The position numbers and the translations under genes were made by a program. A stretch of DNA of 64,000 bases from Anaerolineae bacterium (GTDB taxonomy: Bacteria; Chloroflexota; Anaerolineae; Anaerolineales; Anaerolineaceae): assembly GCA_013314735.1 (NCBI GenBank), contig JABUFD010000004.1, forward strand, positions 124,001 through 188,000, in the 5' to 3' direction. The notes below the pieces were generated by a model. It did no database searches, had not been told where the DNA came from, and worked only from the letters and a program-made list of their open reading frames with translations. Within the stretch, counting starts at the first letter, position 1, and each line of letters begins with the position of its first letter. Positions 1-64,000 of this stretch are shown one piece after another.

Positions 1-847
1 CACAGCGGATCTGCCGGTAAAACTGGTTTTTTCAGCCCTTCCTTCCCCAATCGCACGGGAGTGGGAACCGCGCCTGGCCCAGGCTGGTTTGGCGGTGTGT
101 TCCAATGCTGCTGCGTTCCGCAATGAGCCGGATGTACCACTCATCATCCCCGAGGTCAATGCCGAACACATTGACCTGATCCCCCAACAGCAGGAACGCC
201 TTGGGTGGAAAGGATTCATCGTAACCAGCCCCAACTGCACCACCACCACGGCAGTCATGCCCCTCAAGCCGCTGCATGACGCTTACCACATCGAACAGGT
301 GTTCATCACCAGTTTGCAGGCGTTTTCCGGCGCCGGATATCCGGGCCTGTCCGCCCTGGATATCCAGGACAATGTGATTCCCTACATCGCCGGCGAAGAG
401 GAGAAGATGGAACTGGAAACCCGCATCCTCTTGAGCAAATATGATCCTATGCGGCAGCTGCCGGATGAAACCATACAGGTCAGTGCCCAGGCCAACCGCG
501 TACCGGTGATCGATGGCCATACGGTGTGCCTTTCAGTCAAATTCCGGGAAAAACCAGACATTGCCGCCATCAGCGGTTTATTGACAGGGTACCGCGGTGC
601 GGAGATCGTGCGCCAACTGCCCAGTGCCCCTGTGCATCCGATCATCGTTCGCGACGAAATCGACCGCCCCCAACCACGCCGTGACCGCGATACCGATCAC
701 GGTATGGCTGCCACTGTCGGACGCATCCGACCCTGCCCGATCCTCGACCTGCGGTTTGTCAGCGTTATCCATAATGCCATCCGCGGCGCCGCCGGCGGTG
801 CAATTCTAAATGCAGAACTGCTTGCTGCCAGAGGCTACCTGGAATGA
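1..847 (+). CDS. asd: Aspartate-semialdehyde dehydrogenase, C-terminal part (cut by left edge)
   Basis: The reading frame is open from base 2 and ends with TGA at 845-847, so the N-terminal Rossmann part lies outside the window. The enzyme reduces aspartyl-4-phosphate to aspartate semialdehyde with NADPH, the branch point to lysine, threonine and methionine. The motif SPNCTTT holds the catalytic cysteine (codon 236-238), followed by LQAFSGAGYPG and LDIQDNVIPYIAGEEEKME, typical of the fungal/archaeal-type ASD subfamily. The stop overlaps the next start (ATGA), so the following gene is probably translationally coupled. Family assignment is firm; only the missing N-terminus is unseen. Confidence 0.9.
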   Translation, partial: TADLPVKLVFSALPSPIAREWEPRLAQAGLAVCSNAAAFRNEPDVPLIIPEVNAEHIDLIPQQQERLGWKGFIVTSPNCTTTTAVMPLKPLHDAYHIEQVFITSLQAFSGAGYPGLSALDIQDNVIPYIAGEEEKMELETRILLSKYDPMRQLPDETIQVSAQANRVPVIDGHTVCLSVKFREKPDIAAISGLLTGYRGAEIVRQLPSAPVHPIIVRDEIDRPQPRRDRDTDHGMAATVGRIRPCPILDLRFVSVIHNAIRGAAGGAILNAELLAARGYLE

Positions 848-1986
848 CGGGGCGAGCCTGGCAAATCTATGGGACCGCATCGGTGCAGGATATCCTCGGT
901 GACCATGTCGTATTCCGCAATCTCCAACCGATGGATGCTTCCCTGCCAGGCCTACCCATGCTGCGCGATGATCTGGGCATTGCACCCGGCGATACACCCC
1001 GCAAGACAACTCTCGACTATGCGAAGGTGATTCACCGTATCCTGCTAGCAGCCCGTCCAGGCGGCTTGAAGCAGATAGTCTACATTGGCGATACCCTTTT
1101 CAACGACGGGAGTGCGTTTCGCAACCTGGTCGCGGTTACTGGTTGGGATGCCACCGCGCTGATCACGGCAGAGAACACCGCCAAACCCGCGACCCTGACC
1201 TGGCACCCCACCCCGGGCAGCATCCAGCGACTGTTCACAGCCAACCGGTGGGGATTGGTGTCTGAGTTTCAACGCATCCTCGCACATCAGGGCTTCGCTA
1301 TCGACGAAACGACCGCGGTGGTGGTTGACCTCGATAAAACCCTCCTTGGCGCGCGCGGCCGCAATGACCGGGTGATCGATGCCGCCCGCCTGCAGGCAGC
1401 CTATGCCACTGCGGAAGAAACCTTGCCTGACTTCGACCCGGCAAAATTCGGCACCATATACAACATCCTCAACCAGCCAGCCTGGCATCCCATCACCGCG
1501 GATAACCAGGACTTTCTAGTATATATTTGCCTGCTGGTATATGGCGGCTTCCCGCCGCTGGATGTACTCCTGCGGGAAAAAGAGAACCGCCGCATCGATA
1601 CCTTTTCATCGTTCGAAACCTACATCGATCCACACCTCGATCACCTTCCGCCGCGCCTGCGTACGATGCACGCAGAGTTCCAGAAATGCCTCGTTGCCGG
1701 TGATCCCACGCCATTTAAACGTTTCCGGCAGAATGAATACCACAATACCATTCATGCCATGCAATCCGGTCTTTCGGTCACGAACCCGGATCGACTGCTG
1801 GCAGATTCCATCACAATCACAGCCGAGGTCAAGGCATTTGTCGATGCCTGCCTGGCACAGGGTGCATTGTTATTTGCCATCTCCGACAAACCCGACGAAG
1901 CCTCCCTGCCCACTGCGGAAGAAGCTGCCCGGGGTTCCCTGCCGCTGCACAGGACCAAAGCTGTGGTGGTGGGTCGGGCAATCTGA
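844..1986 (+). CDS. HAD-like protein with unusual motif order
   Basis: This 380-residue protein starts inside the stop of asd. Near residues 155-160 it has VVVDLDKTLL, a good HAD motif I (DxDxT with nucleophile and acid/base Asp). A motif II-like segment (LFAISDKPDEAS) comes near residue 345 and a possible motif III lysine (HRTKAVVVG) at the end. A motif IV-like stretch (IVYIGDTLFNDGSAF) lies before motif I, near residue 80. HAD enzymes are phosphatases and phosphotransferases; no substrate can be named. The coupling to asd suggests amino-acid metabolism but this is weak. It could also be two fused partial HAD modules. It ends 6 bases before the stop of the convergent URO-D-like gene. Confidence 0.6.
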   Translation: MTGRAWQIYGTASVQDILGDHVVFRNLQPMDASLPGLPMLRDDLGIAPGDTPRKTTLDYAKVIHRILLAARPGGLKQIVYIGDTLFNDGSAFRNLVAVTGWDATALITAENTAKPATLTWHPTPGSIQRLFTANRWGLVSEFQRILAHQGFAIDETTAVVVDLDKTLLGARGRNDRVIDAARLQAAYATAEETLPDFDPAKFGTIYNILNQPAWHPITADNQDFLVYICLLVYGGFPPLDVLLREKENRRIDTFSSFETYIDPHLDHLPPRLRTMHAEFQKCLVAGDPTPFKRFRQNEYHNTIHAMQSGLSVTNPDRLLADSITITAEVKAFVDACLAQGALLFAISDKPDEASLPTAEEAARGSLPLHRTKAVVVGRAI

Positions 1987-1992
1987 CAGGTT

Positions 1993-3318
1993 TCAACGAT
2001 ACCTACGGTCGATCTCTTCCTTTACGATTGCCACCCAGCGATTGACCCGATCCTGTTGATGATTCACCGTCGTCACGTCTTTGAGAATGAATTCCAGGTG
2101 GCATTCGCCGGCAATATCCAGGGTTTCGCGGGTGTAGGCGCGTATCTCATCTTCCGGCAGGACCTCCCGTGCCATCACTGCCGGGTTGGGTTTCAGGCAA
2201 TACACATAATCACGCCCCAGATAGTGCGCCATGGCTTCGCGGTCTGACCACGGTGAAACTGACAGCCGCCGCAAATTGGGAATTTCCCGCAAATAGTCCC
2301 AGCGCTTGTCAACCGGTTCACAGCAACCATAGTAACTCAAGCCAAAACGATCGATTAACGGACGCTGATATGGAAGGATGAATTTGGCGAACATGCGTGG
2401 TGAAACCCCCACGGTTTCCTGGCTTTCACTGAACCCCCACAGATCGCTCAGGCGCACCCTGCCGTCAAAATCGGATTGCGGCAAATGATCGGTCAGGCCC
2501 AATCCACCGCTGCCGCAGTAGGCAATATCCCAATTGGGGAACAACAGATTTTCGCGCTCCAGTTCATCCAGGAAGTACAGGGTGCCCTCACTCAACCGCT
2601 GCATCATGGCCTGCAGAAACGCCGGGCGGTCAATCATGTCAAACATCATCTCTTCCAATCCCCGCAAGTAGATCAGGGTCTGGGTCAGACCATTCGTCCA
2701 AAACCAGGATTCTTTGCGCTGCACCGGCAGAATATCCCCCAGAACATCATCCGCCAGTTCCAACAACAATTCAGAAGCGTGGAAATCAACCTTCATGGTC
2801 GGTGCGCACATCAACGACAGGTCTTCTTCACGATTGATCGGCGCATCCCACTTGTAGGAGCCGTGTTCCAGGTCACCGATCTGCACCTGACGCGCGCCCC
2901 AATTTAATTCCTGATGAAAAAAGCCGATATTAAAAGTTTGTTCCAGGCATTGATCCGAATCCATCCGGGCAATGAACAGGTTTTGCCGCAGGGCGTTCTC
3001 AAATCCGCGTGCGGTTTTGCTGCTGCAAACCAGGGCTTCGGTGGGGAGGATCTCACGCCAGGAGGTTTCCGGGAAGCAAATCACCAACGGCTTCACCCAT
3101 TCCAGGTTGTTCTTGCTGCGCTGTAACTGGCGCTTCCCACTCTCACGCGGATGAAAAGCATATTCAGCATACTCGCTTGCCAGGTCACGCAAAATGCGCG
3201 TTTCTTCAGGTGACACTATTATTTCTGCAGGATCCACCAACGCTGTATCACGCAGCACCTTATGGTCATAGGGAAGAAAATCATCCAAGTTCGGCTTCCT
3301 TTCTACGCTGGCGGGCAA
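1993..3318 (-). CDS. Uroporphyrinogen decarboxylase (URO-D)-like protein
   Basis: About 441 residues if translation begins at the TTG at 3318. A second TTG at 3288 has a better Shine-Dalgarno (AAGGAAG, 6-base spacing) and would give 431 residues starting LDDFLPYDHK. The C-terminal half has the URO-D/cobalamin methyltransferase style: a barrel with the segment YYGCCEPVDKRWDYL, then LSVSPWSDRE and CLKPNPAVMA. Members of this branch outside heme synthesis usually transfer methyl groups to or from corrinoid proteins. No corrinoid-binding partner or other heme gene is nearby, so the substrate is unknown. It is convergent with the HAD-like gene. Confidence 0.65.
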   Translation of the reverse strand: MPASVERKPNLDDFLPYDHKVLRDTALVDPAEIIVSPEETRILRDLASEYAEYAFHPRESGKRQLQRSKNNLEWVKPLVICFPETSWREILPTEALVCSSKTARGFENALRQNLFIARMDSDQCLEQTFNIGFFHQELNWGARQVQIGDLEHGSYKWDAPINREEDLSLMCAPTMKVDFHASELLLELADDVLGDILPVQRKESWFWTNGLTQTLIYLRGLEEMMFDMIDRPAFLQAMMQRLSEGTLYFLDELERENLLFPNWDIAYCGSGGLGLTDHLPQSDFDGRVRLSDLWGFSESQETVGVSPRMFAKFILPYQRPLIDRFGLSYYGCCEPVDKRWDYLREIPNLRRLSVSPWSDREAMAHYLGRDYVYCLKPNPAVMAREVLPEDEIRAYTRETLDIAGECHLEFILKDVTTVNHQQDRVNRWVAIVKEEIDRRYR

Positions 3319-3415
3319 AGAAATCGCCCATCAATTGGGTAACACAAGGGGTTAAAATTCTCTGGGGTATACCTTAACAACAGGGGAGTACATTTCTGAA
3401 CGGGCCAAACCGGCA

Positions 3416-3451
3416 ACAAAAAGGCGTCTCCATCCACGGATAGAAACGCCT
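3416..3451 (-). terminator. Intrinsic terminator after the FmdB-like gene
   Basis: On the minus strand the arms AGGCGT (3451-3446) and ACGCCT (3427-3422), with extra inner pairing GGA/TCC, are followed by a T-rich run. It lies 21 bases past the stop of the zinc-ribbon gene. Confidence 0.7.
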
Positions 3452-3472
3452 GGGGAGACTGGGCATACCGAA

Positions 3473-3688
3473 CTAATGTCCACAGGAGGCGCAGGACCCT
3501 CCCTCACAGCCAGAGCAGCTGCTGCCACTCCCACCGGTCACACCATGGGCGCAGAACATCGAGATTTTCTTCTCGGTTTCACCGCTTTTGCATGCCGGGC
3601 ATTCCGGCAAAATTTCTGACTGGGAGAAACTCACCCGTTTCTCAAATTCATAACCACATTTATCACAACGATATTCATAGATTGGCAT
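3473..3688 (-). CDS. FmdB-family zinc ribbon protein
   Basis: A 71-residue protein beginning MPIYEYRCDKCGYEFEK, the hallmark start of the FmdB/CxxC_CxxC_SSSS family. CDKC and CPAC form a four-cysteine zinc site, and the tail is rich in glycine, serine and cysteine (GSSCSGCEGG, CASCGH). Such proteins are proposed regulators or metal-handling factors; the exact role is not known. It is a single gene with its own terminator and an AGGTGT ribosome-binding site just upstream. Confidence 0.85.
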   Translation of the reverse strand: MPIYEYRCDKCGYEFEKRVSFSQSEILPECPACKSGETEKKISMFCAHGVTGGSGSSCSGCEGGSCASCGH

Positions 3689-3999
3689 CTATACACCTCC
3701 AACATCGGTTTCATAAAACACTATATCACAATTGGAAAGGGTGTCAAGCACTCCTGCCAGAAGAATAGCTGATGGAGTCGATGGTATTAAGCAAGTCCAC
3801 ACTGAACATCACCCTGCAACAGATCCTGGCGGGTTCCGACCATCGCATTGTCAAAGTATGCAATTGACGCATTCCACATCTTAATAATTTGACATCGAAC
3901 ATTTGTTCGTGTACAATAAAGACAAATTAGCACATTTGTTTTTTGCCAAATGTGTTTCACAGGAAATCTACCTGTTGAACAAAAGAGAAAGGATTCTCC
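3689..3999. other. Intergenic region between FmdB-like gene and lexA
   Basis: No gene is seen in this 311-base stretch. Its right part carries the lexA promoter and operator (3889-3917) and a leader of about 75 bases; the left part must hold the FmdB-like promoter, but no convincing -35/-10 pair was found. Confidence 0.6.
3889..3917 (+). promoter_or_regulatory. lexA promoter with embedded LexA operator
   Basis: A consensus -35 TTGACA (3889-3894) and a -10 TACAAT (3912-3917) are 17 bases apart. The spacer contains CGAACATTTGTTCG (3896-3909), a perfect CGAAC-N4-GTTCG palindrome as used by Gram-positive-type LexA/DinR. Binding here would block RNA polymerase, giving classical lexA autorepression. 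Confidence 0.92.
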
Positions 4000-4740
4000 A
4001 TGCCAAGAACAAGCAATGCCATGGATCGCAGGCTGAAAAAGATCATCCAATTTCTGATCGAATACCAGGAAAAAAATGGGTATCCGCCCACCATCCGGGA
4101 AATCGGCCGTGAGATTAATGTTAACTCCACCTCACAGGTGACCTATTACCTCAACAAACTGGAAGAAGACAGTCTGATTGACCGCAGCGGGCACCTCTCG
4201 CGCAGCATCCGCGTTAATCCAGCAGGATATGAACTGATCGGTTTTAACCCGGATGAAGACATCGTTGTCGAGAAACACGAAAACCTGCTGGACAGGGTTG
4301 CCAGTGCAGTGGAAAACCTGTGGAAAATTCCGGTTTATGGTGTGATTGTTGCCAGCGAACCCCTGCCCATGCCCGACGATCCGACTTTTGCCCCGGACAC
4401 CACCATCGATGTCGCCCGATCCCTGTTTGGAATCAACGAAAAACCCGGCAACCTGTTCGCCCTTGAGGTTTCGGGGGATTCCATGATCGACGCCATGATC
4501 AACGACGGCGACACGGTCATCTTCAAACGCCAGGAAACCGTCAATAACGGGGAAATGGCAGCCATCTGGATCGACGATGATAATACCACCACTCTCAAGT
4601 ATTTCTACCGGGAGGATGACTATTACCGTCTCAAACCTGCCAACCCCACCATGCAGGATATCATCATCCCCAAACGCAAAAATGTACGCATCATGGGGAA
4701 AGTGGTGGCAGTAGTACGCCAGGTACAATCCGCAGCCTGA
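4000..4740 (+). CDS. lexA: LexA repressor, SOS response
   Basis: 246 residues; an AAAGGA site lies before the ATG. Residues 1-75 form the winged helix-turn-helix DNA-binding domain (TIREIGREINVNSTSQVTYY), residues 110-245 the S24 self-cleaving domain. The nucleophile is Ser161 in GDSMIDAM and the general base Lys200 in TTLKYF. Activated RecA triggers cleavage between the domains. The expected Ala-Gly scissile bond reads Ala118-Ser119 (IVASEPL), which is unusual. The linker before the protease core is a little longer than in E. coli LexA. The gene stands alone, is repressed through the operator at 3896-3909, and ends in a strong terminator. Confidence 0.95.
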   Translation: MPRTSNAMDRRLKKIIQFLIEYQEKNGYPPTIREIGREINVNSTSQVTYYLNKLEEDSLIDRSGHLSRSIRVNPAGYELIGFNPDEDIVVEKHENLLDRVASAVENLWKIPVYGVIVASEPLPMPDDPTFAPDTTIDVARSLFGINEKPGNLFALEVSGDSMIDAMINDGDTVIFKRQETVNNGEMAAIWIDDDNTTTLKYFYREDDYYRLKPANPTMQDIIIPKRKNVRIMGKVVAVVRQVQSAA

Positions 4741-4780
4741 ATCATCCGCTGCCAACGGGCAGCCAATCAAGTTTCACCAC

Positions 4781-4819
4781 AGGCATCCGATACCAATCCA
4801 ACCGGATGCCTGTTTTTTT
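4781..4819 (+). terminator. lexA terminator
   Basis: AGGCATCCG (4781-4789) pairs with CGGATGCCT (4803-4811), followed by G and seven T residues. A textbook intrinsic terminator 40 bases after the lexA stop. Confidence 0.92.
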
Positions 4820-4832
4820 GTGAAAACAAAAA

Positions 4833-4862
4833 CCCCCGGTGATTTTTTACAAATCCCGGGGG
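4833..4862 (-). terminator. rplJL operon terminator (probably bidirectional)
   Basis: CCCCCGG (4833-4839) pairs with CCGGGGG (4856-4862). On the minus strand it is followed by TTTTTGTTTT, ending the rplJ-rplL transcript; on the plus strand it is followed by CTTCTTTTTTT and backs up the lexA terminator. Confidence 0.9.
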
Positions 4863-4888
4863 CTTCTTTTTTTGGATAGGTTACCAGA

Positions 4889-5263
4889 TTACGCCAGTTC
4901 GACTTCGGCGCCAGCGGCGGCCAGTTTGGATTTCGCGTCTTCAGCAACTTCCTTGGAAACGCCGGTGAGGACCTTGGCGCCGGCTTCTTCAGCCATGTTC
5001 TTGGCTTCCACCAGGCCGAGGCTGGTCAGTTGGCGGATGACCTTGATGACGTCGATCTTCTTGGGGCCGGGGCCTTTGAGAACAACATCGAACTCGGTCT
5101 TCTCTTCCACTTCTTCCACAGGACCAGCGGCCACAGCGGCCACAGCGGCTACGGGAGCGGCAGCGGAAACGCCCCATTTTTCCTCGAGGGCTTTCACCAG
5201 GTCGGCAGCTTCCAGAACGGTCAGCGTGCTCAGTTCTTCAACCAATTTTGCAATATCAGCCAT
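4889..5263 (-). CDS. rplL: 50S ribosomal protein L7/L12
   Basis: 124 residues, the usual length. The N-terminal dimerisation domain ([23 protein letters not shown]) is followed by an alanine/valine-rich hinge at about 35-50. The C-terminal factor-binding domain has [21 protein letters not shown] and the conserved GLVEAK-N. L7/L12 forms the multimeric stalk that recruits EF-Tu and EF-G. An AGGAGAAT ribosome-binding site precedes the ATG. It is the last gene of the rplJ-rplL transcription unit. Confidence 0.97.
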
Positions 5264-5331
5264 TGTAATTCTCCTAAAAAATAAAATGTACCTTGGGTGG
5301 GTTATAAACCCGGATTTGTTGTTTTTTGTTT

Positions 5332-5370
5332 GGCGGAAACATCCGCCTTTCGGTGGCTGCCCAATGGGCA
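5332..5370 (-). promoter_or_regulatory. Stem-loops in the rplJ-rplL intergenic region
   Basis: Two compact hairpins sit between rplJ and rplL: TGCCC-AAT-GGGCA (5358-5370) and GGCGGA/TCCGCC (5332-5347). Neither has a following T-run, so they are more likely processing or stability elements than terminators. They may help set the excess of L7/L12 over L10; that role is inferred. Confidence 0.45.
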
Positions 5371-5386
5371 GTCAAACTTGTTCCGC

Positions 5387-5902
5387 TTATTTCTCGGAAT
5401 AAGCTTTCAGCACACGGGCAACCTGGCTGGCAGGTTCGTTGATGGTACGAACGAGCTTGCTGGCGGGTGCCAGGATGGTGCCCAGCAACTGGGCGCGCAT
5501 CACCGGTAACGGGGGCAGGGTTGCCAACGATTTCACATCGGCTGCGGTCAGTTCATTCTTGTTCAGGTAACCGCCCTTGAATTCGAGCTTACCGTCGTTC
5601 TCTTTGACCAGGTCTGCCAGGACTTTGGCGAGGGCGGCAGGATCGTTGAAAGCATAACCGACCAGGTTGGTACCCGTCAGTCGCTCATCAACAGAGTAAC
5701 CCTGATTGTTCATCGCAATCCGCAAGAGAGTGTTCTTGCAGACATGCGCTTCAGCGCCCACCTCACGCACCTGGCGATGGAGACCTTCCAACTTCTTGTT
5801 GGTCAGACCGGTGTAGTTCAACATGAACACCGCGTGACTCTTCTCGAGCCAGGATTCATATTGCGCCACGATTGCTTGTTTTTCTTTATTTGTGAATGCC
5901 AA
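5387..5902 (-). CDS. rplJ: 50S ribosomal protein L10
   Basis: 171 residues when started at the TTG at 5902, which has a strong AAAGGAGG site 8 bases upstream; an upstream in-frame ATG at 5956 would add 18 residues not typical of L10 and lies before that site. The start LAFTNKEKQAIVAQY and the NYTGLT, KNTLLRIA and P-rich LPPLPVMRAQLLGTILAPASKL segments are classic L10. The C-terminal helix binds L7/L12 dimers. L10 (with L7/L12) is expected to repress its own operon by binding the leader RNA at about 6075-6150. Confidence 0.95.
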   Translation of the reverse strand: MAFTNKEKQAIVAQYESWLEKSHAVFMLNYTGLTNKKLEGLHRQVREVGAEAHVCKNTLLRIAMNNQGYSVDERLTGTNLVGYAFNDPAALAKVLADLVKENDGKLEFKGGYLNKNELTAADVKSLATLPPLPVMRAQLLGTILAPASKLVRTINEPASQVARVLKAYSEK

Positions 5903-5957
5903 GCTGAATTTCCTCCTTTCCTGAGAGATGTACTTTTCGCTTGTCGCGTTAATCAAG

Positions 5958-6016
5958 CCGGAATAGGTTCCGGCAAAATCAAAAGGTTCTTACCGGGATG
6001 ACAGCCGGTAAGAACC
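5958..6016 (-). terminator. Attenuator hairpin between L10 leader and rplJ
   Basis: On the minus strand GGTTCTTACCGG (compl. 6016-6005) pairs perfectly with CCGGTAAGAACC (compl. 5996-5985), followed by TTTTGATTTT. It is a 12-bp intrinsic terminator inside the leader, upstream of rplJ. A second small hairpin, GCCGGAACC/TTCCGGC, follows at 5975-5958. The placement fits L10-controlled premature termination. Confidence 0.8.
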
Positions 6017-6065
6017 CAGGGGTTTCTTTTCGAACCAAAGGGCACAATTGTCCCTCGAATTCGCG

Positions 6066-6150
6066 TTCAGTTCTTCACCTCGGCTGGATTTTAAGGCGTT
6101 CGCGCAGGAACGTCCCCGGCTGTCTTCGGTTGTATACAGTTGTTAAGCGA
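6066..6150 (-). ncRNA. Ribosomal protein L10 leader (cis-regulatory RNA)
   Basis: The minus-strand RNA has the conserved blocks of L10 leaders: CCGAAGACAGCCGGGG (around 6134-6118) and TTAAAATCCAGCCGAGGTG (around 6094-6075), which pair to form the rRNA-mimicking site bound by L10(L12)4. It starts just downstream of a TATAAT box and lies upstream of the attenuator hairpin. Recognised from memory of the family consensus; a covariance-model search would settle it. Confidence 0.82.
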
Positions 6151-6155
6151 GGAGT

Positions 6156-6184
6156 ATTATACTCGAAAAAAATGATTTAGTCCA
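6156..6184 (-). promoter_or_regulatory. Promoter of the rplJL leader transcript
   Basis: A perfect TATAAT (compl. 6161-6156) has a weak -35, TGGACT (compl. 6184-6179), 17 bases upstream. The -35 overlaps the rplA stop codon, giving rplJ-rplL its own start of transcription ahead of the L10 leader. Confidence 0.6.
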
Positions 6185-6887
6185 TAATCTGCGAAAGCTG
6201 CAGATCAACACGCACCGCGGGGCTCATGGTGGAGGTTACGGTAACACGTTTGATATAGTTGCCTTTGGCGCCGGAAGGACGGGCCTTCTTGACCGCGGAC
6301 ATCAACGCAGACATATTCTCGTATAACGCCTGGAGATCAAAAGAGACCTTTCCAATCGGAACATGCAGGTTGGCGGTTTTATCCAGGCGGAATTCCACAC
6401 GGCCAGCTTTGGCTTCCATCACCGCAGTTGCAATCTGGTCTGGCCCTACCACCGTACCCGCCTTCGGGTTCGGCATCAAGCCGCGCGGACCAAGAATGCG
6501 GCCCAGTCGTCCAACAATCCCCATGGTCTGGGGCATGGCGATCGCCACATCGAAATCAGTCCACCCGCCCTGGATTTTTTCGATCCAGGAATCATCGTCC
6601 GCAACATAATCGGCGCCGGCATCCCGTGCAGCCTGGGCGGCATCACCCTGGGCAAAAACCAATACACGCACGGTCTTTCCGAGGCCGTTCGGCAGCACAA
6701 CAGTATCGCGAACCTGCTGGTCGGCCTGGCGCGGATCAAGACCCATGCGGAGGTGAACTTCCACGGTCGAGTCAAAGGTGGTGCTGGAGATTTGCTTTAT
6801 GAGTTCAAGCGCTTCACGCGGTTCATAAAATTTACCCGCTTCAATTTTGCCTTGCGCTTCAAGATATTTCTTACCATGTTTTGCCAT
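6177..6887 (-). CDS. rplA: 50S ribosomal protein L1
   Basis: 236 residues from the ATG at 6887, which follows AAGGAGAAAAAATA; a longer in-frame extension to 6932 would run through the L1-type RNA element and is rejected. Conserved segments include the start [47 protein letters not shown] and the RNA-contacting C-terminus. L1 forms the mobile 23S stalk involved in E-site tRNA release and represses its own mRNA. The mRNA just upstream mimics the 23S L1 site (6902-6932). The order rplK-rplA is the standard L11 operon. Confidence 0.96.
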
Positions 6888-6901
6888 TATTTTTTCTCCT
6901 T

Positions 6902-6932
6902 GTGGTTCCAACGGGCACTGCTGCCCTCCCAC
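6902..6932 (-). promoter_or_regulatory. L1-binding mRNA element before rplA
   Basis: Read on the minus strand: GTGG, GA, GGGCA, loop GCAG, TGCCC, GTTGGAA, CCAC. The outer 4-bp stem, GA internal loop, 5-bp inner stem and 7-base 3' internal loop match the layout of the 23S rRNA L1 stalk (GTGGGAGG...ACCAC). It abuts the Shine-Dalgarno AAGGAG, so bound L1 would block initiation. The same design occurs before rplK. Confidence 0.75.
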
Positions 6933-6947
6933 GATCCATTGAACAGT

Positions 6948-7373
6948 TTAGTCTTTGATCCGAATGCCCATCTGGCGAGCGGTACCGGCGATCTGGCGCA
7001 TGGCCATTTCAATGTCGTACGCATTCAGGTCTTTCATTTTCGCTTCAGCAATCTCACGCAATTGGTCGCTGGTGATGGTCGCGACAATTTCCCGGTTGGG
7101 AACGGCGGAACCACGGTCGAGTCCGGCAGCTTTTTTGAGCAATTCCGAAGCGGGCGGTGACTTCAATACGAAGGTGTAGGAACCATCGGTATAGACCGTA
7201 ATTTCGGCAGGGATCACCTGCCCCATCATCGACTGGGTGCGTCCGTTGTAGTCCTTGCAGAATGCCATGATGTTGATGCCATGGCCTGCCAGGGCAGGGC
7301 CAACCGGGGGCGCAGGATTCGCCTTACCGGCGGGCAATTGTAACTTTACGATTGCTTTAAATTTCTTTGCCAT
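6948..7373 (-). CDS. rplK: 50S ribosomal protein L11
   Basis: 141 residues from the ATG at 7373, exactly the usual L11 length. [30 protein letters not shown] carries the conserved proline-rich N-terminal domain; the C-terminal domain has [12 protein letters not shown] and [16 protein letters not shown]11 binds the GTPase-associated centre of 23S rRNA. A longer frame to 7418 is rejected because it crosses the L1-type element and the strong AAGGAGAAAAAA site. Confidence 0.97.
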
Positions 7374-7386
7374 TTTTTTCTCCTTG

Positions 7387-7418
7387 GTGGTAATGACGGG
7401 TGGATCACACCCTCCCAC
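7387..7418 (-). promoter_or_regulatory. L1-binding mRNA element before rplK
   Basis: Read on the minus strand: GTGG, GA, GGGTG, loop TGATC, CACCC, GTCATTA, CCAC, followed directly by AAGGAG. It has the same stem lengths and internal-loop sizes as the element before rplA, and resembles the 23S L1 stalk. In E. coli, L1 represses the rplK-rplA operon through a site of this kind near rplK. Confidence 0.78.
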
Positions 7419-7483
7419 AAAAATTCAGCTCCTTGCAGGCGCGCACCAAGTGTCTGCCGGCGGGGAACCGTTGAAACACGAAT

Positions 7484-8080
7484 TTATGCTTTTTCCACCT
7501 GCAGGAAATCCAGTTCCACAGGTGTTTCACGGCCGAAGAAGTTCACCATCACGCGAACCTTGGCGCGTTCCATATCGATTGCATCCACAGTGCCACGGAA
7601 ATCGTTGAAGGGGCCATCCACAATCCGCACGCGCTCACCTTCCTTGAAGGTAACCTTGATGTGTGGAGCTTCCGCTTCCATTCGGCGTAAAATTTGCGAT
7701 ACTTCTTCCGGCCGTAGCGGGGTGGGGTCATTACCCATACCCACAAAACCGGTCACACCGGGGGTGTTGCGTACCACATACCATGATTCTTCAGTCAGAA
7801 TCATATTCACCAGGATATAACCCGGGAAAACATGGCGTTCGATCACACGTCGTTTGCCGTCTTTGACTTCGATCTCTTCCTGGGTGGGGATGACCACATC
7901 AAAAATACGGTCTTTCATTCCCATGGTTTCAATGCGTTGTTCCAGGTTATGGCGAACCTTGTTCTCATAGCCGGAATAGCAATGAATGACATACCACTCA
8001 GGATTGTCATTGGCTTTGACGGGTAAGATTGGATTCCCGTCATCATCCAGGGGAATATCATCCTTGTACTGCTCTTTCAT
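7484..8080 (-). CDS. nusG: Transcription termination/antitermination factor NusG
   Basis: 198 residues. A short acidic N-terminal extension (about 1-27) precedes the NGN domain (WYVIHCYSGYENKVRHNLEQR, then VFPGYILVNM and TPGVTGFVG), which contacts RNA polymerase. The C-terminal KOW domain is FKEGERVRIVDGPFNDFRGTV. It lies 25 bases downstream of secE, the canonical secE-nusG pair, upstream of rplK. Confidence 0.97.
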   Translation of the reverse strand: MKEQYKDDIPLDDDGNPILPVKANDNPEWYVIHCYSGYENKVRHNLEQRIETMGMKDRIFDVVIPTQEEIEVKDGKRRVIERHVFPGYILVNMILTEESWYVVRNTPGVTGFVGMGNDPTPLRPEEVSQILRRMEAEAPHIKVTFKEGERVRIVDGPFNDFRGTVDAIDMERAKVRVMVNFFGRETPVELDFLQVEKA

Positions 8081-8105
8081 CGCTGACCTTTCCGTAATAT
8101 ATGCC

Positions 8106-8369
8106 TTATGCCAGGATCAGAGCAAGGAGCTTGGAAAACACAAAGTCAAACAGGCCAAGCACCACACTCATCGCAGCCATCACCAGCAAGACCACCTTGG
8201 TCATCTGGAAGGCTTCCCTGGGGGTGGGCCATACCACTTTGCGCAGTTCGCCCATGGTTTCACGCCACCACTTGGCAATCCCTTTGGCCTTGCGTTTGGT
8301 TTTGGGTTTGTCTTGCGCCTTCGCTTTTTCGGGTGCTTTCGCTTTGGTTAGTTCTTTCTTATCAGCCAC
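8106..8369 (-). CDS. secE: Preprotein translocase subunit SecE
   Basis: 87 residues starting at a GTG with a good GGAGGATCG ribosome-binding site. A charged Lys/Ala-rich N-terminus is followed by the conserved amphipathic segment KWWRETMGELRKVVWPTPREA and one transmembrane helix (VVLLVMAAMSVVLGLFDFVF). SecE clamps SecY in the Sec translocon. It sits directly before nusG and after a terminator, so it seems to begin its own transcription unit. Confidence 0.95.
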   Translation of the reverse strand: MADKKELTKAKAPEKAKAQDKPKTKRKAKGIAKWWRETMGELRKVVWPTPREAFQMTKVVLLVMAAMSVVLGLFDFVFSKLLALILA

Positions 8370-8400
8370 AGGCGATCCTCCAGCAACGGTTTATCTTACT

Positions 8401-8423
8401 ATTATACCTGAATTGAGTTCAGG
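8401..8423 (-). promoter_or_regulatory. Probable secE-nusG promoter with palindromic spacer
   Basis: A TATAAT box (compl. 8406-8401) has no recognisable -35. The 17 bases directly upstream form a palindrome, CCTGAA-N5-TTCAGG (8407-8423), placed where a regulator would act. Promoter function is likely because a terminator lies just upstream; the operator role is inferred. Confidence 0.5.
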
Positions 8424-8442
8424 AACTGTCATCAATAAGGTA

Positions 8443-8467
8443 GAAAACGCCGCCTTATGGGCGGCGT
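8443..8467 (-). terminator. Terminator after tRNA-Trp
   Basis: ACGCCGCC (compl. 8467-8460) pairs with GGCGGCGT (compl. 8454-8447), followed by TTTCT on the minus strand. It separates the tuf-rpmG-tRNA-Trp transcript from secE-nusG. Confidence 0.75.
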
Positions 8468-8483
8468 CCCCATTTTTTGATAC

Positions 8484-8555
8484 AGGCGAGCCAAGAATCG
8501 AACTCGGAACCTCCTGTTTTGGAGACAGGCGCTCTGCCTAATTGAGCTACTCGCC
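8484..8555 (-). tRNA. tRNA-Trp (CCA anticodon)
   Basis: The minus strand folds as a full cloverleaf: acceptor GGCGAGT with a complementary 3' arm, D-arm GCTC...GAGC, anticodon arm CCTGT-CTCCAAA-ACAGG with anticodon CCA, and T-arm with TTCGATT. No CCA is encoded. Its place between rpmG and secE is a common bacterial arrangement. Confidence 0.95.
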
Positions 8556-8564
8556 TACTGTACA

Positions 8565-8593
8565 CGGTCGGGTTCTTCAGGAGAACCCGACCG
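8565..8593 (-). repeat. Strong hairpin between rpmG and tRNA-Trp
   Basis: CGGTCGGGTTCT (8565-8576) and AGAACCCGACCG (8582-8593) form a perfect 12-bp stem. No T-run follows on the minus strand, so it is more likely an RNA-processing or partial termination site between the mRNA and the tRNA. Confidence 0.6.
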
Positions 8594-8604
8594 TTGTTCA
8601 AAAC

Positions 8605-8772
8605 TTATCTGGTTTCCCGATGCATTGTATGGGTCTTGCAGCGAGAACAATATTTTTGCATTTCGATTCGACCAGGGTCATTGCGGCGGTTCTTTTCCGT
8701 GGTGTAATTTCGTTCTTTACACTCGGTGCAAGCCAGGGTGATGACTGGGCGAATACCTTTTTTCTTAGCCAT
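8605..8772 (-). CDS. rpmG: 50S ribosomal protein L33
   Basis: 55 codons plus stop, read directly from the minus strand: it starts [18 protein letters not shown] and continues with [15 protein letters not shown]. The CTEC and CSRC pairs make this a zinc-binding (C+) L33. It lies between tuf and tRNA-Trp, the usual tuf-rpmG-secE-nusG arrangement. An AGGAATT site precedes the start. Confidence 0.95.
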
Positions 8773-8831
8773 AATTCCTCGATTCGCAGCCTAGTCGTCT
8801 GAAGGCCGCATCTTCCTATGCTTTCGTCAGG

Positions 8832-10034
8832 TTACGCGATGATCTCGATGATGTTGCCAGCGCCCACGGTCAGGCCGCCTTCGCGGATGGCGAAAGTGGA
8901 GCCTTTTTCCAGGGCCACCGGAACGATCAGTTCCACGGTCATATCGATGTTATCGCCGGGCATCACCATTTCCACACCTTCAGGCAGGTTGATTTCGCCG
9001 GTCACATCCATGGTGCGGATGAAGAACTGCGGACGATATCCGGGGAAGAACGGTTTGTGGCGGCCACCTTCATCGCGGGTCAAAACGTACACCTGGGCGG
9101 TGAATTTGGTGTGCGGGGTGATCGATTTCGGTTTGGCAATCACCATACCGCGTTCGACCTGGTCGCGGGTGATACCGCGCAGCAGCAGGCCCACATTGTC
9201 GCCAGCCTGGCCTTCATCCAGCAGCTTGTGGAACATTTCCACACCGGTGCAGGTGGAGGACATGGTTTCTTCGCGGAGGCCTACGATCTCAACCGGATCA
9301 CCAACATGGACGGTACCGCGATCAATACGACCGGTCACAACAGTGCCGCGGCCTTTGATCGAGAATACATCTTCCACAGACATCATGAAGGGTTTGTCAA
9401 CTTCGCGTTCCGGAGCCGGAATGTAGTTATCAACCGCATCCAGCAGTTCCTTGATGCAGGCATATTCAGGAGCATTCGGATCTGTGCTGGTGGATTCCAG
9501 GGCTTCACGGGCCGAGCCGCGCACGATGGGCAGATCGTCACCGGGGAATTTGTACTCGGTCAGCATTTCGCGCAGTTCCATCTCAACCAGCTCGAGCAGT
9601 TCTTCGTCGGGCATCAAGTCAACTTTGTTGAGGAACACGACAATGCTGGGCACATTCACCTGACGAGCCAGGAGCACGTGCTCACGGGTCTGGGGCATGG
9701 GGCCATCAGTCGCGGCAACCACGAGGATTGCACCATCGACCTGGGCTGCGCCAGTGATCATGTTTTTGATGTAGTCGCGGTGACCAGGCATGTCAACGTG
9801 AGCATAGTGACGGTTTGCTGTCTGATACTCAACGTGAGCAATGTTAATGGTGATACCACGCTCTTTTTCTTCCGGTGCGTTATCGATCTGATCATACGCG
9901 CGGAATTCTGCACCACCGAGCATTGCACAGTACTTGGTGATTGCTGCGGTCAAAGTTGTCTTACCGTGGTCAATGTGACCCATCGTGCCCACGTTAAGGT
10001 GCGGCTTACTTCTGTCAAATTTCTGCTTCGCCAT
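8832..10034 (-). CDS. tuf: Elongation factor Tu
   Basis: 400 residues from the ATG at 10034 (AAGGAGAACAAG upstream). GTPase motifs are complete: GHIDHGKTT (P-loop), DMPGHRDY (G3) and NKVD (G4). Domains 2 and 3 follow, with [13 protein letters not shown], and the C-terminus has [15 protein letters not shown]-Tu delivers aminoacyl-tRNA to the ribosome. It is preceded on the same strand by three tRNA genes and followed by rpmG, so it is probably co-transcribed with the tRNAs, as in the E. coli tufB operon. A 48-codon upstream extension of the frame runs through tRNA-Tyr and tRNA-Thr and is not coding. Confidence 0.98.
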
Positions 10035-10108
10035 CTTGTTCTCCTTAGGATAAAAAGAAACTCCCGTTAAAAAATTTTGTCTTTCACTGATTCGCATTCG
10101 GCATAAAG

Positions 10109-10181
10109 AGCCCACAATGGGACTTGAACCCATGACCTCATTCTTACCAAGAATGTGCTCTGCCAACTGAGCTATGTGGGC
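10109..10181 (-). tRNA. tRNA-Thr (GGT anticodon)
   Basis: Minus-strand cloverleaf with acceptor GCCCACA, D-arm GCTC...GAGC, anticodon arm CATTC-TTGGTAA-GAATG (anticodon GGT) and T-arm TTCAAGT. 73 nt, no encoded CCA. It is the last tRNA before tuf. Confidence 0.95.
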
Positions 10182-10194
10182 TTGCCGTAAAAAG

Positions 10195-10278
10195 TGGGCG
10201 GTGAAGGATTCGAACCTCCGAAGGCGCGTCGCCAGCTGATTTACAGTCAGGTCCCTTTGGCCACTTGGGTAACCGCCC
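10195..10278 (-). tRNA. tRNA-Tyr (GTA anticodon)
   Basis: An 84-nt minus-strand cloverleaf with acceptor GGGCGGT, anticodon arm CTGA-CTGTAAA-TCAG (anticodon GTA), and the long variable arm expected of class II bacterial tRNA-Tyr. It lies between the two threonine tRNAs. Confidence 0.95.
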
Positions 10279-10370
10279 ATTTCTTTTTCCGAACGTTGTC
10301 AGTTCGCAAGTGAGATCGCTCCTGTATGCGGATCGATACCGACCAATCTCACTTCCAGACCGACAACCTA

Positions 10371-10443
10371 AGCCGCCGATGGGATTCGAACCCATGACCT
10401 ACCACTTACAAGGCGGTTGCTCTGCCAGCTGAGCTACGGCGGC
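10371..10443 (-). tRNA. tRNA-Thr (TGT anticodon)
   Basis: Minus-strand cloverleaf with acceptor GCCGCCG, D-arm GCTC...GAGC, anticodon arm CCGCC-TTGTAAG-GCGG (anticodon TGT) and T-arm TTCGAAT. It is the first gene after the tandem promoters of the tRNA-tuf unit. Confidence 0.95.
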
Positions 10444-10485
10444 GAAGAAATCTTCGCAATGTTAAGTTTCATTTGTAGCGGACAA

Positions 10486-10591
10486 ATTATATCAAACCAC
10501 CTGTTTTTTTGCAAGGTAATTGCCTTGAACATTGTGGCTGTATGCATCCGCAACGAGGCAGAAGGATAACAAATTTTCCGCCCTTCGTCAA
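10486..10591 (-). promoter_or_regulatory. Tandem promoters of the tRNA-tuf operon
   Basis: Two promoters point at the tRNA genes. The distal one has TTGACG (compl. 10591-10586), a 17-base spacer and TATCCT (compl. 10568-10563); its -35 overlaps the miaB stop. The proximal one has TTGCAA (compl. 10514-10509), 17 bases, and TATAAT (compl. 10491-10486). A CAAGG-N6-CCTTG inverted repeat (about 10512-10527) lies at the proximal -35. Strong tandem promoters fit a stable-RNA/tuf operon. Confidence 0.75.
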
Positions 10592-11931
10592 GCTTTTTCA
10601 GCCGTTTTCCCGCTTTCCACCAATTCGCCCACCAGCGACCACGGCCCTGCCAGGGTCACCCGCACCGGCAGCAGTTTTCCGCGCAAATCGGCTTCACTCT
10701 CGACAAACACCAGCTTGTTGTTCGGGTTACGCCCTTTCCATCGTCCCCGCTGGCGCTCTTCAAACAACACCTCGGTCACTTCACCCAGGTATCGTTGATG
10801 GATCTCGACCGAGATCTGTTCCTGTAGCTCTTCCAGTACGCGGAAGCGTTCCCACTTCTCTTCTTCGCTGACCGTATCCGCCATGCGGGTGGCAGAGACT
10901 GTTCCCTTGCGGGGCGAATACCTTGCCAGATGCATCACATCCAACCGTAATTCTTCGATCAGGCCGACCGTGTGTTCGAATTGCTCGCGGGTCTCGCCAG
11001 GAAAACCCACGATGATGTCATTGCCAAATGAAACCCCTGGAACAAGTGAACGAATGCGCGCAACCAGCTCGCGGTACTGCCCGGCAGTATACCCACGGCG
11101 CATATTCTCCAGTACCTCGTCATCGCCTGACTGCACCGGCACCTCGAAATGCGGCATCACCCTGGGCAATTCCGCCACAGTTCGCATCAGCTCTTCCGTC
11201 ACCCAATTGGGATGTGAAGTGAGGAATCGAATGCGCTCCAGCCCTTCAATCGTATGCAGCATGCGCAGCAATTGGCTCAGGTTGGGCATACCGGGTTGGT
11301 CCTGTCCATAGCGATCCACAATTTGCCCCAGCAGCGTAATTTCTTTCACACCCTGCGAAACCATGGCACGGGTTTCTGACAGAATGTGTTCTGCAGGACG
11401 GCTCTCTTCACCACCGCGGCGCGAGGGGATGATGCAATAGGTACAGGCATTAGAACAGCCATCCATGATCGGCAAAAATGCGGTCACCGCCTGTCCGGCT
11501 TCATCAGCAGGCAGGCGGATGTCACCATCCAGCCAGGCAAACCGCCGGGAAGTTTCGACCTCCTCCAGGTCACGCCCCATCTGTTGATACAGATGGGCGA
11601 TCAATGGCCTGGGGTCTGAGGGTGCGGAAAAAACATCCACAAACGGGAAGCGCTCGTACAGTTCTTTGCGCGGTTTCACCCCCACCATGCAGCCCATCAG
11701 ATTGATCACCAGGGCTGGATTCTTCTTCTTCAGCGATTTTAAGGAAGTCAGCCGCCCAACCGCCTTATCTTCAGCGCTCTGGCGCACCATGCAGGTGTTC
11801 ATCACAATCACGTCTGCCTCTTCCGCCCGGCTGACGTGTTGATAATCCAGGTGCTCCAATGCGGCAGCCACCCGTTGTGAATCTGCCACATTCATCTGGC
11901 AGCCTTCGGTCCATAAGTAATAGGTCTTCAT
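10588..11931 (-). CDS. miaB: tRNA-2-methylthio-N6-dimethylallyladenosine synthase MiaB
   Basis: 447 residues. The N-terminal MTTase domain begins MKTYYLWTEGCQMNVADS (first auxiliary-cluster Cys) with further Cys in VMNTCMVR and NLMGCMVG. The radical-SAM motif is CSNACTYCIIPSRRG, and the C-terminal TRAM domain holds GEVTEVLFEERQRG. It methylthiolates i6A37 of tRNAs, using two 4Fe-4S clusters and SAM. The chosen ATG has no Shine-Dalgarno but a TATAAT box 9 bases upstream, so the mRNA is probably leaderless. It lies upstream of the tRNA-tuf operon on the same strand. Confidence 0.95.
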   Translation of the reverse strand: MKTYYLWTEGCQMNVADSQRVAAALEHLDYQHVSRAEEADVIVMNTCMVRQSAEDKAVGRLTSLKSLKKKNPALVINLMGCMVGVKPRKELYERFPFVDVFSAPSDPRPLIAHLYQQMGRDLEEVETSRRFAWLDGDIRLPADEAGQAVTAFLPIMDGCSNACTYCIIPSRRGGEESRPAEHILSETRAMVSQGVKEITLLGQIVDRYGQDQPGMPNLSQLLRMLHTIEGLERIRFLTSHPNWVTEELMRTVAELPRVMPHFEVPVQSGDDEVLENMRRGYTAGQYRELVARIRSLVPGVSFGNDIIVGFPGETREQFEHTVGLIEELRLDVMHLARYSPRKGTVSATRMADTVSEEEKWERFRVLEELQEQISVEIHQRYLGEVTEVLFEERQRGRWKGRNPNNKLVFVESEADLRGKLLPVRVTLAGPWSLVGELVESGKTAEKA

Positions 11932-12245
11932 TGCCGCGTTATTATACCACTCCCCCACTGGTGTGCACGCAGACGAAGACCAACCTGAATATTTTCACAG
12001 CCAGATGGATTCTGTTTCGATCACCCGCCCCCGGAGGCATCATCAGAGTAACAGGATAGGGTCAATGATACCCCCGATGGTTGGTTTCGAGGTTGTTAAT
12101 ACTATGGTTCACGGCTCATCACAACGGCCTGACTTAATCGCAGCCCGTGTGGATGCAGCGATGGTTTCTGATAAAATGAAAAGCATGAAGCTGATCACAG
12201 CACCATTTATACAAGGTATACCATCCCCTTCCAAAGGAGTATGAT
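11932..12245. other. Intergenic region between miaB and the DegV gene
   Basis: 314 bases between divergent genes. It holds the miaB -10 box at the left and an AAAGGAG ribosome-binding site for the DegV gene at the right. A possible -10 (TAAAAT near 12173) for the latter is weak. No convincing gene or RNA is seen. Confidence 0.5.
11941..11949 (-). promoter_or_regulatory. miaB promoter, apparently leaderless
   Basis: An extended -10 element, TGGTATAAT (compl. 11949-11941), ends 9 bases before the miaB ATG. Transcription would start within about 3 bases of the start codon, and no ribosome-binding site is present. Confidence 0.65.
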
Positions 12246-13103
12246 ATGTTCAATATTCTGACTGACAGCTGTAACGACCTCTCCCCATCGCTGATTGCCG
12301 AACATGGAATCCATGTTATCCCGCTTTCGGTGTTTGCCGGTGGGAAAGTGTACAAAGACGGTGTGGATATTGACAACCAGTTGCTCTACCGGCTGGTTGA
12401 GACAACCGGCGAATTGCCCAAAACCTCGGCGATCTCAGCCGGAGAGTTCGAAGTGTTCTTTGAAAAATTGGCTGGTCCCATCTTGTATATCGGCATTGGC
12501 TCATCGCTCTCTGCCACCCATAACAGTGCCCTGATGGCGGCAGCCAACTTTCCCAAACGCGACATCCGCGTCATCGATTCTCTCAACCTGTCTTCCGCCA
12601 TCGGTCATCTGGTCCTGCGTGCCGCACAACTGCGTAAGGAGGGTAAAACGCTGGATGAGGTTGAAGCTGATGTGCGTGCCATGGTACCCAGAGTGTATGC
12701 TTCTTTCATGGTGGAAAAGCTCGATTACCTGTACCTTGGCGGCCGCTGCACCGCCTTGCAGTCATTTTTTGGCAGCATGTTAAAAATTCGACCGATCATT
12801 TATGTCAAAAGTGACGGAACCATGGACGTCCTTGAAAACACACGCGGCACACGCCGGCGCGGCCTGAACGCGATGCTGAAACGGATGGATGACCGCCTTG
12901 CAGAGATCGATCCCCACCGGGTTTTCATTACGCACTCCGGCGGAGATGGCATCGAGCAGGATGTGGATTACCTGCGCGAGGAACTGCGCAAACGAATTTC
13001 CTTTGACCATATAGAGGTGACCACTGCCGGCTGCACCATATCGAGCCACTGCGGGCCGTTGACCATCGGCATTTTGTACACCTTTAAACCGCAGGCAGGT
13101 TGA
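12246..13103 (+). CDS. DegV family fatty-acid-binding protein
   Basis: 285 residues; AAAGGAG lies 5 bases before the ATG. The N-terminus FNILTDSCNDLSPSL and the segment KTSAISAGEFEVFFEKL match DegV, whose Thr/Ser contacts the fatty-acid carboxylate. YLGGRC and the C-terminal GCTISSHCGPLTIGILY are further family marks. DegV/FakB proteins hand fatty acids to a FakA kinase; no FakA is in this window. The stop overlaps the next start by one base (TGATG). Confidence 0.9.
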   Translation: MFNILTDSCNDLSPSLIAEHGIHVIPLSVFAGGKVYKDGVDIDNQLLYRLVETTGELPKTSAISAGEFEVFFEKLAGPILYIGIGSSLSATHNSALMAAANFPKRDIRVIDSLNLSSAIGHLVLRAAQLRKEGKTLDEVEADVRAMVPRVYASFMVEKLDYLYLGGRCTALQSFFGSMLKIRPIIYVKSDGTMDVLENTRGTRRRGLNAMLKRMDDRLAEIDPHRVFITHSGGDGIEQDVDYLREELRKRISFDHIEVTTAGCTISSHCGPLTIGILYTFKPQAG

Positions 13104-13666
13104 TGCGGATGCTCAAAAAAATCGTGGTCGCATCTAAAAATCCTGTCAAACAGCAGGCAGCCTTACGGGCTTTCACACGGGCTTTCCCCGGAGATGAATT
13201 TTCTCTACATTCCTGTTCTGTGCCTTCCGGGGTGAGAGATCAACCGATGAGCAGCATGGAAACGTACCAGGGCGCCCATAACCGGGTGCAGGCCGCCCGG
13301 CAGGTGCTGCCGGCGGCAGATTTCTGGTTGGGAATCGAAGGGGGTGTGGAAAAAGAACTGGGGTCCATATTCAGCTTCGCCTGGGTATGTATCTATGGCG
13401 CTGAGAGATGGGGACAGGCACGTTCTGGCACGTTTGCCCTGCCAGAAGCGATTGTCGAATTGGTACGCCAGGGCAAAGAGTTAGGGGAAGCGGATGATAT
13501 CGTTTTCCAACGCAGCAATTCCAAGCAAAGCAACGGCGCGGTTGGTCTGCTGACCAATGACCGCATGAACCGAACCGAATTATATGAACACGCGATTCTG
13601 CTGGCATTGATCCCGTATCTGCAGCCAGCATTTCTGAATCAAACACAAGGAGCAAACCAGCGATGA
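13103..13666 (+). CDS. Inosine/xanthosine triphosphatase (YjjX/DUF84 family)
   Basis: 187 residues from the ATG that overlaps the DegV stop. IVVASKNPVKQQAALRAF, SGVRDQPMSSMET and FWLGIEGGVEKE are signature parts of the NTPase that hydrolyses ITP and XTP to keep them out of nucleic acid. DRMNRTELYEHAILLALIPY at the C-terminus also fits. It is the middle gene of a tight three-gene run; its stop overlaps the next start by 4 bases (ATGA). Confidence 0.85.
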   Translation: MRMLKKIVVASKNPVKQQAALRAFTRAFPGDEFSLHSCSVPSGVRDQPMSSMETYQGAHNRVQAARQVLPAADFWLGIEGGVEKELGSIFSFAWVCIYGAERWGQARSGTFALPEAIVELVRQGKELGEADDIVFQRSNSKQSNGAVGLLTNDRMNRTELYEHAILLALIPYLQPAFLNQTQGANQR

Positions 13667-14661
13667 AACCCGAATTGAAAGTGTGCGTCAGCAGTCAGAC
13701 CTCCCTCGAGGCCTCCACCGTTTCTTTGTTACGGCCGCTGCTGGATGCCAATGTGACCATGATTGATGGCGATGCCGTCCAGAGCTGTCATGATTACCAT
13801 GTCCTCATCAACGGCGATCCACGCCGGGAAGACCTTACCGCCAGCCCGGCCCTTCGCCATGTGATCATGCCCTGGGCTGGCGTCAGCCCGCGCCTGCGGG
13901 AATTGTTAAAGGAATTTCCATCCATCAGCCTGCACAATTCACATCACAACGCCGTCACTACCGGCGAGATGGCAGTGGCACTGCTGATGGCTGCCGCACG
14001 TCAGATTCCACCGGTCGACCGCAAAATGCACCAACTCGACTGGTCGCCACGGGAACACAGCGACCAGATCAATTATGTCCTGTGGGGGCAAACCGCCTTG
14101 ATCCTCGGGTTCGGCGCAATCGGTCAGCATGTCGGCGGGGTTTGCCAGGCATTGGGTATGGAGGTGATCGGAATACGCCGGGATGCAACCAAACCGATTG
14201 AACCCGGTTTAAAAGCCGAAGTGTACACCCCGGACAAGTTGAACCAGGTGCTGCCCCGCACCAATGTCCTGATCATTACCATGCCCCATACTGATGAAAC
14301 CATGGGGATGATCGGGCGGGAACAATTCGCGCTCATGCCGGACGACAGCCTGCTGGTGAATGTCGGGCGTGGTGCGGTGGTCGACCAGTTTGCACTTTAC
14401 GAAGCCCTGACCAATGGGAAACTGCGTGCAGCCGGGATAGATGTGTGGTATCACTACCCCGCCCATGGAGTGCAATCCTGCCTGCCAGCAGATGCCCCAC
14501 TGCATGAACTGGAGAACGTGGTGATGAGCCCTCACCGCGGCGGTGCCGGCGGAACCGGGCAGGCAGAGCACCTGCGTGCCCGTGAAATGGCGAAAATGCT
14601 CAACGCTGCGGCACGCGGTGAAGCAATGCCCAACCGGGTGAACCTGGACCTGGGTTATTGA
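13663..14661 (+). CDS. D-2-hydroxyacid dehydrogenase family protein
   Basis: 332 residues; AAGGAG lies about 10 bases upstream. The NAD-binding Rossmann motif is GFGAIGQHVG (near residue 149), followed by VNVGRGAVVD with the substrate-binding Arg, AAGIDVW near the catalytic Glu position, and SPHRGG with the catalytic His. The family reduces 2-oxoacids or oxidises D-2-hydroxyacids with NAD(H). The exact substrate cannot be told. It is coupled to the NTPase gene by an ATGA overlap. Confidence 0.88.
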   Translation: MKPELKVCVSSQTSLEASTVSLLRPLLDANVTMIDGDAVQSCHDYHVLINGDPRREDLTASPALRHVIMPWAGVSPRLRELLKEFPSISLHNSHHNAVTTGEMAVALLMAAARQIPPVDRKMHQLDWSPREHSDQINYVLWGQTALILGFGAIGQHVGGVCQALGMEVIGIRRDATKPIEPGLKAEVYTPDKLNQVLPRTNVLIITMPHTDETMGMIGREQFALMPDDSLLVNVGRGAVVDQFALYEALTNGKLRAAGIDVWYHYPAHGVQSCLPADAPLHELENVVMSPHRGGAGGTGQAEHLRAREMAKMLNAAARGEAMPNRVNLDLGY

Positions 14662-14752
14662 TCCGCCTCTGATTTTTGCATCCTGCTTTTGCCGGTGGTT
14701 CCTGTATAATAAAGATATCTCAATCGACATCTAGACAAGGGATGGGTCGTCC

Positions 14753-15622
14753 ATGATCATCGTCAGTTATCAGCAGGCAAAGTCGTTTTTATCTGTCATG
14801 CAGGAAATCCTGGAGGAAAATGAAAGCGCCAACAGCCTGATGCTGGGTGTTTCTATGAGCGTTAGAGATCAACCGGAACTTTTCACATCTCCAGTTTACC
14901 TGCGCACCACCCATAATACAGACGGTCTGCTGGCTGCCGCCGTGCAGACGCCGCCCAAAGCCCTGCTGCTCTACAATGACCGTCCGGGCAGTGCCGGCGA
15001 TTCCTTGTGGATGTTCGCCGCCGACCTGAGTCAGAATCACTGGAATCCATCAGGTGTGCTGGCTGAATGCGATCTCGCTGATCGATTTGCGCATTACTGG
15101 TCGGTTGTCACCGGCACCCAAACCCGCCTTGCCATCCGTGAACGGCTGTATGAATGCAATGAGGTCCGTTACCAACCCGAAGCCAGCGGCAGCTTGCGCG
15201 AACCGGCACCGGAAGAATTCCCGCTCCTGGTGGAATGGGCACAGGGAATGGAAACTGAATTGGGCCTGCCTGAGGCTGGCGCCAACACAAAGGGACGTAT
15301 CAAGCACCTGGTGCAGGCAAAATCGTGTTTCGTCTGGGCCGATGGTACCCATCCAGTCAGCATGGTGTTGAAAACACGCCCCACACGTCATACAATATCG
15401 ATCAGCGGTGTGTATACCCCCCCCAGCCTGCGCAACCGCGGTTATGCCAGCGCAGCCGTCAGTGCCCTGACGCGGCGTTTGCTGGAATCGGGATACCGTA
15501 ATTGCAACCTGTTCACGGACCTGAGCAATCCAACTTCAAACGCCATTTATCAACGTATCGGGTACATCCCGGTGATGGATTACAACTACCACCAATTCAC
15601 GCAGTTACCACTAGAGCAATAA
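14753..15622 (+). CDS. GNAT family N-acetyltransferase, two-domain
   Basis: 289 residues. The C-terminal half (about 145-289) is a GNAT domain with the acetyl-CoA loop SLRNRGYASAAVSAL and the end NAIYQRIGYIPVMDYNYH. The N-terminal 140 residues resemble a degenerate second acetyltransferase-like lobe. A TATAAT box (14708-14713) lies 40 bases upstream, with AAGGGATGGG as a possible ribosome site. The acceptor substrate is unknown. It ends 9 bases before the esterase gene, so the two probably form an operon. Confidence 0.82.
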   Translation: MIIVSYQQAKSFLSVMQEILEENESANSLMLGVSMSVRDQPELFTSPVYLRTTHNTDGLLAAAVQTPPKALLLYNDRPGSAGDSLWMFAADLSQNHWNPSGVLAECDLADRFAHYWSVVTGTQTRLAIRERLYECNEVRYQPEASGSLREPAPEEFPLLVEWAQGMETELGLPEAGANTKGRIKHLVQAKSCFVWADGTHPVSMVLKTRPTRHTISISGVYTPPSLRNRGYASAAVSALTRRLLESGYRNCNLFTDLSNPTSNAIYQRIGYIPVMDYNYHQFTQLPLEQ

Positions 15623-15631
15623 CAGGAAATC

Positions 15632-16681
15632 ATGAAACTCTCACAGGTCATCAACATCACCCTGGCTGTATCACGGATCCGCGCCTTAAATTGGAGCAAA
15701 CAACACCTGACCGATCTGCCGGAGGGCAGGCTCGATCCGCAGATGAAATCACTGCTGGAGGTAATCCAGTTCGACCCAACCGCCGCTGCGATGTGGACAA
15801 AATCACCCGCCCAGGCACGTGCTGACCATATATTGAGCATGGTCCTGTACCGCCGGTTCAGTCCTCCAGTGGCAAAAGTTCCCAATGTGTGGAATGGCAG
15901 CGTTCCCGGCCCTGCCGGTGACATCCCGGTACGGTTCTATATGCCACTCGGCCCTGGTCCGTTCCCGGTATTGGTGTATTTCCACGGCGGGGGGTGGGTG
16001 CTGGGGAATCTGAATACCGCTGACAATGTTGCCCGTTCACTGTGCAACTATGGAAAAATGGTCGTGATCTCTGTTGACTACCGCCTGGCACCAGAGCATC
16101 CTTTCCCGGCTGCGCTGGAGGATTGTTACACGGTCACCCAATGGGCTGCCGACTCAGCCAATACGGCAGAATTCCGCGGAAACCCGCACCAAATTGTCGT
16201 GGGTGGTGACAGCGCCGGTGGCAATCTAGCTGCCGCCGTCTGCATCAAAGCCCGTGATGAACAAGGTCCGTTGATCAAGGCACAATTATTGGTCTATCCC
16301 GCCTTGAATGCAAGCACACTCGATACGCCTTCGTACATTGCCTTTGGTGAGGGTAACCTGCTGACCACACAGGATATGCGCTGGTTTTATGACCATTACC
16401 TCCCCATCGAAAACGACCGAAACAACATCCTGGCATCTCCGCTGCTGTGTGCTGATCTGAGCCGTCTTCCGGCTGCGCTGGTGCTTACTGCAGAACTGGA
16501 TGTTCTCCGGGATGAGGGGGAAGCCTATGCCGATCGTCTGCATTCATCTGGCGTACCGGTCATGTTGATCCGTGCCAGAAATCTTCCACATGGTTTCCTA
16601 TCGCTGCGGGAAATGGTCAAACGTGCTGATCGCTATTGCCAGCAAATGATGGAACAACTGGCACAAATGCTTGGCCAATGA
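15632..16681 (+). CDS. Alpha/beta hydrolase, HSL-type esterase
   Basis: 349 residues. It has the hormone-sensitive-lipase layout: oxyanion motif YFHGGGWVLGN near residue 115, nucleophile GDSAGGN near 190, acid in ELDVLRDEGEAYA near 290, and catalytic His in NLPHGFLS near 320. Such enzymes hydrolyse short-chain esters in the cytoplasm. Eight or nine bases separate it from the acetyltransferase gene. No signal peptide is seen. Confidence 0.92.
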   Translation: MKLSQVINITLAVSRIRALNWSKQHLTDLPEGRLDPQMKSLLEVIQFDPTAAAMWTKSPAQARADHILSMVLYRRFSPPVAKVPNVWNGSVPGPAGDIPVRFYMPLGPGPFPVLVYFHGGGWVLGNLNTADNVARSLCNYGKMVVISVDYRLAPEHPFPAALEDCYTVTQWAADSANTAEFRGNPHQIVVGGDSAGGNLAAAVCIKARDEQGPLIKAQLLVYPALNASTLDTPSYIAFGEGNLLTTQDMRWFYDHYLPIENDRNNILASPLLCADLSRLPAALVLTAELDVLRDEGEAYADRLHSSGVPVMLIRARNLPHGFLSLREMVKRADRYCQQMMEQLAQMLGQ

Positions 16682-16797
16682 ATGCTGCAAAGCTTTTTTC
16701 CCAAAAGACCATTGGCCTGCAAATTAACAGATGGCCAGGCGGTGCATCATTACAGTATTAATTGAAATGCTGCCCGTGGCAGTGCCGTTGCTTGCTG

Positions 16798-16812
16798 TAT
16801 AATTGCCAGTAA
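16798..16812 (+). promoter_or_regulatory. Promoter just before the Wzz-like gene, apparently leaderless
   Basis: TATAAT (16798-16803) ends 9 bases before the ATG at 16813, with no Shine-Dalgarno between. The -35 is weak. Confidence 0.55.
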
Positions 16813-17616
16813 ATGAAACCTGTTCTCGCTCTGATCCGCCGCTGGTGGTGGCTGTTCACCTGTGCCCTGCTTGGCACAGGCTTTGCCAACCTGCTTCTGG
16901 CGTTCTTCCCGCCCGTGTACATCAGTCAATCCACGATCCTGCTGACCTTTGACCAGCATACTTCGCTCGAATGGAATGATAAATCGATGCTGGCTTTGTC
17001 CAATTCCATTGGCAGGATACTCCTGCTGCCGGACACAATAACCGCTGCACTGGCACAGGGACAAAACGAGGGCATTGCATGGACGGAAAAGGAATTCCGT
17101 CAACACAGCACAGTGGAGCAAAACTTTTACCATTGGGTGTTGACCGTTCGCAGCACTTCTCCCCAGGCAGCGCGCACTATGCTCACAGCCTGGACTGACA
17201 CAGTTCGACAAACGCTGGAAACTGAAACCCGGGCACTGGCCGAGGTAAACACCTGGCAGGGCCAGGCAGACCTGCTGATCACCTGTTTCCAGATGCTGCC
17301 GGCAGAAACAGGCCACCCACAATGCAGCTACGGGAATGCCTCGGTCATTCAGAAGGCATTATGGCACGTTCGGGAACGGGCCGCAGAAGCAGCCCCTGAA
17401 CACCCCTTCCTGGATGCTGCCGATACTGCTTTTGCCCTCCAGATTCTACAGCCGGCGCAGCCAGCACAGAGGTACATACCAGCGTGGCATGCCTGGATGA
17501 TTCTGCTGGCAGGGGCAGGTGGTTTTGTGACAGGTATTTTGACCCATCAGGGTAGTCTCCCGACCCTTCTTTTTAAGAAAATCTCTCCCGCAGGAAAAGG
17601 GGAGCAAGGCGCGTGA
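16813..17616 (+). CDS. Wzz/chain-length-determinant-like membrane protein
   Basis: 267 residues with one transmembrane helix near the N-terminus (WWWLFTCALLGTGFANLLLAF) and one near the C-terminus (AWMILLAGAGGFVTGI). About 190 extracytoplasmic residues lie between, starting PPVYISQSTILLTF, the pattern of polysaccharide co-polymerases. It is short for the family and lacks a kinase domain. It overlaps the MFS gene by 4 bases (GTGA), which implies a joint role. Similarity is by topology and short motifs only, so the function is tentative. Confidence 0.55.
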   Translation: MKPVLALIRRWWWLFTCALLGTGFANLLLAFFPPVYISQSTILLTFDQHTSLEWNDKSMLALSNSIGRILLLPDTITAALAQGQNEGIAWTEKEFRQHSTVEQNFYHWVLTVRSTSPQAARTMLTAWTDTVRQTLETETRALAEVNTWQGQADLLITCFQMLPAETGHPQCSYGNASVIQKALWHVRERAAEAAPEHPFLDAADTAFALQILQPAQPAQRYIPAWHAWMILLAGAGGFVTGILTHQGSLPTLLFKKISPAGKGEQGA

Positions 17617-18851
17617 CACAAAATCAACCCGGTTTGCATCAACGGGTGGTAGGACATCCGCTGTTCTCTTCGCTCTATTTCCCCTCGTTCCTGGTTTTCT
17701 TTGCGGCGGGTTTGCTCAGCGCAGTCACACCAATCTATATGGCCGGTTTTGACGCAGATTACACCCTGGTTGGCTTGATGCTCTCCATGGGTTCTTTCAG
17801 CAAAATGCTATTTACTTTGCCGGGTGGCATCATCATTCCCCGATTGGGATTAAAGTCCTCGATGGTAATGGGGTTAACCGCCGTTGCCATTGGGACTGCA
17901 GGATTTTTCTTTGCGAGAACCCCGATTGAGGTGATGCTGTACCAGGTGGTGACAGGCCTGGGGCACGCCTTTTACCAGACAGCCCGATTGAGCTACGCCG
18001 CCGGTGCCACCAACAGCAATAATCGCGGGCGGTCGTTATCTGCCCTGGGCGCAACCAACCGCCTGTCGAGCATTATCAGTCCCGCTCTGGGAGGTATCCT
18101 GGCGGCCGCATTTGGTTTGCGCCTTCCGCACCTGATCAGTGCGGGGTTCATCCTTGTTGCCGCCATTGTGATCGTGGTCAGCATGAAACCCGAACAAGCG
18201 CCCCAACGCCGCACCCAGACCAATTTGCGCTTACTATTGCGCGTGGCCAAAGCGAACGCGGGTTTGCTGCTGCGTACTGGCAGCGGCGGTATCCTGCTCA
18301 CCGTGGTCCGCTTTGCCCGTTTTACCCTGGTGCCGATCTTTGGTTCAGAAGTGTTGGGGTTGGACACATCACAGATTGGAATGATCCTATCCATCGGGTC
18401 ATTGGTTGACATGCTGAATTTTTACAGTGCCGGAACGATCATGGACCGCCATGGGCGGCGCGCTGCTGCCATTCCATGTGTGGGCATCATGTCGCTGGGA
18501 ATGGTGCTTATGCCGTTCACCACCGGTTTTTGGGGACTGCTGGCCGTAACAGCATTGATTGGCCTGGGTAATGGCTTCGGCTCGGGGATTATGATGACGA
18601 TGGGTTCAGACCTGGCTCCGGCCGGTCAGCGCGAAGAATTCCTCGCGATCTGGATATTATTACTGGATGCAGGAGGAGCTGCCTGCCCGTTGGTGGTCGG
18701 TGGTATCAGTGATGCCTTTTCCCTCACAGCCAGCGGGTTCGCCTTTTTCGCGATCGGTATGGTCAGTATGCTCGCTTTCTGGATGGTAGTGCCTGAAACC
18801 CGCGATACACCGAGCCGGTCAATTCATCCTGAAGTTTCAGATTCCCCCTGA
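17613..18851 (+). CDS. MFS transporter
   Basis: 412 residues starting at GTG inside the stop of the Wzz-like gene. Twelve hydrophobic segments are visible. Loop motifs include GGIIIPRLGLKSSM between helices 2 and 3 and MDRHGRRAAAIP between helices 8 and 9, both MFS motif A-like. This drug:H+ antiporter-like style suggests export. The coupling to a Wzz-like protein hints at an envelope-related substrate, an inference only. Its last 28 bases overlap the convergent MscS gene. Confidence 0.88.
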   Translation: MTQNQPGLHQRVVGHPLFSSLYFPSFLVFFAAGLLSAVTPIYMAGFDADYTLVGLMLSMGSFSKMLFTLPGGIIIPRLGLKSSMVMGLTAVAIGTAGFFFARTPIEVMLYQVVTGLGHAFYQTARLSYAAGATNSNNRGRSLSALGATNRLSSIISPALGGILAAAFGLRLPHLISAGFILVAAIVIVVSMKPEQAPQRRTQTNLRLLLRVAKANAGLLLRTGSGGILLTVVRFARFTLVPIFGSEVLGLDTSQIGMILSIGSLVDMLNFYSAGTIMDRHGRRAAAIPCVGIMSLGMVLMPFTTGFWGLLAVTALIGLGNGFGSGIMMTMGSDLAPAGQREEFLAIWILLLDAGGAACPLVVGGISDAFSLTASGFAFFAIGMVSMLAFWMVVPETRDTPSRSIHPEVSDSP

Positions 18852-19903
18852 CCAGGCGCGGTCCCCCCCAGGAGTACAGTCTGGGTCGGGTATGCCAGTT
18901 CAATGCCTTCGTGCGCAAAACGATGCAAAACCGCCATTAAAACGGTATGGCGTGCTTGCAGGAACACGTTGTAATCCGCTGAAGTAACCCAATACATCGC
19001 CTGGAACTGATGGGCGCTGGCACCCAGTTCTGTAAAATAACACCATGCATATTCGGCATCCGCCGTGCTGTCAACAATCTCTTTCACAATCGCAGGGATC
19101 TTTTCCAGCGTGGCCAGGCGGGTTTCACACACCACACCCAGATTCAGCATGACCCGCCGCCGTTGCAGGCTCTGGTAATTGTTGATACGGCTTTTCAGCA
19201 GGTCACTGTTGGCAAAGATGACTTGCTGCCCATCGTAGGCACGAACCCGGGTGGATTTCAATCCAATATTTTCAACAGTTCCCCCAACCTCCCCCACCTG
19301 GATGCCATCTCCCACCTCGAAGGGCTGGTCAAAAGCAATCGTCAGTGCCGAGGCTACGTCGGAGAGCACATTCTGCAACGCGAACGCAACCGCAATTCCT
19401 CCGATGCCAAGGGTTGTGATCAACGTGTTGGCATCGAAACCCGGGATACTATCGACTGCCATTACCACCAATACAGCCCACACAAACCAGCTGATGATCT
19501 TAGCCATCAAGCGAATCGTTTCCTGGCGTGCCTGGTTTTCGGAGGGGTCCATCCGTTGGCGTAAAAGAAACTCGATTACGACACTGGCAGAAACACCCAC
19601 CTGGAACAATACCAGCAGCATCGCTCCAAGATTGATGGCCGATTGGATGCCATCTTCGATGGGAAAAAAGTGACTGGTTCCCCACAGTGCGATTCCCGCC
19701 AGGAACAATCCCCGTATGCGCCGCATCAGCCGCACAAGAAAATGATCGACCTCTGTTGGAGTTCTGTTCACCTGCCGTCCCATCCGGTTCGCGGTCAGGT
19801 GAATTGCCATCCTGAGAATAAAAAAAATGCCAGCCGACAACAATAAATACACCCCCCATTGCAACAGCGGCATTCCTGCAATTATCGCTTCAAAAAAATC
19901 CAT
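18824..19903 (-). CDS. Mechanosensitive ion channel, MscS family
   Basis: 359 residues. About four transmembrane helices precede the MscS core. The pore helix and beta domain include NTLITTLGIGGIAVAFALQNVLSDVASAL, then DQPFEVGDGIQVGEVGGTVENIGLKSTRVR and VIFANSDLLKSRINN. It opens under membrane tension to release osmolytes. The beta domain and C-terminal lobe are complete. It is monocistronic and tail-to-tail with the MFS gene. Confidence 0.93.
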   Translation of the reverse strand: MDFFEAIIAGMPLLQWGVYLLLSAGIFFILRMAIHLTANRMGRQVNRTPTEVDHFLVRLMRRIRGLFLAGIALWGTSHFFPIEDGIQSAINLGAMLLVLFQVGVSASVVIEFLLRQRMDPSENQARQETIRLMAKIISWFVWAVLVVMAVDSIPGFDANTLITTLGIGGIAVAFALQNVLSDVASALTIAFDQPFEVGDGIQVGEVGGTVENIGLKSTRVRAYDGQQVIFANSDLLKSRINNYQSLQRRRVMLNLGVVCETRLATLEKIPAIVKEIVDSTADAEYAWCYFTELGASAHQFQAMYWVTSADYNVFLQARHTVLMAVLHRFAHEGIELAYPTQTVLLGGTAPGQGESETSG

Positions 19904-20043
19904 CGAAACACCTCCCTATCGATCCCTATACATCCTGCGCAAGGTAGCACAAACCGATCCTGCCACAATTAACACTGGCAGTCAGCTTCAAGCCAATCCA
20001 ACCAGCCTCAGCACATTGCTTGGGCTGGCATCGAGATGCACAA

Positions 20044-21177
20044 TTAATGGTCGCCGAGGTTGGTACCCACAAACCGGGCGCTCTCGATCCACGGATGATC
20101 CTGCGGAACCACTTTCCGGTTTCCAGCAACCTCTGCGATGGGGACAGCCACGGTTTCCTCCCCCTGCACCCCCACCATCACACCATACTTGCCTTCATGG
20201 ATCAACCGGGCAGCCGTGGTGCCCAGGCGGGTTGCCAGCAAGCGATCGGTTGCGGACGGTGCACCACCCCGCTGCAGATGACCCAAAATGGTCAGGCGCG
20301 CCTCCAGGCCGGTCAGTTCCTGCAGCTGGTTGGCCAGTCCCAGTGTACTGGTCATCTGCGTCGATTCGAACCCCGCCAATTCAGCCTTCAGTTTCTCGCG
20401 CTCCCCTTTGACTCCCTTCAGTTCCGCCTCCTCCAGGCTTTCTTCCAGCGCTTTTTTCCGATCGGCATCCTGCAATGACATGGCACCTTCGGAAACAGCG
20501 ACAATCGAGAAGCGCTTGCCGCGGCGGCTGCGCATGGTGATCGCATTGGCTACTTTCTCAATATCATACGCAATTTCCGGTATCAGGATCACATCCGCAC
20601 CGCCCGCTACTCCGGCGCCCAACGCCAGCCAGCCAGCATTGTGTCCCATAATCTCAACCACAATGATGCGGTGGTGACTGTGAGCGGTAGAATGCAGTCG
20701 GTCAATAGCCTCTGTGGCGATCCCCATGGCAGTGTCGAAACCAAAAGTAACATCCGTTTTCGCCACATCATTGTCAATCGTTTTTGGCAAAGTCACCACG
20801 TTCAAACCGCGCTCCATCAGCAGCAACGCGCTCTTGTGGGTACCGCCACCTCCCATGCATACCAGGCAATCCAGGTGATGTTTTTCGTATGTATCCACCA
20901 TGGCATCCGTCATATCCAGAATCTGGTTGCCCACCGGCATCTTGTTGGGCTTATCCCGGCTGGTGCCGAGAATCGTCCCACCGATGGTCAGAATGCCGGA
21001 CAGGGTGGCGCCGTCCAGGCGAATGGTGCGGTTTTGCATCAACCCGCGGAAACCATCATAAAAGCCGATTACTTCCATATCAAAGGCTTCCTGCGAAGCC
21101 TTGCCAAGGCCGCGTAAGGCGGCATTCAAGCCAGGCGTATCTCCGCCTGCCGTCAATACACCAACCAGTTTTTTCAT
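20044..21177 (-). CDS. 6-phosphofructokinase
   Basis: 377 residues with AGGAGTGCG upstream. GGDTPGLNA (residues 11-19) and PKTIDND (131-137, with catalytic Asp135) are PFK signatures, and [10 protein letters not shown] holds the nucleotide site. Where ATP-dependent PfkA has GGDG and PPi enzymes have GGDD or GGED, this protein has GGGG (109-112), so the metal-binding Asp is absent. Lys132 is a mark of the PPi/group III branch. Donor specificity (ATP or PPi) is therefore unclear. A Glu/Lys-rich insertion at about 262-285 is also unusual. The gene appears alone. Confidence 0.9.
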
Positions 21178-21279
21178 TGTCGCGCACTCCTGCCTGTGGT
21201 TATGGGAATGATTAATCGATGCATTAAGTGTATCAGATTTTCAGCAATGGAGGCGGTCAAATGGTTCCAAACAGGGCGG

Positions 21280-22392
21280 TTAAGCTGGGTACGGCAACAG
21301 CAGAGGGACCTCCCAAACCACCTCCTTCAGGTCCTTCGGGTTCACAATCGGCAGACTTAACAGCGATTGATGATGATCATCCAGCATGGAGCCACAGGAA
21401 TACCGTGTTACCAATCTGGAAGGCAGGATGAATTCGCGTGGTTCGCTGTGCTCTCCTGTAGCACGACTGATCAGTAATTCGGCAGCCGTCCTGCCGATCT
21501 GATAAGCATTTTGCGTTACAACGGTGAAGAAGGGGAAGTATTCACTTGCATTGGCATAATCATCATAAAAAACCAGGGCGATCTCCTCCGGGATACGAAT
21601 GCCCCTTCGGATCAACTCGCGCACCACGCCCATCCCAATCGCATTGTTGCCCGCGAAGATCGCGGAAAAATTAATGCCGCGTTCCATAAGATGATTCGTC
21701 ATTTCGACACCAGCGGAAACGCGGAACTCACCATACACGATCAAATTTTCATCACAGGAGATTCCTGCTTCCTGCAAGGCAATCCGGTACCCCATCACAC
21801 GATCCTGGGCGGTTGTGGTGCGCTCATCACCCGATACCATTGCGATTTTGCGGTGACCCAGTGAAATCAAGTGCGTGGTCAGTGCTTTGGCCCCCGAAAT
21901 GGAATCGCCGCGGACAATATCCACAGGCCAATCCGGTACCACCTCATTCAGGCGGCGGTCCACAATCACAGTGGGTACGCTACGCATTCGCAGTGGCTGC
22001 AAGTGACTGACCAGCCCATCATGCGGTGCGATCAACACACCATCCACCTGTTGTGATAAAACCGTTTCGAGAGCGCGTTCCTGTTTATGCATGTCTTCAT
22101 CGACATTGTACAAAAGAATGGAGTACTCCCGCTGCTGGGCGGCATCTTCCACCCCGCGCGCAACCGTGGTCCAGAACGGATTGGTGATATCTGGCAGGAT
22201 CAGAGCAAAGGTATACGTGCGGTTCAGCCGCAAACCGCGCGCCATGGCGCTGGGTATATATCCCAGCTCCTTGATCGCCTTTTCGACTTTTTGCCGTGTT
22301 TTTTCACTGACATAGCCGGAACGGTTGACCACGCGGGATACTGTTACGGGTGAAACACCCGCGCACCGGGCGACATCACTGATGGTTACCAC
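21280..22392 (-). CDS. LacI family transcriptional regulator
   Basis: 370 residues from a GTG preceded by GGAGGAGAGGAG; an upstream extension to 22443 would add unconserved residues. The N-terminal helix-turn-helix and hinge are TISDVARCAGVSPVTVSRVVNRSGYVSEKTRQ and GYIPSAMARGL. The periplasmic-binding-protein-like domain (about 60-330) senses a sugar-like ligand. About 35 extra C-terminal residues end in WEVPLLLPYP. It is divergent from a GH127 glycosidase, with LacI-type operators at both transcription starts, so it probably regulates itself and that enzyme. Confidence 0.93.
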   Translation of the reverse strand: MVTISDVARCAGVSPVTVSRVVNRSGYVSEKTRQKVEKAIKELGYIPSAMARGLRLNRTYTFALILPDITNPFWTTVARGVEDAAQQREYSILLYNVDEDMHKQERALETVLSQQVDGVLIAPHDGLVSHLQPLRMRSVPTVIVDRRLNEVVPDWPVDIVRGDSISGAKALTTHLISLGHRKIAMVSGDERTTTAQDRVMGYRIALQEAGISCDENLIVYGEFRVSAGVEMTNHLMERGINFSAIFAGNNAIGMGVVRELIRRGIRIPEEIALVFYDDYANASEYFPFFTVVTQNAYQIGRTAAELLISRATGEHSEPREFILPSRLVTRYSCGSMLDDHHQSLLSLPIVNPKDLKEVVWEVPLLLPYPA

Positions 22393-22447
22393 GGTATCTC
22401 CTCTCCTCCAGTTTCCACCAAATACCGCATCAAGGACGGCCACTGTC

Positions 22448-22498
22448 TGGAATCGTTACCACAATCTGAGTATATCAAACCGTGTTCAAGGGTGTCAA
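22448..22498 (-). promoter_or_regulatory. lacI-type gene promoter and operator
   Basis: TTGACA (compl. 22498-22493), an 18-base spacer and TATACT (compl. 22474-22469) form a good promoter. The palindrome TGGAATCGTTACCA (22448-22461), close to the LacI/GalR consensus TGGTAACGTTACCA, covers the expected start point, which indicates autorepression. Confidence 0.75.
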
Positions 22499-22507
22499 CG
22501 AATCATC

Positions 22508-22531
22508 AGATCATCCTGGGCCAGATGATCT
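22508..22531. repeat. Inverted repeat between the divergent promoters
   Basis: AGATCATC (22508-22515) and GATGATCT (22524-22531) form a perfect 8-bp inverted repeat with an 8-base spacer. It lies midway between the two promoters and could be a site for an activator. Confidence 0.55.
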
Positions 22532-22552
22532 TCGCCCGGCTGACAGGCAGTA

Positions 22553-22577
22553 TGATATATTAATGGAAACGTAACCC
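22553..22577 (+). promoter_or_regulatory. GH127 promoter and LacI-type operator
   Basis: An extended -10 (TG at 22553-22554, TATATT at 22556-22561) is followed at once by TGGAAACGTAACCC (22564-22577), which matches 11 of 14 bases of TGGTAACGTTACCA. This mirrors the operator on the regulator side. Confidence 0.6.
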
Positions 22578-22603
22578 GCTTGTTTCTGCTTGGAGGTGCA
22601 CCA

Positions 22604-24685
22604 ATGGTCGCTGTACGAAAATTTTCCAGGCTCTACCCTCTGCCGTTGCATGCCATCGAACCGGAGGGCTGGCTCCACCGTTACCTGCTCAACCAGCGCA
22701 ACGGCCTCACCGGACACCTCGAGGCTGCCGGGTTCCCGTTCAATACTGACGGTTGGGCGATGGAACAATTTCCCAACCGGGGTGAAAGCCCCTTGTGGTG
22801 GCAGTGGATTCCTTTCGAGCAAACTGCCTATTGGTATGACGGTATGACACGCTGCGCTTATTTGCTGAAAGACCAGTTCTTAATCCAAAAGGCGCGTAAA
22901 CCCATTGAATATGTGTTGATGCACCAGGATGCAGATGGATACCTTGGGCCGAAGGTGTTGAAATCCAACGATACCCCCCTTAACCGTTGGCCCCATGCCG
23001 TTTTCTTCCGCGCTTTAATGGCGCATCACTCAGCCACCGGCGATGAACGCATTCCCCGAGCATTGGAGGCACATTATACTTCCGACACGAATGACCATTC
23101 GAAAGAACGGGATGTATGCAATGTGGAGGGAATGCTCTGGACGTATGAGAAAACCGGCAATCCCGAACTGCTGAAACTCGCTCTGCAGGCTTACCAAAAA
23201 TTTTCCCGGTCAGACAGCGATACTCCTGTTACGTTTACTGCGAAAGGGCCGTTGGGTATCAAGCTGAAAAAGAGGATCAAGTTACCGCCCAACCGCCATC
23301 AGGATATTACCATTGAGGGGATGATGCAGGACCAACCCGGGCATGAACACGGCGTGACTTACAATGAAATCTGCAAACTCGCCGCCTTGCTGTACATCTA
23401 CACCGGAGAAGAGCACTATTGGCAGGCGGTAGAAAATGCTTACCGGAAAATCGATAAATACCATATGCTGGTGGATGGCATCCATTCCTCTACAGAAGGC
23501 TTGAAGGGAATGGATCCATTGGACAGCCACGAAACCTGCGATATCGCCGATTATACCTGGGCGGTTGGATACCTGCTGGAAGCCAGCGGCAAAGCCGAAT
23601 ACGCTGACAAAATTGAGCGCGCCTGTTTCAACGCGCTCCCCGGCGCGGTAACCTATGATTTCAAAGCACTGCAATATTTCTCCTGCCCCAACCAGGTCAT
23701 TGCTGACCGTTACTCCAACCACAATCTTTACATGCGGGGTAAGCAATGGATGTCGTACCGACCCAATCCTGGAACGGAGTGTTGTGCAGGGAATGTCCAC
23801 CGGGTGATGCCCAACTATGCCAGCCGGATGTGGCTGGCGGATGGCAAAAATGGTGTGGCTGCCGTGCTGTATGGCCCCAGCCGCATCTCACTCGCGCTGG
23901 GGGGAAAACAGCAGCCGGTTACAATCATCGAGCAAACCGCATACCCCTTCTCGGAACGTATTGATTTTGAAATCCGCTGCGACAACCCGGTAGCATTTCC
24001 TTTCCACCTGCGAATCCCCCAATGGACGCATGAGCCGACACTGATGGTCAACGGTAGAAATGTTAACCAGCGATTGGAACCCGGCACATTTGTAACCCTC
24101 GAGCGGGAATTCGCGCCATATGATATCATCACGCTCCATCTTCCAATGAAGATCACCACCCGCCGCTGGAACCACGGAGGGATCAGCATAGAACGCGGCC
24201 CATTGGTATATGCGCTCCGTATTGAAGAAGATTGGCAGGAAGACCGCCAGGAAAAGAGAGCCACAGCCGATTTTCCCGCCTGGAACCTGTACCCCGTCAG
24301 CGACTGGAATTACGCACTTGCCATCAATGAAGAGCATCCCGAAAATGAGGTCGAGATCATCTACCGGCCGGTTTCTCCTGAACCATGGAGCCTGGCAAAT
24401 GCGCCGATTGAACTGCGTGTTCCGGCGCGCAAAGTTGTCGGGTGGAAGATGCTCAACACCCGGGTCGTGGAACGCGAACCCGGCACCACTCTGTTTGGCT
24501 TGCTCCCCACATTTGGGAAAAGCTCGCCAGTGCGGGGAAACTTCCAATTAACCCCAGATTTGCCCGAACCCGATACATTGGGTGAACATTTGGCAGATGA
24601 GATTGATTATATCCGCCTTGTACCCTATGGTTGTACCCATTTGCGCGTCAGCATTTTTCCATATGCCAGCCCATCGCATCGGTAA
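22604..24685 (+). CDS. Glycoside hydrolase family 127 protein (beta-L-arabinofuranosidase type)
   Basis: 693 residues from the ATG at 22604, with TTGGAGGT upstream. The zinc and catalytic site of GH127 is visible: HETCDIAD (Glu310, Cys312) and GTECCAGNVHR (Cys393, Cys394, one of them the cysteine nucleophile). An alpha/alpha toroid makes up about residues 1-420 and beta-sandwich domains follow. No signal peptide, so it acts in the cytoplasm on imported oligosaccharides. Family members release beta-L-arabinofuranose, but the family is broad (formerly DUF1680). Control by the divergent LacI regulator is likely. Confidence 0.88.
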   Translation: MVAVRKFSRLYPLPLHAIEPEGWLHRYLLNQRNGLTGHLEAAGFPFNTDGWAMEQFPNRGESPLWWQWIPFEQTAYWYDGMTRCAYLLKDQFLIQKARKPIEYVLMHQDADGYLGPKVLKSNDTPLNRWPHAVFFRALMAHHSATGDERIPRALEAHYTSDTNDHSKERDVCNVEGMLWTYEKTGNPELLKLALQAYQKFSRSDSDTPVTFTAKGPLGIKLKKRIKLPPNRHQDITIEGMMQDQPGHEHGVTYNEICKLAALLYIYTGEEHYWQAVENAYRKIDKYHMLVDGIHSSTEGLKGMDPLDSHETCDIADYTWAVGYLLEASGKAEYADKIERACFNALPGAVTYDFKALQYFSCPNQVIADRYSNHNLYMRGKQWMSYRPNPGTECCAGNVHRVMPNYASRMWLADGKNGVAAVLYGPSRISLALGGKQQPVTIIEQTAYPFSERIDFEIRCDNPVAFPFHLRIPQWTHEPTLMVNGRNVNQRLEPGTFVTLEREFAPYDIITLHLPMKITTRRWNHGGISIERGPLVYALRIEEDWQEDRQEKRATADFPAWNLYPVSDWNYALAINEEHPENEVEIIYRPVSPEPWSLANAPIELRVPARKVVGWKMLNTRVVEREPGTTLFGLLPTFGKSSPVRGNFQLTPDLPEPDTLGEHLADEIDYIRLVPYGCTHLRVSIFPYASPSHR

Positions 24686-24686
24686 T

Positions 24687-24739
24687 ATATGAATAAGGAA
24701 CGATTCATTCATATAGATTAAGGGACTTCATGCTACAAT
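24687..24739 (+). promoter_or_regulatory. Inverted repeat and -10 box before the GGDEF gene
   Basis: ATATGAAT (24687-24694) and ATTCATAT (24707-24714) form an 8-bp inverted repeat directly upstream of a TACAAT box (24734-24739). No clear -35 is seen; the repeat lies where an activator or repressor would bind. Confidence 0.45.
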
Positions 24740-24801
24740 AAAGGTCAGACAAGATTTCGAACTGACTTCATTTCAATGTACCAACATAACGGGGGACTTC
24801 C

Positions 24802-26382
24802 GTGGCTCAATTCTGGCTCTATTTCATTGGTTCCATTACACTGGTTTTTCTTATCATCGGGCTGATTTGCTTCTTAAGGCGTTACGGCAAAGCAACCCAC
24901 CTTGTTTACCTGAGCATATACCTTGCCTTTGGGTTAACCTGGATATTACTGAGCGTTTTTGAAGTGTTGACCCCCAAAGAGGCCTGGATGGTGTTCTGGA
25001 GCACACTGGGCGCTACCGCCGGCGTTTTTACCATTGCCTGGATGTTGATATTTATCTTTTATTATCTCGAAAACCATATTGACAATTGGGCAAAATTCAT
25101 CCTGCTCGCCCTCGCGGCTGTGTTCAGTGTGGTGTGTTGGACAAATCCGTTCCACAAACTGTTCTATTTGTCTTTGAAGCCTGCAACCTACGGCAGTACA
25201 GTACTGTTACAGCGGGAATACGGCCCTCTGTTTGCGGTTATGATCTGCATCGATGCCGTCATTTTGTTGTATGCGTTATTTCGGATATTCCAGTACAGGC
25301 TGCTTACCCATCAAGCATTTCGAAGACCGATCAATATGTTCGCATATTTCACAATATTGATGGTCAGTTATCATCTGCTTTGCACCTTTAACATCAGGAT
25401 CACCCCGTTGCCAGTGTCGGCAATTTTCACGGTTTTGCCTGGCCTTGCTTTTACATTATCGGCGTTGCGTGCCAACAATATCAACCTGGTTCCAATCTCA
25501 CGGATGGATATCCTGGATGCCATCCACGATGCCATCCTTGTCCTCAGCCCGGAGAACATCATCCTGGATATGAATAATGAAATGAGCACGATCATGAACA
25601 AGGAGTGGCGGCGCGCCGCAGGAAACCCACTTCAAAGCATCTTTCCCGAATTGGCCGCCCGCCTGGAAGATACTGTTCATCGGAACACACCCGACACCCA
25701 ACAGGATTCACGCAGGTTGAAATTGCGTTTCATGTTCCGATATCACGACAAACAATTCGACACCTCCATATACGAACACCACGGCAATTCACTGGTAATC
25801 CTGCACGACATCACGCCCCTGGTACGCAGGCTGAACACCACCAACCAGCTGGCAAGAAATGACGCCCTGACCGGAATCCATAACCGCCGTTCCATCGAAA
25901 CTGCGGTTACGCAATGGCTGAACCATCACCAGGACAGCGATCATTCCTTTTGTTTCGCCTTGTTTGACGTGGACCACTTCAAACAATTCAATGACACTTA
26001 CGGCCACCAGGTGGGGGATGTGGTATTGAAACAAATCACGGTCATATTTAACCATGCCATCCGCCAAACCGACCTGTTTGGCCGGTTTGGTGGTGATGAA
26101 TTTATCCTCTTTCTCACGGACGTCAATGATGATCAGGCACGAATGATCCTCGACCGGGCGGTGAAAAATGTCACCAGTGAGCCAGTTGAGGTGGAGAGCG
26201 GTGACATGCTTTCCCCCACCATCAGCATGGGCGCCGTCTTTTTTCCAAAGACAGGTTCCCTTACCTATGAAGAAATCTTCAACCTTGCTGATGAAGCCCT
26301 GTATTACGCCAAAGAAAACGGGCGCAATCAGATCACATTCCGCACCCGCACCCGGATTGATTTTAACACCCAGCTGTATTGA
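24802..26382 (+). CDS. Diguanylate cyclase with 7-TM sensor and PAS-like region
   Basis: 526 residues beginning at GTG after GGGGGA. Seven hydrophobic segments fill residues 1-235 (histidine-kinase-type 7TM region). A PAS-like part follows (DAIHDAILVLSPENIILDMN), then the GGDEF domain from about 350 to 515. The active site GGDEF is intact (430-434), with FDVDHFKQFNDTYGHQVGD upstream. The inhibitory I-site RQTD (421-424) is at the standard distance. It should make c-di-GMP from GTP with product inhibition. A second protein of the same design but with a broken active site is at 43786-45363. Confidence 0.92.
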   Translation: MAQFWLYFIGSITLVFLIIGLICFLRRYGKATHLVYLSIYLAFGLTWILLSVFEVLTPKEAWMVFWSTLGATAGVFTIAWMLIFIFYYLENHIDNWAKFILLALAAVFSVVCWTNPFHKLFYLSLKPATYGSTVLLQREYGPLFAVMICIDAVILLYALFRIFQYRLLTHQAFRRPINMFAYFTILMVSYHLLCTFNIRITPLPVSAIFTVLPGLAFTLSALRANNINLVPISRMDILDAIHDAILVLSPENIILDMNNEMSTIMNKEWRRAAGNPLQSIFPELAARLEDTVHRNTPDTQQDSRRLKLRFMFRYHDKQFDTSIYEHHGNSLVILHDITPLVRRLNTTNQLARNDALTGIHNRRSIETAVTQWLNHHQDSDHSFCFALFDVDHFKQFNDTYGHQVGDVVLKQITVIFNHAIRQTDLFGRFGGDEFILFLTDVNDDQARMILDRAVKNVTSEPVEVESGDMLSPTISMGAVFFPKTGSLTYEEIFNLADEALYYAKENGRNQITFRTRTRIDFNTQLY

Positions 26383-26487
26383 CTCGCACTGAACCTATTG
26401 TCCTGGGGAATACTTCCGGCGGGATACGTTTGGCTGCCGTTTGGCGTTCTCACAGGAACTGAACTGCTTTGATGTGCGTTAATCTTG

Positions 26488-26493
26488 TATAAT
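26488..26493 (+). promoter_or_regulatory. -10 box of the thioesterase gene
   Basis: TATAAT at 26488-26493, 34 bases before the ATG at 26528; GAGGTAG follows as the ribosome-binding site. No convincing -35. Confidence 0.5.
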
Positions 26494-26527
26494 TTCATTC
26501 AGCATAGATTTCCAATTAGAGGTAGTT

Positions 26528-26944
26528 ATGGGTGAATTCCATTTTCAACATCCGATCGAAATTCGTTACAGCGATATTGATGCCCAATGGCATGTCAACA
26601 ACACCCGGTTCGCAACCTATATTGAAAGCGCCCGTCTCGCGTATTTACAGCACCTGGGGCTGTGGGATGGACATTCTTTTTTGGACCTCGGTGTAATTGT
26701 GGCAGATGTCCATATTGGCTACCGAAAACCTTTGTTCCTTGGGCAAAAGGCGGTTGTCAAGGCCCGTGTGTCCAAAATCGGCACCAAAAGCCTCCAATTT
26801 GAATTTGAAATCGTCGATACGGTCACCGGAGAGATCTGTGCGACAGCGGAAACCGTGAATGTCGCCTACGATTTCCGGGCAGAAACCAGCATCATCGTAC
26901 CAGATGCCTGGCGCCAGCGCATCGCCGAATATGAACAGTGGTAA
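26528..26944 (+). CDS. Acyl-CoA thioesterase, 4HBT hotdog family
   Basis: 138 residues, typical for a single hotdog fold. IRYSDIDAQWHVNNTRFATYIESAR carries the catalytic Asp and the His-Val-Asn-Asn signature of the 4-hydroxybenzoyl-CoA thioesterase/FadM-like group. It hydrolyses acyl-CoA or acyl-ACP thioesters in the cytoplasm. The GAGGTAG site fixes the start. Its end overlaps the next gene if that begins at 26931. Confidence 0.88.
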   Translation: MGEFHFQHPIEIRYSDIDAQWHVNNTRFATYIESARLAYLQHLGLWDGHSFLDLGVIVADVHIGYRKPLFLGQKAVVKARVSKIGTKSLQFEFEIVDTVTGEICATAETVNVAYDFRAETSIIVPDAWRQRIAEYEQW

Positions 26945-28325
26945 ACCCAAAGCTGCCATGACCGATACCAACACAGGCAATGTCATTCACGGTAAAGAAA
27001 AGAAACCAACCGTGTTCAATTTACTTGAACAGCGGTTGCTGTCATTCCTGCACATTAATAAAGAAAACCGGGATGACCGCAACGCCTATTATATGGTCGT
27101 CGAAATCTTCTGGGCGACCTTCCTGGGAGCAGCCACTGCGTTTAACGCCGCTTATGCCCTGCGCCTGGGTTCCTCGGATGAAGAAGTTAACTTTCTCACT
27201 TCCATTCCTGCGTTAATCGCCATCCTGGTATCGATTCCGGCCGGGCGCATCCTGCAGAAGGCAGCGCACAAAAAACGGTTGGTGATGAGTAGCATTGCGC
27301 TGCACCGCATGGGATACCTGCTGATTGCGCTCGTGCCGTGGCTGAAGTTCCTCAACCTTCCCCAGAGCACACTGGTGGTGGTGATGCTGATTGTATTCAC
27401 CATTCCGGCGCAATTTTTCAACATTGGTTTCATCTCCATCCAGGCTGAAATTATTTCGGAAGAACGGCGTGGCGCGGTGTTTTCGATGCGCAACCAGGTG
27501 TTCTCGGCGGTACGCGCAGTGGCTGTGTTCCTGTTGGGCCTTTGGCTGGATGCCGTGGTGTTTCCCCTGAACTACCAGTTGATGTACCTGGTGACGTTTT
27601 TAATTTGCTTGCTCAGCACCTGGTACCTGGTCAAGCTGGAAGTGCCGGAACGAAAGTCCGCGCCAGCGCCTGCCGTGGACATTCCAACCAGGAAACAACA
27701 AAAACCGCTGGGGCAACGGATCCAGGAAACGCTGGGCGATCTGCGTCAGAATCCGCAGTTTCTCCGGTTTACCATCAACACATTTGTGATGGACATCGGC
27801 CTGTGGGCGATCATCCCCCTCTTTACGATCTATTTTGTGAATGACCTCGGCGCAACGGATGCCTGGCTGGGAACCTCCAACGCAGCCATGAGCGTGGCCA
27901 ACATCATCGGATTCTCGATTGGCAAATTGATCATGCAGCGTTTTGGGCGGAAGAAAACGCTCCAATACCTTTCCCTGCTGCGGCCGGTATATCCGCTCGT
28001 TGTCGGCCTGACCGGTGACCTGACCGCGATCCTGGTCATATCGACCATCACGGGGGTGATCATGCCCGGGATGGACCTCAGCCATTACTCCCTGCTGCTG
28101 ACAATTACCCCGCCGGATAAGCGCGAGGAATACACCGCTTTGTACTCCACCATCCTGAATGTCAGCGTTTTTGTCAGCCCTCTCATCGGCACGGCAATCG
28201 CAGCAGTTCTGGGCGCAGCAACCACGATCCTGATCTTTGCCGGGGTGCGCCTGATTGGTGCGCTGATGTGGACCATCTTCCCGATCAAGGATTTCGACCG
28301 GGCTGCGGTCATGCAGGCTGATTAA
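26931..28325 (+). CDS. MFS transporter, paralog 1
   Basis: About 464 residues; ATGs at 26931 and 26958 are both possible and neither has a clear ribosome site. A cytoplasmic N-terminus of about 60 residues precedes about 12 transmembrane helices. Motifs such as FNAAYALRLGSSDEEVNFLT, QVFSAVRAVAVFLLGLWLDA and PNKREEY-like TPPDKREEYTALYSTILNV recur in the gene at 28953. The substrate is unknown. The pair is clearly a duplication, split by a ClC fragment. Confidence 0.85.
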   Translation: MNSGKPKAAMTDTNTGNVIHGKEKKPTVFNLLEQRLLSFLHINKENRDDRNAYYMVVEIFWATFLGAATAFNAAYALRLGSSDEEVNFLTSIPALIAILVSIPAGRILQKAAHKKRLVMSSIALHRMGYLLIALVPWLKFLNLPQSTLVVVMLIVFTIPAQFFNIGFISIQAEIISEERRGAVFSMRNQVFSAVRAVAVFLLGLWLDAVVFPLNYQLMYLVTFLICLLSTWYLVKLEVPERKSAPAPAVDIPTRKQQKPLGQRIQETLGDLRQNPQFLRFTINTFVMDIGLWAIIPLFTIYFVNDLGATDAWLGTSNAAMSVANIIGFSIGKLIMQRFGRKKTLQYLSLLRPVYPLVVGLTGDLTAILVISTITGVIMPGMDLSHYSLLLTITPPDKREEYTALYSTILNVSVFVSPLIGTAIAAVLGAATTILIFAGVRLIGALMWTIFPIKDFDRAAVMQAD

Positions 28326-28424
28326 GCCAGGCTGTTGACTGACGCGCCAAAGGATCGAACAGGGTGATGGTGTACAATCAAAACATCCCAAATCAATCTG
28401 CATGGCTGGAAGGACGGCGAATGC

Positions 28425-28895
28425 ATGAATGGAACAATTCCTGATTCCCAGGCGAATACCAGGCCCGGCGAGGAAGATCTCTTTCGCTCAGAAATCCGGG
28501 AACATCTTGATATCCGGCAACAGCGCCGCTGGATATTTCCTCGCGCAGCATTGGTCGGCGCAGTTGCAGGGATCGCCGCGTTGGCGTTCCGCGCTGCCCT
28601 GACAGGCGCGGATCTGGTGCGTAATTCTCTGCTGGAGTGGTCGCATCAATACCCCAGGTGGGGATGGGTCATTCCGGTTGTGGTGGTTGCCGCGCTGGCT
28701 ACGGCTGCCGTTGCACTCACCCGCCATTTTGCACCAGAGGCGAGTGGCAGCGGTATCCCGCACCTGGAAGCGCATATGCGCATCTCTGCCCTTGTTGCCC
28801 CGGATGCAGCAGACAGCCTGGCATTGTTAAAATATGGGTGTGGCAGCCTGAAAGAGGCTCTCCAGCCGCAGGATCAAACCCGGCGGCAGATGTAA
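28425..28895 (+). pseudogene. Truncated ClC-type chloride channel
   Basis: 156 codons, against 400 or more in ClC proteins. It keeps the first two hydrophobic segments and ends the recognisable part at FAPEASGSGIPHLEAHM, the GSGIP chloride-selectivity motif. After that the sequence becomes unrelated (ISALVAPDAADSLALL...) and stops; the GREGP motif and later helices are missing in all frames of the following 60 bases. A TACAAT box (28373-28378) and GGAAGGA before the start remain. It is probably the remnant left by a deletion, perhaps during the MFS duplication. Confidence 0.72.
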
Positions 28896-28952
28896 GGCTT
28901 TTTCACCTTTCGGGGTACGCGGAAATATCAGGTACAATCATATACGGACCTG

Positions 28953-30308
28953 ATGATGACTGATCCACTGGAACCAACCCCGATCATTGCCCGGGAAAAG
29001 CGGACATCCATCTTTAAGCGATTGCAGCAGGAAGTCACCCGCTTTCTCCATGTCAACATGGATTCCCGCCACCAGCGCAACGGCTATTACCTGGTGATTG
29101 AAATGCTGTGGGCCACCTTCCTGAATGCTGCCACCACTTTCAATGCCGCCTATATCATCCGCCTGGGTGCCAGCGACCAGGAGGTGTCGTTCCTCACCTC
29201 ACTGCCCGCCCTGATTTCGATCATCGTATCGATACCGGCTGCCAAAGTGCTGCAGCGCAGCCGGCGCCGAAAGAATTTGATCATGGGCAGCCTGACCCTG
29301 CACCGCTTTGGTTACCTGGCCATCGCACTGCTGCCCTGGCTCAAAGGCCTGGGGTTACCGCAGAGTTCGATGGCGGTGGCAACGTTAATCCTGTTCACCC
29401 TGCCGCTGCAAGTGTTCAACATCGGTTTCATCGGCATCCAGGCAACCGCGATCACGGTTGAACAACGACCCGCCGTTTTTGCCATGCGCAACCAGGTTTT
29501 CCATGCTGTCAGATCGGTCACCGTATTCCTGCTTGGGTTGTGGCTGGATTCGATCCTGTTCCCGTTGAATTACCAGATCATGTACCTGGTTACATTTGTG
29601 TTGTCCCTGATCAGTATTCTGTATCTGATGAAGATCGAATCTGATGATCAACAATCAGAGGCCCAACCGGCAGGGGTTCAACCCGGAAAAGTTTCTTTGT
29701 GGCAGCGGCTGAAGAACACACTCCGTGAATTCCGTGAGAATGAGCCCTTCCTGAAATTTTCCATCAATACCTTCCTGATGGATTTTGGCTTATGGGGCGT
29801 GATGCCGTTGTTCTCCATTTATTACGTCAATACACTGAACGCCAGTGACAGCTGGCTGGGACTGACTGGTTCCACCAGCAGCGTTGCCAACATCATCGGG
29901 TTTGGGTTGTGGGCAAAATTAATTCCCCGATACGGCCGCAAGAAGACCCTGAAAATCACCGCCCTGATGCGGCCGATTTTCCCGCTGGTCGTCGCCATTT
30001 CACAGAACTTAACCGCCATTGCCATCGGTCAGGTGGTCGTCGGTTTTCTCATGCCTGGCCTGGGTCTGAGCCACACCAATTTGTTGCTGTCTGTCACCCC
30101 TGCCGACAAGCGCGATGATTATACTGCCATGTATACCACCCTGCAGAATGTCAACGCCTTCCTTGCCCCGGTGCTGGGCACCTACATTTCCAGTTGGATC
30201 GGTTTACCGGCGACGATCCTGATCTTTGCCGGCATCCGCTTTTTGGGCGGGTTGATGTGGACCATTAACCCGATCCCGGACCCGGAGCCATCCACATCTC
30301 CGACTTAA
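28953..30308 (+). CDS. MFS transporter, paralog 2
   Basis: 451 residues with about 12 transmembrane helices. It parallels the upstream paralog throughout: FNAAYIIRLGASDQEVSFLT, QVFHAVRSVTVFLLGLWLDS and TPADKRDDYTAMYTTLQNV. A TACAAT box (28933-28938) lies 14 bases before the ATG, giving a leader of about 8 bases without a Shine-Dalgarno. The substrate is unknown. Confidence 0.85.
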   Translation: MMTDPLEPTPIIAREKRTSIFKRLQQEVTRFLHVNMDSRHQRNGYYLVIEMLWATFLNAATTFNAAYIIRLGASDQEVSFLTSLPALISIIVSIPAAKVLQRSRRRKNLIMGSLTLHRFGYLAIALLPWLKGLGLPQSSMAVATLILFTLPLQVFNIGFIGIQATAITVEQRPAVFAMRNQVFHAVRSVTVFLLGLWLDSILFPLNYQIMYLVTFVLSLISILYLMKIESDDQQSEAQPAGVQPGKVSLWQRLKNTLREFRENEPFLKFSINTFLMDFGLWGVMPLFSIYYVNTLNASDSWLGLTGSTSSVANIIGFGLWAKLIPRYGRKKTLKITALMRPIFPLVVAISQNLTAIAIGQVVVGFLMPGLGLSHTNLLLSVTPADKRDDYTAMYTTLQNVNAFLAPVLGTYISSWIGLPATILIFAGIRFLGGLMWTINPIPDPEPSTSPT

Positions 30309-30386
30309 CGCAGATTCCAACACGGAAATCCCCTGGAAGACACCGTTCTGAAATGTCAAATATCCCTTCTCACTCCAGCCTTCTGC

Positions 30387-30392
30387 TATAAT
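30387..30392 (+). promoter_or_regulatory. -10 box of the Tat lipoprotein gene
   Basis: TATAAT at 30387-30392, 30 bases before the ATG at 30423. GAGGTGAGG forms the ribosome-binding site. The -35 is poor. Confidence 0.5.
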
Positions 30393-30422
30393 TCTCAAAA
30401 CAATCTCCGGGTAGAGGTGAGG

Positions 30423-32093
30423 ATGAAACAGCCGATCGATCGCCGATATTTCTTGCGCCACAGCCTGACCACCATGATCGCTTTGGTGGTGGCAGCCTGT
30501 GCACCCAAGGCACAAGCCACCCCCGCAGCCATGGCGACTGCCAGTCCACAGCCGACCTCAACCCCCCAGCCGACAGCCACGCCGGTGCCGGTGGTCTACC
30601 TGCCGCAGCCGCCCCTGGTGAACGAGACAGAAGCCTTGCACCCGCCGGTGTATACTGCCATGATAGATGGTTTGGCGGAGATCCCGGAAGAAGAACGGTT
30701 TACGGCAGAATACGCCCAGTGGCACCGCCTGTACCTGCTCGAAGAGGATGCTCAATCTTTCACGGCAGACACTGAGGCCGAAGCCAGAGCCCTGTACGAG
30801 GCTGCCATGCAGGCGTTCAAGGCAGAGCAGGATCATGTTCTGGTTATCCAGCAGGCAGCAGATGGATCACTCATCACCTTGCTGTATCTTGCCCGGGAGA
30901 ACGGGGTCTACGGGCACTTCACCCCGCAGGGTGCCATGCTGCCCTGGGGCATCTGGCAGCCCGACAGCCAGGCACGCCTGGTGCTGCTGGCAGAGGGCAG
31001 CCAACCAGGGCTGACCTACAACCCCGCGGACGGGCATTGGTACCTGTTCCAGCTGGCAGATGATATCCCGCAGGGGGTGTATATTCCTCACACCGATCAA
31101 TGGATCCCCACCAACGAAGCAGGGGAAGCGCTGATGGCGTGGAATGAAGAGACAGGCGAGTTTGCTTACCTGGTGCCGCCTATCCCTGAATCACAGCAAG
31201 CCATGCTTGCCTTTGTTGAGCATCACGGTGGCGTGCTGCACAAGCCAGACAAAAGTAATCCTGAAGACACCTATTACTACTACGTCACCAAAACAGTCGA
31301 AGTGCCGATAAACGAAAATGAAACTGAAATTCGTGAAATCGAGTTGCGATTAATCGAATATGACCCTACCGAGGGTTGGCAACCCTCCTATGAAACCTGG
31401 GACAGGCTCTTTTCTGAGCGCAAGCTGGGAACACTTAGTGCCCTCATGGATGTGGAAGTCATCACCGATGCACCCTTTTTCATCCGCGAAGGGGAAAAAG
31501 GCAAGCAAGACAGGCAGCGAGTCTGGAATATGCAGTATGCCGCCTATGAACAGCTGGTGGGCCTAAATGAAAATCAAATCAAATTCAACTCCCTGCCTTG
31601 GCTAACCTTTGAAAGAACACAAAATCATGGCATATCTTCAGTCATTCGCGAAAATAAAGCATTAACTCCGATTGTTTATGATGGCATTGATATTACCAGA
31701 CCGCATGGCATTTTTCTGGCTCAACAACCTGAGGGTAGTGCTACTCAGGCATTAGTGCTTGTTCCCAACGCTTTTGGCGGTCACTGGTTTAGCTTTAATC
31801 AGGCCAAAGTTAACACCCATGGAATTGAAAACGATGAATACACCAAATCATTTACCAATTTTGCCGAGACTATGCGCAATCCGGATCAATTTCCAATTAT
31901 TGTCTATGGCTATGCGCTAAAGCTATATGGCAATGACCTAAGTCCAGCAGAGCAAGCTAGCAAAAAAACCTATAATCGAGACGATGGTTGGGTGCCAATG
32001 GCTACACGCATTCCATTTATAGACGATGAAGTAACTGATCTGAGTCTATTTAGGCACTATGCGTACTTTGCCGAAATAGCACATCGCTATTAA
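30423..32093 (+). CDS. Tat-exported lipoprotein of unknown function
   Basis: 556 residues from the ATG with GAGGTGAGG upstream. The signal combines a twin-arginine motif (DRRYFLR, residues 6-12) with a lipobox (VVAAC, lipidated Cys26), so it is exported folded and anchored outside. A Thr/Pro/Ala-rich linker covers about 27-60. Residues 60-290 are GC-rich in coding; from about base 31250 the codons become AT-rich and the rest (about 290-556) reads like a different gene. No known domain was recognised. The C-terminal part may have come by recombination. Confidence 0.65.
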   Translation: MKQPIDRRYFLRHSLTTMIALVVAACAPKAQATPAAMATASPQPTSTPQPTATPVPVVYLPQPPLVNETEALHPPVYTAMIDGLAEIPEEERFTAEYAQWHRLYLLEEDAQSFTADTEAEARALYEAAMQAFKAEQDHVLVIQQAADGSLITLLYLARENGVYGHFTPQGAMLPWGIWQPDSQARLVLLAEGSQPGLTYNPADGHWYLFQLADDIPQGVYIPHTDQWIPTNEAGEALMAWNEETGEFAYLVPPIPESQQAMLAFVEHHGGVLHKPDKSNPEDTYYYYVTKTVEVPINENETEIREIELRLIEYDPTEGWQPSYETWDRLFSERKLGTLSALMDVEVITDAPFFIREGEKGKQDRQRVWNMQYAAYEQLVGLNENQIKFNSLPWLTFERTQNHGISSVIRENKALTPIVYDGIDITRPHGIFLAQQPEGSATQALVLVPNAFGGHWFSFNQAKVNTHGIENDEYTKSFTNFAETMRNPDQFPIIVYGYALKLYGNDLSPAEQASKKTYNRDDGWVPMATRIPFIDDEVTDLSLFRHYAYFAEIAHRY

Positions 32094-32157
32094 CCTGGAC
32101 GCTCATGATTGTATTTTGGTTGCAACCTGCGCTATGATAAAACTATCATGACAGATA

Positions 32158-32192
32158 CAGGCGAGTGCAAGCATACGGCTTGCACTCGCCTG
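32158..32192. repeat. Perfect 15-bp hairpin
   Basis: CAGGCGAGTGCAAGC (32158-32172) and GCTTGCACTCGCCTG (32178-32192) pair without mismatch around ATACG. On the plus strand it is followed by TAAAAAAATTT, so it is not a standard terminator there; it could still end the lipoprotein transcript or act on the minus strand. Confidence 0.75.
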
Positions 32193-32452
32193 TAAAAAAA
32201 TTTCTCTCGCTACTCTGTCTTATAGTATTTTCTATTGGTGCAGTAAAGGCGATCCCTTCAGCATGATACATTTCCGTTACTTGCTTTCCTGAGCGAGACT
32301 CAGCGGAGCTGAGTTTTAGTCGAAGGATCCCCCTATGCTTCACATACCACAACCACCATCGATTTATCACACCCAGCCTGACAGGATGCTTCGACTGCGG
32401 TTGGTCGGAGAGACATAAAAAAATCACCTTTCTGAAATTGGCAGCGATCTGC

Positions 32453-32464
32453 TACAATCTAACC
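32453..32464 (+). promoter_or_regulatory. Promoter of the FRG gene, apparently leaderless
   Basis: TACAAT (32453-32458) ends 6 bases before the ATG at 32465, leaving no room for a ribosome-binding site. Confidence 0.6.
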
Positions 32465-33271
32465 ATGGAGAAAATTGTTGTTCACAGCTGGAATGAACTG
32501 CAAGAGCAGCTCTATTGGGGCGCTTATGATGCCGGGATCGACCGCTACCGGTCGCCGTTTGTTTTCCGCGGTGTGGAAGATGTGGAATACCGCCTGGAAA
32601 CCGCCCTTTCCCGCCTGGGCGGGAATTACCTGGCCATGGAACAGCACCTGCTGCGCAATTTCCGCAAATATGCCCATCGGGACGTGGTGGAAAAGGACTC
32701 GATCTGGGATTGGCTGGCGGTTGCCCAGCACCGCGGCCTGCCCACCCGTTTGCTGGATTGGACCTACTCCCCCCTGGTGGCATGCCATTTTGCCACGCGC
32801 GACATAGAAAAGTATGACATTGACGGCTGCATCTGGATGGTTAATTTTCTCGAATCTCAGAATTTCCTGCCCCAGGATTTGCGTGAGCGTCTGGAAGAAT
32901 ACGGCGGAGATGTGTTCACCACCACCATCCTTTCCGCCAGCATTCACCAATTGAAAGACCTCAAACACCATTACAGCACAGTCTTCCCGGTATTCATGGA
33001 ACCGCCCTCAATCGATGACCGCATTGTCAACCAGTATGCGCTGTTTTCTTTCATGTCTGACCCCTCGTTTTCGTTCGACGACTGGCTCAGGCAGTACCCG
33101 GAACTGGTGCGCAAGATCATCATCCCCGCGGATTTCAAATGGGAAGTGCGCGACAAACTGGACCAGGCCAACATCACCGAGCGGGTTTTGTTTCCCGGCC
33201 TGGATGGCTTGAGCATGTGGCTTAAGCGCCAATACAGTCCGAAAAATCGCCAACGCCTGTTACAGGAATAA
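32465..33271 (+). CDS. FRG domain-containing protein
   Basis: 268 residues from the ATG at 32465; an in-frame TTG at 32438 lies inside the promoter. The conserved SPFVFRGVEDVEYRLETALSR gives the family its name (Phe-Arg-Gly), followed by WDWLAVAQHRGLPTRLLDWTYSPLVACHFAT, the most conserved FRG segment. The family is of unknown activity and is often in mobile or accessory regions. It stands alone next to an AT-rich, repeat-bearing stretch. Confidence 0.88.
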   Translation: MEKIVVHSWNELQEQLYWGAYDAGIDRYRSPFVFRGVEDVEYRLETALSRLGGNYLAMEQHLLRNFRKYAHRDVVEKDSIWDWLAVAQHRGLPTRLLDWTYSPLVACHFATRDIEKYDIDGCIWMVNFLESQNFLPQDLRERLEEYGGDVFTTTILSASIHQLKDLKHHYSTVFPVFMEPPSIDDRIVNQYALFSFMSDPSFSFDDWLRQYPELVRKIIIPADFKWEVRDKLDQANITERVLFPGLDGLSMWLKRQYSPKNRQRLLQE

Positions 33272-33286
33272 GGGCATTAATAACAC

Positions 33287-33330
33287 AATCCCGGCGCGAA
33301 CAGGATCGTACCGGGATTGATCTGTTTTTT
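33287..33330 (+). terminator. Terminator after the FRG gene
   Basis: AATCCCGG (33287-33294) pairs with CCGGGATT (33311-33318), followed by GATCTGTTTTTT. It may also act, less strongly, on lysS from the other side. Confidence 0.8.
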
Positions 33331-33343
33331 ATCAATTATGAAA

Positions 33344-34879
33344 CTACGAATCAGATGATTCACCCGTGCGGTCGCGTTCCCGCAAATGGGGGAACAGCAG
33401 TACCTCGCGGATGGAGCGTTTTCCTGTCAATAGCATCACCAGCCGGTCAATTCCCATGCCGAAACCACCCTGGGGCGGCATGCCGTAGCACATTGCCTTC
33501 AGGTAGTCTTCATCCATCGGGTTGTTCTCGTCATCATCTTCCGCGTACGCCCTGCCCATTTCAAGGAAGCGTTGTTCCTGGTCAATCGGATCGTTGAGTT
33601 CAGTGAAGGCATTACACAATTCCATCCCCCCGATGAAACCCTCAAAGCGTTCCACCATGGTCGGATCGCCGGGGATTTTTTTGGCAAGCGGGGAAATGTC
33701 TATCGGGTAATCATACAGGAATGTCGGTTGAATAAATGTCGGTTCCAGGTGATCACCCAATAATTTATCGATCAACTTTCCGCGGGGCATCTGTGGATTG
33801 GCAGCGATCCCCTTCTCCTGCATCGCTGCAGCCAACGAAGGGCCATCCGGATACTGCTGGATGTCAATCCCGGTGGCTTCGATCAAACCATCGCGCAAAT
33901 TCACCCGTTTCCAGGGTGGGGTCAGGTCAATCTCTTTCCCGTCAAAGGTAATCTGCATGGTTCCCAGCACAGCCATGGCAACCTGTGAGATCATTTTCTC
34001 GGTTAATTCCATCACCTGCAGGTAATCAGCATATGCCCAATAGAACTCCAGCTGGGTAAATTCCGGGTTGTGCTTGAAGCTGACGCCTTCATTGCGAAAA
34101 TCACGCCCGATCTCGTACACCCGCTCCAACCCGCCCACCACCAGGCGCTTCAGGTACAGCTCAAATGAAATGCGCAGATAGAGGTCCTGGTGCAGCTGGT
34201 TGTGGTGGGTCACAAACGGGCGTGCTGCAGCACCGCCGTAAATCGGCTGCAGGATGGGAGTTTCCACTTCGAGGAATTGATGGTCGTCCATGAAGCAGCG
34301 CAATGCGCGGATGGTTTTAGCGCGAATGCGGAATATTTCTCGCACCTCCGGGTTGACAGCCAGGTCTGCATAGCGCTGACGATAGCGCAGTTCAGGGTCG
34401 CTCAATCCGCCATGCTGGATTAATTCTCCGTCAACAATTTCATCTTTGCCAGCTGGCAGCGGCGTGATTGCCTTGGCCAGCATTGTATATGCATGGACCA
34501 GCAGTGAAACCTCCCCGGTACGGGTACGCACCATTTCACCACTGGCTTCAATGAAGTCGCCCAGATCCACCGTCGCCGTCAACAGCTTCATTGCCTCCGC
34601 GCCAACCTCGTTGACGCGGAAAAACAATTGCAGGCGGCCATCGATGTCTTCGATATGGATGAAACAAATTTTCCCCATGGGGCGCATGGCACGCACCCGC
34701 CCGGCCAACGTCACCCGGATCGGGTCAGCGCCTTCAATGGTTTCCTGTTGTTCAAACGCCTGTTTGGCCTGTTGGGTGGTATGTGTGCGCTTTGCTCGTG
34801 TGGGATACGGTTCAATGCCAGCCGACCGAAGAACATCAATTTTTTCTGCGCGTATCTGTTCGAGTTCGTTAAAATCCAT
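33344..34879 (-). CDS. lysS: Lysyl-tRNA synthetase, class II
   Basis: 511 residues from the ATG at 34879. The OB-fold anticodon-binding domain comes first (VTLAGRVRAMRPMGKICFIHIED). The class II core has motif 2 (GRDFRNEGVSFKHNPEFTQLEFYWAYADY) and motif 3 (GFGMGIDRLVMLLTG). It charges tRNA-Lys. The gene lies 23 bases after greA on the same strand, a frequent greA-lysS pairing, so the two are probably co-transcribed. Confidence 0.97.
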   Translation of the reverse strand: MDFNELEQIRAEKIDVLRSAGIEPYPTRAKRTHTTQQAKQAFEQQETIEGADPIRVTLAGRVRAMRPMGKICFIHIEDIDGRLQLFFRVNEVGAEAMKLLTATVDLGDFIEASGEMVRTRTGEVSLLVHAYTMLAKAITPLPAGKDEIVDGELIQHGGLSDPELRYRQRYADLAVNPEVREIFRIRAKTIRALRCFMDDHQFLEVETPILQPIYGGAAARPFVTHHNQLHQDLYLRISFELYLKRLVVGGLERVYEIGRDFRNEGVSFKHNPEFTQLEFYWAYADYLQVMELTEKMISQVAMAVLGTMQITFDGKEIDLTPPWKRVNLRDGLIEATGIDIQQYPDGPSLAAAMQEKGIAANPQMPRGKLIDKLLGDHLEPTFIQPTFLYDYPIDISPLAKKIPGDPTMVERFEGFIGGMELCNAFTELNDPIDQEQRFLEMGRAYAEDDDENNPMDEDYLKAMCYGMPPQGGFGMGIDRLVMLLTGKRSIREVLLFPHLRERDRTGESSDS

Positions 34880-34902
34880 CAATACCACCTGTAATAATTA
34901 CT

Positions 34903-35373
34903 TCAGTCCACTTTTAAAATTTTGACTTCAAACACACCGGCTGGCGCTTTAACTTTCACCATCTCGCCAGCTTTATGGTTCATCAGGGCTTTGCCCAGGG
35001 GGGAATCATGGGAGATCTTCCCGGCGTCCGCGTCTGCTTCGGCCAATCCCACAATGTGATACACCTCAGGGTCAAAATCTTCCTCCTGCACAGTAACCGT
35101 ACTGCCAATTTCCACAATGCCTTTGTTGGTATGGTGGCTGTCGACAATCTTGACCATGGACAGCATCATCTCCAATTCACTGATGCGGCCTTCCACAAAA
35201 GCCTGTTCATTCATCGCAGCTTCATATTCGGCATTTTCCAGCACATCAGCGCCGTCGTCAATCGCGTTGTGCAGGCGATCCGCTACTTCCTGGCGGCGTT
35301 CTTTGCGCAAATAATCCAATTCTTCAGTAAGTTTCTTTAATCCTTCTTCGGTTATATACAGAGTTGATGCCAT
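34903..35373 (-). CDS. greA: Transcription elongation factor GreA
   Basis: 156 residues. The N-terminal coiled coil (YITEEGLKKLTEELDYLRKERRQEVADRL) carries the tip acidic residues DDGADVLENAEY that reach the RNA polymerase active site. The C-terminal domain has DSHHTNKGIVEIGSTVTV and ISHDSPLGKALMNHKAGE. GreA triggers cleavage of backtracked RNA. It leads the greA-lysS unit, with GAGGAAA before the start. Confidence 0.96.
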   Translation of the reverse strand: MASTLYITEEGLKKLTEELDYLRKERRQEVADRLHNAIDDGADVLENAEYEAAMNEQAFVEGRISELEMMLSMVKIVDSHHTNKGIVEIGSTVTVQEEDFDPEVYHIVGLAEADADAGKISHDSPLGKALMNHKAGEMVKVKAPAGVFEVKILKVD

Positions 35374-35696
35374 TTCGATTTCCTCATTCTTTCACGTAGT
35401 GATCGGCATATAAAAAAAATTTCTCCCTGCTCCTTCGAATGGAATTCCAGGGGGGTAATTTCGGGGACTTAATACAGAAAAAGCACATTCCCCAAATGCG
35501 CTTTCTATACACCTTATGGCAGGCAAGATAATAACACAAGAATCGTAAAAATTCAAGCGGTAGATCGTTTATCTCAGGGCTTTATCATTCTCTCAATGGT
35601 TCGTGAAAAGCAAGGGCTGTGCAACTGGCATACCATTACGGGCACAACTACACGCGAGCATGACTGTATTCCTGTTCCTGAGCCAGTCGAAGGGAA

Positions 35697-35770
35697 CCCC
35701 CACCCCGCCCCTCCCCCAGGTGGAAAATCAGCGGTTTCACACGGTTCTTTGGGGGAGGGTCGGGGTGGGG
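35697..35770. repeat. Large near-perfect palindrome, REP/MITE-like
   Basis: CCCCACCCCGCCCCTCCCCCA (about 35697-35718) faces TGGGGGAGGGTCGGGGTGGGG (35750-35770) with one mismatch, and an inner GTGGAAA/TTTCAC stem. It is preceded by TTCCTGAGCCAGTCGAAGG, a motif also seen in part at 32287-32327, which suggests a dispersed genome repeat. Confidence 0.7.
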
Positions 35771-35935
35771 CAATGATGGCCAAATCGCGGTGAATGTGAT
35801 CATTGGGTTCGAAAATGTTAAAACCCTGCGTTTATCTCCGAATAGGGCTGGATAGCTCGGTGCCCCAGGCATGCATTGCCATATTGGCGGATCGAAAAAA
35901 TTCGATTCGACCAGACTGGAATCAGCAAAGTGGAA

Positions 35936-35994
35936 TATAATAAGAACGTGGAGCACAACTGGCATCCACCCGATATGGAGATTCCTGGAATCTC
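35936..35994 (+). promoter_or_regulatory. Promoter region of the 2-oxoacid:ferredoxin oxidoreductase operon
   Basis: TATAAT at 35936-35941 gives a leader of about 110 bases, which contains a 7-bp hairpin GAGATTC-CTG-GAATCTC (35978-35994). No good -35 and no T-run after the hairpin. Confidence 0.45.
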
Positions 35995-36059
35995 GTATCA
36001 CCTAACACCAATGCAATCCATCTTCGTACTGATTCAAATTCAAAAAAAGGAGTTTGAAA

Positions 36060-36299
36060 ATGCCCGCCAAGGGAAAAATTGTTGTCAATGACTTTTATTG
36101 TAAAGCCTGTGGTTTATGCGTTTCGGTCTGCCCCACCCAGGTGATCCAGTTGGCGCCGGAACGCCTGAATGTGCGTGGATACCACCCCGCAGAACAATTC
36201 CAGGATGGCTGCATCGCCTGTGCGACTTGCGCTATGGTCTGTCCTGATGCGGCGATCACTGTCTACCGCCTGACCCCGGTTGCTGAACAGGAGGCCTGA
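36060..36299 (+). CDS. 2-oxoacid:ferredoxin oxidoreductase, ferredoxin-like delta subunit
   Basis: 79 residues from the ATG with AAGGAG upstream. Two 4Fe-4S motifs are complete: [12 protein letters not shown] and [12 protein letters not shown]. This small subunit passes electrons from the catalytic core to ferredoxin. It is the first gene of the four-gene operon, one base apart from the alpha-subunit start. Confidence 0.92.
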
Positions 36300-36300
36300 C

Positions 36301-37434
36301 ATGACAAAAGAATTGATCAAAGGAAACATTGCCTTCGCTGAAGCCGCCATCCGCGCAGGCTTGCAGGCTTATTTTGGCTACCCGATCACACCCCAAACAG
36401 AGGCGCTGGAATGGATGTCTGGGCGCATGCCGGAGTTGGGTCGCGCCTTTGTCCAGGCCGAAAGCGAATTGGGCGCGATCAATATGGTTTACGGCTCGGC
36501 CTGCACCGGCGCCCGTACCATGACCTCCTCATCCAGTCCAGGCATCAGCTTAATGCAGGAAGGCCTGTCCTATATTGCTACTTCTGAAGTTCCCGTGGTG
36601 GTGGTCAATGTCATGCGTGGCGGTCCCGGCCTGGGCAACATCGCCCCGGCGCAGAGTGATTACAACCAGGCCGTGCACGGCGGCGGGCATGGTGACTACA
36701 GCCCGATTGTGCTGGCTCCCGCCAATATCCAGGAATTAATTGATATCACCTATGAATCCTTCGACCTGGCTGAAAAATACCGGTGTATCGTCATGATCGC
36801 GATTGATGGAAGCATGGGACAGATGATGGAACCCGCTGAACTACCACCTTTCCGGGAGATCAAAAAGGAACATCCGGCATGGGCGATCGTTGGCGCGAAA
36901 GGCCGCAAGCCCAACCTGATCTGCTCTCTCAATATCGATGAAGTGGAACATGAAAAAGTCAACCTGCGCCTGTTGGCTCGATGGAACCAGATTCGCAAAA
37001 ATGAAGTGCGCTTTAAAGAATACTACCTCGATGATGCTGATTTCGCCGTGGTGGGCTTTGGAACTGCCGGGCGCATTGCCCTTAGCGCGGTTCGCGCCGC
37101 CCGTGAAAAAGGCATCAAGGTTGGCCTGTTCCGACCAGTCACATTGGCACCGTTCCCGGAGAAGCAAATCGAAGCACTCGCCGCACGAATGAAGGGCTTG
37201 TTGGTGGTCGAAATGAACACCGGTCAAATGCTGGATGATGTGATGCGTTTTGGCAAAGATCTATCCCCGGTACGTTTTTACGGCCGTCCTGGCGGTGTGA
37301 TTCCGCTGCCCGAAGAAATCCTCAGAGAAATCGAGGCGCTTGCCACAGAAACCATCCCGGCCGATATTCATCCCCGCGACCTGTGGTTTGACCGACTGAC
37401 TGCGGAATTAGGGTTAACCTACGAAGCTGCATGA
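36301..37434 (+). CDS. 2-oxoacid:ferredoxin oxidoreductase, alpha subunit
   Basis: 377 residues from the ATG at 36301, with AGGAGG inside the end of the previous gene. [26 protein letters not shown] is the KorA/VorB-type start, followed by [34 protein letters not shown]. The complex decarboxylates a 2-oxoacid to an acyl-CoA and CO2 and reduces ferredoxin. The four-subunit layout fits 2-oxoglutarate or branched-chain 2-oxoacid enzymes; which one cannot be told from sequence reading alone. Confidence 0.93.
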
Positions 37435-37444
37435 GGAGGAAACA

Positions 37445-38224
37445 ATGACTGAACTACAATATAAAGAAACTGTTGTGTTTGAGCGGCCGACAGCTCTCAC
37501 TCCCACCCAGACCACCTATTGCCCCGGGTGTACCCATGGGGTGGCACACCGCCTGATCGCCGAAGTGATTGACGAAATGGGTATCCGTGATGACACCATC
37601 GGTGTAGCGCCGGTGGGCTGCGCGGTGTTCGCTTACCGCTTTTTCGATGTCGATTTTGTTGAAGCCGCGCACGGCCGCGCGCCAGCGATGGCGACCGGCA
37701 TTAAGCGCAGCCTGCCGGACAGGTTCGTTTTCACCTACCAGGGTGACGGCGACCTGGTTTCCATCGGAATGGCAGAAATTACCCATGCTGCAGCGCGCGG
37801 TGAGAATATCACGGTGATTTTCATTAACAATGCCAACTACGGGATGACCGGTGGTCAAATGGCCCCTACCACCCTGCCGGGCCAGAAGACTACTTCCAGC
37901 CCCACCGGCCGCGATGTGGAACTGGCCGGTTATCCGATCCAGATGGCCGAATTGATTGCCTCCATCCAGGGAACCAGCTACGTTGTCCGCCGCAGCCTTC
38001 ATGATGCCCGTAACATCCGCCAGGCGAAAAAAGCCATCCGCACCGCTTTTGAAGTGCAAAAACGCGGCCTGGGCTTTGCCATGGTGGAACTGTTATCCAC
38101 CTGCCCCACCAACTGGCATCTCACCCCGCCGGATGCAATGAACTGGCTGAAGGAAAACATGCTGCCCGTGTACCCGTTGGGCGACTACAAGATTCACGAT
38201 GCTGTCAAAAGCGCAGGAATATAG
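37445..38224 (+). CDS. 2-oxoacid:ferredoxin oxidoreductase, beta subunit
   Basis: 259 residues, 10 bases after the alpha gene, with AGGAGGAA upstream. [12 protein letters not shown] opens the thiamine-diphosphate subunit. The ThDP/Mg motif is [39 protein letters not shown] (GDGD ... NN). It holds the catalytic cofactor of the complex. The gene order delta-alpha-beta-gamma is conserved for this enzyme class. Confidence 0.94.
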
Positions 38225-38236
38225 GAGGAAATTAAG

Positions 38237-38773
38237 ATGCAGAATGAAATCATTGTTTCCGGCTTTGGCGGACAGGGTGTCTTATTTGGCGGGCAGCTGC
38301 TGGCGTATACCGCCATGGATCACGGTCTGCATGTGACCTGGATCCCGTCTTACGGGCCTGAAATGCGCGGCGGAACCGCCAACTGTACCGTGATTATTGC
38401 AGATGAGGAAATTGGTTCACCCCTGGTCAGACGCCCGGGTGCGGTGATCGCCATGAACAAACCTTCGCTGGACAAATACGAACAACTGGTAAAGCCCGGT
38501 GGTGTCCTGATTGTCAATACCTCAATGGTGGACCGATCGGCGGAGCGCGAAGACATCAACGTGGTGAGTTTGCCAGCCAACGATATTGCCGAACAGGTAG
38601 GAAGCAGCAAGAGCCTTAATATGGTAATGGTGGGTGCCCTGCTCAGTGCGCTGCCGGTGTTCCCGTTGGAAGCGATCATCGAATCCATGGACATCCACAC
38701 GCCGGAACGCAACAAGCGCTTCCTGCCAGATAATGTTAAAGCACTTCGCGCCGGATTTAACCATTCTGCCTGA
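38237..38773 (+). CDS. 2-oxoacid:ferredoxin oxidoreductase, gamma subunit
   Basis: 178 residues with AGGAGGAAATTAAG upstream. The CoA-binding gamma subunit signature is FGGQGVLFGGQLLAYTAM, followed by PSYGPEMRGGTANCTVIIAD. It completes the operon and is followed by a terminator at 38831-38865. Confidence 0.93.
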   Translation: MQNEIIVSGFGGQGVLFGGQLLAYTAMDHGLHVTWIPSYGPEMRGGTANCTVIIADEEIGSPLVRRPGAVIAMNKPSLDKYEQLVKPGGVLIVNTSMVDRSAEREDINVVSLPANDIAEQVGSSKSLNMVMVGALLSALPVFPLEAIIESMDIHTPERNKRFLPDNVKALRAGFNHSA

Positions 38774-38830
38774 ACAGCAGCAGGCAAAAAAGCGGCCACC
38801 AGCAAATGGCCTGGCAAATGGATTGAACCT

Positions 38831-38865
38831 ATCCGCGGCAGAACAAAATCTGCCGCGGATTTTTC
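38831..38865 (+). terminator. Terminator of the oxidoreductase operon
   Basis: ATCCGCGGCAGA (38831-38842) pairs perfectly with TCTGCCGCGGAT (38849-38860), followed by TTTTC. Confidence 0.9.
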
Positions 38866-38882
38866 AAAACATTAACCGCATC

Positions 38883-38913
38883 TTTACACATTTCACCTTT
38901 AATCCATTACAAT
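38883..38913 (+). promoter_or_regulatory. glgC promoter
   Basis: TTTACA (38883-38888) and TACAAT (38908-38913) are 19 bases apart, a little long. The leader is about 55 bases, with AAAGAAAGGGG before the start codon. Confidence 0.5.
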
Positions 38914-38974
38914 AGGATTAGCCAATTCAACCTGTAATATCCAATCACCTACCACAAAGAAAGGGGTAGTATCT

Positions 38975-40267
38975 ATGCATACCATCAGCCGCAGTGATGC
39001 CAAAAATTATGACAATATACTGGCACTCATTCTGGGTGGAGGTGCCGGCACCCGCCTGTACCCCTTGACCCAACAGCGCGCCAAACCCGCGGTGCCTATT
39101 GCCGGAAAATACCGCCTGATCGACATTCCCATCAGCAACTCGATCAATTCGCAGATTCCATTCATTGCCATTCTGACCCAATTTAACTCGATGTCACTCA
39201 ACCGCCATATCGCCCGGTCTTATAATTTTGATGATTTCTCCAAAGGATGGGTGCAAATTTGGGCGGCAGAACAAACCATGGGCAGCAATGACTGGTACCA
39301 GGGTACGGCGGATGCGGTGCGCAAGCAGATCCATGAGATCCGTTCAGCGCGCTGCGCTTATACCCTGATCCTCTCCGGCGACCACCTGTACCGCATGGAT
39401 TACCGCAAACTGGCCAATTCCCATTGGGAAAATGATGCTGATGTCACCATCGCAGTCCAGCCTGTTTCCCGCGAAGATGCACCCCGTCTGGGTATACTCA
39501 AATGTGAACCCAACGGGCAAATCGTTGATTTTTCTGAAAAACCCAAAACCCCCGAACTGCTGGATGCAATGGTCTCCCTCGATGACCCCGAAAAACCGTA
39601 CCTCGGATCAATGGGCATCTACTTCTTCCGCACCGACTTGTTGTTGGAACTGCTGACGGAGAACAATGATGATGACTTTGGCAAGCACATCATCCCCTAT
39701 GCCATTAAAAACTGCAAGGTTTTCGGCTACCAGTTCAATGATTACTGGGAAGATATTGGTACGATCCGCTCCTTTTATAACACCAACCTCGCACTGGCTC
39801 GCCAGGATGCGCCCTTTAACTTCTTTGACCCGGAAGCCCCGATCTACACCCACTCCCGTTTCCTGCCCGGCTCCATCATCCAGAATTGCACCGTGGAAGA
39901 TGCCATGATCTCTGACGGCTCAGTGATCCAGGATTCGGTGATTCGGAACACGGTGATTGGCGTCCGCAGCCAGATTGGCAAGGGGGTTCACATCACCAAC
40001 AGCATTATCATGGGAGCGGACTATTACGACAGCCCCTTCCTGCGCCCCACCGGCGCTCCACCCATCGGCATTGGCAATGGCTCCCAGATCGAAGGGGCGA
40101 TCATCGATAAAAACGCCCGCCTTGGTGAAAATGTAGTGATCCATTCCTTCCCGGAAGGAACCGAACTGGACACTGATATGTACTCGGTGCGGGACGGCAT
40201 TGTGGTCATCCCAAAAAGCACGGTCATCCCCGCCAGCACACGCATCGCTCCAGCCGAAGCGGATTAG
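38975..40267 (+). CDS. glgC: Glucose-1-phosphate adenylyltransferase
   Basis: 430 residues. The pyrophosphorylase signature ALILGGGAGTRLYPLTQQRAKPAVP (about 15-40) is intact, as are SGDHLYRMDY and FSEKP near the substrate site. The C-terminal third is a left-handed beta helix. It makes ADP-glucose, the glucosyl donor for glycogen synthesis. No other glycogen gene is next to it; it ends in a terminator shared with convergent ybaK. Confidence 0.95.
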   Translation: MHTISRSDAKNYDNILALILGGGAGTRLYPLTQQRAKPAVPIAGKYRLIDIPISNSINSQIPFIAILTQFNSMSLNRHIARSYNFDDFSKGWVQIWAAEQTMGSNDWYQGTADAVRKQIHEIRSARCAYTLILSGDHLYRMDYRKLANSHWENDADVTIAVQPVSREDAPRLGILKCEPNGQIVDFSEKPKTPELLDAMVSLDDPEKPYLGSMGIYFFRTDLLLELLTENNDDDFGKHIIPYAIKNCKVFGYQFNDYWEDIGTIRSFYNTNLALARQDAPFNFFDPEAPIYTHSRFLPGSIIQNCTVEDAMISDGSVIQDSVIRNTVIGVRSQIGKGVHITNSIIMGADYYDSPFLRPTGAPPIGIGNGSQIEGAIIDKNARLGENVVIHSFPEGTELDTDMYSVRDGIVVIPKSTVIPASTRIAPAEAD

Positions 40268-40283
40268 AAAATCAGGTAATATC

Positions 40284-40316
40284 CCGGCCAGGTAGAAACC
40301 TGGCCGGCAGTTTATT
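40284..40316 (+). terminator. Shared terminator between glgC and the YbaK-like gene
   Basis: CCGGCCAGGT (40284-40293) pairs with ACCTGGCCGG (40298-40307) around AGAA, followed by CAGTTTATT. Placed between converging genes and probably bidirectional. Confidence 0.75.
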
Positions 40317-40794
40317 CCGCCTTCAAACAGATCACACTGCCGCCGGTAATCGCAACCAGCTGGTGAGGAGTAACTGCAAAAACGGCATGGTCAGTACCGG
40401 CCGCTGCCCAAACGACGCCATATTGCAACAGGTCTTCATCAATGAACGTTTCCAGTGGCTGTACATGCCCCACAGGCGGGATACCACCGATGGTGAAACC
40501 GGTTGCAGTACGCACAAAATCTGCATCAGCCCGGCGGAATTTCTCACCGGCATGTACCCGGAGTCGTTTTTCATCGGCACGATTCTGTCCGCTGACCAGC
40601 ACCAGGTACGGTTTCAGGGAAGCCTTTCCCTGGAACACCAACGACTTGACGATCTGCCCAACGCTGCAACCAATGCTTGCCGCAGCTTCCTCGGCAGTCC
40701 GTGTTGATGCAGGATATTCCACCACCTTCAGGTCCAGTCCAAACTGGTGCAATGCTTCCTGCACGCGTTGAGCGCTTTTCTTCAATTCTGCCAT
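40312..40794 (-). CDS. YbaK/ProX-type aminoacyl-tRNA deacylase
   Basis: 160 residues from the ATG with AAGGAGGATTCGAA upstream. AEEAAASIGCSVGQIVKSLVF, GFTIGGIPPVGH and the C-terminal AAAGTDHAVFAVTP match the YbaK editing family, which removes wrongly attached amino acids (for example Cys from tRNA-Pro). Lys in IVKSL is the conserved active-site residue. It overlaps the end of rnhB by 13 bases and is probably co-transcribed with it. Confidence 0.9.
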   Translation of the reverse strand: MAELKKSAQRVQEALHQFGLDLKVVEYPASTRTAEEAAASIGCSVGQIVKSLVFQGKASLKPYLVLVSGQNRADEKRLRVHAGEKFRRADADFVRTATGFTIGGIPPVGHVQPLETFIDEDLLQYGVVWAAAGTDHAVFAVTPHQLVAITGGSVICLKAE

Positions 40795-41450
40795 TTCGAA
40801 TCCTCCTTGATGAATGGCTGCCGGGTAGACATTGGCCGAAAACTGAAACGGTGGATCGCACACGGACCAAATTCCAGCAGATGTTGGCGGTGGCGTGCCG
40901 TACCATATCCCTTATGGATAGCAAAACCGTATCCGGGGAATACCGGATCGATGTTCATCATCCAGTAATCCCGTGCCGTTTTTGCCAGAATGGAGGCGGC
41001 TGCAATGCTCAGGCTGATCCGGTCGCCATGGATGATCGATTGCTGTGGGAGATCAGTCAGTCCTTTCAATGAAACTGCGTCAATCACCAGCGCCTGCGGA
41101 GCCGGACAACACTGCGCAAGCGCGCGGCACATGGCCAGCTTTGTCGCGGGCAGAATTCCCAGGGAGTCAATTTCCACGCAGGAGGCATATCCCACCCCCC
41201 AGGCCAGCGCCTTCAGGACAATTGAGCGCCTTGCGGCCTCCCGTTGCGCGGCTGTGAGCAGCTTGGAATCACAGACATCCGCCAGTTCTTGCAAAATGTC
41301 CACGGTTGCAGGCAGGATCACCGCACCAGCTGCCACCGGACCTGCCCAGGCGCCACGCCCGGCCTCATCCACACCTGCCACCAGCAGGCGGCCCTGCAGC
41401 CAAAAAGCCTGTTCATTATATACTGTCGGCTTGAAATCTTCTCGCACCAT
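40782..41450 (-). CDS. rnhB: Ribonuclease HII
   Basis: 222 residues from the ATG at 41450. GVDEAGRGAWAGPVAAGAVIL holds the first catalytic acids (Asp-Glu), with further acids in CDSKLLTA and VIDAVSLKG. It nicks DNA at embedded ribonucleotides. The TATAAT box ends only 6 bases before this ATG, so an upstream in-frame start at 41480 would lie before the -10 element and is unlikely; the mRNA seems leaderless. Transcribed with the YbaK-like gene. Confidence 0.93.
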   Translation of the reverse strand: MVREDFKPTVYNEQAFWLQGRLLVAGVDEAGRGAWAGPVAAGAVILPATVDILQELADVCDSKLLTAAQREAARRSIVLKALAWGVGYASCVEIDSLGILPATKLAMCRALAQCCPAPQALVIDAVSLKGLTDLPQQSIIHGDRISLSIAAASILAKTARDYWMMNIDPVFPGYGFAIHKGYGTARHRQHLLEFGPCAIHRFSFRPMSTRQPFIKEDSKWQN

Positions 41451-41462
41451 GCTGACATTATA
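41451..41462 (-). promoter_or_regulatory. rnhB promoter, apparently leaderless
   Basis: TATAAT (compl. 41462-41457), then GTCAGC, then the ATG. No ribosome-binding site can fit. Confidence 0.65.
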
Positions 41463-41509
41463 GCGGAAACCTGGATTCATTTGCCCAAAACAAAAACCTG
41501 CGAATCACG

Positions 41510-41515
41510 TATAAT
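41510..41515 (+). promoter_or_regulatory. -10 box of the mgtE gene
   Basis: TATAAT at 41510-41515, about 74 bases before the mgtE start. No strong -35. It is back to back with the rnhB promoter. Confidence 0.5.
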
Positions 41516-41588
41516 AAATGAGGAATTTCGCGAAGCACCTTAACAACTGAATACAATCAGAATCTTTCTCATAAGGAGGAACCATAAC

Positions 41589-42974
41589 TTGGTCGAAGAA
41601 CTTAAAAAACCAAAAGTAACCAATCCCGATGAGATCGATGTCATCGAGGAGGCGGTGTTAGCCGCCGTGGAGCAGGATAATTTCGCCGAAGCCGCCGAAG
41701 CCCTGCAACAGCTGCATGCACCGGACCAGGCCGATGTGTTTGAAGACCTGGAACCGGAAGATCAGGACCAGATCCTGGAATTACTGACCCCGGAGGTGCA
41801 GGCTGATATCCTGGAAGAACTCGAGGATGAAGATACCGCCGAAGTGGCATCGCGGCAGGAACCGGAGGATCTTGCCCGCATTATCGAGTTGATGGAGCCG
41901 GACAAAGCAGCCGACCTCTTGGGTGACATCGACCTGGCACAGGCGATCGAGGTTCTGGAAGAAATTCAGGAACCCCAGGAAGTTCGCCCCTTGCTGGCGT
42001 ATCCCGATGACAGTGCCGGCGGTATCATGACCAGCCTGCCGATCTCATTGGTGGAAAGCATGACTGTAGACCAGGCGATTCAGCACATCCGTGCAGAATT
42101 TGAACCGGATGATGAAGACATTTACTACCTCTTTGTCACCAACACAGAGCACCAGCTGGTTGGCGTGGTGTCCGTCCGTCAACTTCTGCTTGGGAAACCT
42201 CAGGTCCTGATCAGTCAGATCATGAACAAAGATGTGATTTCAATCGAAGCCACTGCCGATCAGGAGGAAGCTGCCCGGCTGATGTCGCGCTATGACCTGT
42301 TGGCATTGCCTGTCATCGACGATGGTCAGCATTTACTTGGTCTGATCACCTTTGATGACTCGGTCGAAGTGCTGGAAGACGAGGCTACGGAAGATATTTA
42401 TCGCCTGGGTGGTGTTCCACAAGGGAATCCTTCCGATATTTCCGTCAAAAGCGCGGTAAAAAACCGCCTTCCCTGGCTTTCTTTGAATATGCTGACTGCC
42501 ATGGGTTCCGCAACGGTCCTCAGCCTGTTCGAGAGTACGCTTGCCCAATACGCGGTGCTGACCGCTTTCCTGCCGATTGTGGCGGGCATGGGTGGGAACG
42601 CGGCAACGCAAACACTCACGGTCACAGTGCGTGGGTTGGCACTGGGTGAGATCGAATCGAGTGAGGGATGGAAAACATTGGCGCGAGAATTAACGATTGG
42701 TCTGATTGACGGTGCCGCATTGGGCGTCATCGTCAGCCTGATTGCCATGGTCTGGAAAGGCTCTCCCTTAATGGGCCTGGTAGTCGGCATCTCGGTGTTC
42801 CTGAACCTGATCTGCGCTGCCCTGGCTGGCGTGCTGGTACCGGTCATCATGTCAAAACTGCGTTTCGATCCCGCACTGGCATCACCAATCCTGTTCACAC
42901 CCACCACAGATGCCTTCGGTTACCTGATTTACCTCACAGTCGCAACCCTGTTTTTCATTCCCTTTATTACCTGA
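41589..42974 (+). CDS. mgtE: Magnesium transporter MgtE
   Basis: 461 residues starting at TTG, 9 bases after AAGGAGG. Order of parts: acidic N-terminal superhelical domain (residues 20-135, repeated DQ(A/D)DVFEDLEPEDQDQILELL units), two CBS domains (about 140-265) and five transmembrane helices in the last 180 residues, with TAFLPIVAGMGGNAATQTLTVTVRGLALGEI in the pore region. The cytoplasmic domains gate the channel by sensing Mg2+. Single gene with its own terminator. Confidence 0.95.
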   Translation: MVEELKKPKVTNPDEIDVIEEAVLAAVEQDNFAEAAEALQQLHAPDQADVFEDLEPEDQDQILELLTPEVQADILEELEDEDTAEVASRQEPEDLARIIELMEPDKAADLLGDIDLAQAIEVLEEIQEPQEVRPLLAYPDDSAGGIMTSLPISLVESMTVDQAIQHIRAEFEPDDEDIYYLFVTNTEHQLVGVVSVRQLLLGKPQVLISQIMNKDVISIEATADQEEAARLMSRYDLLALPVIDDGQHLLGLITFDDSVEVLEDEATEDIYRLGGVPQGNPSDISVKSAVKNRLPWLSLNMLTAMGSATVLSLFESTLAQYAVLTAFLPIVAGMGGNAATQTLTVTVRGLALGEIESSEGWKTLARELTIGLIDGAALGVIVSLIAMVWKGSPLMGLVVGISVFLNLICAALAGVLVPVIMSKLRFDPALASPILFTPTTDAFGYLIYLTVATLFFIPFIT

Positions 42975-43044
42975 AAGGAGAACCAATTAATCTCATGAGT
43001 AATAGTTCCACAGAGGAATCCCCTGGAGACCTACACTCGCGAAA

Positions 43045-43103
43045 GGGTGAAGTTTCAGCACATGGTTGAACCCGGTTCAACCCGGAAACTTCACCCTTTT
43101 TTG
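43045..43103 (+). terminator. mgtE terminator
   Basis: GGGTGAAGTTTC (43045-43056) pairs with GAAACTTCACCC (43085-43096), with an inner GGTTGAACC/GGTTCAACC pairing, followed by TTTTTTG. Confidence 0.9.
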
Positions 43104-43116
43104 TTTTTAACAGGTA

Positions 43117-43128
43117 TATAATCAAAAA
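43117..43128 (+). promoter_or_regulatory. Promoter of the Pr6Pr-like gene, apparently leaderless
   Basis: TATAAT (43117-43122), then CAAAAA, then the ATG at 43129. No Shine-Dalgarno. Confidence 0.65.
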
Positions 43129-43752
43129 ATGGTTACAGACACAGATTCCTCACCATCCAGGCCTCTTGTTCCCATACTGCGCGCCTTACTCGGCACCGCC
43201 CTGATCCTGTATCTTCTGTTGGAGATACGCCTGCCCAATGACTTGGTTTACTATACATACCAGACCAATCTGCTATGCGGCGCCTGGTGGCTGGCGGCAG
43301 GACTTTTTCCTCGATCGAAACTCGCTGGAAAAGCATTCCAGGGATCAGTAGCAACCTATATCACCATCACTGCACTGGTCTATAACACGGTATTGATGCA
43401 GATGGAAATCCAATACCGTGGTTATATCGCTTTTTCATCCATCCTGACCCATATGGTTGTTCCGGGACTGATGCTGTTGGACTACCTGGCTGTTGGAAAA
43501 ACTGGCAAACTGCGATGGCAAATCCTGTTTCCCTGGATGGGGTACCCCATGGCATATCTGGGCCAGGTGCTGATCCTCGGAGCCGTCACCGGCCGTTACC
43601 CATACCCCATCATTGATCCCGCAGCCACAGCCTCTTCTGCTGTGCTGATTTTCAATTATGCAATACTGTTTCTGCTGCATATAGCTGTCGCGGCAGGTAT
43701 GGTTGGGTACACACGCGTGCGTGGTGACCGCGGTCGGACTATACCTGCCTGA
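43129..43752 (+). CDS. Pr6Pr-like integral membrane protein
   Basis: 207 residues with six hydrophobic segments. TYQTNLLCGAWWL, SSILTHMVVPGLMLLDYL and GRYPYPIIDP match the pattern of the Pr6Pr membrane family (YFTNQSN, LTH-VVP-LDW, YPYPFLD). The function of this family is unknown. The start codon lies 6 bases from a -10 box. Confidence 0.75.
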   Translation: MVTDTDSSPSRPLVPILRALLGTALILYLLLEIRLPNDLVYYTYQTNLLCGAWWLAAGLFPRSKLAGKAFQGSVATYITITALVYNTVLMQMEIQYRGYIAFSSILTHMVVPGLMLLDYLAVGKTGKLRWQILFPWMGYPMAYLGQVLILGAVTGRYPYPIIDPAATASSAVLIFNYAILFLLHIAVAAGMVGYTRVRGDRGRTIPA

Positions 43753-43785
43753 GACAACACACGGAGAGGTGAACCGCCAGGTATA

Positions 43786-45363
43786 TTATTCCTCTTCGGC
43801 AGATGATGTGGTGGGCAGAAAAGTCAGCCGGTTCCGTCCCAACGCACGCGATTGCAACAGGGCGGTATTGGCAACATCCACCAGCCGTTGCAAGTTACAT
43901 TCGCTGCCAGCATCCATCACGGTATATCCCATGCTGACTGTCATTTGGAATTCCTGCTTATTAAAAACGAAGTGGTGCGATGCCACGGCTTCTTTAATGC
44001 GGGAACAGATTTGGTAGGCCATGAATTCGTCTGCTTTGGGCAGGAGCAACACCAACTCATCCGATTCCCACCGCGCGAACATATCCGATGATCGAATGAT
44101 GTTATTGATGATTTCCACCAGCTGCACCAGGGCCTGGTCTCCCACAAGGTGAGTATAGTTGCGATTGACCAGTTTGAAATCATCAATATCTACCAATGCC
44201 AGCACCAGTGATTGCCGCAGCCGCGCATTATGCTGGCATAATTTGCCGCCGAATTCGAGAAATGACTCCTTTGTATAGAGATTGGTCAGCGGGTCACGGA
44301 CTGCCTGCAGTACCACCTCGGTGGTATACGAAGCCCGTTCCGTGACATCCCGTAATTGTAAGCGGTGACCAACCACCTCATTGGTATAGGTATCGCGGAT
44401 TGGCACGAGTGAACTGTCAAATTGGTGTTCCACCCCGTTGACATCGTGCAAAAGGATATGCTTGCCGCTGCGTTCATCGAACAGGGCCAGCAAGTCCGGA
44501 AAATCGACGAAGGCATGCTCCAATTGCACATCAATCACAGATTTCACATCCAGGTCAAAGGCCTGCAAGGTAGCCATATTAATATCGATAATGTAATGGT
44601 CCCGGTCCACCGCAATCAACAGGTCATCCAACAGGGTCACTTCGGTTTTCCGCCCTGGCAAAATTTGCAGCATGCGTTGGAAATAGATGGCGATGAACAA
44701 CAGGATGCCGAATAAAGCAAAGCTGACCGGCATCGGGTCCACCCCTGGAATATTCCGAAACAGGTACGCGGTCAGGAACAGGGATACCGTAAACAACGCA
44801 ACACTGATCGAAACCAGCAGGAAACGCCGGCGGTATTCCCGGGCCTGCACCCGAAGTAAAATCACCAGCACCTTGATCAACCCATACAGAGTTTCAGCCA
44901 TCGGCAGAGCAATCAGTCCCCAGAAAACCGGGGAATAATCGATCATGCACAGGTTCATGATCCAGTAGGTTTCACAACTGTGATAACTCGCCAGTGGGTG
45001 CATGGGAAGGATCGGCAGAATGATCAGCAGCCAGGCACCGGTATTGATCAACGCAAAAGGCAGCACATTCAGCCATTTCCGCAGCGGTGTGCGGTCATTG
45101 ATCTCATCCACAAACGACAGCCATGCCAGCGGGAAAGAAAAAATTGTCATGTACACCAGGTACATGATGTGCTGCTTGGCGTAGGCCGTGCGGGTGTACA
45201 GGGTGGCGATATACAGAAAGTTGAACCCGAACAGGCATAACAATATGATCAATAAAGATCGGGCACCGCGCGCCTCAAGGTGAAACCAGGTATACGCCAT
45301 CATCCCGAACAGGAGCAGCGCGTCCAGAATCAGCACAACATAAAAAATGACATTCCAGTCCAT
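43786..45363 (-). CDS. 7-TM sensor protein with degenerate GGDEF domain
   Basis: 525 residues: seven transmembrane segments (1-235), a PAS-like region (DDLLIAVDRDHYIIDINMATLQAF, about 245-340) and a GGDEF-like domain (about 355-520). The active site reads WESDEL (Glu433-Ser434-Asp435) in place of GGDEF, so cyclase activity is doubtful. The I-site RSSD (424-427) is intact and correctly spaced. The design equals that of the 24802 cyclase. It is probably a c-di-GMP-binding receptor; this is an inference from the motif pattern. Confidence 0.85.
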   Translation of the reverse strand: MDWNVIFYVVLILDALLLFGMMAYTWFHLEARGARSLLIILLCLFGFNFLYIATLYTRTAYAKQHIMYLVYMTIFSFPLAWLSFVDEINDRTPLRKWLNVLPFALINTGAWLLIILPILPMHPLASYHSCETYWIMNLCMIDYSPVFWGLIALPMAETLYGLIKVLVILLRVQAREYRRRFLLVSISVALFTVSLFLTAYLFRNIPGVDPMPVSFALFGILLFIAIYFQRMLQILPGRKTEVTLLDDLLIAVDRDHYIIDINMATLQAFDLDVKSVIDVQLEHAFVDFPDLLALFDERSGKHILLHDVNGVEHQFDSSLVPIRDTYTNEVVGHRLQLRDVTERASYTTEVVLQAVRDPLTNLYTKESFLEFGGKLCQHNARLRQSLVLALVDIDDFKLVNRNYTHLVGDQALVQLVEIINNIIRSSDMFARWESDELVLLLPKADEFMAYQICSRIKEAVASHHFVFNKQEFQMTVSMGYTVMDAGSECNLQRLVDVANTALLQSRALGRNRLTFLPTTSSAEEE

Positions 45364-45437
45364 GGGAATTTACCTCGGCGTTTGAACAATGAAGGAGCGT
45401 GTTCAGCTTGCGTACCAGTACCCCCAAGTATGAGGTT

Positions 45438-45466
45438 ATTGTACGGGATTTTACTCAATTGGGCAA
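45438..45466 (-). promoter_or_regulatory. Promoter of the degenerate GGDEF gene
   Basis: TTGCCC (compl. 45466-45461), a 17-base spacer and TACAAT (compl. 45443-45438). It lies 75 bases upstream of the start codon. Confidence 0.6.
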
Positions 45467-45556
45467 CTGTAAATGTATGGCGGAGAGCTTTCCGAGTTTT
45501 TCATTTCAGGGCCACCGCATATTCTCCAGTACAATGGAGTCATTCAAGGAGCGTGC

Positions 45557-47005
45557 ATGGCAAAACCGAATATTCTGATCGTGATGATGGACCACCAGCG
45601 GGCCGATACCACCTTTCCGGGAGCGCCAACCCTGACCCCCAACGTGGATCAATTGGCATCAGAGGGTGTTCTTTTCAGCAATGCTTTCTGTCCCAGCCCG
45701 CACTGCTGCCCTTCGCGTGCCACATTTTATACCGGTCACTATCCCTCCCGGCATGGCATCTGGAATAATATCTGCAATCGGATGGCTTTGAATACCGGTT
45801 TGGCTGACGGTATCCGCCTGTGGAGTGAAGACCTGGCTGAGGCAGGTTACCAGCAGCACTTTATTGGAAAGTGGCATGTCAGTGCCGAAGAAAGCCCCGC
45901 CAACCGCGGTTGGGTGGAACATACTGTCTCGGGCACAGCCGCAGATCATCATGGCCGTCGCTGGAAGCAATACCAGCAGATGGCAGTTGAACCGGAAAGC
46001 TCCCGCCGGGCAGAAGGACAAATCCTTCGTCCAGGGTACGGCACTTATACCCTGTATGGTGTTGACCAGCGGAAAGCACACCGCCATGATGAAACTGTCC
46101 TGCAGGAAACATTACAAGCCCTCGAACAATTAACCCACCAGGACCAGCCGTGGGTGTTGTATGCCGGATTCATCGGCCCACATGATCCATATGTTGTGCC
46201 ACAGGAATTCCTTGACCTGTATCCGCTGGAAGATATCGAGCTCCCGGAAAGTTATCATGATACCCTGGTCGATAAACCCGCCGTGTACCGGCGCATGCGT
46301 TCCCAAATTTTCGGTCAGCTTGATGAGCGCGAAGTTCGTGAAGGTATCCGGCATTTCTACGCCTATTGTTCTTACCTGGATGATTGTTTTGGGCAGATCA
46401 TGCGTGTTTTGGACCGGAGTTCACAGGCGGACAACACCCTGGTGGTGTACACCTCTGACCATGGCGACTACAACGGCGACCACGGTTTGTTTGCCAAAGG
46501 CGTGCCCTGCTTTGACGGCGCTTACCGCGTCCCGGCTGTGATGCGCTGGAGAAGCGGGATCCATCATCCAGATCGGGTCGTCGACGCGCTGGTAAGCCTG
46601 GCAGATTTCGCTCCGACCTTCCTGGAAGTTGCCGGGTTACCCGCGAACCGGGACTTCGCCGGATACAGCCTGGTGCCTTTCCTGCAAGGCGGACAACCAG
46701 AATCATGGCGGGATGCAGTGTTCACCCAACTCAACGGGGTGGAATTGTATTACTGCCAGAGATCCGTCCGCACGCAGGATTATCGGTATACCTTCAATGG
46801 CTTCGATCAGGACGAGTTGTATGATCTTCGTCAGGATCCGCACCAGATGGTGAACCTGGCCGATGCGCCAGAATATGAACCGGTGAAACGCGCCTTGTGC
46901 CGCAGGATGTGGCAATTTGCCTACGCGCAGGATGATCCGATGATCAACCCGTATATCACGGTTGGCCTTGCACCCTATGGCCCCGCTGAGGCATTCCGCG
47001 ATTAA
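45557..47005 (+). CDS. Sulfatase (formylglycine-dependent)
   Basis: 482 residues from the ATG with AAGGAGCGTGC upstream; earlier in-frame codons are not supported. ILIVMMDHQRADT carries the first metal-binding Asp residues. CCPSRATFYTG is the sulfatase signature, whose first Cys becomes formylglycine. VVYTSDHGDYNGDHGLFAKG supplies the C-terminal metal ligands. No signal peptide, so it acts in the cytoplasm or needs another route. A TACAAT box lies at 45530-45535. No maturase or glycan cluster is adjacent. Confidence 0.92.
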   Translation: MAKPNILIVMMDHQRADTTFPGAPTLTPNVDQLASEGVLFSNAFCPSPHCCPSRATFYTGHYPSRHGIWNNICNRMALNTGLADGIRLWSEDLAEAGYQQHFIGKWHVSAEESPANRGWVEHTVSGTAADHHGRRWKQYQQMAVEPESSRRAEGQILRPGYGTYTLYGVDQRKAHRHDETVLQETLQALEQLTHQDQPWVLYAGFIGPHDPYVVPQEFLDLYPLEDIELPESYHDTLVDKPAVYRRMRSQIFGQLDEREVREGIRHFYAYCSYLDDCFGQIMRVLDRSSQADNTLVVYTSDHGDYNGDHGLFAKGVPCFDGAYRVPAVMRWRSGIHHPDRVVDALVSLADFAPTFLEVAGLPANRDFAGYSLVPFLQGGQPESWRDAVFTQLNGVELYYCQRSVRTQDYRYTFNGFDQDELYDLRQDPHQMVNLADAPEYEPVKRALCRRMWQFAYAQDDPMINPYITVGLAPYGPAEAFRD

Positions 47006-47039
47006 CACATGCCCTTTCTGCGGATTGAGCCCATTAATC

Positions 47040-47069
47040 AACAATCCCCGGCATCTGCCGGGGATTGTT
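47040..47069. terminator. Bidirectional terminator between sulfatase and tRNA-Cys
   Basis: AACAATCCCCGGCA (47040-47053) pairs perfectly over 14 bp with TGCCGGGGATTGTT (47056-47069). It sits between converging units; T-rich arms serve both directions. Confidence 0.75.
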
Positions 47070-47072
47070 CAG

Positions 47073-47143
47073 AGGCGACGATCGGATTTGAACCGATGAT
47101 CAGGGTTTTGCAGACCCTTGCCTTGCCGCTTGGCCACGTCGCC
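47073..47143 (-). tRNA. tRNA-Cys (GCA anticodon)
   Basis: 71-nt minus-strand cloverleaf with acceptor GGCGACG, anticodon loop CTGCAAA (anticodon GCA) within GGGTCTGCAAAACCC, and T-arm TTCAAAT. A possible -10 (TACAAT, compl. 47177-47172) lies upstream. Confidence 0.94.
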
Positions 47144-47212
47144 ATACTGCATCTGTTGTCGTTGCACACCTATTGTATCAGATTTCCCGAACGCCAGGCC
47201 TGCGAAATAAAA

Positions 47213-47238
47213 AGACCTTGTTCGTTGGAACCAGGTCT
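47213..47238 (-). terminator. Terminator after tRNA-Gly
   Basis: AGACCT (compl. 47238-47233) with GGTTC/GAACA extension pairs with AGGTCT (compl. 47218-47213), followed by TTTTATTT on the minus strand. It separates tRNA-Gly from tRNA-Cys. Confidence 0.75.
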
Positions 47239-47242
47239 CGAG

Positions 47243-47315
47243 AGCGGGCAACGGGACTCGAACCCGTAACCTTCTCCTTGGCAAGGAGGTGTTCTACCAA
47301 TTGAACTATGCCCGC
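47243..47315 (-). tRNA. tRNA-Gly (GCC anticodon)
   Basis: 73-nt minus-strand cloverleaf with acceptor GCGGGCA, anticodon arm CTCCT-TGCCA-AGGAG (anticodon GCC) and T-arm TTCGAGT. No CCA encoded. Confidence 0.95.
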
Positions 47316-47393
47316 AGGCTCTCTTTGTTAATCAAGCGACGCTCATTTTAGCATCATTGGCAGAATTCGTCAAGCCTGATTTTTCTCTTTCCC

Positions 47394-48485
47394 TTAGCGT
47401 GACCCCGCCATGCGGTGAGTCGGGTTGGGAAATCCCGGGTTAAAGGCATCCAACGCTTCTTCCACCAAAAACACCCCATACGCCCCGGCTGTCTCCGATA
47501 CTGTCGTTTCCACCAACCGCTGCAACGTATCCGCCGGGCACTGCACCCGTCCATTGATCAGCATTGTGATGGTTTTTCCTGGAGGAAAAATTGGAACAGC
47601 CTGTTCCCAACCCGGGGTTTCCAGTGCGGTGAAACTGATCTTGGCATTGGCCGTTCCTGCTGTTACTTCAATTTTCAAATGGCCGATGGGAAATTTCTGC
47701 CCCCGAATACGCCGTTCGAGGTCGCTCACGAGCGAAATCACAAATTCTCGCCCCTGTTCGGCAGCTCCGCTAAAATGCAGGCGTTCATCCAGCCACGCCA
47801 GATCCCCCTCGCCAGCCCCGTAACGGTCGTAATCCAGTTCGAGTGTATGGGCGGGAACCGAATCCATCGTCTCCAGCATATCCAGCCAGGCGGCAATACT
47901 GTCTTCATGCAACGAGTTTTGCGCCAGAATGCCCTTGCCAGGATAAGCTTGCTGTGCCGCGGTTATCAACCTGGCAGCAACACCGGCAGGCAACAGGTCA
48001 ATTTTATTGATTACCAGCAATGCGCTTTCCTCGATCTGCTTTTCAAAAATGTAGCTGACATTGTCACTGAATGGCAAATCTTCACCCGCCAGGAATAATT
48101 GCAGCAGACGCCCATCCACAATCACCGAGTAAGTGGTGGGAACTTCGCTGTCCGCACGGAATTCATGCAGCGGACGAATCACGGTTGCCACCAGGTCGGC
48201 ACAGCTGCCGACCGATTCAGCGAAGATCACATCCGGCTGAACCGTTTCAATCAGTGCATCAATTTGCTCATCAAATTCACCGTAATTACAGCAGAAACAC
48301 CCGCCGGTCACTTCCACCGTGGGCAGGTCTGCCAGGCGGAAAAAGGCAGTATCTACCAGGTATTTCCCCTGGTCATTGGTGATGATGCCTACAGTGTTTC
48401 CGCGCGACATCAACAATTTCGCCGCCCCGATGATCGCGGTGGTTTTACCGGCACCCAAGAAACCGCCCAGTAAATGAATCTTCAT
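47394..48485 (-). CDS. CobW/G3E family GTPase (metallochaperone-like)
   Basis: 363 residues from the ATG with GGAAGGAG upstream. The P-loop GGFLGAGKTT, the CxCC metal motif in GGCFCCN, FAESVGSCADL and the G4 motif NKID are all present. G3E proteins insert or deliver metals (zinc, cobalt, nickel, iron) using GTP. The C-terminal half (about 230-363) is less conserved and has no His-rich loop, so the metal cannot be named. It follows the SprT-like gene by 105 bases on the same strand. Confidence 0.88.
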   Translation of the reverse strand: MKIHLLGGFLGAGKTTAIIGAAKLLMSRGNTVGIITNDQGKYLVDTAFFRLADLPTVEVTGGCFCCNYGEFDEQIDALIETVQPDVIFAESVGSCADLVATVIRPLHEFRADSEVPTTYSVIVDGRLLQLFLAGEDLPFSDNVSYIFEKQIEESALLVINKIDLLPAGVAARLITAAQQAYPGKGILAQNSLHEDSIAAWLDMLETMDSVPAHTLELDYDRYGAGEGDLAWLDERLHFSGAAEQGREFVISLVSDLERRIRGQKFPIGHLKIEVTAGTANAKISFTALETPGWEQAVPIFPPGKTITMLINGRVQCPADTLQRLVETTVSETAGAYGVFLVEEALDAFNPGFPNPTHRMAGSR

Positions 48486-48590
48486 TGCAAACACTCCTTC
48501 CGGCTCAATCCGTTCTGCCCAGGTTCAGCCTGCCTTGTAAATTATACCCAATCACAACCAACCCAAGAGGAAACAGGATGAATGAAAGCA

Positions 48591-49514
48591 TCACTTGCGC
48601 GCGGCCAGTTCCTGTAAAAAGAATCGGGCTTCGTCATAATGGGCGAAATCCTGCTCGTGGCGGCGAAATTCGGCCCGGTGTGCCAGCTGGCGCTGATTCT
48701 GTTCCACAATCCCCAGGTCGCGGTGCAGTAGTTCATGGTACAGGATAAAATCCAGAACATACTCCGGGGTGCCGGGTTGATCCAACGACGAAGACACCTG
48801 GATCGTATCACTGACCGGGTTGTAGTGGCCGAGTTTCCGGTAATTATGGCTGCCTGACCAGCACAAATGCGGCAGCGCCTGTTTCCCTGCAAAATACGCC
48901 CAATTAACCCGTTCAAAAGCAGCTTTGAGATCGAAGTGTTGCCCCTGGGCATCAGCAGCCACGAAAACGGCCCGGCTGTATTCTTCGAGAGCATCCTTCA
49001 CAGCACGAAAAGCATGGCTCTGCGTATGCTGCCGAACTCGATCCCGCGCAGCACTGCGCCCACGCCCCCCCGCGCCAGTCTGTGCCAGGGCCTGGTGAAT
49101 GTCCAACGGTGCGTTGATGAAGCCTTCATGAAAACTGACCTGCAAGCCTGTTTTACGGGGGGAATAGCGGAACAGGTACGCTGAATAAGAAAAGTTCAGG
49201 TCATAATGCCGAAAACCGGCCTGGTTCAACAGCCCAACCATCCGCTTCACCGCGATGAAATGGGTATGTAATTGTTCCATGTCGCGCAGGAATAGGATCC
49301 AGGCGGCAGCCCGCATGGATCGGGTGGGGAGGTTACCGGGTTGGATGCCAGCCGTATGCAGCGCACGGCTCAGGCTGGAGGCTTCCTTCTGAAATACCGT
49401 ATGCAGTTTGAGGAAATCCGGTTCACCCTCCTGCGCCTCGCGCAGCAGCAACCCGTGCAAACCCGCGACTACATTCGCCAGTCCTTCGATCCGCCAGCTT
49501 TTCCGTTCACCCAT
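48591..49514 (-). CDS. SprT-like zinc metallopeptidase
   Basis: 307 residues. The C-terminal 130 residues form a SprT-like domain: FDLKAAFERVNWAYF, then ISVSSSL-like IQVSSSLDQP and the HExxH motif in LYHELLHRDLG, with HRAEFRRHE giving the third ligand region. The first 170 residues are an unrecognised extension with Arg-rich stretches. SprT/Spartan proteins are linked to proteolysis of DNA-protein crosslinks; bacterial forms are poorly known. It starts 6 bases after the AEC transporter gene. Confidence 0.75.
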   Translation of the reverse strand: MGERKSWRIEGLANVVAGLHGLLLREAQEGEPDFLKLHTVFQKEASSLSRALHTAGIQPGNLPTRSMRAAAWILFLRDMEQLHTHFIAVKRMVGLLNQAGFRHYDLNFSYSAYLFRYSPRKTGLQVSFHEGFINAPLDIHQALAQTGAGGRGRSAARDRVRQHTQSHAFRAVKDALEEYSRAVFVAADAQGQHFDLKAAFERVNWAYFAGKQALPHLCWSGSHNYRKLGHYNPVSDTIQVSSSLDQPGTPEYVLDFILYHELLHRDLGIVEQNQRQLAHRAEFRRHEQDFAHYDEARFFLQELAARK

Positions 49515-49520
49515 GATTGC

Positions 49521-50426
49521 CTACAGCATCAACGCCAGCAGAACACTCAGGCTGAAAAAACTGCCGATCGTGGTCAGCAGGATAATGCCGGAAGCCAGTT
49601 CAGAGTCACCGCCGAATTCTTCACTGAACATCGCCGCGAACAGCGCCGTCGGGACGCTGATCTGCAGTATGCAGGTGTACATTGTTAACGTATCCACCTG
49701 CAGCAAAATGGCACTTAACCAGCCCACCAGCGGCGTCAGGATCACCCGTGCCGCAGAAACAGCGATAATCACACCGATCTTGCCATGTACTTTCATATTC
49801 GCCAGGCGAATCCCCATAAACGCCAGGCCGCAGGCGATCGCCGCGTATCCGATCAAGTTGGTGGTGCGCACCACAATCAATGGCATTTCGATTTTCAACA
49901 GGTTGAAGGCAACACCCAGCACAGCGGCATAGATCATCGGTGATTTCAGGATGCGCCCCAACGATTCCTTGACGGACACATGCGCGCTGGAAGGGATGTA
50001 CACCCCCAGGATGTTGGCAGCGATGGCGGTGCTGACGTAAAACACAGCTCCATACTGCAAACCCTGCGCACCGAAAGCAAACTCCAGCAGCGGCATTCCG
50101 ATCGAGCCAGTGTTTCCCAGCGTCATCGCCAGCATCACCGTAGCCGCCATGGCATGCGGAAGACGCAGCACCTTCGACAATAGCCACCCAATACCCAGCA
50201 GGATCACGGTGGAAACGAGGCTCATCGCAAAGATCCCCCCCAGGGCCCTGGGGGCCATCTCGGCACTGGTGAGTGAGTAGAACACCAACGCCGGCCCGAA
50301 CAGGTACACCACACCCTGGGAAAAGGCTTTGGCATCCACCTTGACAAATTTTCCAAATAGAACTGCCAGTCCCACCGCAATGAAAACAGGCAGCATCACA
50401 TCCAGCGTGGCCAGAAAAGCGTTCAT
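49521..50426 (-). CDS. AEC family transporter (auxin efflux carrier fold)
   Basis: 301 residues with about ten transmembrane helices in two inverted halves. LGNTGSIGMPLLEFAFG in the first half and LQISVPTALFAAMFSEEFGGD in the second are the conserved broken-helix regions. Members move organic acids or similar anions. Substrate unknown. It forms a likely two- or three-gene unit with the SprT-like and CobW genes. Confidence 0.9.
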   Translation of the reverse strand: MNAFLATLDVMLPVFIAVGLAVLFGKFVKVDAKAFSQGVVYLFGPALVFYSLTSAEMAPRALGGIFAMSLVSTVILLGIGWLLSKVLRLPHAMAATVMLAMTLGNTGSIGMPLLEFAFGAQGLQYGAVFYVSTAIAANILGVYIPSSAHVSVKESLGRILKSPMIYAAVLGVAFNLLKIEMPLIVVRTTNLIGYAAIACGLAFMGIRLANMKVHGKIGVIIAVSAARVILTPLVGWLSAILLQVDTLTMYTCILQISVPTALFAAMFSEEFGGDSELASGIILLTTIGSFFSLSVLLALML

Positions 50427-50508
50427 GATTCATCCTTGCAGGTCGCGTTCCCGCAATTGTACCGTAGAACAGGGAGTTATCACGACTCCCTGGTTAAGGT
50501 GAAAACAA

Positions 50509-50994
50509 TCATCCCCCCAACAATCCAAACGAAAGCCTAAACAATACCTTATCGAAACTGTTGCCCATCAGGTTCCCCATGCGGATCATACGCAGCGCGA
50601 TTTCGATCGCATCCAGTTTCTCCGCCCCGTACAACGCGAGAACGTTCTCCCGCACGGCCGGGTCCGGCTGTGCATCCATTTCTGCCCAGTGCTGGGCATA
50701 CAGCACCGCCGCCTGCTCCTCCGCCGGGCAGGAGCCAAAATCCAGGGCGGTCATCTCGGCGATTTCTTCGGGACGGATGCCGCTGCTGAGGGCCTGGCGC
50801 GCATGAAAATAAGAACAATAGCGGCAGCCATTCACGGAGGTGACTGCCAGCATCAAACGTTCCCGGAATGCGTCATTCACAAGGTCAGAATGCATCATCG
50901 CCCGGATGCGCTCCCGGCTGCTCATCATCAACCGCATGTCTGTGATCAAATCTTTGATACCGTGGTAAGTACGCTTGTTGAACCGTTTTTTCAT
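50509..50994 (-). CDS. Carboxymuconolactone decarboxylase/AhpD-like protein
   Basis: 161 residues from the ATG at 50994 (GGA 8 bases upstream); the open frame further upstream is not conserved in style. GCRYCSYFHARQAL is the AhpD-type CxxCxxxH redox motif. Such proteins act as peroxidase partners or decarboxylases. The rest is helical. A TATAAT box (compl. about 51027-51022) lies about 28 bases upstream. Confidence 0.85.
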   Translation of the reverse strand: MKKRFNKRTYHGIKDLITDMRLMMSSRERIRAMMHSDLVNDAFRERLMLAVTSVNGCRYCSYFHARQALSSGIRPEEIAEMTALDFGSCPAEEQAAVLYAQHWAEMDAQPDPAVRENVLALYGAEKLDAIEIALRMIRMGNLMGNSFDKVLFRLSFGLLGG

Positions 50995-51112
50995 GGGTAG
51001 CATCCTGTCAATTTTCCCCATTATACCCCGATGAACCCGATTTCCCAACCACCGCGAAATCAAAAACAGCTGGTTCAACGCCAGCCGTTTTCTCAATATA
51101 ATTTTTTTCTTT

Positions 51113-51859
51113 TTACTTGATCTGGTACACCAGGTTGACGGAGATCGAAATGATGATCTGCCCACTCGACACCGGCACACCCTGGGCTGTTTCAGCCATG
51201 CCGCCGCCGCCCATTCCGTACCCATAGTAATTGGATACAGGTGTGACACTGCCACCGTAAGAATTGATCGTGATCAGGTCGCCCAGTTCAACACCGGCAG
51301 CCACAGCCAGTTCAGCAGCCTGCTTTTGTGCATTCTGCACCGCCAGAGTGCGTGCCTTTGAAAAGGCTTCAGCCTTGTCAGCCACATCGAAACGGATGTT
51401 GTAGACACTGTTGGCCCCCGCTCCAAGAGCGGCATCCAGTACGTCCTCCAGCTGGTCGACATTCCGTACAGTCACATCCATCATATTTTCGATGGAATAC
51501 ACCTTGGTGGTGGTGTTGTCCGGGTTCCACTTGTCATTCCAGAACACGTTAAAGGCGGTGGTCTGAATGTCTTCTTCCGCGATACCGATCCCAATCAAAG
51601 CAGCCTTGACGGCATTCGCCAGCACATTGTTATCGTCCATGGCGGAATCAGCATTTTCGGATTCACTGCGCACCCCGATAGTGATGTAGGCCAGGTCGGG
51701 CGCCATGTAAATTTCACCGCTGCCGCTGACATTGATCTGATTCATCTGCGAATAGGTCGAAGCCGGTGAGGCTGGTGCATTTTGTGCAGGCCCACAGGCA
51801 CCCAGCAGCAATGCACCAGCCATAACAACCATTAATACAAACATAAACTTTCTTTTCAT
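51113..51859 (-). CDS. SIMPL-domain (DUF541) lipoprotein
   Basis: 248 residues. The signal peptide ends in the lipobox LLGAC (Cys21). The SIMPL/DUF541 domain has INVSGSGEIYMAPDLAYITIGV, then GIAEEDIQTTAFNV and ARTLAVQNAQKQAAELAVAAGVELG. A Gly/Tyr-rich insert (YYGYGMGGGGM) precedes the last strand. The role of the family is unclear, often in envelope stress. AAGGAGTTAAAT lies before the start. Confidence 0.9.
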   Translation of the reverse strand: MKRKFMFVLMVVMAGALLLGACGPAQNAPASPASTYSQMNQINVSGSGEIYMAPDLAYITIGVRSESENADSAMDDNNVLANAVKAALIGIGIAEEDIQTTAFNVFWNDKWNPDNTTTKVYSIENMMDVTVRNVDQLEDVLDAALGAGANSVYNIRFDVADKAEAFSKARTLAVQNAQKQAAELAVAAGVELGDLITINSYGGSVTPVSNYYGYGMGGGGMAETAQGVPVSSGQIIISISVNLVYQIK

Positions 51860-51910
51860 TTTATTTAACTCCTTTTGAGGTTTAGATATTTGGATAACGC
51901 CCGATACAGG

Positions 51911-51945
51911 AAAAAAGTTCCCGAACGATCAGATCATTCGGGAAC
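51911..51945 (-). terminator. Terminator after the repeat-built membrane protein
   Basis: GTTCCCGAATGATC (compl. 51945-51932) pairs with GATCGTTCGGGAAC (compl. 51930-51917) with one mismatch, followed by TTTTTT on the minus strand. Confidence 0.88.
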
Positions 51946-51989
51946 CGATTATGTATTATTTGATGGAAAGCAGCATCATCGCGCCTGCA

Positions 51990-52778
51990 TCAGGAACTCT
52001 TCTTCGGCAACAGAACCTGTACAATGGCAATGATGCCAAACAGGATCAGCAATGCCGGGAAGAAAAATTTTCCGACCGTGCCGGCAGATTCGGAGAAGAA
52101 CAGGAAACCGATCCCCATGGTCGCGAGCACACCGCAAGGAATCCATGCCCACCAGTTGTCTTTGCCAGCCAGCAGCGCCACCAGCGCGAAAGTCGCTCCC
52201 ATCCCCAGGAATAAATAAGCCACTTCGCCGGTTAACACCAACGAGCCGACACTCACCATCACGCCGCCGGGAATTAATGCCCACCAATTGCGGCGATCGA
52301 CGAGGTAGACCAGCAGGAATGCCAAACCGATGGATCCCAGGATAAAGAATGCCACCCAATCGCCATTGGTTTCCGGCAGGATCACAGACACACCGACCGA
52401 TGCGCCAATGCCCAACAGGATCATTCCGGGTATTAATGCCCACCAGTGCTGCTTGTACAGCAAGTAGGTGATTACGAAGGCCAGACCCAATCCAAACAGC
52501 AATGCCGGGCCAACCAGATCACCGACTGTTGGCAGGAACGCCCCAACTGACAGGGCCACGCCCATCAATACCAGGGGAATACCAGGCAGCAGCGCCCACC
52601 AGTTGATCCGCGACCGAAACACCGGCAGCAGGAACAGAACTCCGCCCAGCGCCATCACAATCCCAAACACCAGGTTCACAAAGCGAACCGGCAGGTCCAT
52701 CAAGCGCACCACGAACATTCCCGCCCCGACAAGGATCAGGAATATCCCAACAATATATCGCCACGTCGTATGTTTCAT
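51990..52778 (-). CDS. Integral membrane protein built from a repeated WWALxPG module
   Basis: 262 residues, almost entirely hydrophobic, with nine or so helices. Four copies of a module recur: INWWALLPGIPLVLMG, HWWALIPGMILLGIG, NWWALIPGGVMVSVG and NWWAWIPCGVLATMG, each followed by a helix and a charged turn. No catalytic motif and no known family with a firm name. AAGAAAAA precedes the ATG. It has its own terminator and an AT-rich upstream region with TATAAT (near compl. 52823). Confidence 0.7.
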   Translation of the reverse strand: MKHTTWRYIVGIFLILVGAGMFVVRLMDLPVRFVNLVFGIVMALGGVLFLLPVFRSRINWWALLPGIPLVLMGVALSVGAFLPTVGDLVGPALLFGLGLAFVITYLLYKQHWWALIPGMILLGIGASVGVSVILPETNGDWVAFFILGSIGLAFLLVYLVDRRNWWALIPGGVMVSVGSLVLTGEVAYLFLGMGATFALVALLAGKDNWWAWIPCGVLATMGIGFLFFSESAGTVGKFFFPALLILFGIIAIVQVLLPKKSS

Positions 52779-52970
52779 TTTTCTTCCTTTTCTTATATCT
52801 AAAACGGCAATTTATCAATTATATTGAGGTAAGAGTTAAATTTATAAATATTTTAGTACATTATGTTAATGATTACAAGGCTTTCCACGATTAATTACGC
52901 AAACTGAGCCTGGAAGTTGCAATTTGCGCATCAATTTGCCGCTTTCAGCGAATTTTCCATCAGCAAAGCG

Positions 52971-52976
52971 TATAAT
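52971..52976 (+). promoter_or_regulatory. -10 box of the Memo-like/priA unit
   Basis: TATAAT at 52971-52976, about 66 bases before the start at 53043. The -35 is not recognisable. Confidence 0.5.
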
Positions 52977-53042
52977 AAAATCATACGGATAATGGAATCA
53001 GAAAGCAACCCCATGCCGGATGAATCGGGGAAGGAGGTTTTT

Positions 53043-53897
53043 ATGTTCCCGCGAACCACAATCCGCCCATCCGCCATCGCCGGAACCTGGTATCCCGGCG
53101 ATGCCCACACATTGAGACGACAACTGGATGAATACCTATCGACAACAGCACTCCATGAGACCAGCGGTGAAATGATTGCCCTGGTGGCCCCCCACGCCGG
53201 CTATATGTATTCCGGCCGCTGTGCGGCACATGCTTTTCAGCAGGTGGCGGGGAAATCCTTTGACAGGGTGATTATCGCTTCTCCCTTGCATGCCCCCGCG
53301 TATGACGCATACCTCACATCCGCCTACGAGTATTACCAGACCCCATTGGGTGAGATCAAAATCGATCGGGACGCCGTGGACGCGATCAATCACCATCTGG
53401 AAGCGCGGAACCTGCCGCAGGTCACAACCATCCGCCGCGAACAGGAACACTCGCTGGAAATTGAGCTGCCTTTTCTGCAGCATGTGCTGAGGAAGTCGTT
53501 TGAACTGGTACCATTAATGGTACGAACCCATGATATCCGCCTCCTCCAACCGCTGGGAGCGGCAATTGCTGCCATCCTCGCGCAGAAGAAAACCCTGATG
53601 ATTGCCAGCACTGACCTGTCCCATTTTTATCCCGCTGCCACCGCCGAACAATTGGATCACAACGTACTCACACACATCGAATCCTTGCGGCCGGATCTGC
53701 TGTTGACGGAAAATGCGGCCGGCACCGCGCAGGCATGCGGTGCAGGTGCCGTCGCCGCCATCCTGTGGGCGGCCATGACCGTCGGCGCCAACCATGCCGT
53801 CACCCTCAACTATACCCATTCCGGTAAGATCACCGGTGACAATTCCTCCGTCGTCGGGTACGGTGCTGCTGCCATCTATCAAAAATCGAATGACTGA
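53043..53897 (+). CDS. AmmeMemoRadiSam system protein B (Memo family)
   Basis: 284 residues from the ATG with GGAAGGAGG upstream. IRPSAIAGTWYPGDAHTL, VAPHAGYMYSG, EQEHSLEIELPFLQH and ASTDLSHFYP are the Memo signatures, with the His ligands of its metal site. Memo is often found beside AMMECR1 and a radical-SAM protein, but neither is here. It may be a dioxygenase-like or redox protein. It overlaps priA by 8 bases. Confidence 0.92.
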   Translation: MFPRTTIRPSAIAGTWYPGDAHTLRRQLDEYLSTTALHETSGEMIALVAPHAGYMYSGRCAAHAFQQVAGKSFDRVIIASPLHAPAYDAYLTSAYEYYQTPLGEIKIDRDAVDAINHHLEARNLPQVTTIRREQEHSLEIELPFLQHVLRKSFELVPLMVRTHDIRLLQPLGAAIAAILAQKKTLMIASTDLSHFYPAATAEQLDHNVLTHIESLRPDLLLTENAAGTAQACGAGAVAAILWAAMTVGANHAVTLNYTHSGKITGDNSSVVGYGAAAIYQKSND

Positions 53898-56424
53898 CAC
53901 AGAATTTCCGGCAAAGCAGTTCGTCCGGGTTTCGGTCAACGTCCCTCATATGCGGGGATTGTTTGATTACCATGTACCGCCTCCCCTGAGCGGCCAGGTT
54001 GAAGTGGGGTCACTGGTTGCTGTGCCGTTTGGTGAGCAAAAAGTGCAGGGAATCGTGGTCGAAGAGACCGATACGCCCCAGGTGGAAGATACCCGCCCGG
54101 TCAGCAGCCTGATCGACCCGCATCCGGTTTTGACGCCGCAGCAGGTCCAATTGGCCCAATGGCTGGCAGAGCGCCAACTGGCGCCGCTTCCGTTGTGCCT
54201 GGCGGCCATGCTGCCGCCAGGGCTTTCCAAACTGGCCGATACCCTCTTCCAGGTTGCCCGGGAACCGCGCGTGGATGAACCACTGACAACCCTCCAACAA
54301 CGCCTCCTGGCCAGCCTGGCGGAACACGGACCTTTACGCGGCCGCCAGATAGATCGGCGTATACCACGCCAGCAATGGCGGACTGCCATGCGTGGCCTGA
54401 TTCAACACGGCCTGGTTGCCAGTGCGCCCATTTTGCCCGAACCCACAGTCCGCCCCAAAACGATCAAAACTGTCCGCCTGGCAGTACCGCCGGCGGTAGC
54501 CAGGGAACAGTGGAATGATCTTGGCCGTGGTGATGCCGGCCTGCGCCGCCAGCAGGTGATGGAATTCCTGATCCAGGAAGCATGGGAGGTCGATACCGCC
54601 TGGGTCTATGCGCATGCTCCTGGCGCCAATATCAACGACCTGCGCCGCCTGGCCGCAATGGGCCTGATCAGGTTAGGCGAAAATGAAATCTGGCGCGACC
54701 CACTGGACGACCTGCATTACGAACTCAACATCCCCCCCGGCCTGACCCTCGAGCAACAGGCGGTATGGGATGTTGTGCATACTGCCATTCGTGACCATGC
54801 ACCCCGTGCTCCGCTCCCCATCATCATCCAGGGTGTGACAGGATCCGGCAAAACCGAGGTTTACCTGCGCGCAGCGCAGGCGGTATTGGCACAGGGACGC
54901 AGCACCCTGGTATTAACGCCTGAAATATCGCTGACCCCGCAGACCGTCCGCCGTTTTGCCGGGCGTTTTCCCGGGCAGGTAGGGCTGGTCCATTCCCGGT
55001 TGTCAGCCGGAGAACGCTATGATACCTGGCGCCGCGCGCGTACAGGAGACCTGCGGATCATCGTCGGCGCACGCAGCGCGCTGTTCACACCCATGCAGCA
55101 GCCGGGATTGATTGTGGTGGATGAATTTGACGACCAATCCTACTACCAGCGTGACAGCCTGTTTTCATTCAATGCTGTCCAGGCTGCCATCCAATACGCA
55201 CGCCTGTGCGGGGCGGTGATCCTGCTGGGTTCCGCCACCCCGGATATCACCCTCCGCTTCCAGGCAGAACATGCTGGTTGGCCGGTGCTGCGCATGCCCA
55301 ACCGCATCCTGGCACACCGGGAGACGGTCAATGCTCACCTGCGCCAGATTGGCGCCCGTCAGCAGATCGAAGGTACCGCCCAGACAACTGAACATGGGCT
55401 GCCGCCGGTGACCGTGGTTGATATGCGCGAAGAACTCAAAGCCGGCAACCCGGGCATTTTCAGCCGCGCCCTCCAGCGCCAGCTGTCTGCAGTCCTTGAA
55501 CAACAGCAACAGGCGATCCTGTACATCAACCGCCGCGGCACCGCCACCTATGTCTTCTGCCGGGAGTGCGGTTATGTGCTCCAATGCCCCGATTGTGAGA
55601 AACCCCTGGTCTACCACACCGGTGAAAACGGGTTACGCTGCCATACCTGCGCTTACCAGCGGCAGATGCCCAAAACCTGCCCCCAATGCGGCAGCCGCCG
55701 CATCCGGCAGTACGGCACCGGTACCGAGAAGGTGGAACAAATGGTGCATGACCTGTTCCCCCACGCCCGGATCGTGCGCTTTGACCATGAGAGCACCCGG
55801 CAGAAGGACGCCCATAATATTCTGCTCTCACACTTCGCCAATCACCGCGCTGATATCCTGATCGGAACCCAGATGCTGTCCAAAGGACTCGATTTGCCGC
55901 TGGTGACGCTGGTCGGGGTGGTGTTGGCAGATGTCGGCATTAACCTGCCGGATTACCGCGCCAGTGAACGAGTATTCCAGCTTCTCACCCAGGTTTCAGG
56001 TCGAGCCGGACGCTCGCCGCTGGGCGGGAGGGTGCTGCTGCAAACCTTCAATCCTGACCATTACGTTTTACGGCATGCCGCCGGGCAGGATGTGGATGGG
56101 TTTTACCAATCCGAAATCGATTTCCGGCGCCAGATGTCCTACCCGCCATTTACCCACCTGCTGCGGCTGGAGACCCGCGATACCAGCGCGGTTCAGGCAG
56201 AACAACGCGCAAAGCTCCTGGAGCATGATCTGCGCCAATGGCTGAATACTGGCGGTTACCGCGAAACCCGCCTCATCGGGCCGGTTCCCTGCTTTTTCCA
56301 CAAGATTGGCGGTTATTACCGCTGGCAAATTGTCCTTAGCGGCCCCCGGCCCAGCGAAGTGATACGCCCTCATTTGCCATTGGATGGCTGGTTACTGGAA
56401 GTTGATCCCCCGACTTTGTTGTGA
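53890..56424 (+). CDS. priA: Primosomal protein N' (replication restart helicase PriA)
   Basis: 844 residues from the ATG that overlaps the Memo-like gene. Parts in order: DNA-binding N-terminal domain (VSVNVPHMRGLFDYHVP), winged helix (about 110-220), helicase lobe 1 with Walker A GVTGSGKTE, zinc-binding insert with eight Cys (CRECG, CPDC, CHTC, CPQCG, residues about 558-600) and lobe 2 with GTQMLSKGLDLPLVTLVGVVLADVG. The DEEH box of PriA reads DEFD here. It reloads the replisome at stalled forks. Confidence 0.95.
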   Translation: MTDTEFPAKQFVRVSVNVPHMRGLFDYHVPPPLSGQVEVGSLVAVPFGEQKVQGIVVEETDTPQVEDTRPVSSLIDPHPVLTPQQVQLAQWLAERQLAPLPLCLAAMLPPGLSKLADTLFQVAREPRVDEPLTTLQQRLLASLAEHGPLRGRQIDRRIPRQQWRTAMRGLIQHGLVASAPILPEPTVRPKTIKTVRLAVPPAVAREQWNDLGRGDAGLRRQQVMEFLIQEAWEVDTAWVYAHAPGANINDLRRLAAMGLIRLGENEIWRDPLDDLHYELNIPPGLTLEQQAVWDVVHTAIRDHAPRAPLPIIIQGVTGSGKTEVYLRAAQAVLAQGRSTLVLTPEISLTPQTVRRFAGRFPGQVGLVHSRLSAGERYDTWRRARTGDLRIIVGARSALFTPMQQPGLIVVDEFDDQSYYQRDSLFSFNAVQAAIQYARLCGAVILLGSATPDITLRFQAEHAGWPVLRMPNRILAHRETVNAHLRQIGARQQIEGTAQTTEHGLPPVTVVDMREELKAGNPGIFSRALQRQLSAVLEQQQQAILYINRRGTATYVFCRECGYVLQCPDCEKPLVYHTGENGLRCHTCAYQRQMPKTCPQCGSRRIRQYGTGTEKVEQMVHDLFPHARIVRFDHESTRQKDAHNILLSHFANHRADILIGTQMLSKGLDLPLVTLVGVVLADVGINLPDYRASERVFQLLTQVSGRAGRSPLGGRVLLQTFNPDHYVLRHAAGQDVDGFYQSEIDFRRQMSYPPFTHLLRLETRDTSAVQAEQRAKLLEHDLRQWLNTGGYRETRLIGPVPCFFHKIGGYYRWQIVLSGPRPSEVIRPHLPLDGWLLEVDPPTLL

Positions 56425-56714
56425 AAGCAAACAAATGTCGCCACAGGAATGACATTCTGCACTTGCCCGTCACCGCTGGCTGTGTGAAAATGAACGCAGG
56501 GAAAAAAGGCGTAGAAACAATCGCAGAATCGTTTGCAGAGCGGCATTCTGTCTGCCGCTCTCAAGCGGTTAAATGGGCAACCCGCCATAGCTTTCTCAGC
56601 CCAGCCCATTGCACGATTCCTTCGGACATAAAAAAATGCTGGCCGGCTGCCTGCGTTAGGCCCCGGCCTGGTGGATGGCGTTGGAAAATTAACCACCGGC
56701 AGACAAGTGTTGGA
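56425..56714. other. Intergenic region after priA
   Basis: 290 bases without a gene. It holds the hairpin AGAGCGGCA/TGCCGCTCT (56537-56561) after priA and, on the other strand, the terminator of the small membrane protein gene (56629-56668). Confidence 0.55.
56629..56668 (-). terminator. Terminator of the small membrane protein gene
   Basis: GGCCGG (compl. 56668-56663) pairs with CCGGCC (compl. 56646-56641), followed by AGCATTTTTTT on the minus strand. The loop is long. Confidence 0.6.
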
Positions 56715-57038
56715 TTACTGCGGTTTCTCTTCCTCCCACTCCGCGTTCACCACATCGTCATCGTCAACGGAATGCTTCTGCCCATCAAAGTTCAGGTACG
56801 GGGCAATGAATTCCATGATGCCGTAGTACACCAGCAAATAGGCCAACCCTTCATCAAGGTTGCCCAAAATCGGCAAATTGTCCGGCAAAAATTCCAGGAT
56901 ACCAGCGGTGGGATTGAGGATGTATAAAACACCGACCGCACTTAACAGCCATACCAGCCACTTCGGCCAGCCGCGGAACGATAACGGCACACGGAACAGG
57001 CTGCCTTTGATGTCTTTGAAATCTTGAGGTTCAGTCAT
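56715..57038 (-). CDS. Small membrane protein, DUF1232-like
   Basis: 107 residues. The central segment LYILNPTAGILEFLPDNLPILGNLDEGLAYLLVYYG resembles the DUF1232 pattern (LYLLSPIDLIPDFIPVLGxLDD), and the C-terminus is acidic (DDDDVV...EWEEE). Two hydrophobic helices are likely. Function unknown. AAGGAGAAAC lies before the start. Confidence 0.6.
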   Translation of the reverse strand: MTEPQDFKDIKGSLFRVPLSFRGWPKWLVWLLSAVGVLYILNPTAGILEFLPDNLPILGNLDEGLAYLLVYYGIMEFIAPYLNFDGQKHSVDDDDVVNAEWEEEKPQ

Positions 57039-57078
57039 TGTTTCTCCTTTTAACTTTCAATTCATACTATATACGTAT

Positions 57079-57633
57079 TTATTCCAGTTTTCGTTTCATG
57101 TACAGCGCAATGCTGCCTTTTTCCAGGTCCTGGTTGCTGTACAGGCTCACATCCACCCCGTCGAGGGTAAACCCCATCGCACGGTAAAAGCGGATCGCCG
57201 GCACATTGGTATTCTGGGTTTCGCAGACAATCACCCGCATCCGCTGTGCCCGTGCAATGGAAACCATCTCCTCCATCATCAGCCAACCAATCCCGCGCCG
57301 GTGAAACTCCCGGCGGACGTGGAATTCCCACAGCATCAATGAGCGGTTCCACTGGTACACCTCGGCGATCGCCACTCCCACAAGTAATTCATTCTCCCAG
57401 GCACCGACCGACGTTCCCTGCTGGATGATGTGATCGTATCGTGCCAGGTCTTCTCCGGAGGGCGGCATGGGATATTGCCGCGTTTCCGGCAGCGGTTTCA
57501 GCCGCAGGCGAAAGGTACACTGCTGCTCGCTGTCATTCCATTCCACCGCGTAGATTTGATTGGACTCATGACCGACGATGACATCAGGTACCATGACCAG
57601 TTCTTTTACTGTCAGGGGTTTCAGTTGGATCAT
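57079..57633 (-). CDS. GNAT family N-acetyltransferase
   Basis: 184 residues with the acetyl-CoA motif FHRRGIGWLMMEEMVSIA (about 108-126) and the C-terminal TNVPAIRFYRAMGFTLDGVDVSLYS. WEFHVRREF is the usual strand 4. The acceptor is unknown. It lies just upstream of the small membrane protein gene on the same strand. Confidence 0.88.
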   Translation of the reverse strand: MIQLKPLTVKELVMVPDVIVGHESNQIYAVEWNDSEQQCTFRLRLKPLPETRQYPMPPSGEDLARYDHIIQQGTSVGAWENELLVGVAIAEVYQWNRSLMLWEFHVRREFHRRGIGWLMMEEMVSIARAQRMRVIVCETQNTNVPAIRFYRAMGFTLDGVDVSLYSNQDLEKGSIALYMKRKLE

Positions 57634-57748
57634 GCCGCTTCCATTTCACCTGTTCTCGACTGTTTTCATTGTATCCAAATCCATCCTGCCATGCAATCGC
57701 CGGCAGTCCATCAACAACAGACCGAAATGCTTGTGTTTCGATTTTCCC

Positions 57749-57777
57749 TTGCGAGGTCCGCAGAACAAAGGTATAAT
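57749..57777 (+). promoter_or_regulatory. Promoter of the leader/tryptophanase-family unit
   Basis: TTGCGA (57749-57754), a 17-base spacer and TATAAT (57772-57777). The expected start point is near 57784, about 225 bases before the lyase gene, leaving a long leader. Confidence 0.7.
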
Positions 57778-57804
57778 GCGTGAAATTAACAAGCTGGAAC
57801 AAAC

Positions 57805-57888
57805 ATGATACCAAATAAACCCTGCTCCTATTACGCCTATTATTATCCCGGCCATCCCCGTCATCCGGTGGGAACGGCTGTGGTGTAG
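57805..57888 (+). CDS. Tyrosine-rich leader peptide
   Basis: A 27-codon frame from ATG (57805) to TAG (57886-57888). It starts MIPNKPC, then SYYAYYYPG: five Tyr codons within six positions (57829-57846), followed by Pro-Gly and HPRHPVGTAVV. It begins about 20 bases after the predicted transcription start and lies before a terminator. The upstream CTGGA is a weak ribosome site. Codon clustering of one amino acid in a short frame ahead of a terminator is the pattern of an attenuation leader. Too short to be a structural gene. Confidence 0.65.
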   Translation: MIPNKPCSYYAYYYPGHPRHPVGTAVV

Positions 57889-57973
57889 TGCGCGTTTGAC
57901 CGAGCAGCACACCAGCCAGGCAGACTGAACGTAAGATCAGCAGGTCCTCCTCATCGGATGACCTGCTTTTTTG
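57860..57973 (+). terminator. Attenuator: pairing region and intrinsic terminator
   Basis: The terminator is AGCAGGTC (57939-57946) with GACCTGCT (57960-57967), followed by TTTTTTG. Upstream, GTCATCCGGTG (57860-57870) can pair over 11 bp (one G-U) with CATCGGATGAC (57952-57962), which takes up the terminator loop and the first bases of its 3' arm. A ribosome stalled on the Tyr codons would leave 57860-57870 free; one that reaches the stop would cover it. Confidence 0.7.
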
Positions 57974-58010
57974 CATTTAACCCAACCCAACAACCCCAGG
58001 AGAAGAAACC

Positions 58011-59453
58011 ATGCAAGTCAAATTATCATCCGGAAAAACCATCCCCATGGAAATGCACAAAGTCCGCATCGTACAGCAAACCTGGCTGCGGCCGGTTGAG
58101 GAACGCCGCCGGGCGATCCAGGAAGCCGGGTTTAACACCTTCCTGCTGCGCAGCAAGGACATCTTCCTCGATATGCTCACCGACAGCGGCACCAATGCGA
58201 TGAGCGACAACCAGTTGGCGGCAATGATGGTATCGGATGATGCCTACGCGGGCAGCGAAAGTTTTTTCAAACTCACCAACGCGGTGGAGGAAATGCTCGG
58301 TTTCCGGTTGACCATCCCGGTCCACCAGGGCCGTGCCGCGGAACACCTCATCGCGAAAACCTTTGTCCGGCCCGGCGATGCCTGCATTATGAATTACCAC
58401 TTCACCACCACCAAAGCCCATTTTGAAATGGCCGGCGGGGTGGTGCTGGAACTGTACAAGGACGGCGCCCTCCAGACCGAAAGTGACGATCCCTTTAAAG
58501 GCAATATGGATCTGCAAAAGCTGGAAGATACCATCCAGCAATTCGGCGCAGACCATGTCTCCTTCGTGCGTATGGAAGCCACCACCAACCTGATCGGTGG
58601 TCAGCCGTTTTCACTGGAGAACCTGCGCGCGGTGAAAACAATTTGCGAGAAACACGGCATCATGCTCGTTTTTGATGGTTCCCTCCTGATGGAAAATGCC
58701 TTTTTCATCCAACAGCGCGAATTACCGCAAATGAGCGTGGCGGAGATCGCACGGGCGATGATGGAAACCGTTGACTTGTTTTACATGTCTGCCCGTAAAG
58801 GGCCTTCCGTCCGCGGCGGCCTGATGGCAACCAATCACCAGGCTCTCTTTGACCGGTTGCTCCCCTGGGTGCCGGTGTATGAGGGTTTTTCCACCTACGG
58901 CGGTATGTCCACCAAGGAGATTGAAGCCATGGCGGTCGGCCTGCGGGAAATGCTGGCGGATGATATCGCCGGGGCCGGGGCGGACATGGTGGAATACTTT
59001 GTGGGGCGGATGGTGGAAGAAGGCCTGCCGGTGGTAACCCCTGCCGGTGGCCTCGCCTGCCATGTGGATGTGAAACGCTTCCTGCCGCATATTCCTCAGA
59101 CCCAGTATCCCGCCGGGGCATTGTCAGCCGCGTTTTACCTTGTCAGCGGGGTGCGCGGCATGGAACGCGGAACGATTTCCACCGACCGCACCCCAGATGG
59201 CGCTGACGTTCCCGCCGGGGTGGAACTGATGCGCCTGGCGGTGCCGCGGCGTGTCTATACCCTTTCTCACATCGAGTTCGTGGTGGACCGATTGAAATGG
59301 TTGTTCCAGCACCGCAGCCTGGTGCAGGGCTTGGGTTGGATCTCGGAACCGCCCGTTTTGCGCTTTTTCTTTGGCCGCCTCTCCGCCTTGAACCAGTGGG
59401 ACGCAGCCCTGATGAACGCCTTTGCTGCGGATTTTGGCAGCAACGCCCTTTAG
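58011..59453 (+). CDS. Tryptophanase/tyrosine phenol-lyase family protein
   Basis: 480 residues, AGGAGAAG 6 bases before the ATG. Family marks: LLTDSGTNAMSDNQLAAMM, DDAYAGSESFF, the phosphate-binding HQGR (105-108), Asn193 in TTNLIGGQP, Asp222 for the PLP ring nitrogen, Schiff-base Lys263 in MSARK and YEGFSTYGGM. Such enzymes split Trp or Tyr to indole or phenol plus pyruvate and ammonia by beta-elimination. Arg next to the PLP Asp (D-x-x-R in known members) is Leu225 here, and SRS/SRN is SES, so the substrate may differ. It is placed under a Tyr-codon leader and attenuator. Confidence 0.85.
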   Translation: MQVKLSSGKTIPMEMHKVRIVQQTWLRPVEERRRAIQEAGFNTFLLRSKDIFLDMLTDSGTNAMSDNQLAAMMVSDDAYAGSESFFKLTNAVEEMLGFRLTIPVHQGRAAEHLIAKTFVRPGDACIMNYHFTTTKAHFEMAGGVVLELYKDGALQTESDDPFKGNMDLQKLEDTIQQFGADHVSFVRMEATTNLIGGQPFSLENLRAVKTICEKHGIMLVFDGSLLMENAFFIQQRELPQMSVAEIARAMMETVDLFYMSARKGPSVRGGLMATNHQALFDRLLPWVPVYEGFSTYGGMSTKEIEAMAVGLREMLADDIAGAGADMVEYFVGRMVEEGLPVVTPAGGLACHVDVKRFLPHIPQTQYPAGALSAAFYLVSGVRGMERGTISTDRTPDGADVPAGVELMRLAVPRRVYTLSHIEFVVDRLKWLFQHRSLVQGLGWISEPPVLRFFFGRLSALNQWDAALMNAFAADFGSNAL

Positions 59454-59476
59454 GAGAATCTGTGATCTTTTGATTG

Positions 59477-59520
59477 GATGGCTGGTTTCGGGCAAGTGTC
59501 TGAAACCAGCCATCTTGTTT
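59477..59520 (+). terminator. Terminator after the lyase gene
   Basis: GATGGCTGGTTTC (59477-59489) pairs perfectly with GAAACCAGCCATC (59502-59514), followed by TTGTTT. Confidence 0.9.
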
Positions 59521-59560
59521 AAACGGGTTGATCTACTTCATAAACTACCCCATGTCGGGA

Positions 59561-59566
59561 TACAAT
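59561..59566 (+). promoter_or_regulatory. -10 box of the adenylyltransferase-like gene
   Basis: TACAAT at 59561-59566, 36 bases before the start at 59602; GGGAGGGAAATGAG is the ribosome-binding region. No clear -35. Confidence 0.45.
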
Positions 59567-59601
59567 CATCCCATGATGCCAACCTGCGGGAGGGAAATGA
59601 G

Positions 59602-60483
59602 ATGCTGACAGCCAAACAAATCCAATTTCAAGAAACAATCATCGCCTGGGGCCGACAGGAATCCACCCTGCGTGCGATGATCCTCACCAGCACCCTCGCC
59701 CTCCCTGACGGTGATTCCGACCTGCTTTCTGACTTTGACCTGATCCTGGTTGTGGAGGATATCGTTCCCTATCACGCCAGCCGGAAATGGCTTTCCGCCT
59801 TTGGGGAAGTATTAGCCCTCTACCGCGACCCGATCGAACACCAGTTCGGTTTTCCATCTTCGGGTTATGTGATCCAGTTTGACCAGTTGAACAAAATCGA
59901 CTTCACCCTGTGGACACCGGATACCTTGCGCCACATCACCAACCTCCCCGAACTGCCGGAGGAACTCGATGCCGGTTATGCCGTATTGCTGGATAAAGAC
60001 GGGCTGGCCTCCAATCTACGCCCGCCCACCTTGCGGGGCTACATTCCCAAACCGCCCTCAGAAAGTGAATATGTCGAGCATATCGAGAACTTTCTGCTGG
60101 ACGCAACCTACGTCGCCAAGTTCCTTTACCGCGGCGACCGGATCGCTGCCCACCACATCCTGGATGAAATGATGAAACAGGAAAGCTTGCGCCCGATGCT
60201 GGAATGGCGCATGGAGATCGAACATGGCTGGTCGCTGAAACCCGGACCGTATATGCGCCGCATTCAGACCTGGCTTCGCCCGGAACTGATGGCCGCACTG
60301 GAAAACACGTATACCGGGCTGGATCCTGCCGCTACCTGGGATGCCCTGTACAACACCATTGCCCTGATGCGCACCACAGCCCGTGAAGTCGGGAACGCAC
60401 TGGGATATGAGTATCCTGCTCGGATGGAAGAACGCATCCTGGCACATGTGCGCCAGGTGCAGGAACTACCGCCCATCGGCTAG
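59602..60483 (+). CDS. Aminoglycoside 6-adenylyltransferase-like protein
   Basis: 293 residues from the ATG after GGGAGGGAAATGAG. The nucleotidyltransferase motif is SDLLSDFDLILVVED (about 35-50), comparable with the DxxQDYDI block of AadE/ANT(6) enzymes, and QLNKIDFTLWTPD supplies a third acidic residue. C-terminal helices (EYVEHIENFLLDATYVAKFLYRGDRIAAHHILDEMMK) are typical. True family members adenylylate streptomycin; chromosomal relatives may have other targets, and resistance is not shown by sequence alone. Confidence 0.78.
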   Translation: MLTAKQIQFQETIIAWGRQESTLRAMILTSTLALPDGDSDLLSDFDLILVVEDIVPYHASRKWLSAFGEVLALYRDPIEHQFGFPSSGYVIQFDQLNKIDFTLWTPDTLRHITNLPELPEELDAGYAVLLDKDGLASNLRPPTLRGYIPKPPSESEYVEHIENFLLDATYVAKFLYRGDRIAAHHILDEMMKQESLRPMLEWRMEIEHGWSLKPGPYMRRIQTWLRPELMAALENTYTGLDPAATWDALYNTIALMRTTAREVGNALGYEYPARMEERILAHVRQVQELPPIG

Positions 60484-60572
60484 CTGCGGCCAGATCAACC
60501 CCACCATACCCACCGATACGGTATACTTGGTGACATCCCGACCAAAACAAGAACTGGCAGATGGAGGCCCAT

Positions 60573-62102
60573 GTGAAACAGGATCAGCAGAAAATTTTGT
60601 TCCTACTACAACCCACCCGCGCCAGCATCCTCGCTGTGTTTCTCGTGTTCATCATCGGTGCAGTCGGGGTGCGCTTGATCGACCGCAACGATCTTCCTCT
60701 GGATTATGCCGCCACCCGCCAGATGCATTCGTTCCTGATCGCCCGGGAATTTTATTACCGCATGGATACACCCAATACGCTGGCCATGCCCCAGGACCTG
60801 CGCCAGTTTGGCATCATGACCGGTTCAGTCGAACCGCGCATCGAACCGCCGCTGATGGAATATGCCACCGCCCTGGTGTATGCCGTCTTCGACCGTGAGA
60901 TCATGCTGGCGCCGCGGCTGCTGTCGATCCTGTTCTGGGTTATCGGTGGCATTCCGATCTTCCTGCTGGGCAGACGCCTGATGAGCCTGAACGGTGCTTT
61001 TGTCGCCCTGGCACTGTACCTGTTCCTTCCGTACGGGGTGGTGTACAGCCGCACCTTCCAGCCGGACCCCATGGCCATCATGTTCATGCTGTGGGCCTGG
61101 TATTTTCAAATCCGCTGGTCACAGGAGAAAACCTGGAAAAGTACCGTTCTTGCCGGCAGCTTTACCGGCATTGCAGTCCTTGTGAAAGCCACCTCGCTCT
61201 TCTTTGTCGGCTTCCCAATCGCCGTACTCGTGCTGATGAACGGCATCAAGCCGGCACTCAAGAACCGCCAGGTATACCTGATGGCAGCCCTCTCCCTGGC
61301 TCCGGCAGTTGTTTTCAATTTGGTCAGCGCCACCCTTGGCGGTAATGCTGAATCGATCTTTGACAGCCGCTTCTATCCCGGGTTGTTTATTCAGCCCGGT
61401 TGGTACGGTGACTGGCTGGCACTCGCCAAGAACGCCGTCAGCTATCACTTCCTCGTCCTCTCCCTGATCGGCATTGCGTTGGCTGAACAGAAAGCGGTGC
61501 GCGACTTCCTCCTGTCGCTGTGGACGGCGTACATCGCTTTCGGATTCACCTTTGCGTACCACATCTATACGCATGATTATTACCATCAGCCATTGGTCCC
61601 ATTGGCTGCACTGAGTGTCGGGCTGGCGGTATCAACCGCCGCCACCGCGCTGAAACCCAATTCAATAAAGCTGTTTACCAGGATTGTCCTGGCAGCCGCA
61701 TTCCTGGCGGCGGTTGCATTCGGCATCCGTACCAGCCGCGGTATGATGGTGGGTGAGAATTATCAGCACGAAGCCCAATACTGGGCGGAACTCGGGCAAA
61801 AGATTGGCACCCAACCCAAAGTGGTCGCTCTCACCCATGATTACGGCTACCGCCTGAGCTATTGGGGCGGCGTCTATGCCCGCCTGTGGCCCAGTGGCGG
61901 TGATATCGCCGCCCGTGAACTGACCGGGTCCAACCCGGACGATTTCCTGGCATGGTTCAACACACAGACAGAGGGATATGACCTGTTTCTGGTTACTCTT
62001 CTCGGCGACCTGGAACGACAACCCGACTTGAAAGCGCACCTGTTCGCCAATTACTCCTACGAATCTGGCGACGGCTGGTACCTGTTTGATTTGCGGAAAT
62101 GA
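60573..62102 (+). CDS. ArnT/GT39-like membrane glycosyltransferase
   Basis: 509 residues from the GTG at 60573, which has GGAGG at the right distance; an ATG at 60561 is also in frame. About eleven transmembrane helices. The first extracytoplasmic loop has DRNDLPLDYAATRQ and VEPRIEPPLMEY, in line with the acidic motif of GT-C enzymes such as ArnT and PMT. It probably transfers a sugar from a lipid carrier to an envelope acceptor. Substrates unknown. The C-terminal 80 residues form a soluble tail. Confidence 0.8.
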   Translation: MKQDQQKILFLLQPTRASILAVFLVFIIGAVGVRLIDRNDLPLDYAATRQMHSFLIAREFYYRMDTPNTLAMPQDLRQFGIMTGSVEPRIEPPLMEYATALVYAVFDREIMLAPRLLSILFWVIGGIPIFLLGRRLMSLNGAFVALALYLFLPYGVVYSRTFQPDPMAIMFMLWAWYFQIRWSQEKTWKSTVLAGSFTGIAVLVKATSLFFVGFPIAVLVLMNGIKPALKNRQVYLMAALSLAPAVVFNLVSATLGGNAESIFDSRFYPGLFIQPGWYGDWLALAKNAVSYHFLVLSLIGIALAEQKAVRDFLLSLWTAYIAFGFTFAYHIYTHDYYHQPLVPLAALSVGLAVSTAATALKPNSIKLFTRIVLAAAFLAAVAFGIRTSRGMMVGENYQHEAQYWAELGQKIGTQPKVVALTHDYGYRLSYWGGVYARLWPSGGDIAARELTGSNPDDFLAWFNTQTEGYDLFLVTLLGDLERQPDLKAHLFANYSYESGDGWYLFDLRK

Positions 62103-62112
62103 CGTCGAATGC

Positions 62113-62490
62113 TTACAGCAGCTTCTCGCTGCCGGAATAGATTTCTTCCACAACCAGCACCGCCGCAGCATGGCCGGGGAACCGCGCCGGGTTCCAGCTT
62201 TTCATTGCTTCAAACACTTCACCTTCGGTATGGTAGTGCAATGTGCCTTTCACCTGGTAGGTCTTACGGTCTTTGGTCATGAACAGGATCGATCCCTTGC
62301 TGCCGGTAAAGATATTGGCACGGGTTTTGTCAAAATAGTTGTCCGCTACGACCAGCCGGTCTTCCCCAAAGTGGCTGACCGATGAGGCATAAATCGCATT
62401 GGGCATGCCATTCGCGTCGACCGTGGTCAGGATCACCGGTACCTGACGTTGTTCCCAGGCCTGCAAAATGGATTCGGGTATCACAGCCAT
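62113..62490 (-). CDS. FMN-binding split-barrel (pyridoxamine 5'-phosphate oxidase-like) protein
   Basis: 125 residues. VPVILTTVDANGMPNAIYASSVS, DRLVVADNYFDKTRANI and KGSILFMTKDRKTYQVKGT follow the PNPOx-like flavin-binding fold. Such small proteins bind FMN, F420 or heme. The substrate is unknown. AAGGAGTGATG lies before the start. Convergent with the GT39-like gene. Confidence 0.87.
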   Translation of the reverse strand: MAVIPESILQAWEQRQVPVILTTVDANGMPNAIYASSVSHFGEDRLVVADNYFDKTRANIFTGSKGSILFMTKDRKTYQVKGTLHYHTEGEVFEAMKSWNPARFPGHAAAVLVVEEIYSGSEKLL

Positions 62491-62565
62491 ACATCACTCC
62501 TTGCTTTTTATCATGGGGCAATAGTAGTATACCAATGGTTTCCTGCAAACGTCCCAACGTGGAAT

Positions 62566-62571
62566 GGGTAT
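62566..62571 (+). promoter_or_regulatory. -10 box of the aldo/keto reductase gene
   Basis: TATAAT at about 62568-62573 in GGGTATAATC, roughly 50 bases before the start at 62621, with AGGAGGATC as ribosome site. No clear -35. Confidence 0.45.
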
Positions 62572-62620
62572 AATCTAGTTAACTGTTTACCAGTCTGGTC
62601 AAATATCATAGGAGGATCAT

Positions 62621-63625
62621 ATGCAATATCGAACCCTGGGAAACACCGGTATGCAGGTTTCTCAACTTTGCTTTGGCACCATGTCGTTTGGCGGAGATGC
62701 CGATGAGGAAACATCAATCGCCATGTTCAACCGCTGCCGCGATGCCGGTATTAACTTTTTTGACTGCGCCAATGTCTACCAGCACGGCCTGGCGGAGGAA
62801 ATCCTCGGAAAATGTATTCAGGGTATCCGCCATGAACTGGTGATCACCTCGAAATTCCGCTTCCCCATGGGAGATGGTCCCAACCAGAGCGGCGCTTCGC
62901 GCAAGCACATCCTGCGCGAAATCGAGCAAACCCTCAACCGCCTCGACACCGATTACCTTGATCTGTATTTCATCCACCGTTTTGATGAACGCACCCCGCT
63001 GGAGGAAACCCTGCGCGCGCTGGATGACCTGGTGCAGGCCGGGATGATCCTCTACCCGGCAGTCAGCAACTTTGCCGCCTGGCAGATTGCGAAAGCGCTG
63101 GGCCTTTCCGCCCTGCATGGTTGGGCACGTTTTGAGTGTATCCAACCCATGTACAACCTGCTCAAACGCCAGGCCGAGGTGGAAATCCTGCCGCTGGCCC
63201 AATCGGAAAAATTGGGCGTGATCCCCTACAGCCCGATGGCCGGCGGTTACCTGAGCGGTAAATACAGTTCCAGCAATATGCCGGAAACAGGCCGCCTGGT
63301 GTCGAATACCATGTACAGCACCCGCTACGGCGCCGATTGGATGATCCACGCTGTTGATGCCTTTTCTGCCAAAGCCAGGGAAATGGGGGTTCGCCCCGCC
63401 AGCCTGGCAGTAGCCTGGGTCGGCAGCCATCCGGCGGTCACCGCCCCCATCATCGGCGCCCGTAACCTGGCGCAGCTGGAAGATTCGCTGAATTCCATCC
63501 AGGTTCCGATGACGCCGGAGCTGCGCAAGGAACTCTCCGAACTCACACCCGAACCGCCCCCCGCCACCGACCGCAGCGAGGAAAACACCAGCGCCAATTA
63601 CACTCAGGTACTGGCAAAGAAGTAA
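62621..63625 (+). CDS. Aldo/keto reductase
   Basis: 334 residues; AGGAGG lies 7 bases before the ATG. MQYRTLGNTGMQVSQLCFGTMSFGG is the standard AKR start. Catalytic residues: Asp in INFFDCANVY, Tyr53-type in the same segment, Lys in ITSKFRF and His in LYFIHRFD. The C-terminal NADPH site is IIGARNLAQLEDSL. It reduces aldehydes or ketones with NADPH; the substrate is open. Confidence 0.93.
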   Translation: MQYRTLGNTGMQVSQLCFGTMSFGGDADEETSIAMFNRCRDAGINFFDCANVYQHGLAEEILGKCIQGIRHELVITSKFRFPMGDGPNQSGASRKHILREIEQTLNRLDTDYLDLYFIHRFDERTPLEETLRALDDLVQAGMILYPAVSNFAAWQIAKALGLSALHGWARFECIQPMYNLLKRQAEVEILPLAQSEKLGVIPYSPMAGGYLSGKYSSSNMPETGRLVSNTMYSTRYGADWMIHAVDAFSAKAREMGVRPASLAVAWVGSHPAVTAPIIGARNLAQLEDSLNSIQVPMTPELRKELSELTPEPPPATDRSEENTSANYTQVLAKK

Positions 63626-63788
63626 CACCTGTCAACCCTGTTTTTTGCATCAAATCAGGTTTTCTGTTTATAATCAAAAAGCTCTGTTCCTTCCAGTGCG
63701 GAACAGGAGCCATGATTAATTCAGGAAACACAAACAACCGATATTCACTTCTCCGAACACAACCCTCTCTGGCAGAAAGGATTCCCGC

Positions 63789-64000
63789 ATGGCAGATATA
63801 ACCGGTACGATGATGGGGCGATACCAGATCCTCGAAAAATTGGGGGAAGGCGGTATGGCGGCCGTTTACAAAGCATTCGATACCCGTCTGGAACGCGAAG
63901 TGGCGCTGAAAGTGATCACCGACACCCGCCAGGGTTCGGAACACTTCCTCAAGCGTTTTGAACGCGAAGCCAAATCCCTCGCCAAACTGTCGCATCCCAA
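63789..64000 (+). CDS. Serine/threonine protein kinase, N-terminal part (cut by right edge)
   Basis: The ATG at 63789 starts MADITGTMMGRYQILEKLG, followed by the glycine-rich loop LGEGGMAAVYKAFD and the ATP-binding Lys in VALKVIT; the alpha-C Glu is in FEREAKSLAKL. This is a Hanks-type (PknB-like) kinase whose catalytic loop lies beyond the window. A TATAAT box (63669-63674, in TTTATAATC) lies about 115 bases upstream. Confidence 0.92.
   Translation, partial: MADITGTMMGRYQILEKLGEGGMAAVYKAFDTRLEREVALKVITDTRQGSEHFLKRFEREAKSLAKLSHP

Follow-up and report, generated by a model that had tools for sequence, protein, structure and literature searches.

Attenuators of tryptophan, histidine and phenylalanine operons use the supply of charged tRNA to control transcription, and the pheL and hisL leader peptides end soon after their control codons, while in tna operons the TnaC leader senses free tryptophan. 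The locus described here lies in a 64,000-nt stretch of an Anaerolineae genome (the window; host assembly 4.09 Mb, 13 contigs) and has the parts found in trpL, hisL and pheL attenuators, namely a promoter, a short open reading frame (ORF) in which codons for a single amino acid are clustered, an antiterminator and a terminator that exclude each other, and a downstream gene. It differs from them in that the amino acid is tyrosine, the gene codes for a PLP lyase with the tyrosine phenol-lyase (TPL)/tryptophanase fold, and the host belongs to Chloroflexota; moreover, the stop codon lies at the hairpin base in 14 of the 25 leaders collected from the host's family, and eight of these 14 call for either a change of frame or a non-standard start. 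Like TnaC-tnaA, the locus has a leader peptide controlling a lyase of the same fold, but it carries a Tyr run and an intrinsic-type terminator and is predicted to respond in the opposite direction. A literature search, judged from its result entries, returned no paper describing such a system.

We propose that the window very probably carries a ribosome-mediated transcription attenuator that senses tRNA-Tyr charging and controls a TPL-like lyase. The model draws on sequence anatomy, on the conservation of Tyr codons and hairpins, on a thermodynamic switch in the window and on a Tyr T-box upstream of one orthologue, all computed directly. From these we infer that, when Tyr-tRNA is plentiful, the ribosome would reach the leader stop, the terminator would form and the lyase gene would be off. 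When Tyr-tRNA is scarce, the ribosome would stall on the Tyr codons and the two antiterminator arms (Table 1) would pair, so that the terminator could not form and the lyase gene would be transcribed.

Table 1 Features of the leader region and lyase gene, in positions of the window
Feature	Position	Strand	Evidence
Promoter-like site, sigma-70-type TTGCGA-17-TATAAT	57749-57777	+	10 of 12 matches
Leader peptide gene, MIPNKPCSYYAYYYPGHPRHPVGTAVV (then stop)	57805-57888	+	Tyr-rich leaders at 25 of 25 family loci
Sensor codons: Tyr 9-10 (57829-57834), Ala 11, Tyr 12-14 (57838-57846)	57829-57846	+	
Antiterminator 5' arm	57860-57873	+	Folding
Antiterminator 3' arm, overlapping terminator	57948-57962	+	Folding
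Intrinsic terminator: hairpin 57939-57967 and U run to 57972	57939-57972	+	Folding
TPL-like PLP lyase, beta-eliminating lyase family, R217L/K256R subfamily	58011-59453	+	480 aa ORF

The leader and its predicted antiterminator switch

The elements read at this locus in the initial annotation, a promoter, a leader of 27 codons, five of them Tyr, a terminator and a lyase gene, were all recovered in the window, the promoter as a promoter-like site, with the Tyr codon run upstream of the lyase gene and the terminator between the two. The promoter-like site is weak taken alone, since shuffles contain a mean of 0.6 such sites against the one found; transcription would start near 57784. The terminator hairpin and U run appear in the minimum free energy (MFE) structures of both the whole leader and 57899-57967, and a simple terminator scan returned no terminator. 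An Rfam search of 56500-60000 matched no family in the leader and no T-box (RF00230) up to E 1; a snoRNA-like match at 56681-56743, under its gathering score, lies outside the leader.

The alternative pairing that the same annotation had proposed is real in the window and disrupts the terminator in its folds, but it is not conserved in other leaders. It joins 57860-57870 with 57952-57962 over 11 bp, including one G-U, and is extended by 57871-57873 with 57948-57950. The pairing is present in the MFE structure of 57857-57967 (-46.4 kcal/mol, z -2.8, with 2 of 200 shuffles as good), and the bare duplex between the post-Tyr leader and the terminator is borderline relative to shuffles (p 0.058). 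Thermodynamic folding of the leader, which had been suggested as a check, bore out the switch in the window: with ribosome masks placed approximately, from the generic footprint, which is well established, the modelled probability of the terminator is 0.89 for ribosome-free RNA, falls to 0.00 when a ribosome is stalled at the final Tyr codon and is 0.88 when the ribosome has reached the stop. Direct folds agree with the masked model, 57857-57967 giving the antiterminator and 57899-57967 the terminator.

Tyrosine codons and a T-box upstream of orthologous lyases

Related loci were sought in 101 relatives, 147 genomes of the host's family, 301 of its order, 400 of its phylum and 396 of its class. 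The 147 family genomes contain 24 loci of the lyase subfamily at E 1e-140, and a 25th, cut by a contig end, was added by pattern search. A Tyr-rich leader precedes the lyase at all 25, with YYY in 23 and YLY or YIY in the remaining two (L009 and L011). Both Tyr codons are used (67 TAT, 35 TAC), so what is conserved is the amino acid, not the DNA. Within 330 nt upstream, in any of three frames, YYY occurs in 23 of 27 clade regions, which take in L065 and L066 from other families, and in 0 of 38 paralogue regions, which stop at the match start with the start codon unchecked; two regions of each set are shorter than 330 nt. The antisense strands of the clade regions contain none (0/27), and 33 of 2548 tiles of 330 nt from the window contain one. 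The pattern TAYTAYTAYSTNTAGGG has 11 matches in the 147 genomes, all positioned before this lyase, ten of them before lyases already found and the eleventh before the contig-cut one; the reversed control also gives 10 matches, so that only the position of the matches, not their number, is evidence. The 25 leaders, which have only Met and Tyr residues in common, divide into 11 of design A and 14 of design B.

Design A (n = 11, including the window) has a long Tyr cluster, with the terminator 52-92 nt past the last Tyr codon in the ten leaders placed by the finder; the terminator of L063 was placed by hand, and its masked bases follow its hairpin. No general design-A antiterminator was found at equilibrium: only the window's leader switches, the ten others retaining a terminator probability of 0.70-0.96 when stalled. 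Conservation upstream of orthologues, a check proposed in the initial annotation, thus held for the Tyr codons, kept at every family locus, and for the hairpins, and failed for the window's pairing region, which the other design-A leaders do not conserve. Complementarity between the post-Tyr leader and the terminator beats shuffles at p 0.05 in five of the 11 (L003, 0/500 shuffles; L010, 0.012; L062, 0.022; L058, 0.038; L059, 0.040), with p values of 0.058 in L001, 0.080 in L002, 0.094 in L063, 0.128 in L007, 0.188 in L060 and 0.510 in L061. The pooled Fisher p is 3e-6 (n = 11), or 3e-5 with a single member of the g17 group, over rows that are related and non-independent.

Design B (n = 14) consists of the Tyr run, one residue and TAG, the G of which is the first base of a hairpin. 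The finder located this hairpin at eight loci (L004, L009, L011, L012, L013, L054, L055 and L064), where the last Tyr codon lies 4-5 nt from the stem; in L005, L006, L008, L056, L057 and L073 it was read from the sequence and aligned. Judging from this spacing, the 5' arm of the hairpin would lie beneath the ribosome itself, whether it stood at the final Tyr codons or had moved to the stop. Across the 14 loci, 87.6% of the cells of the 15-bp stem are paired, 15 cells are doubly changed and the covariation score is 0.324, each value reached by 0 of 500 shuffles, while the six pairs with a double change are not unusual (67/500 shuffles as high). Slid controls are 45-57% paired, a comparison that favours the stem model because it was drawn from L013 and L054. 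The lyase tree places 13 design-B loci in one group, with the design-A locus L010 inside it and L073 outside the tree. The U tract is poor in the hairpins of L006, L008, L056, L057 and L073, five of the six leaders whose Tyr run is in frame 0, and several of these have more hairpins downstream; the sixth, L004, has a good U tract, as do most out-of-frame leaders. Inspection by eye also showed CCCUA pairing with UAGGG around the Tyr codons in some leaders of design B.

These leaders could also be read without any sensing of tyrosine, if the Tyr codons only slow translation, tuning expression or mRNA stability, and the hairpin is an ordinary 5'-UTR terminator or processing site. That equilibrium switching is seen in the window's leader alone, and that five design-B hairpins have no good U tract, would fit such a role; a Tyr run at every family locus that uses both synonymous codons, and the short distance from the last Tyr codon to the stem at the eight measured design-B loci, would not. 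A second explanation retains tyrosine as the signal and reverses the response: as in TnaC, a nascent Tyr-rich peptide would arrest the ribosome at high free tyrosine and induce a catabolic lyase. The related tryptophanase is under TnaC control, and the arrest motif could be YAYYY(Y)(P/G), which recurs in eight of the 11 design-A leaders (L061 has YAFYYYG), or, in design B, the stop codon that follows YYY by one residue in 12 of 14 leaders. The two designs, however, have only Tyr in common apart from the start Met, and an early stop past the control codons is likewise a feature of pheL and hisL.

A T-box, which turns its gene on with uncharged tRNA, bears on both explanations. It was found upstream of one orthologue outside the family, L066 (genome G503; lyase 53% identical), on the same strand and about 115 nt before the gene, with an RF00230 score of 88.2 bits (E 1.1e-19) against a gathering score of 93, and with no match at the Rfam gathering threshold. 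Its specifier is UAC (Tyr) in a register calibrated on trpS, three trpB-like genes and trpE (UGG), thrS (ACC), valS (GUC) and ileS (AUC), genes named by NCBIfam from 70-residue starts, fragments below the whole-protein cut-offs; two further T-boxes read UUC before proteins without an NCBIfam match that we take to be PheS from their appearance. The predicted signal in the window is the same uncharged tRNA-Tyr, and on L066 the T-box replaces the leader peptide; in contrast to the window's leader region, the T-box RNA binds the tRNA directly. This orthologue favours the sensing of uncharged tRNA-Tyr, one of two options raised in the initial annotation, under which Tyr scarcity switches the gene on; a TnaC-like sensor is less favoured, and we consider it unlikely. 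Slow translation without sensing, which likewise does not sit well with a Tyr T-box on an orthologue, is more improbable still. The expectation that expression responds to tyrosine is thus supported by the leaders and their conserved hairpins, and control through tRNA-Tyr charging remains our preferred reading.

The Tyr T-box on the lyase is one independent case and not a rule. Among the 12 loci of the subfamily that lie outside the family and have readable upstream DNA (L032, L065, L066, L113-L118 and L120-L122; L123, which begins at a contig end, is uncounted), the other 11 had no T-box up to E 0.01 (L065 being searched through L097), and none of the 12 had YYY within 420 nt upstream. Short Tyr-containing stretches without Met occur at L118 (FYYWYP) and L032 (CYYILYGGKQQ). 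Upstream of the L065 lyase (genome G343) there is a promoter-like site followed by a strong bare hairpin and U run, with no Tyr codons, and another control may exist there. T-boxes are common in the Chloroflexota genomes examined (2-11 matches per genome, n = 11) and include some on stand-alone trpB-like genes with Trp specifiers.

Out-of-frame leaders in eight relatives

In eight of the 14 design-B loci, all in relatives and none in the window, the Tyr run lies in the +1 frame relative to a conserved ATGGTG(AGC, AGT or TCT)TTTTAT, which is missing at the corresponding place in the six frame-0 loci; the two types are interleaved in the lyase tree. From ATG to stop, the out-of-frame leaders measure 67 nt in six cases and 70 and 73 nt in two. 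The +1 frame is open in all eight, a joint outcome seen in 45 of 5000 shuffles, and a stop interrupts one or both of the other frames in every region. In the eight genomes the pattern ATGGTGNNYTTTTAT matches 15 times, eight at the lyase and seven elsewhere with other middle codons, and its reversed control four times. A conserved slip site followed by an open frame suggests a starvation-triggered, programmed +1 frameshift in these eight relatives. Six of the eight have the ATG 7-10 nt past a -10-like box (L012 by eye), and the other two have it 21 nt past such a box; for the frame-0 leaders the distance is 7-8 nt in four and 24 nt in one, with no box seen in one. Because the ATG follows the -10-like box so closely, design B appears to have a near-leaderless start.

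The arrangement resembles the prfB +1 site and hungry-codon frameshifting in its slip-prone UUU-U, its upstream Shine-Dalgarno (SD)-like GGUG and its slow A-site codon. Compared with the known layout and SD spacing of prfB, the A-site codon is Tyr rather than stop, and the SD-like site lies about 2 nt farther from the slip codon. A tentative reading for the eight relatives is that the attenuator is a two-step tyrosine gate, operated by a hungry-codon +1 frameshift and controlling a Tyr-making enzyme that may start from phenol. With tyrosine plentiful, the leader ATG GTG Ser TTT TAT would end within a few codons. At a hungry Tyr codon, the ribosome would slip +1 on UUU-U into Tyr-Tyr-Tyr-x-stop at the terminator base (Tyr-x-Tyr-x-stop in two relatives), where it would stall again and block termination. 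If true, this gate would put hungry-codon frameshifting to productive use; a 2016 review (PMC5009743) states that there is no known case in which such frameshifting yields a trans-frame product specific to starvation, and it calls pheL frameshifting incidental.

It is also possible, though somewhat less likely, that these eight leaders start at an AUU or AUA codon after the SD-like GGUGA and involve no frameshift. GGUGA stands at a normal distance upstream in six leaders, with only GGUG in L009 and L011, and in the same six the TGA inside ATGGTGAGY leaves AUU/AUA as the sole start-like codon near the 5' end of the frame, with the caveat that L005 has an inner GTG; the conserved codon, moreover, is UAU and never UAC in all eight. 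Yet the position is AUU five times, AUA three times and never AUG, and TTTT and the Ser codon of the ATG frame (AGC, AGT or TCT) are kept in all eight while the codons downstream diverge. The ATG itself is retained in L009 and L011, and the same spot is an ATG 7-8 nt past a -10-like box in four of the six frame-0 relatives. We consider the +1 slip at UUU-U, ahead of a hungry UAU, somewhat more probable than initiation at AUU/AUA.

The lyase, its metabolic setting and its role

The initial annotation had assigned the enzyme to the tryptophanase family, and PRK13238, the broad 'tryptophanase' subfamily, is its best-scoring NCBIfam model; by its sequence, its pocket residues and the fold predicted for it, however, the lyase is closer to TPL than to tryptophanase. 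Its predicted structure (pLDDT 82.9) superimposes on TPL (PDB 9j3u, 2ez1) with a TM score of 0.88 at 41% identity, while its score against the TPL model TIGR02618 is 458.3 bits, below the cut-off of 720.7. We compared residues in 65 proteins (27 of the subfamily, 29 TPL-type and 9 tryptophanase-type), using site numbers that we take to be those of Citrobacter TPL, mapped by eye through the 9j3u alignment. The 27 subfamily proteins keep the PLP lysine and the phenol pocket residues T124, M379, R381 and F448, with L007, L013 and L064 gapped or cut at some sites. Unlike TPL, all 27 carry R217L and K256R, positions that are Arg and Lys in all 38 paralogues, and both changes recur in nine of nine further orthologues. 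In the tree, 36 subfamily rows stand apart from TPL and tryptophanase with 100/100 support, subject to a long-branch warning. The lyase thus belongs, by sequence, to a distinct TPL-like subfamily. Its closest named relative, 80% identical, is on the 'Chloroflexi bacterium' contig DSBE01000279, which puts the host in Chloroflexota.

The initial annotation had seen in a gene turned on by tyrosine scarcity a hint of a biosynthetic or other role, and a TPL-like subfamily with two changed active-site residues fits that suggestion. The lyase is possibly Tyr-forming, and such a role, for example the salvage of phenol, is more likely than Tyr breakdown because the gene would be switched on by Tyr shortage. 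PheA is present in 17 of 27 lyase genomes; the other ten, which include the genome of the window (95.5% complete) and G155 (99%), show none. A match to PDH_N, the TyrA domain, at E 1e-20 or better occurs in 13 of the 15 family genomes with PheA (G343 and G503 lie outside this search), and the ten genomes without PheA have weaker matches (best G019, 9.2e-18, and G030, 8.3e-17) or none listed; the PDH_N ORFs of G000 and G030 fall below all NCBIfam TyrA cut-offs. Given these PheA and TyrA-domain counts, the lyase is no plain replacement for TyrA, a general role that we rejected. The hosts without PheA nevertheless allow a Tyr-supply role for the lyase in some. A prephenate-dehydrogenase-like ORF in the window's genome (L165:281-1267, minus strand) scores far below all NCBIfam TyrA cut-offs.

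Crude ORF clustering at 19 loci, which recovered the lyase in 18 and left the T-box locus L080 outside the lyase cluster, showed neighbours common mostly to close pairs, save one cluster in eight of the 19 loci and one in three. A streptomycin adenylyltransferase-family gene (PF04439; 59599-60483) lies directly downstream of the window's lyase and is absent from the other 18 loci.

A conserved attenuator specific for tyrosine is well supported; it is a novel form of leader-peptide attenuation and stands before an unexpected gene. A lyase family known for Tyr and Trp breakdown occurs here in a form that seems to be switched on by Tyr shortage, with leader peptides exerting the control in the host's family and a T-box doing so in a single member of a second family. 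Whether starvation frameshifting serves as a regulatory signal can be tested concretely on the out-of-frame leaders. The direction of the reaction in cells is directly testable, and the control suggests a route of tyrosine supply in a group in which ten of 27 genomes show no PheA.
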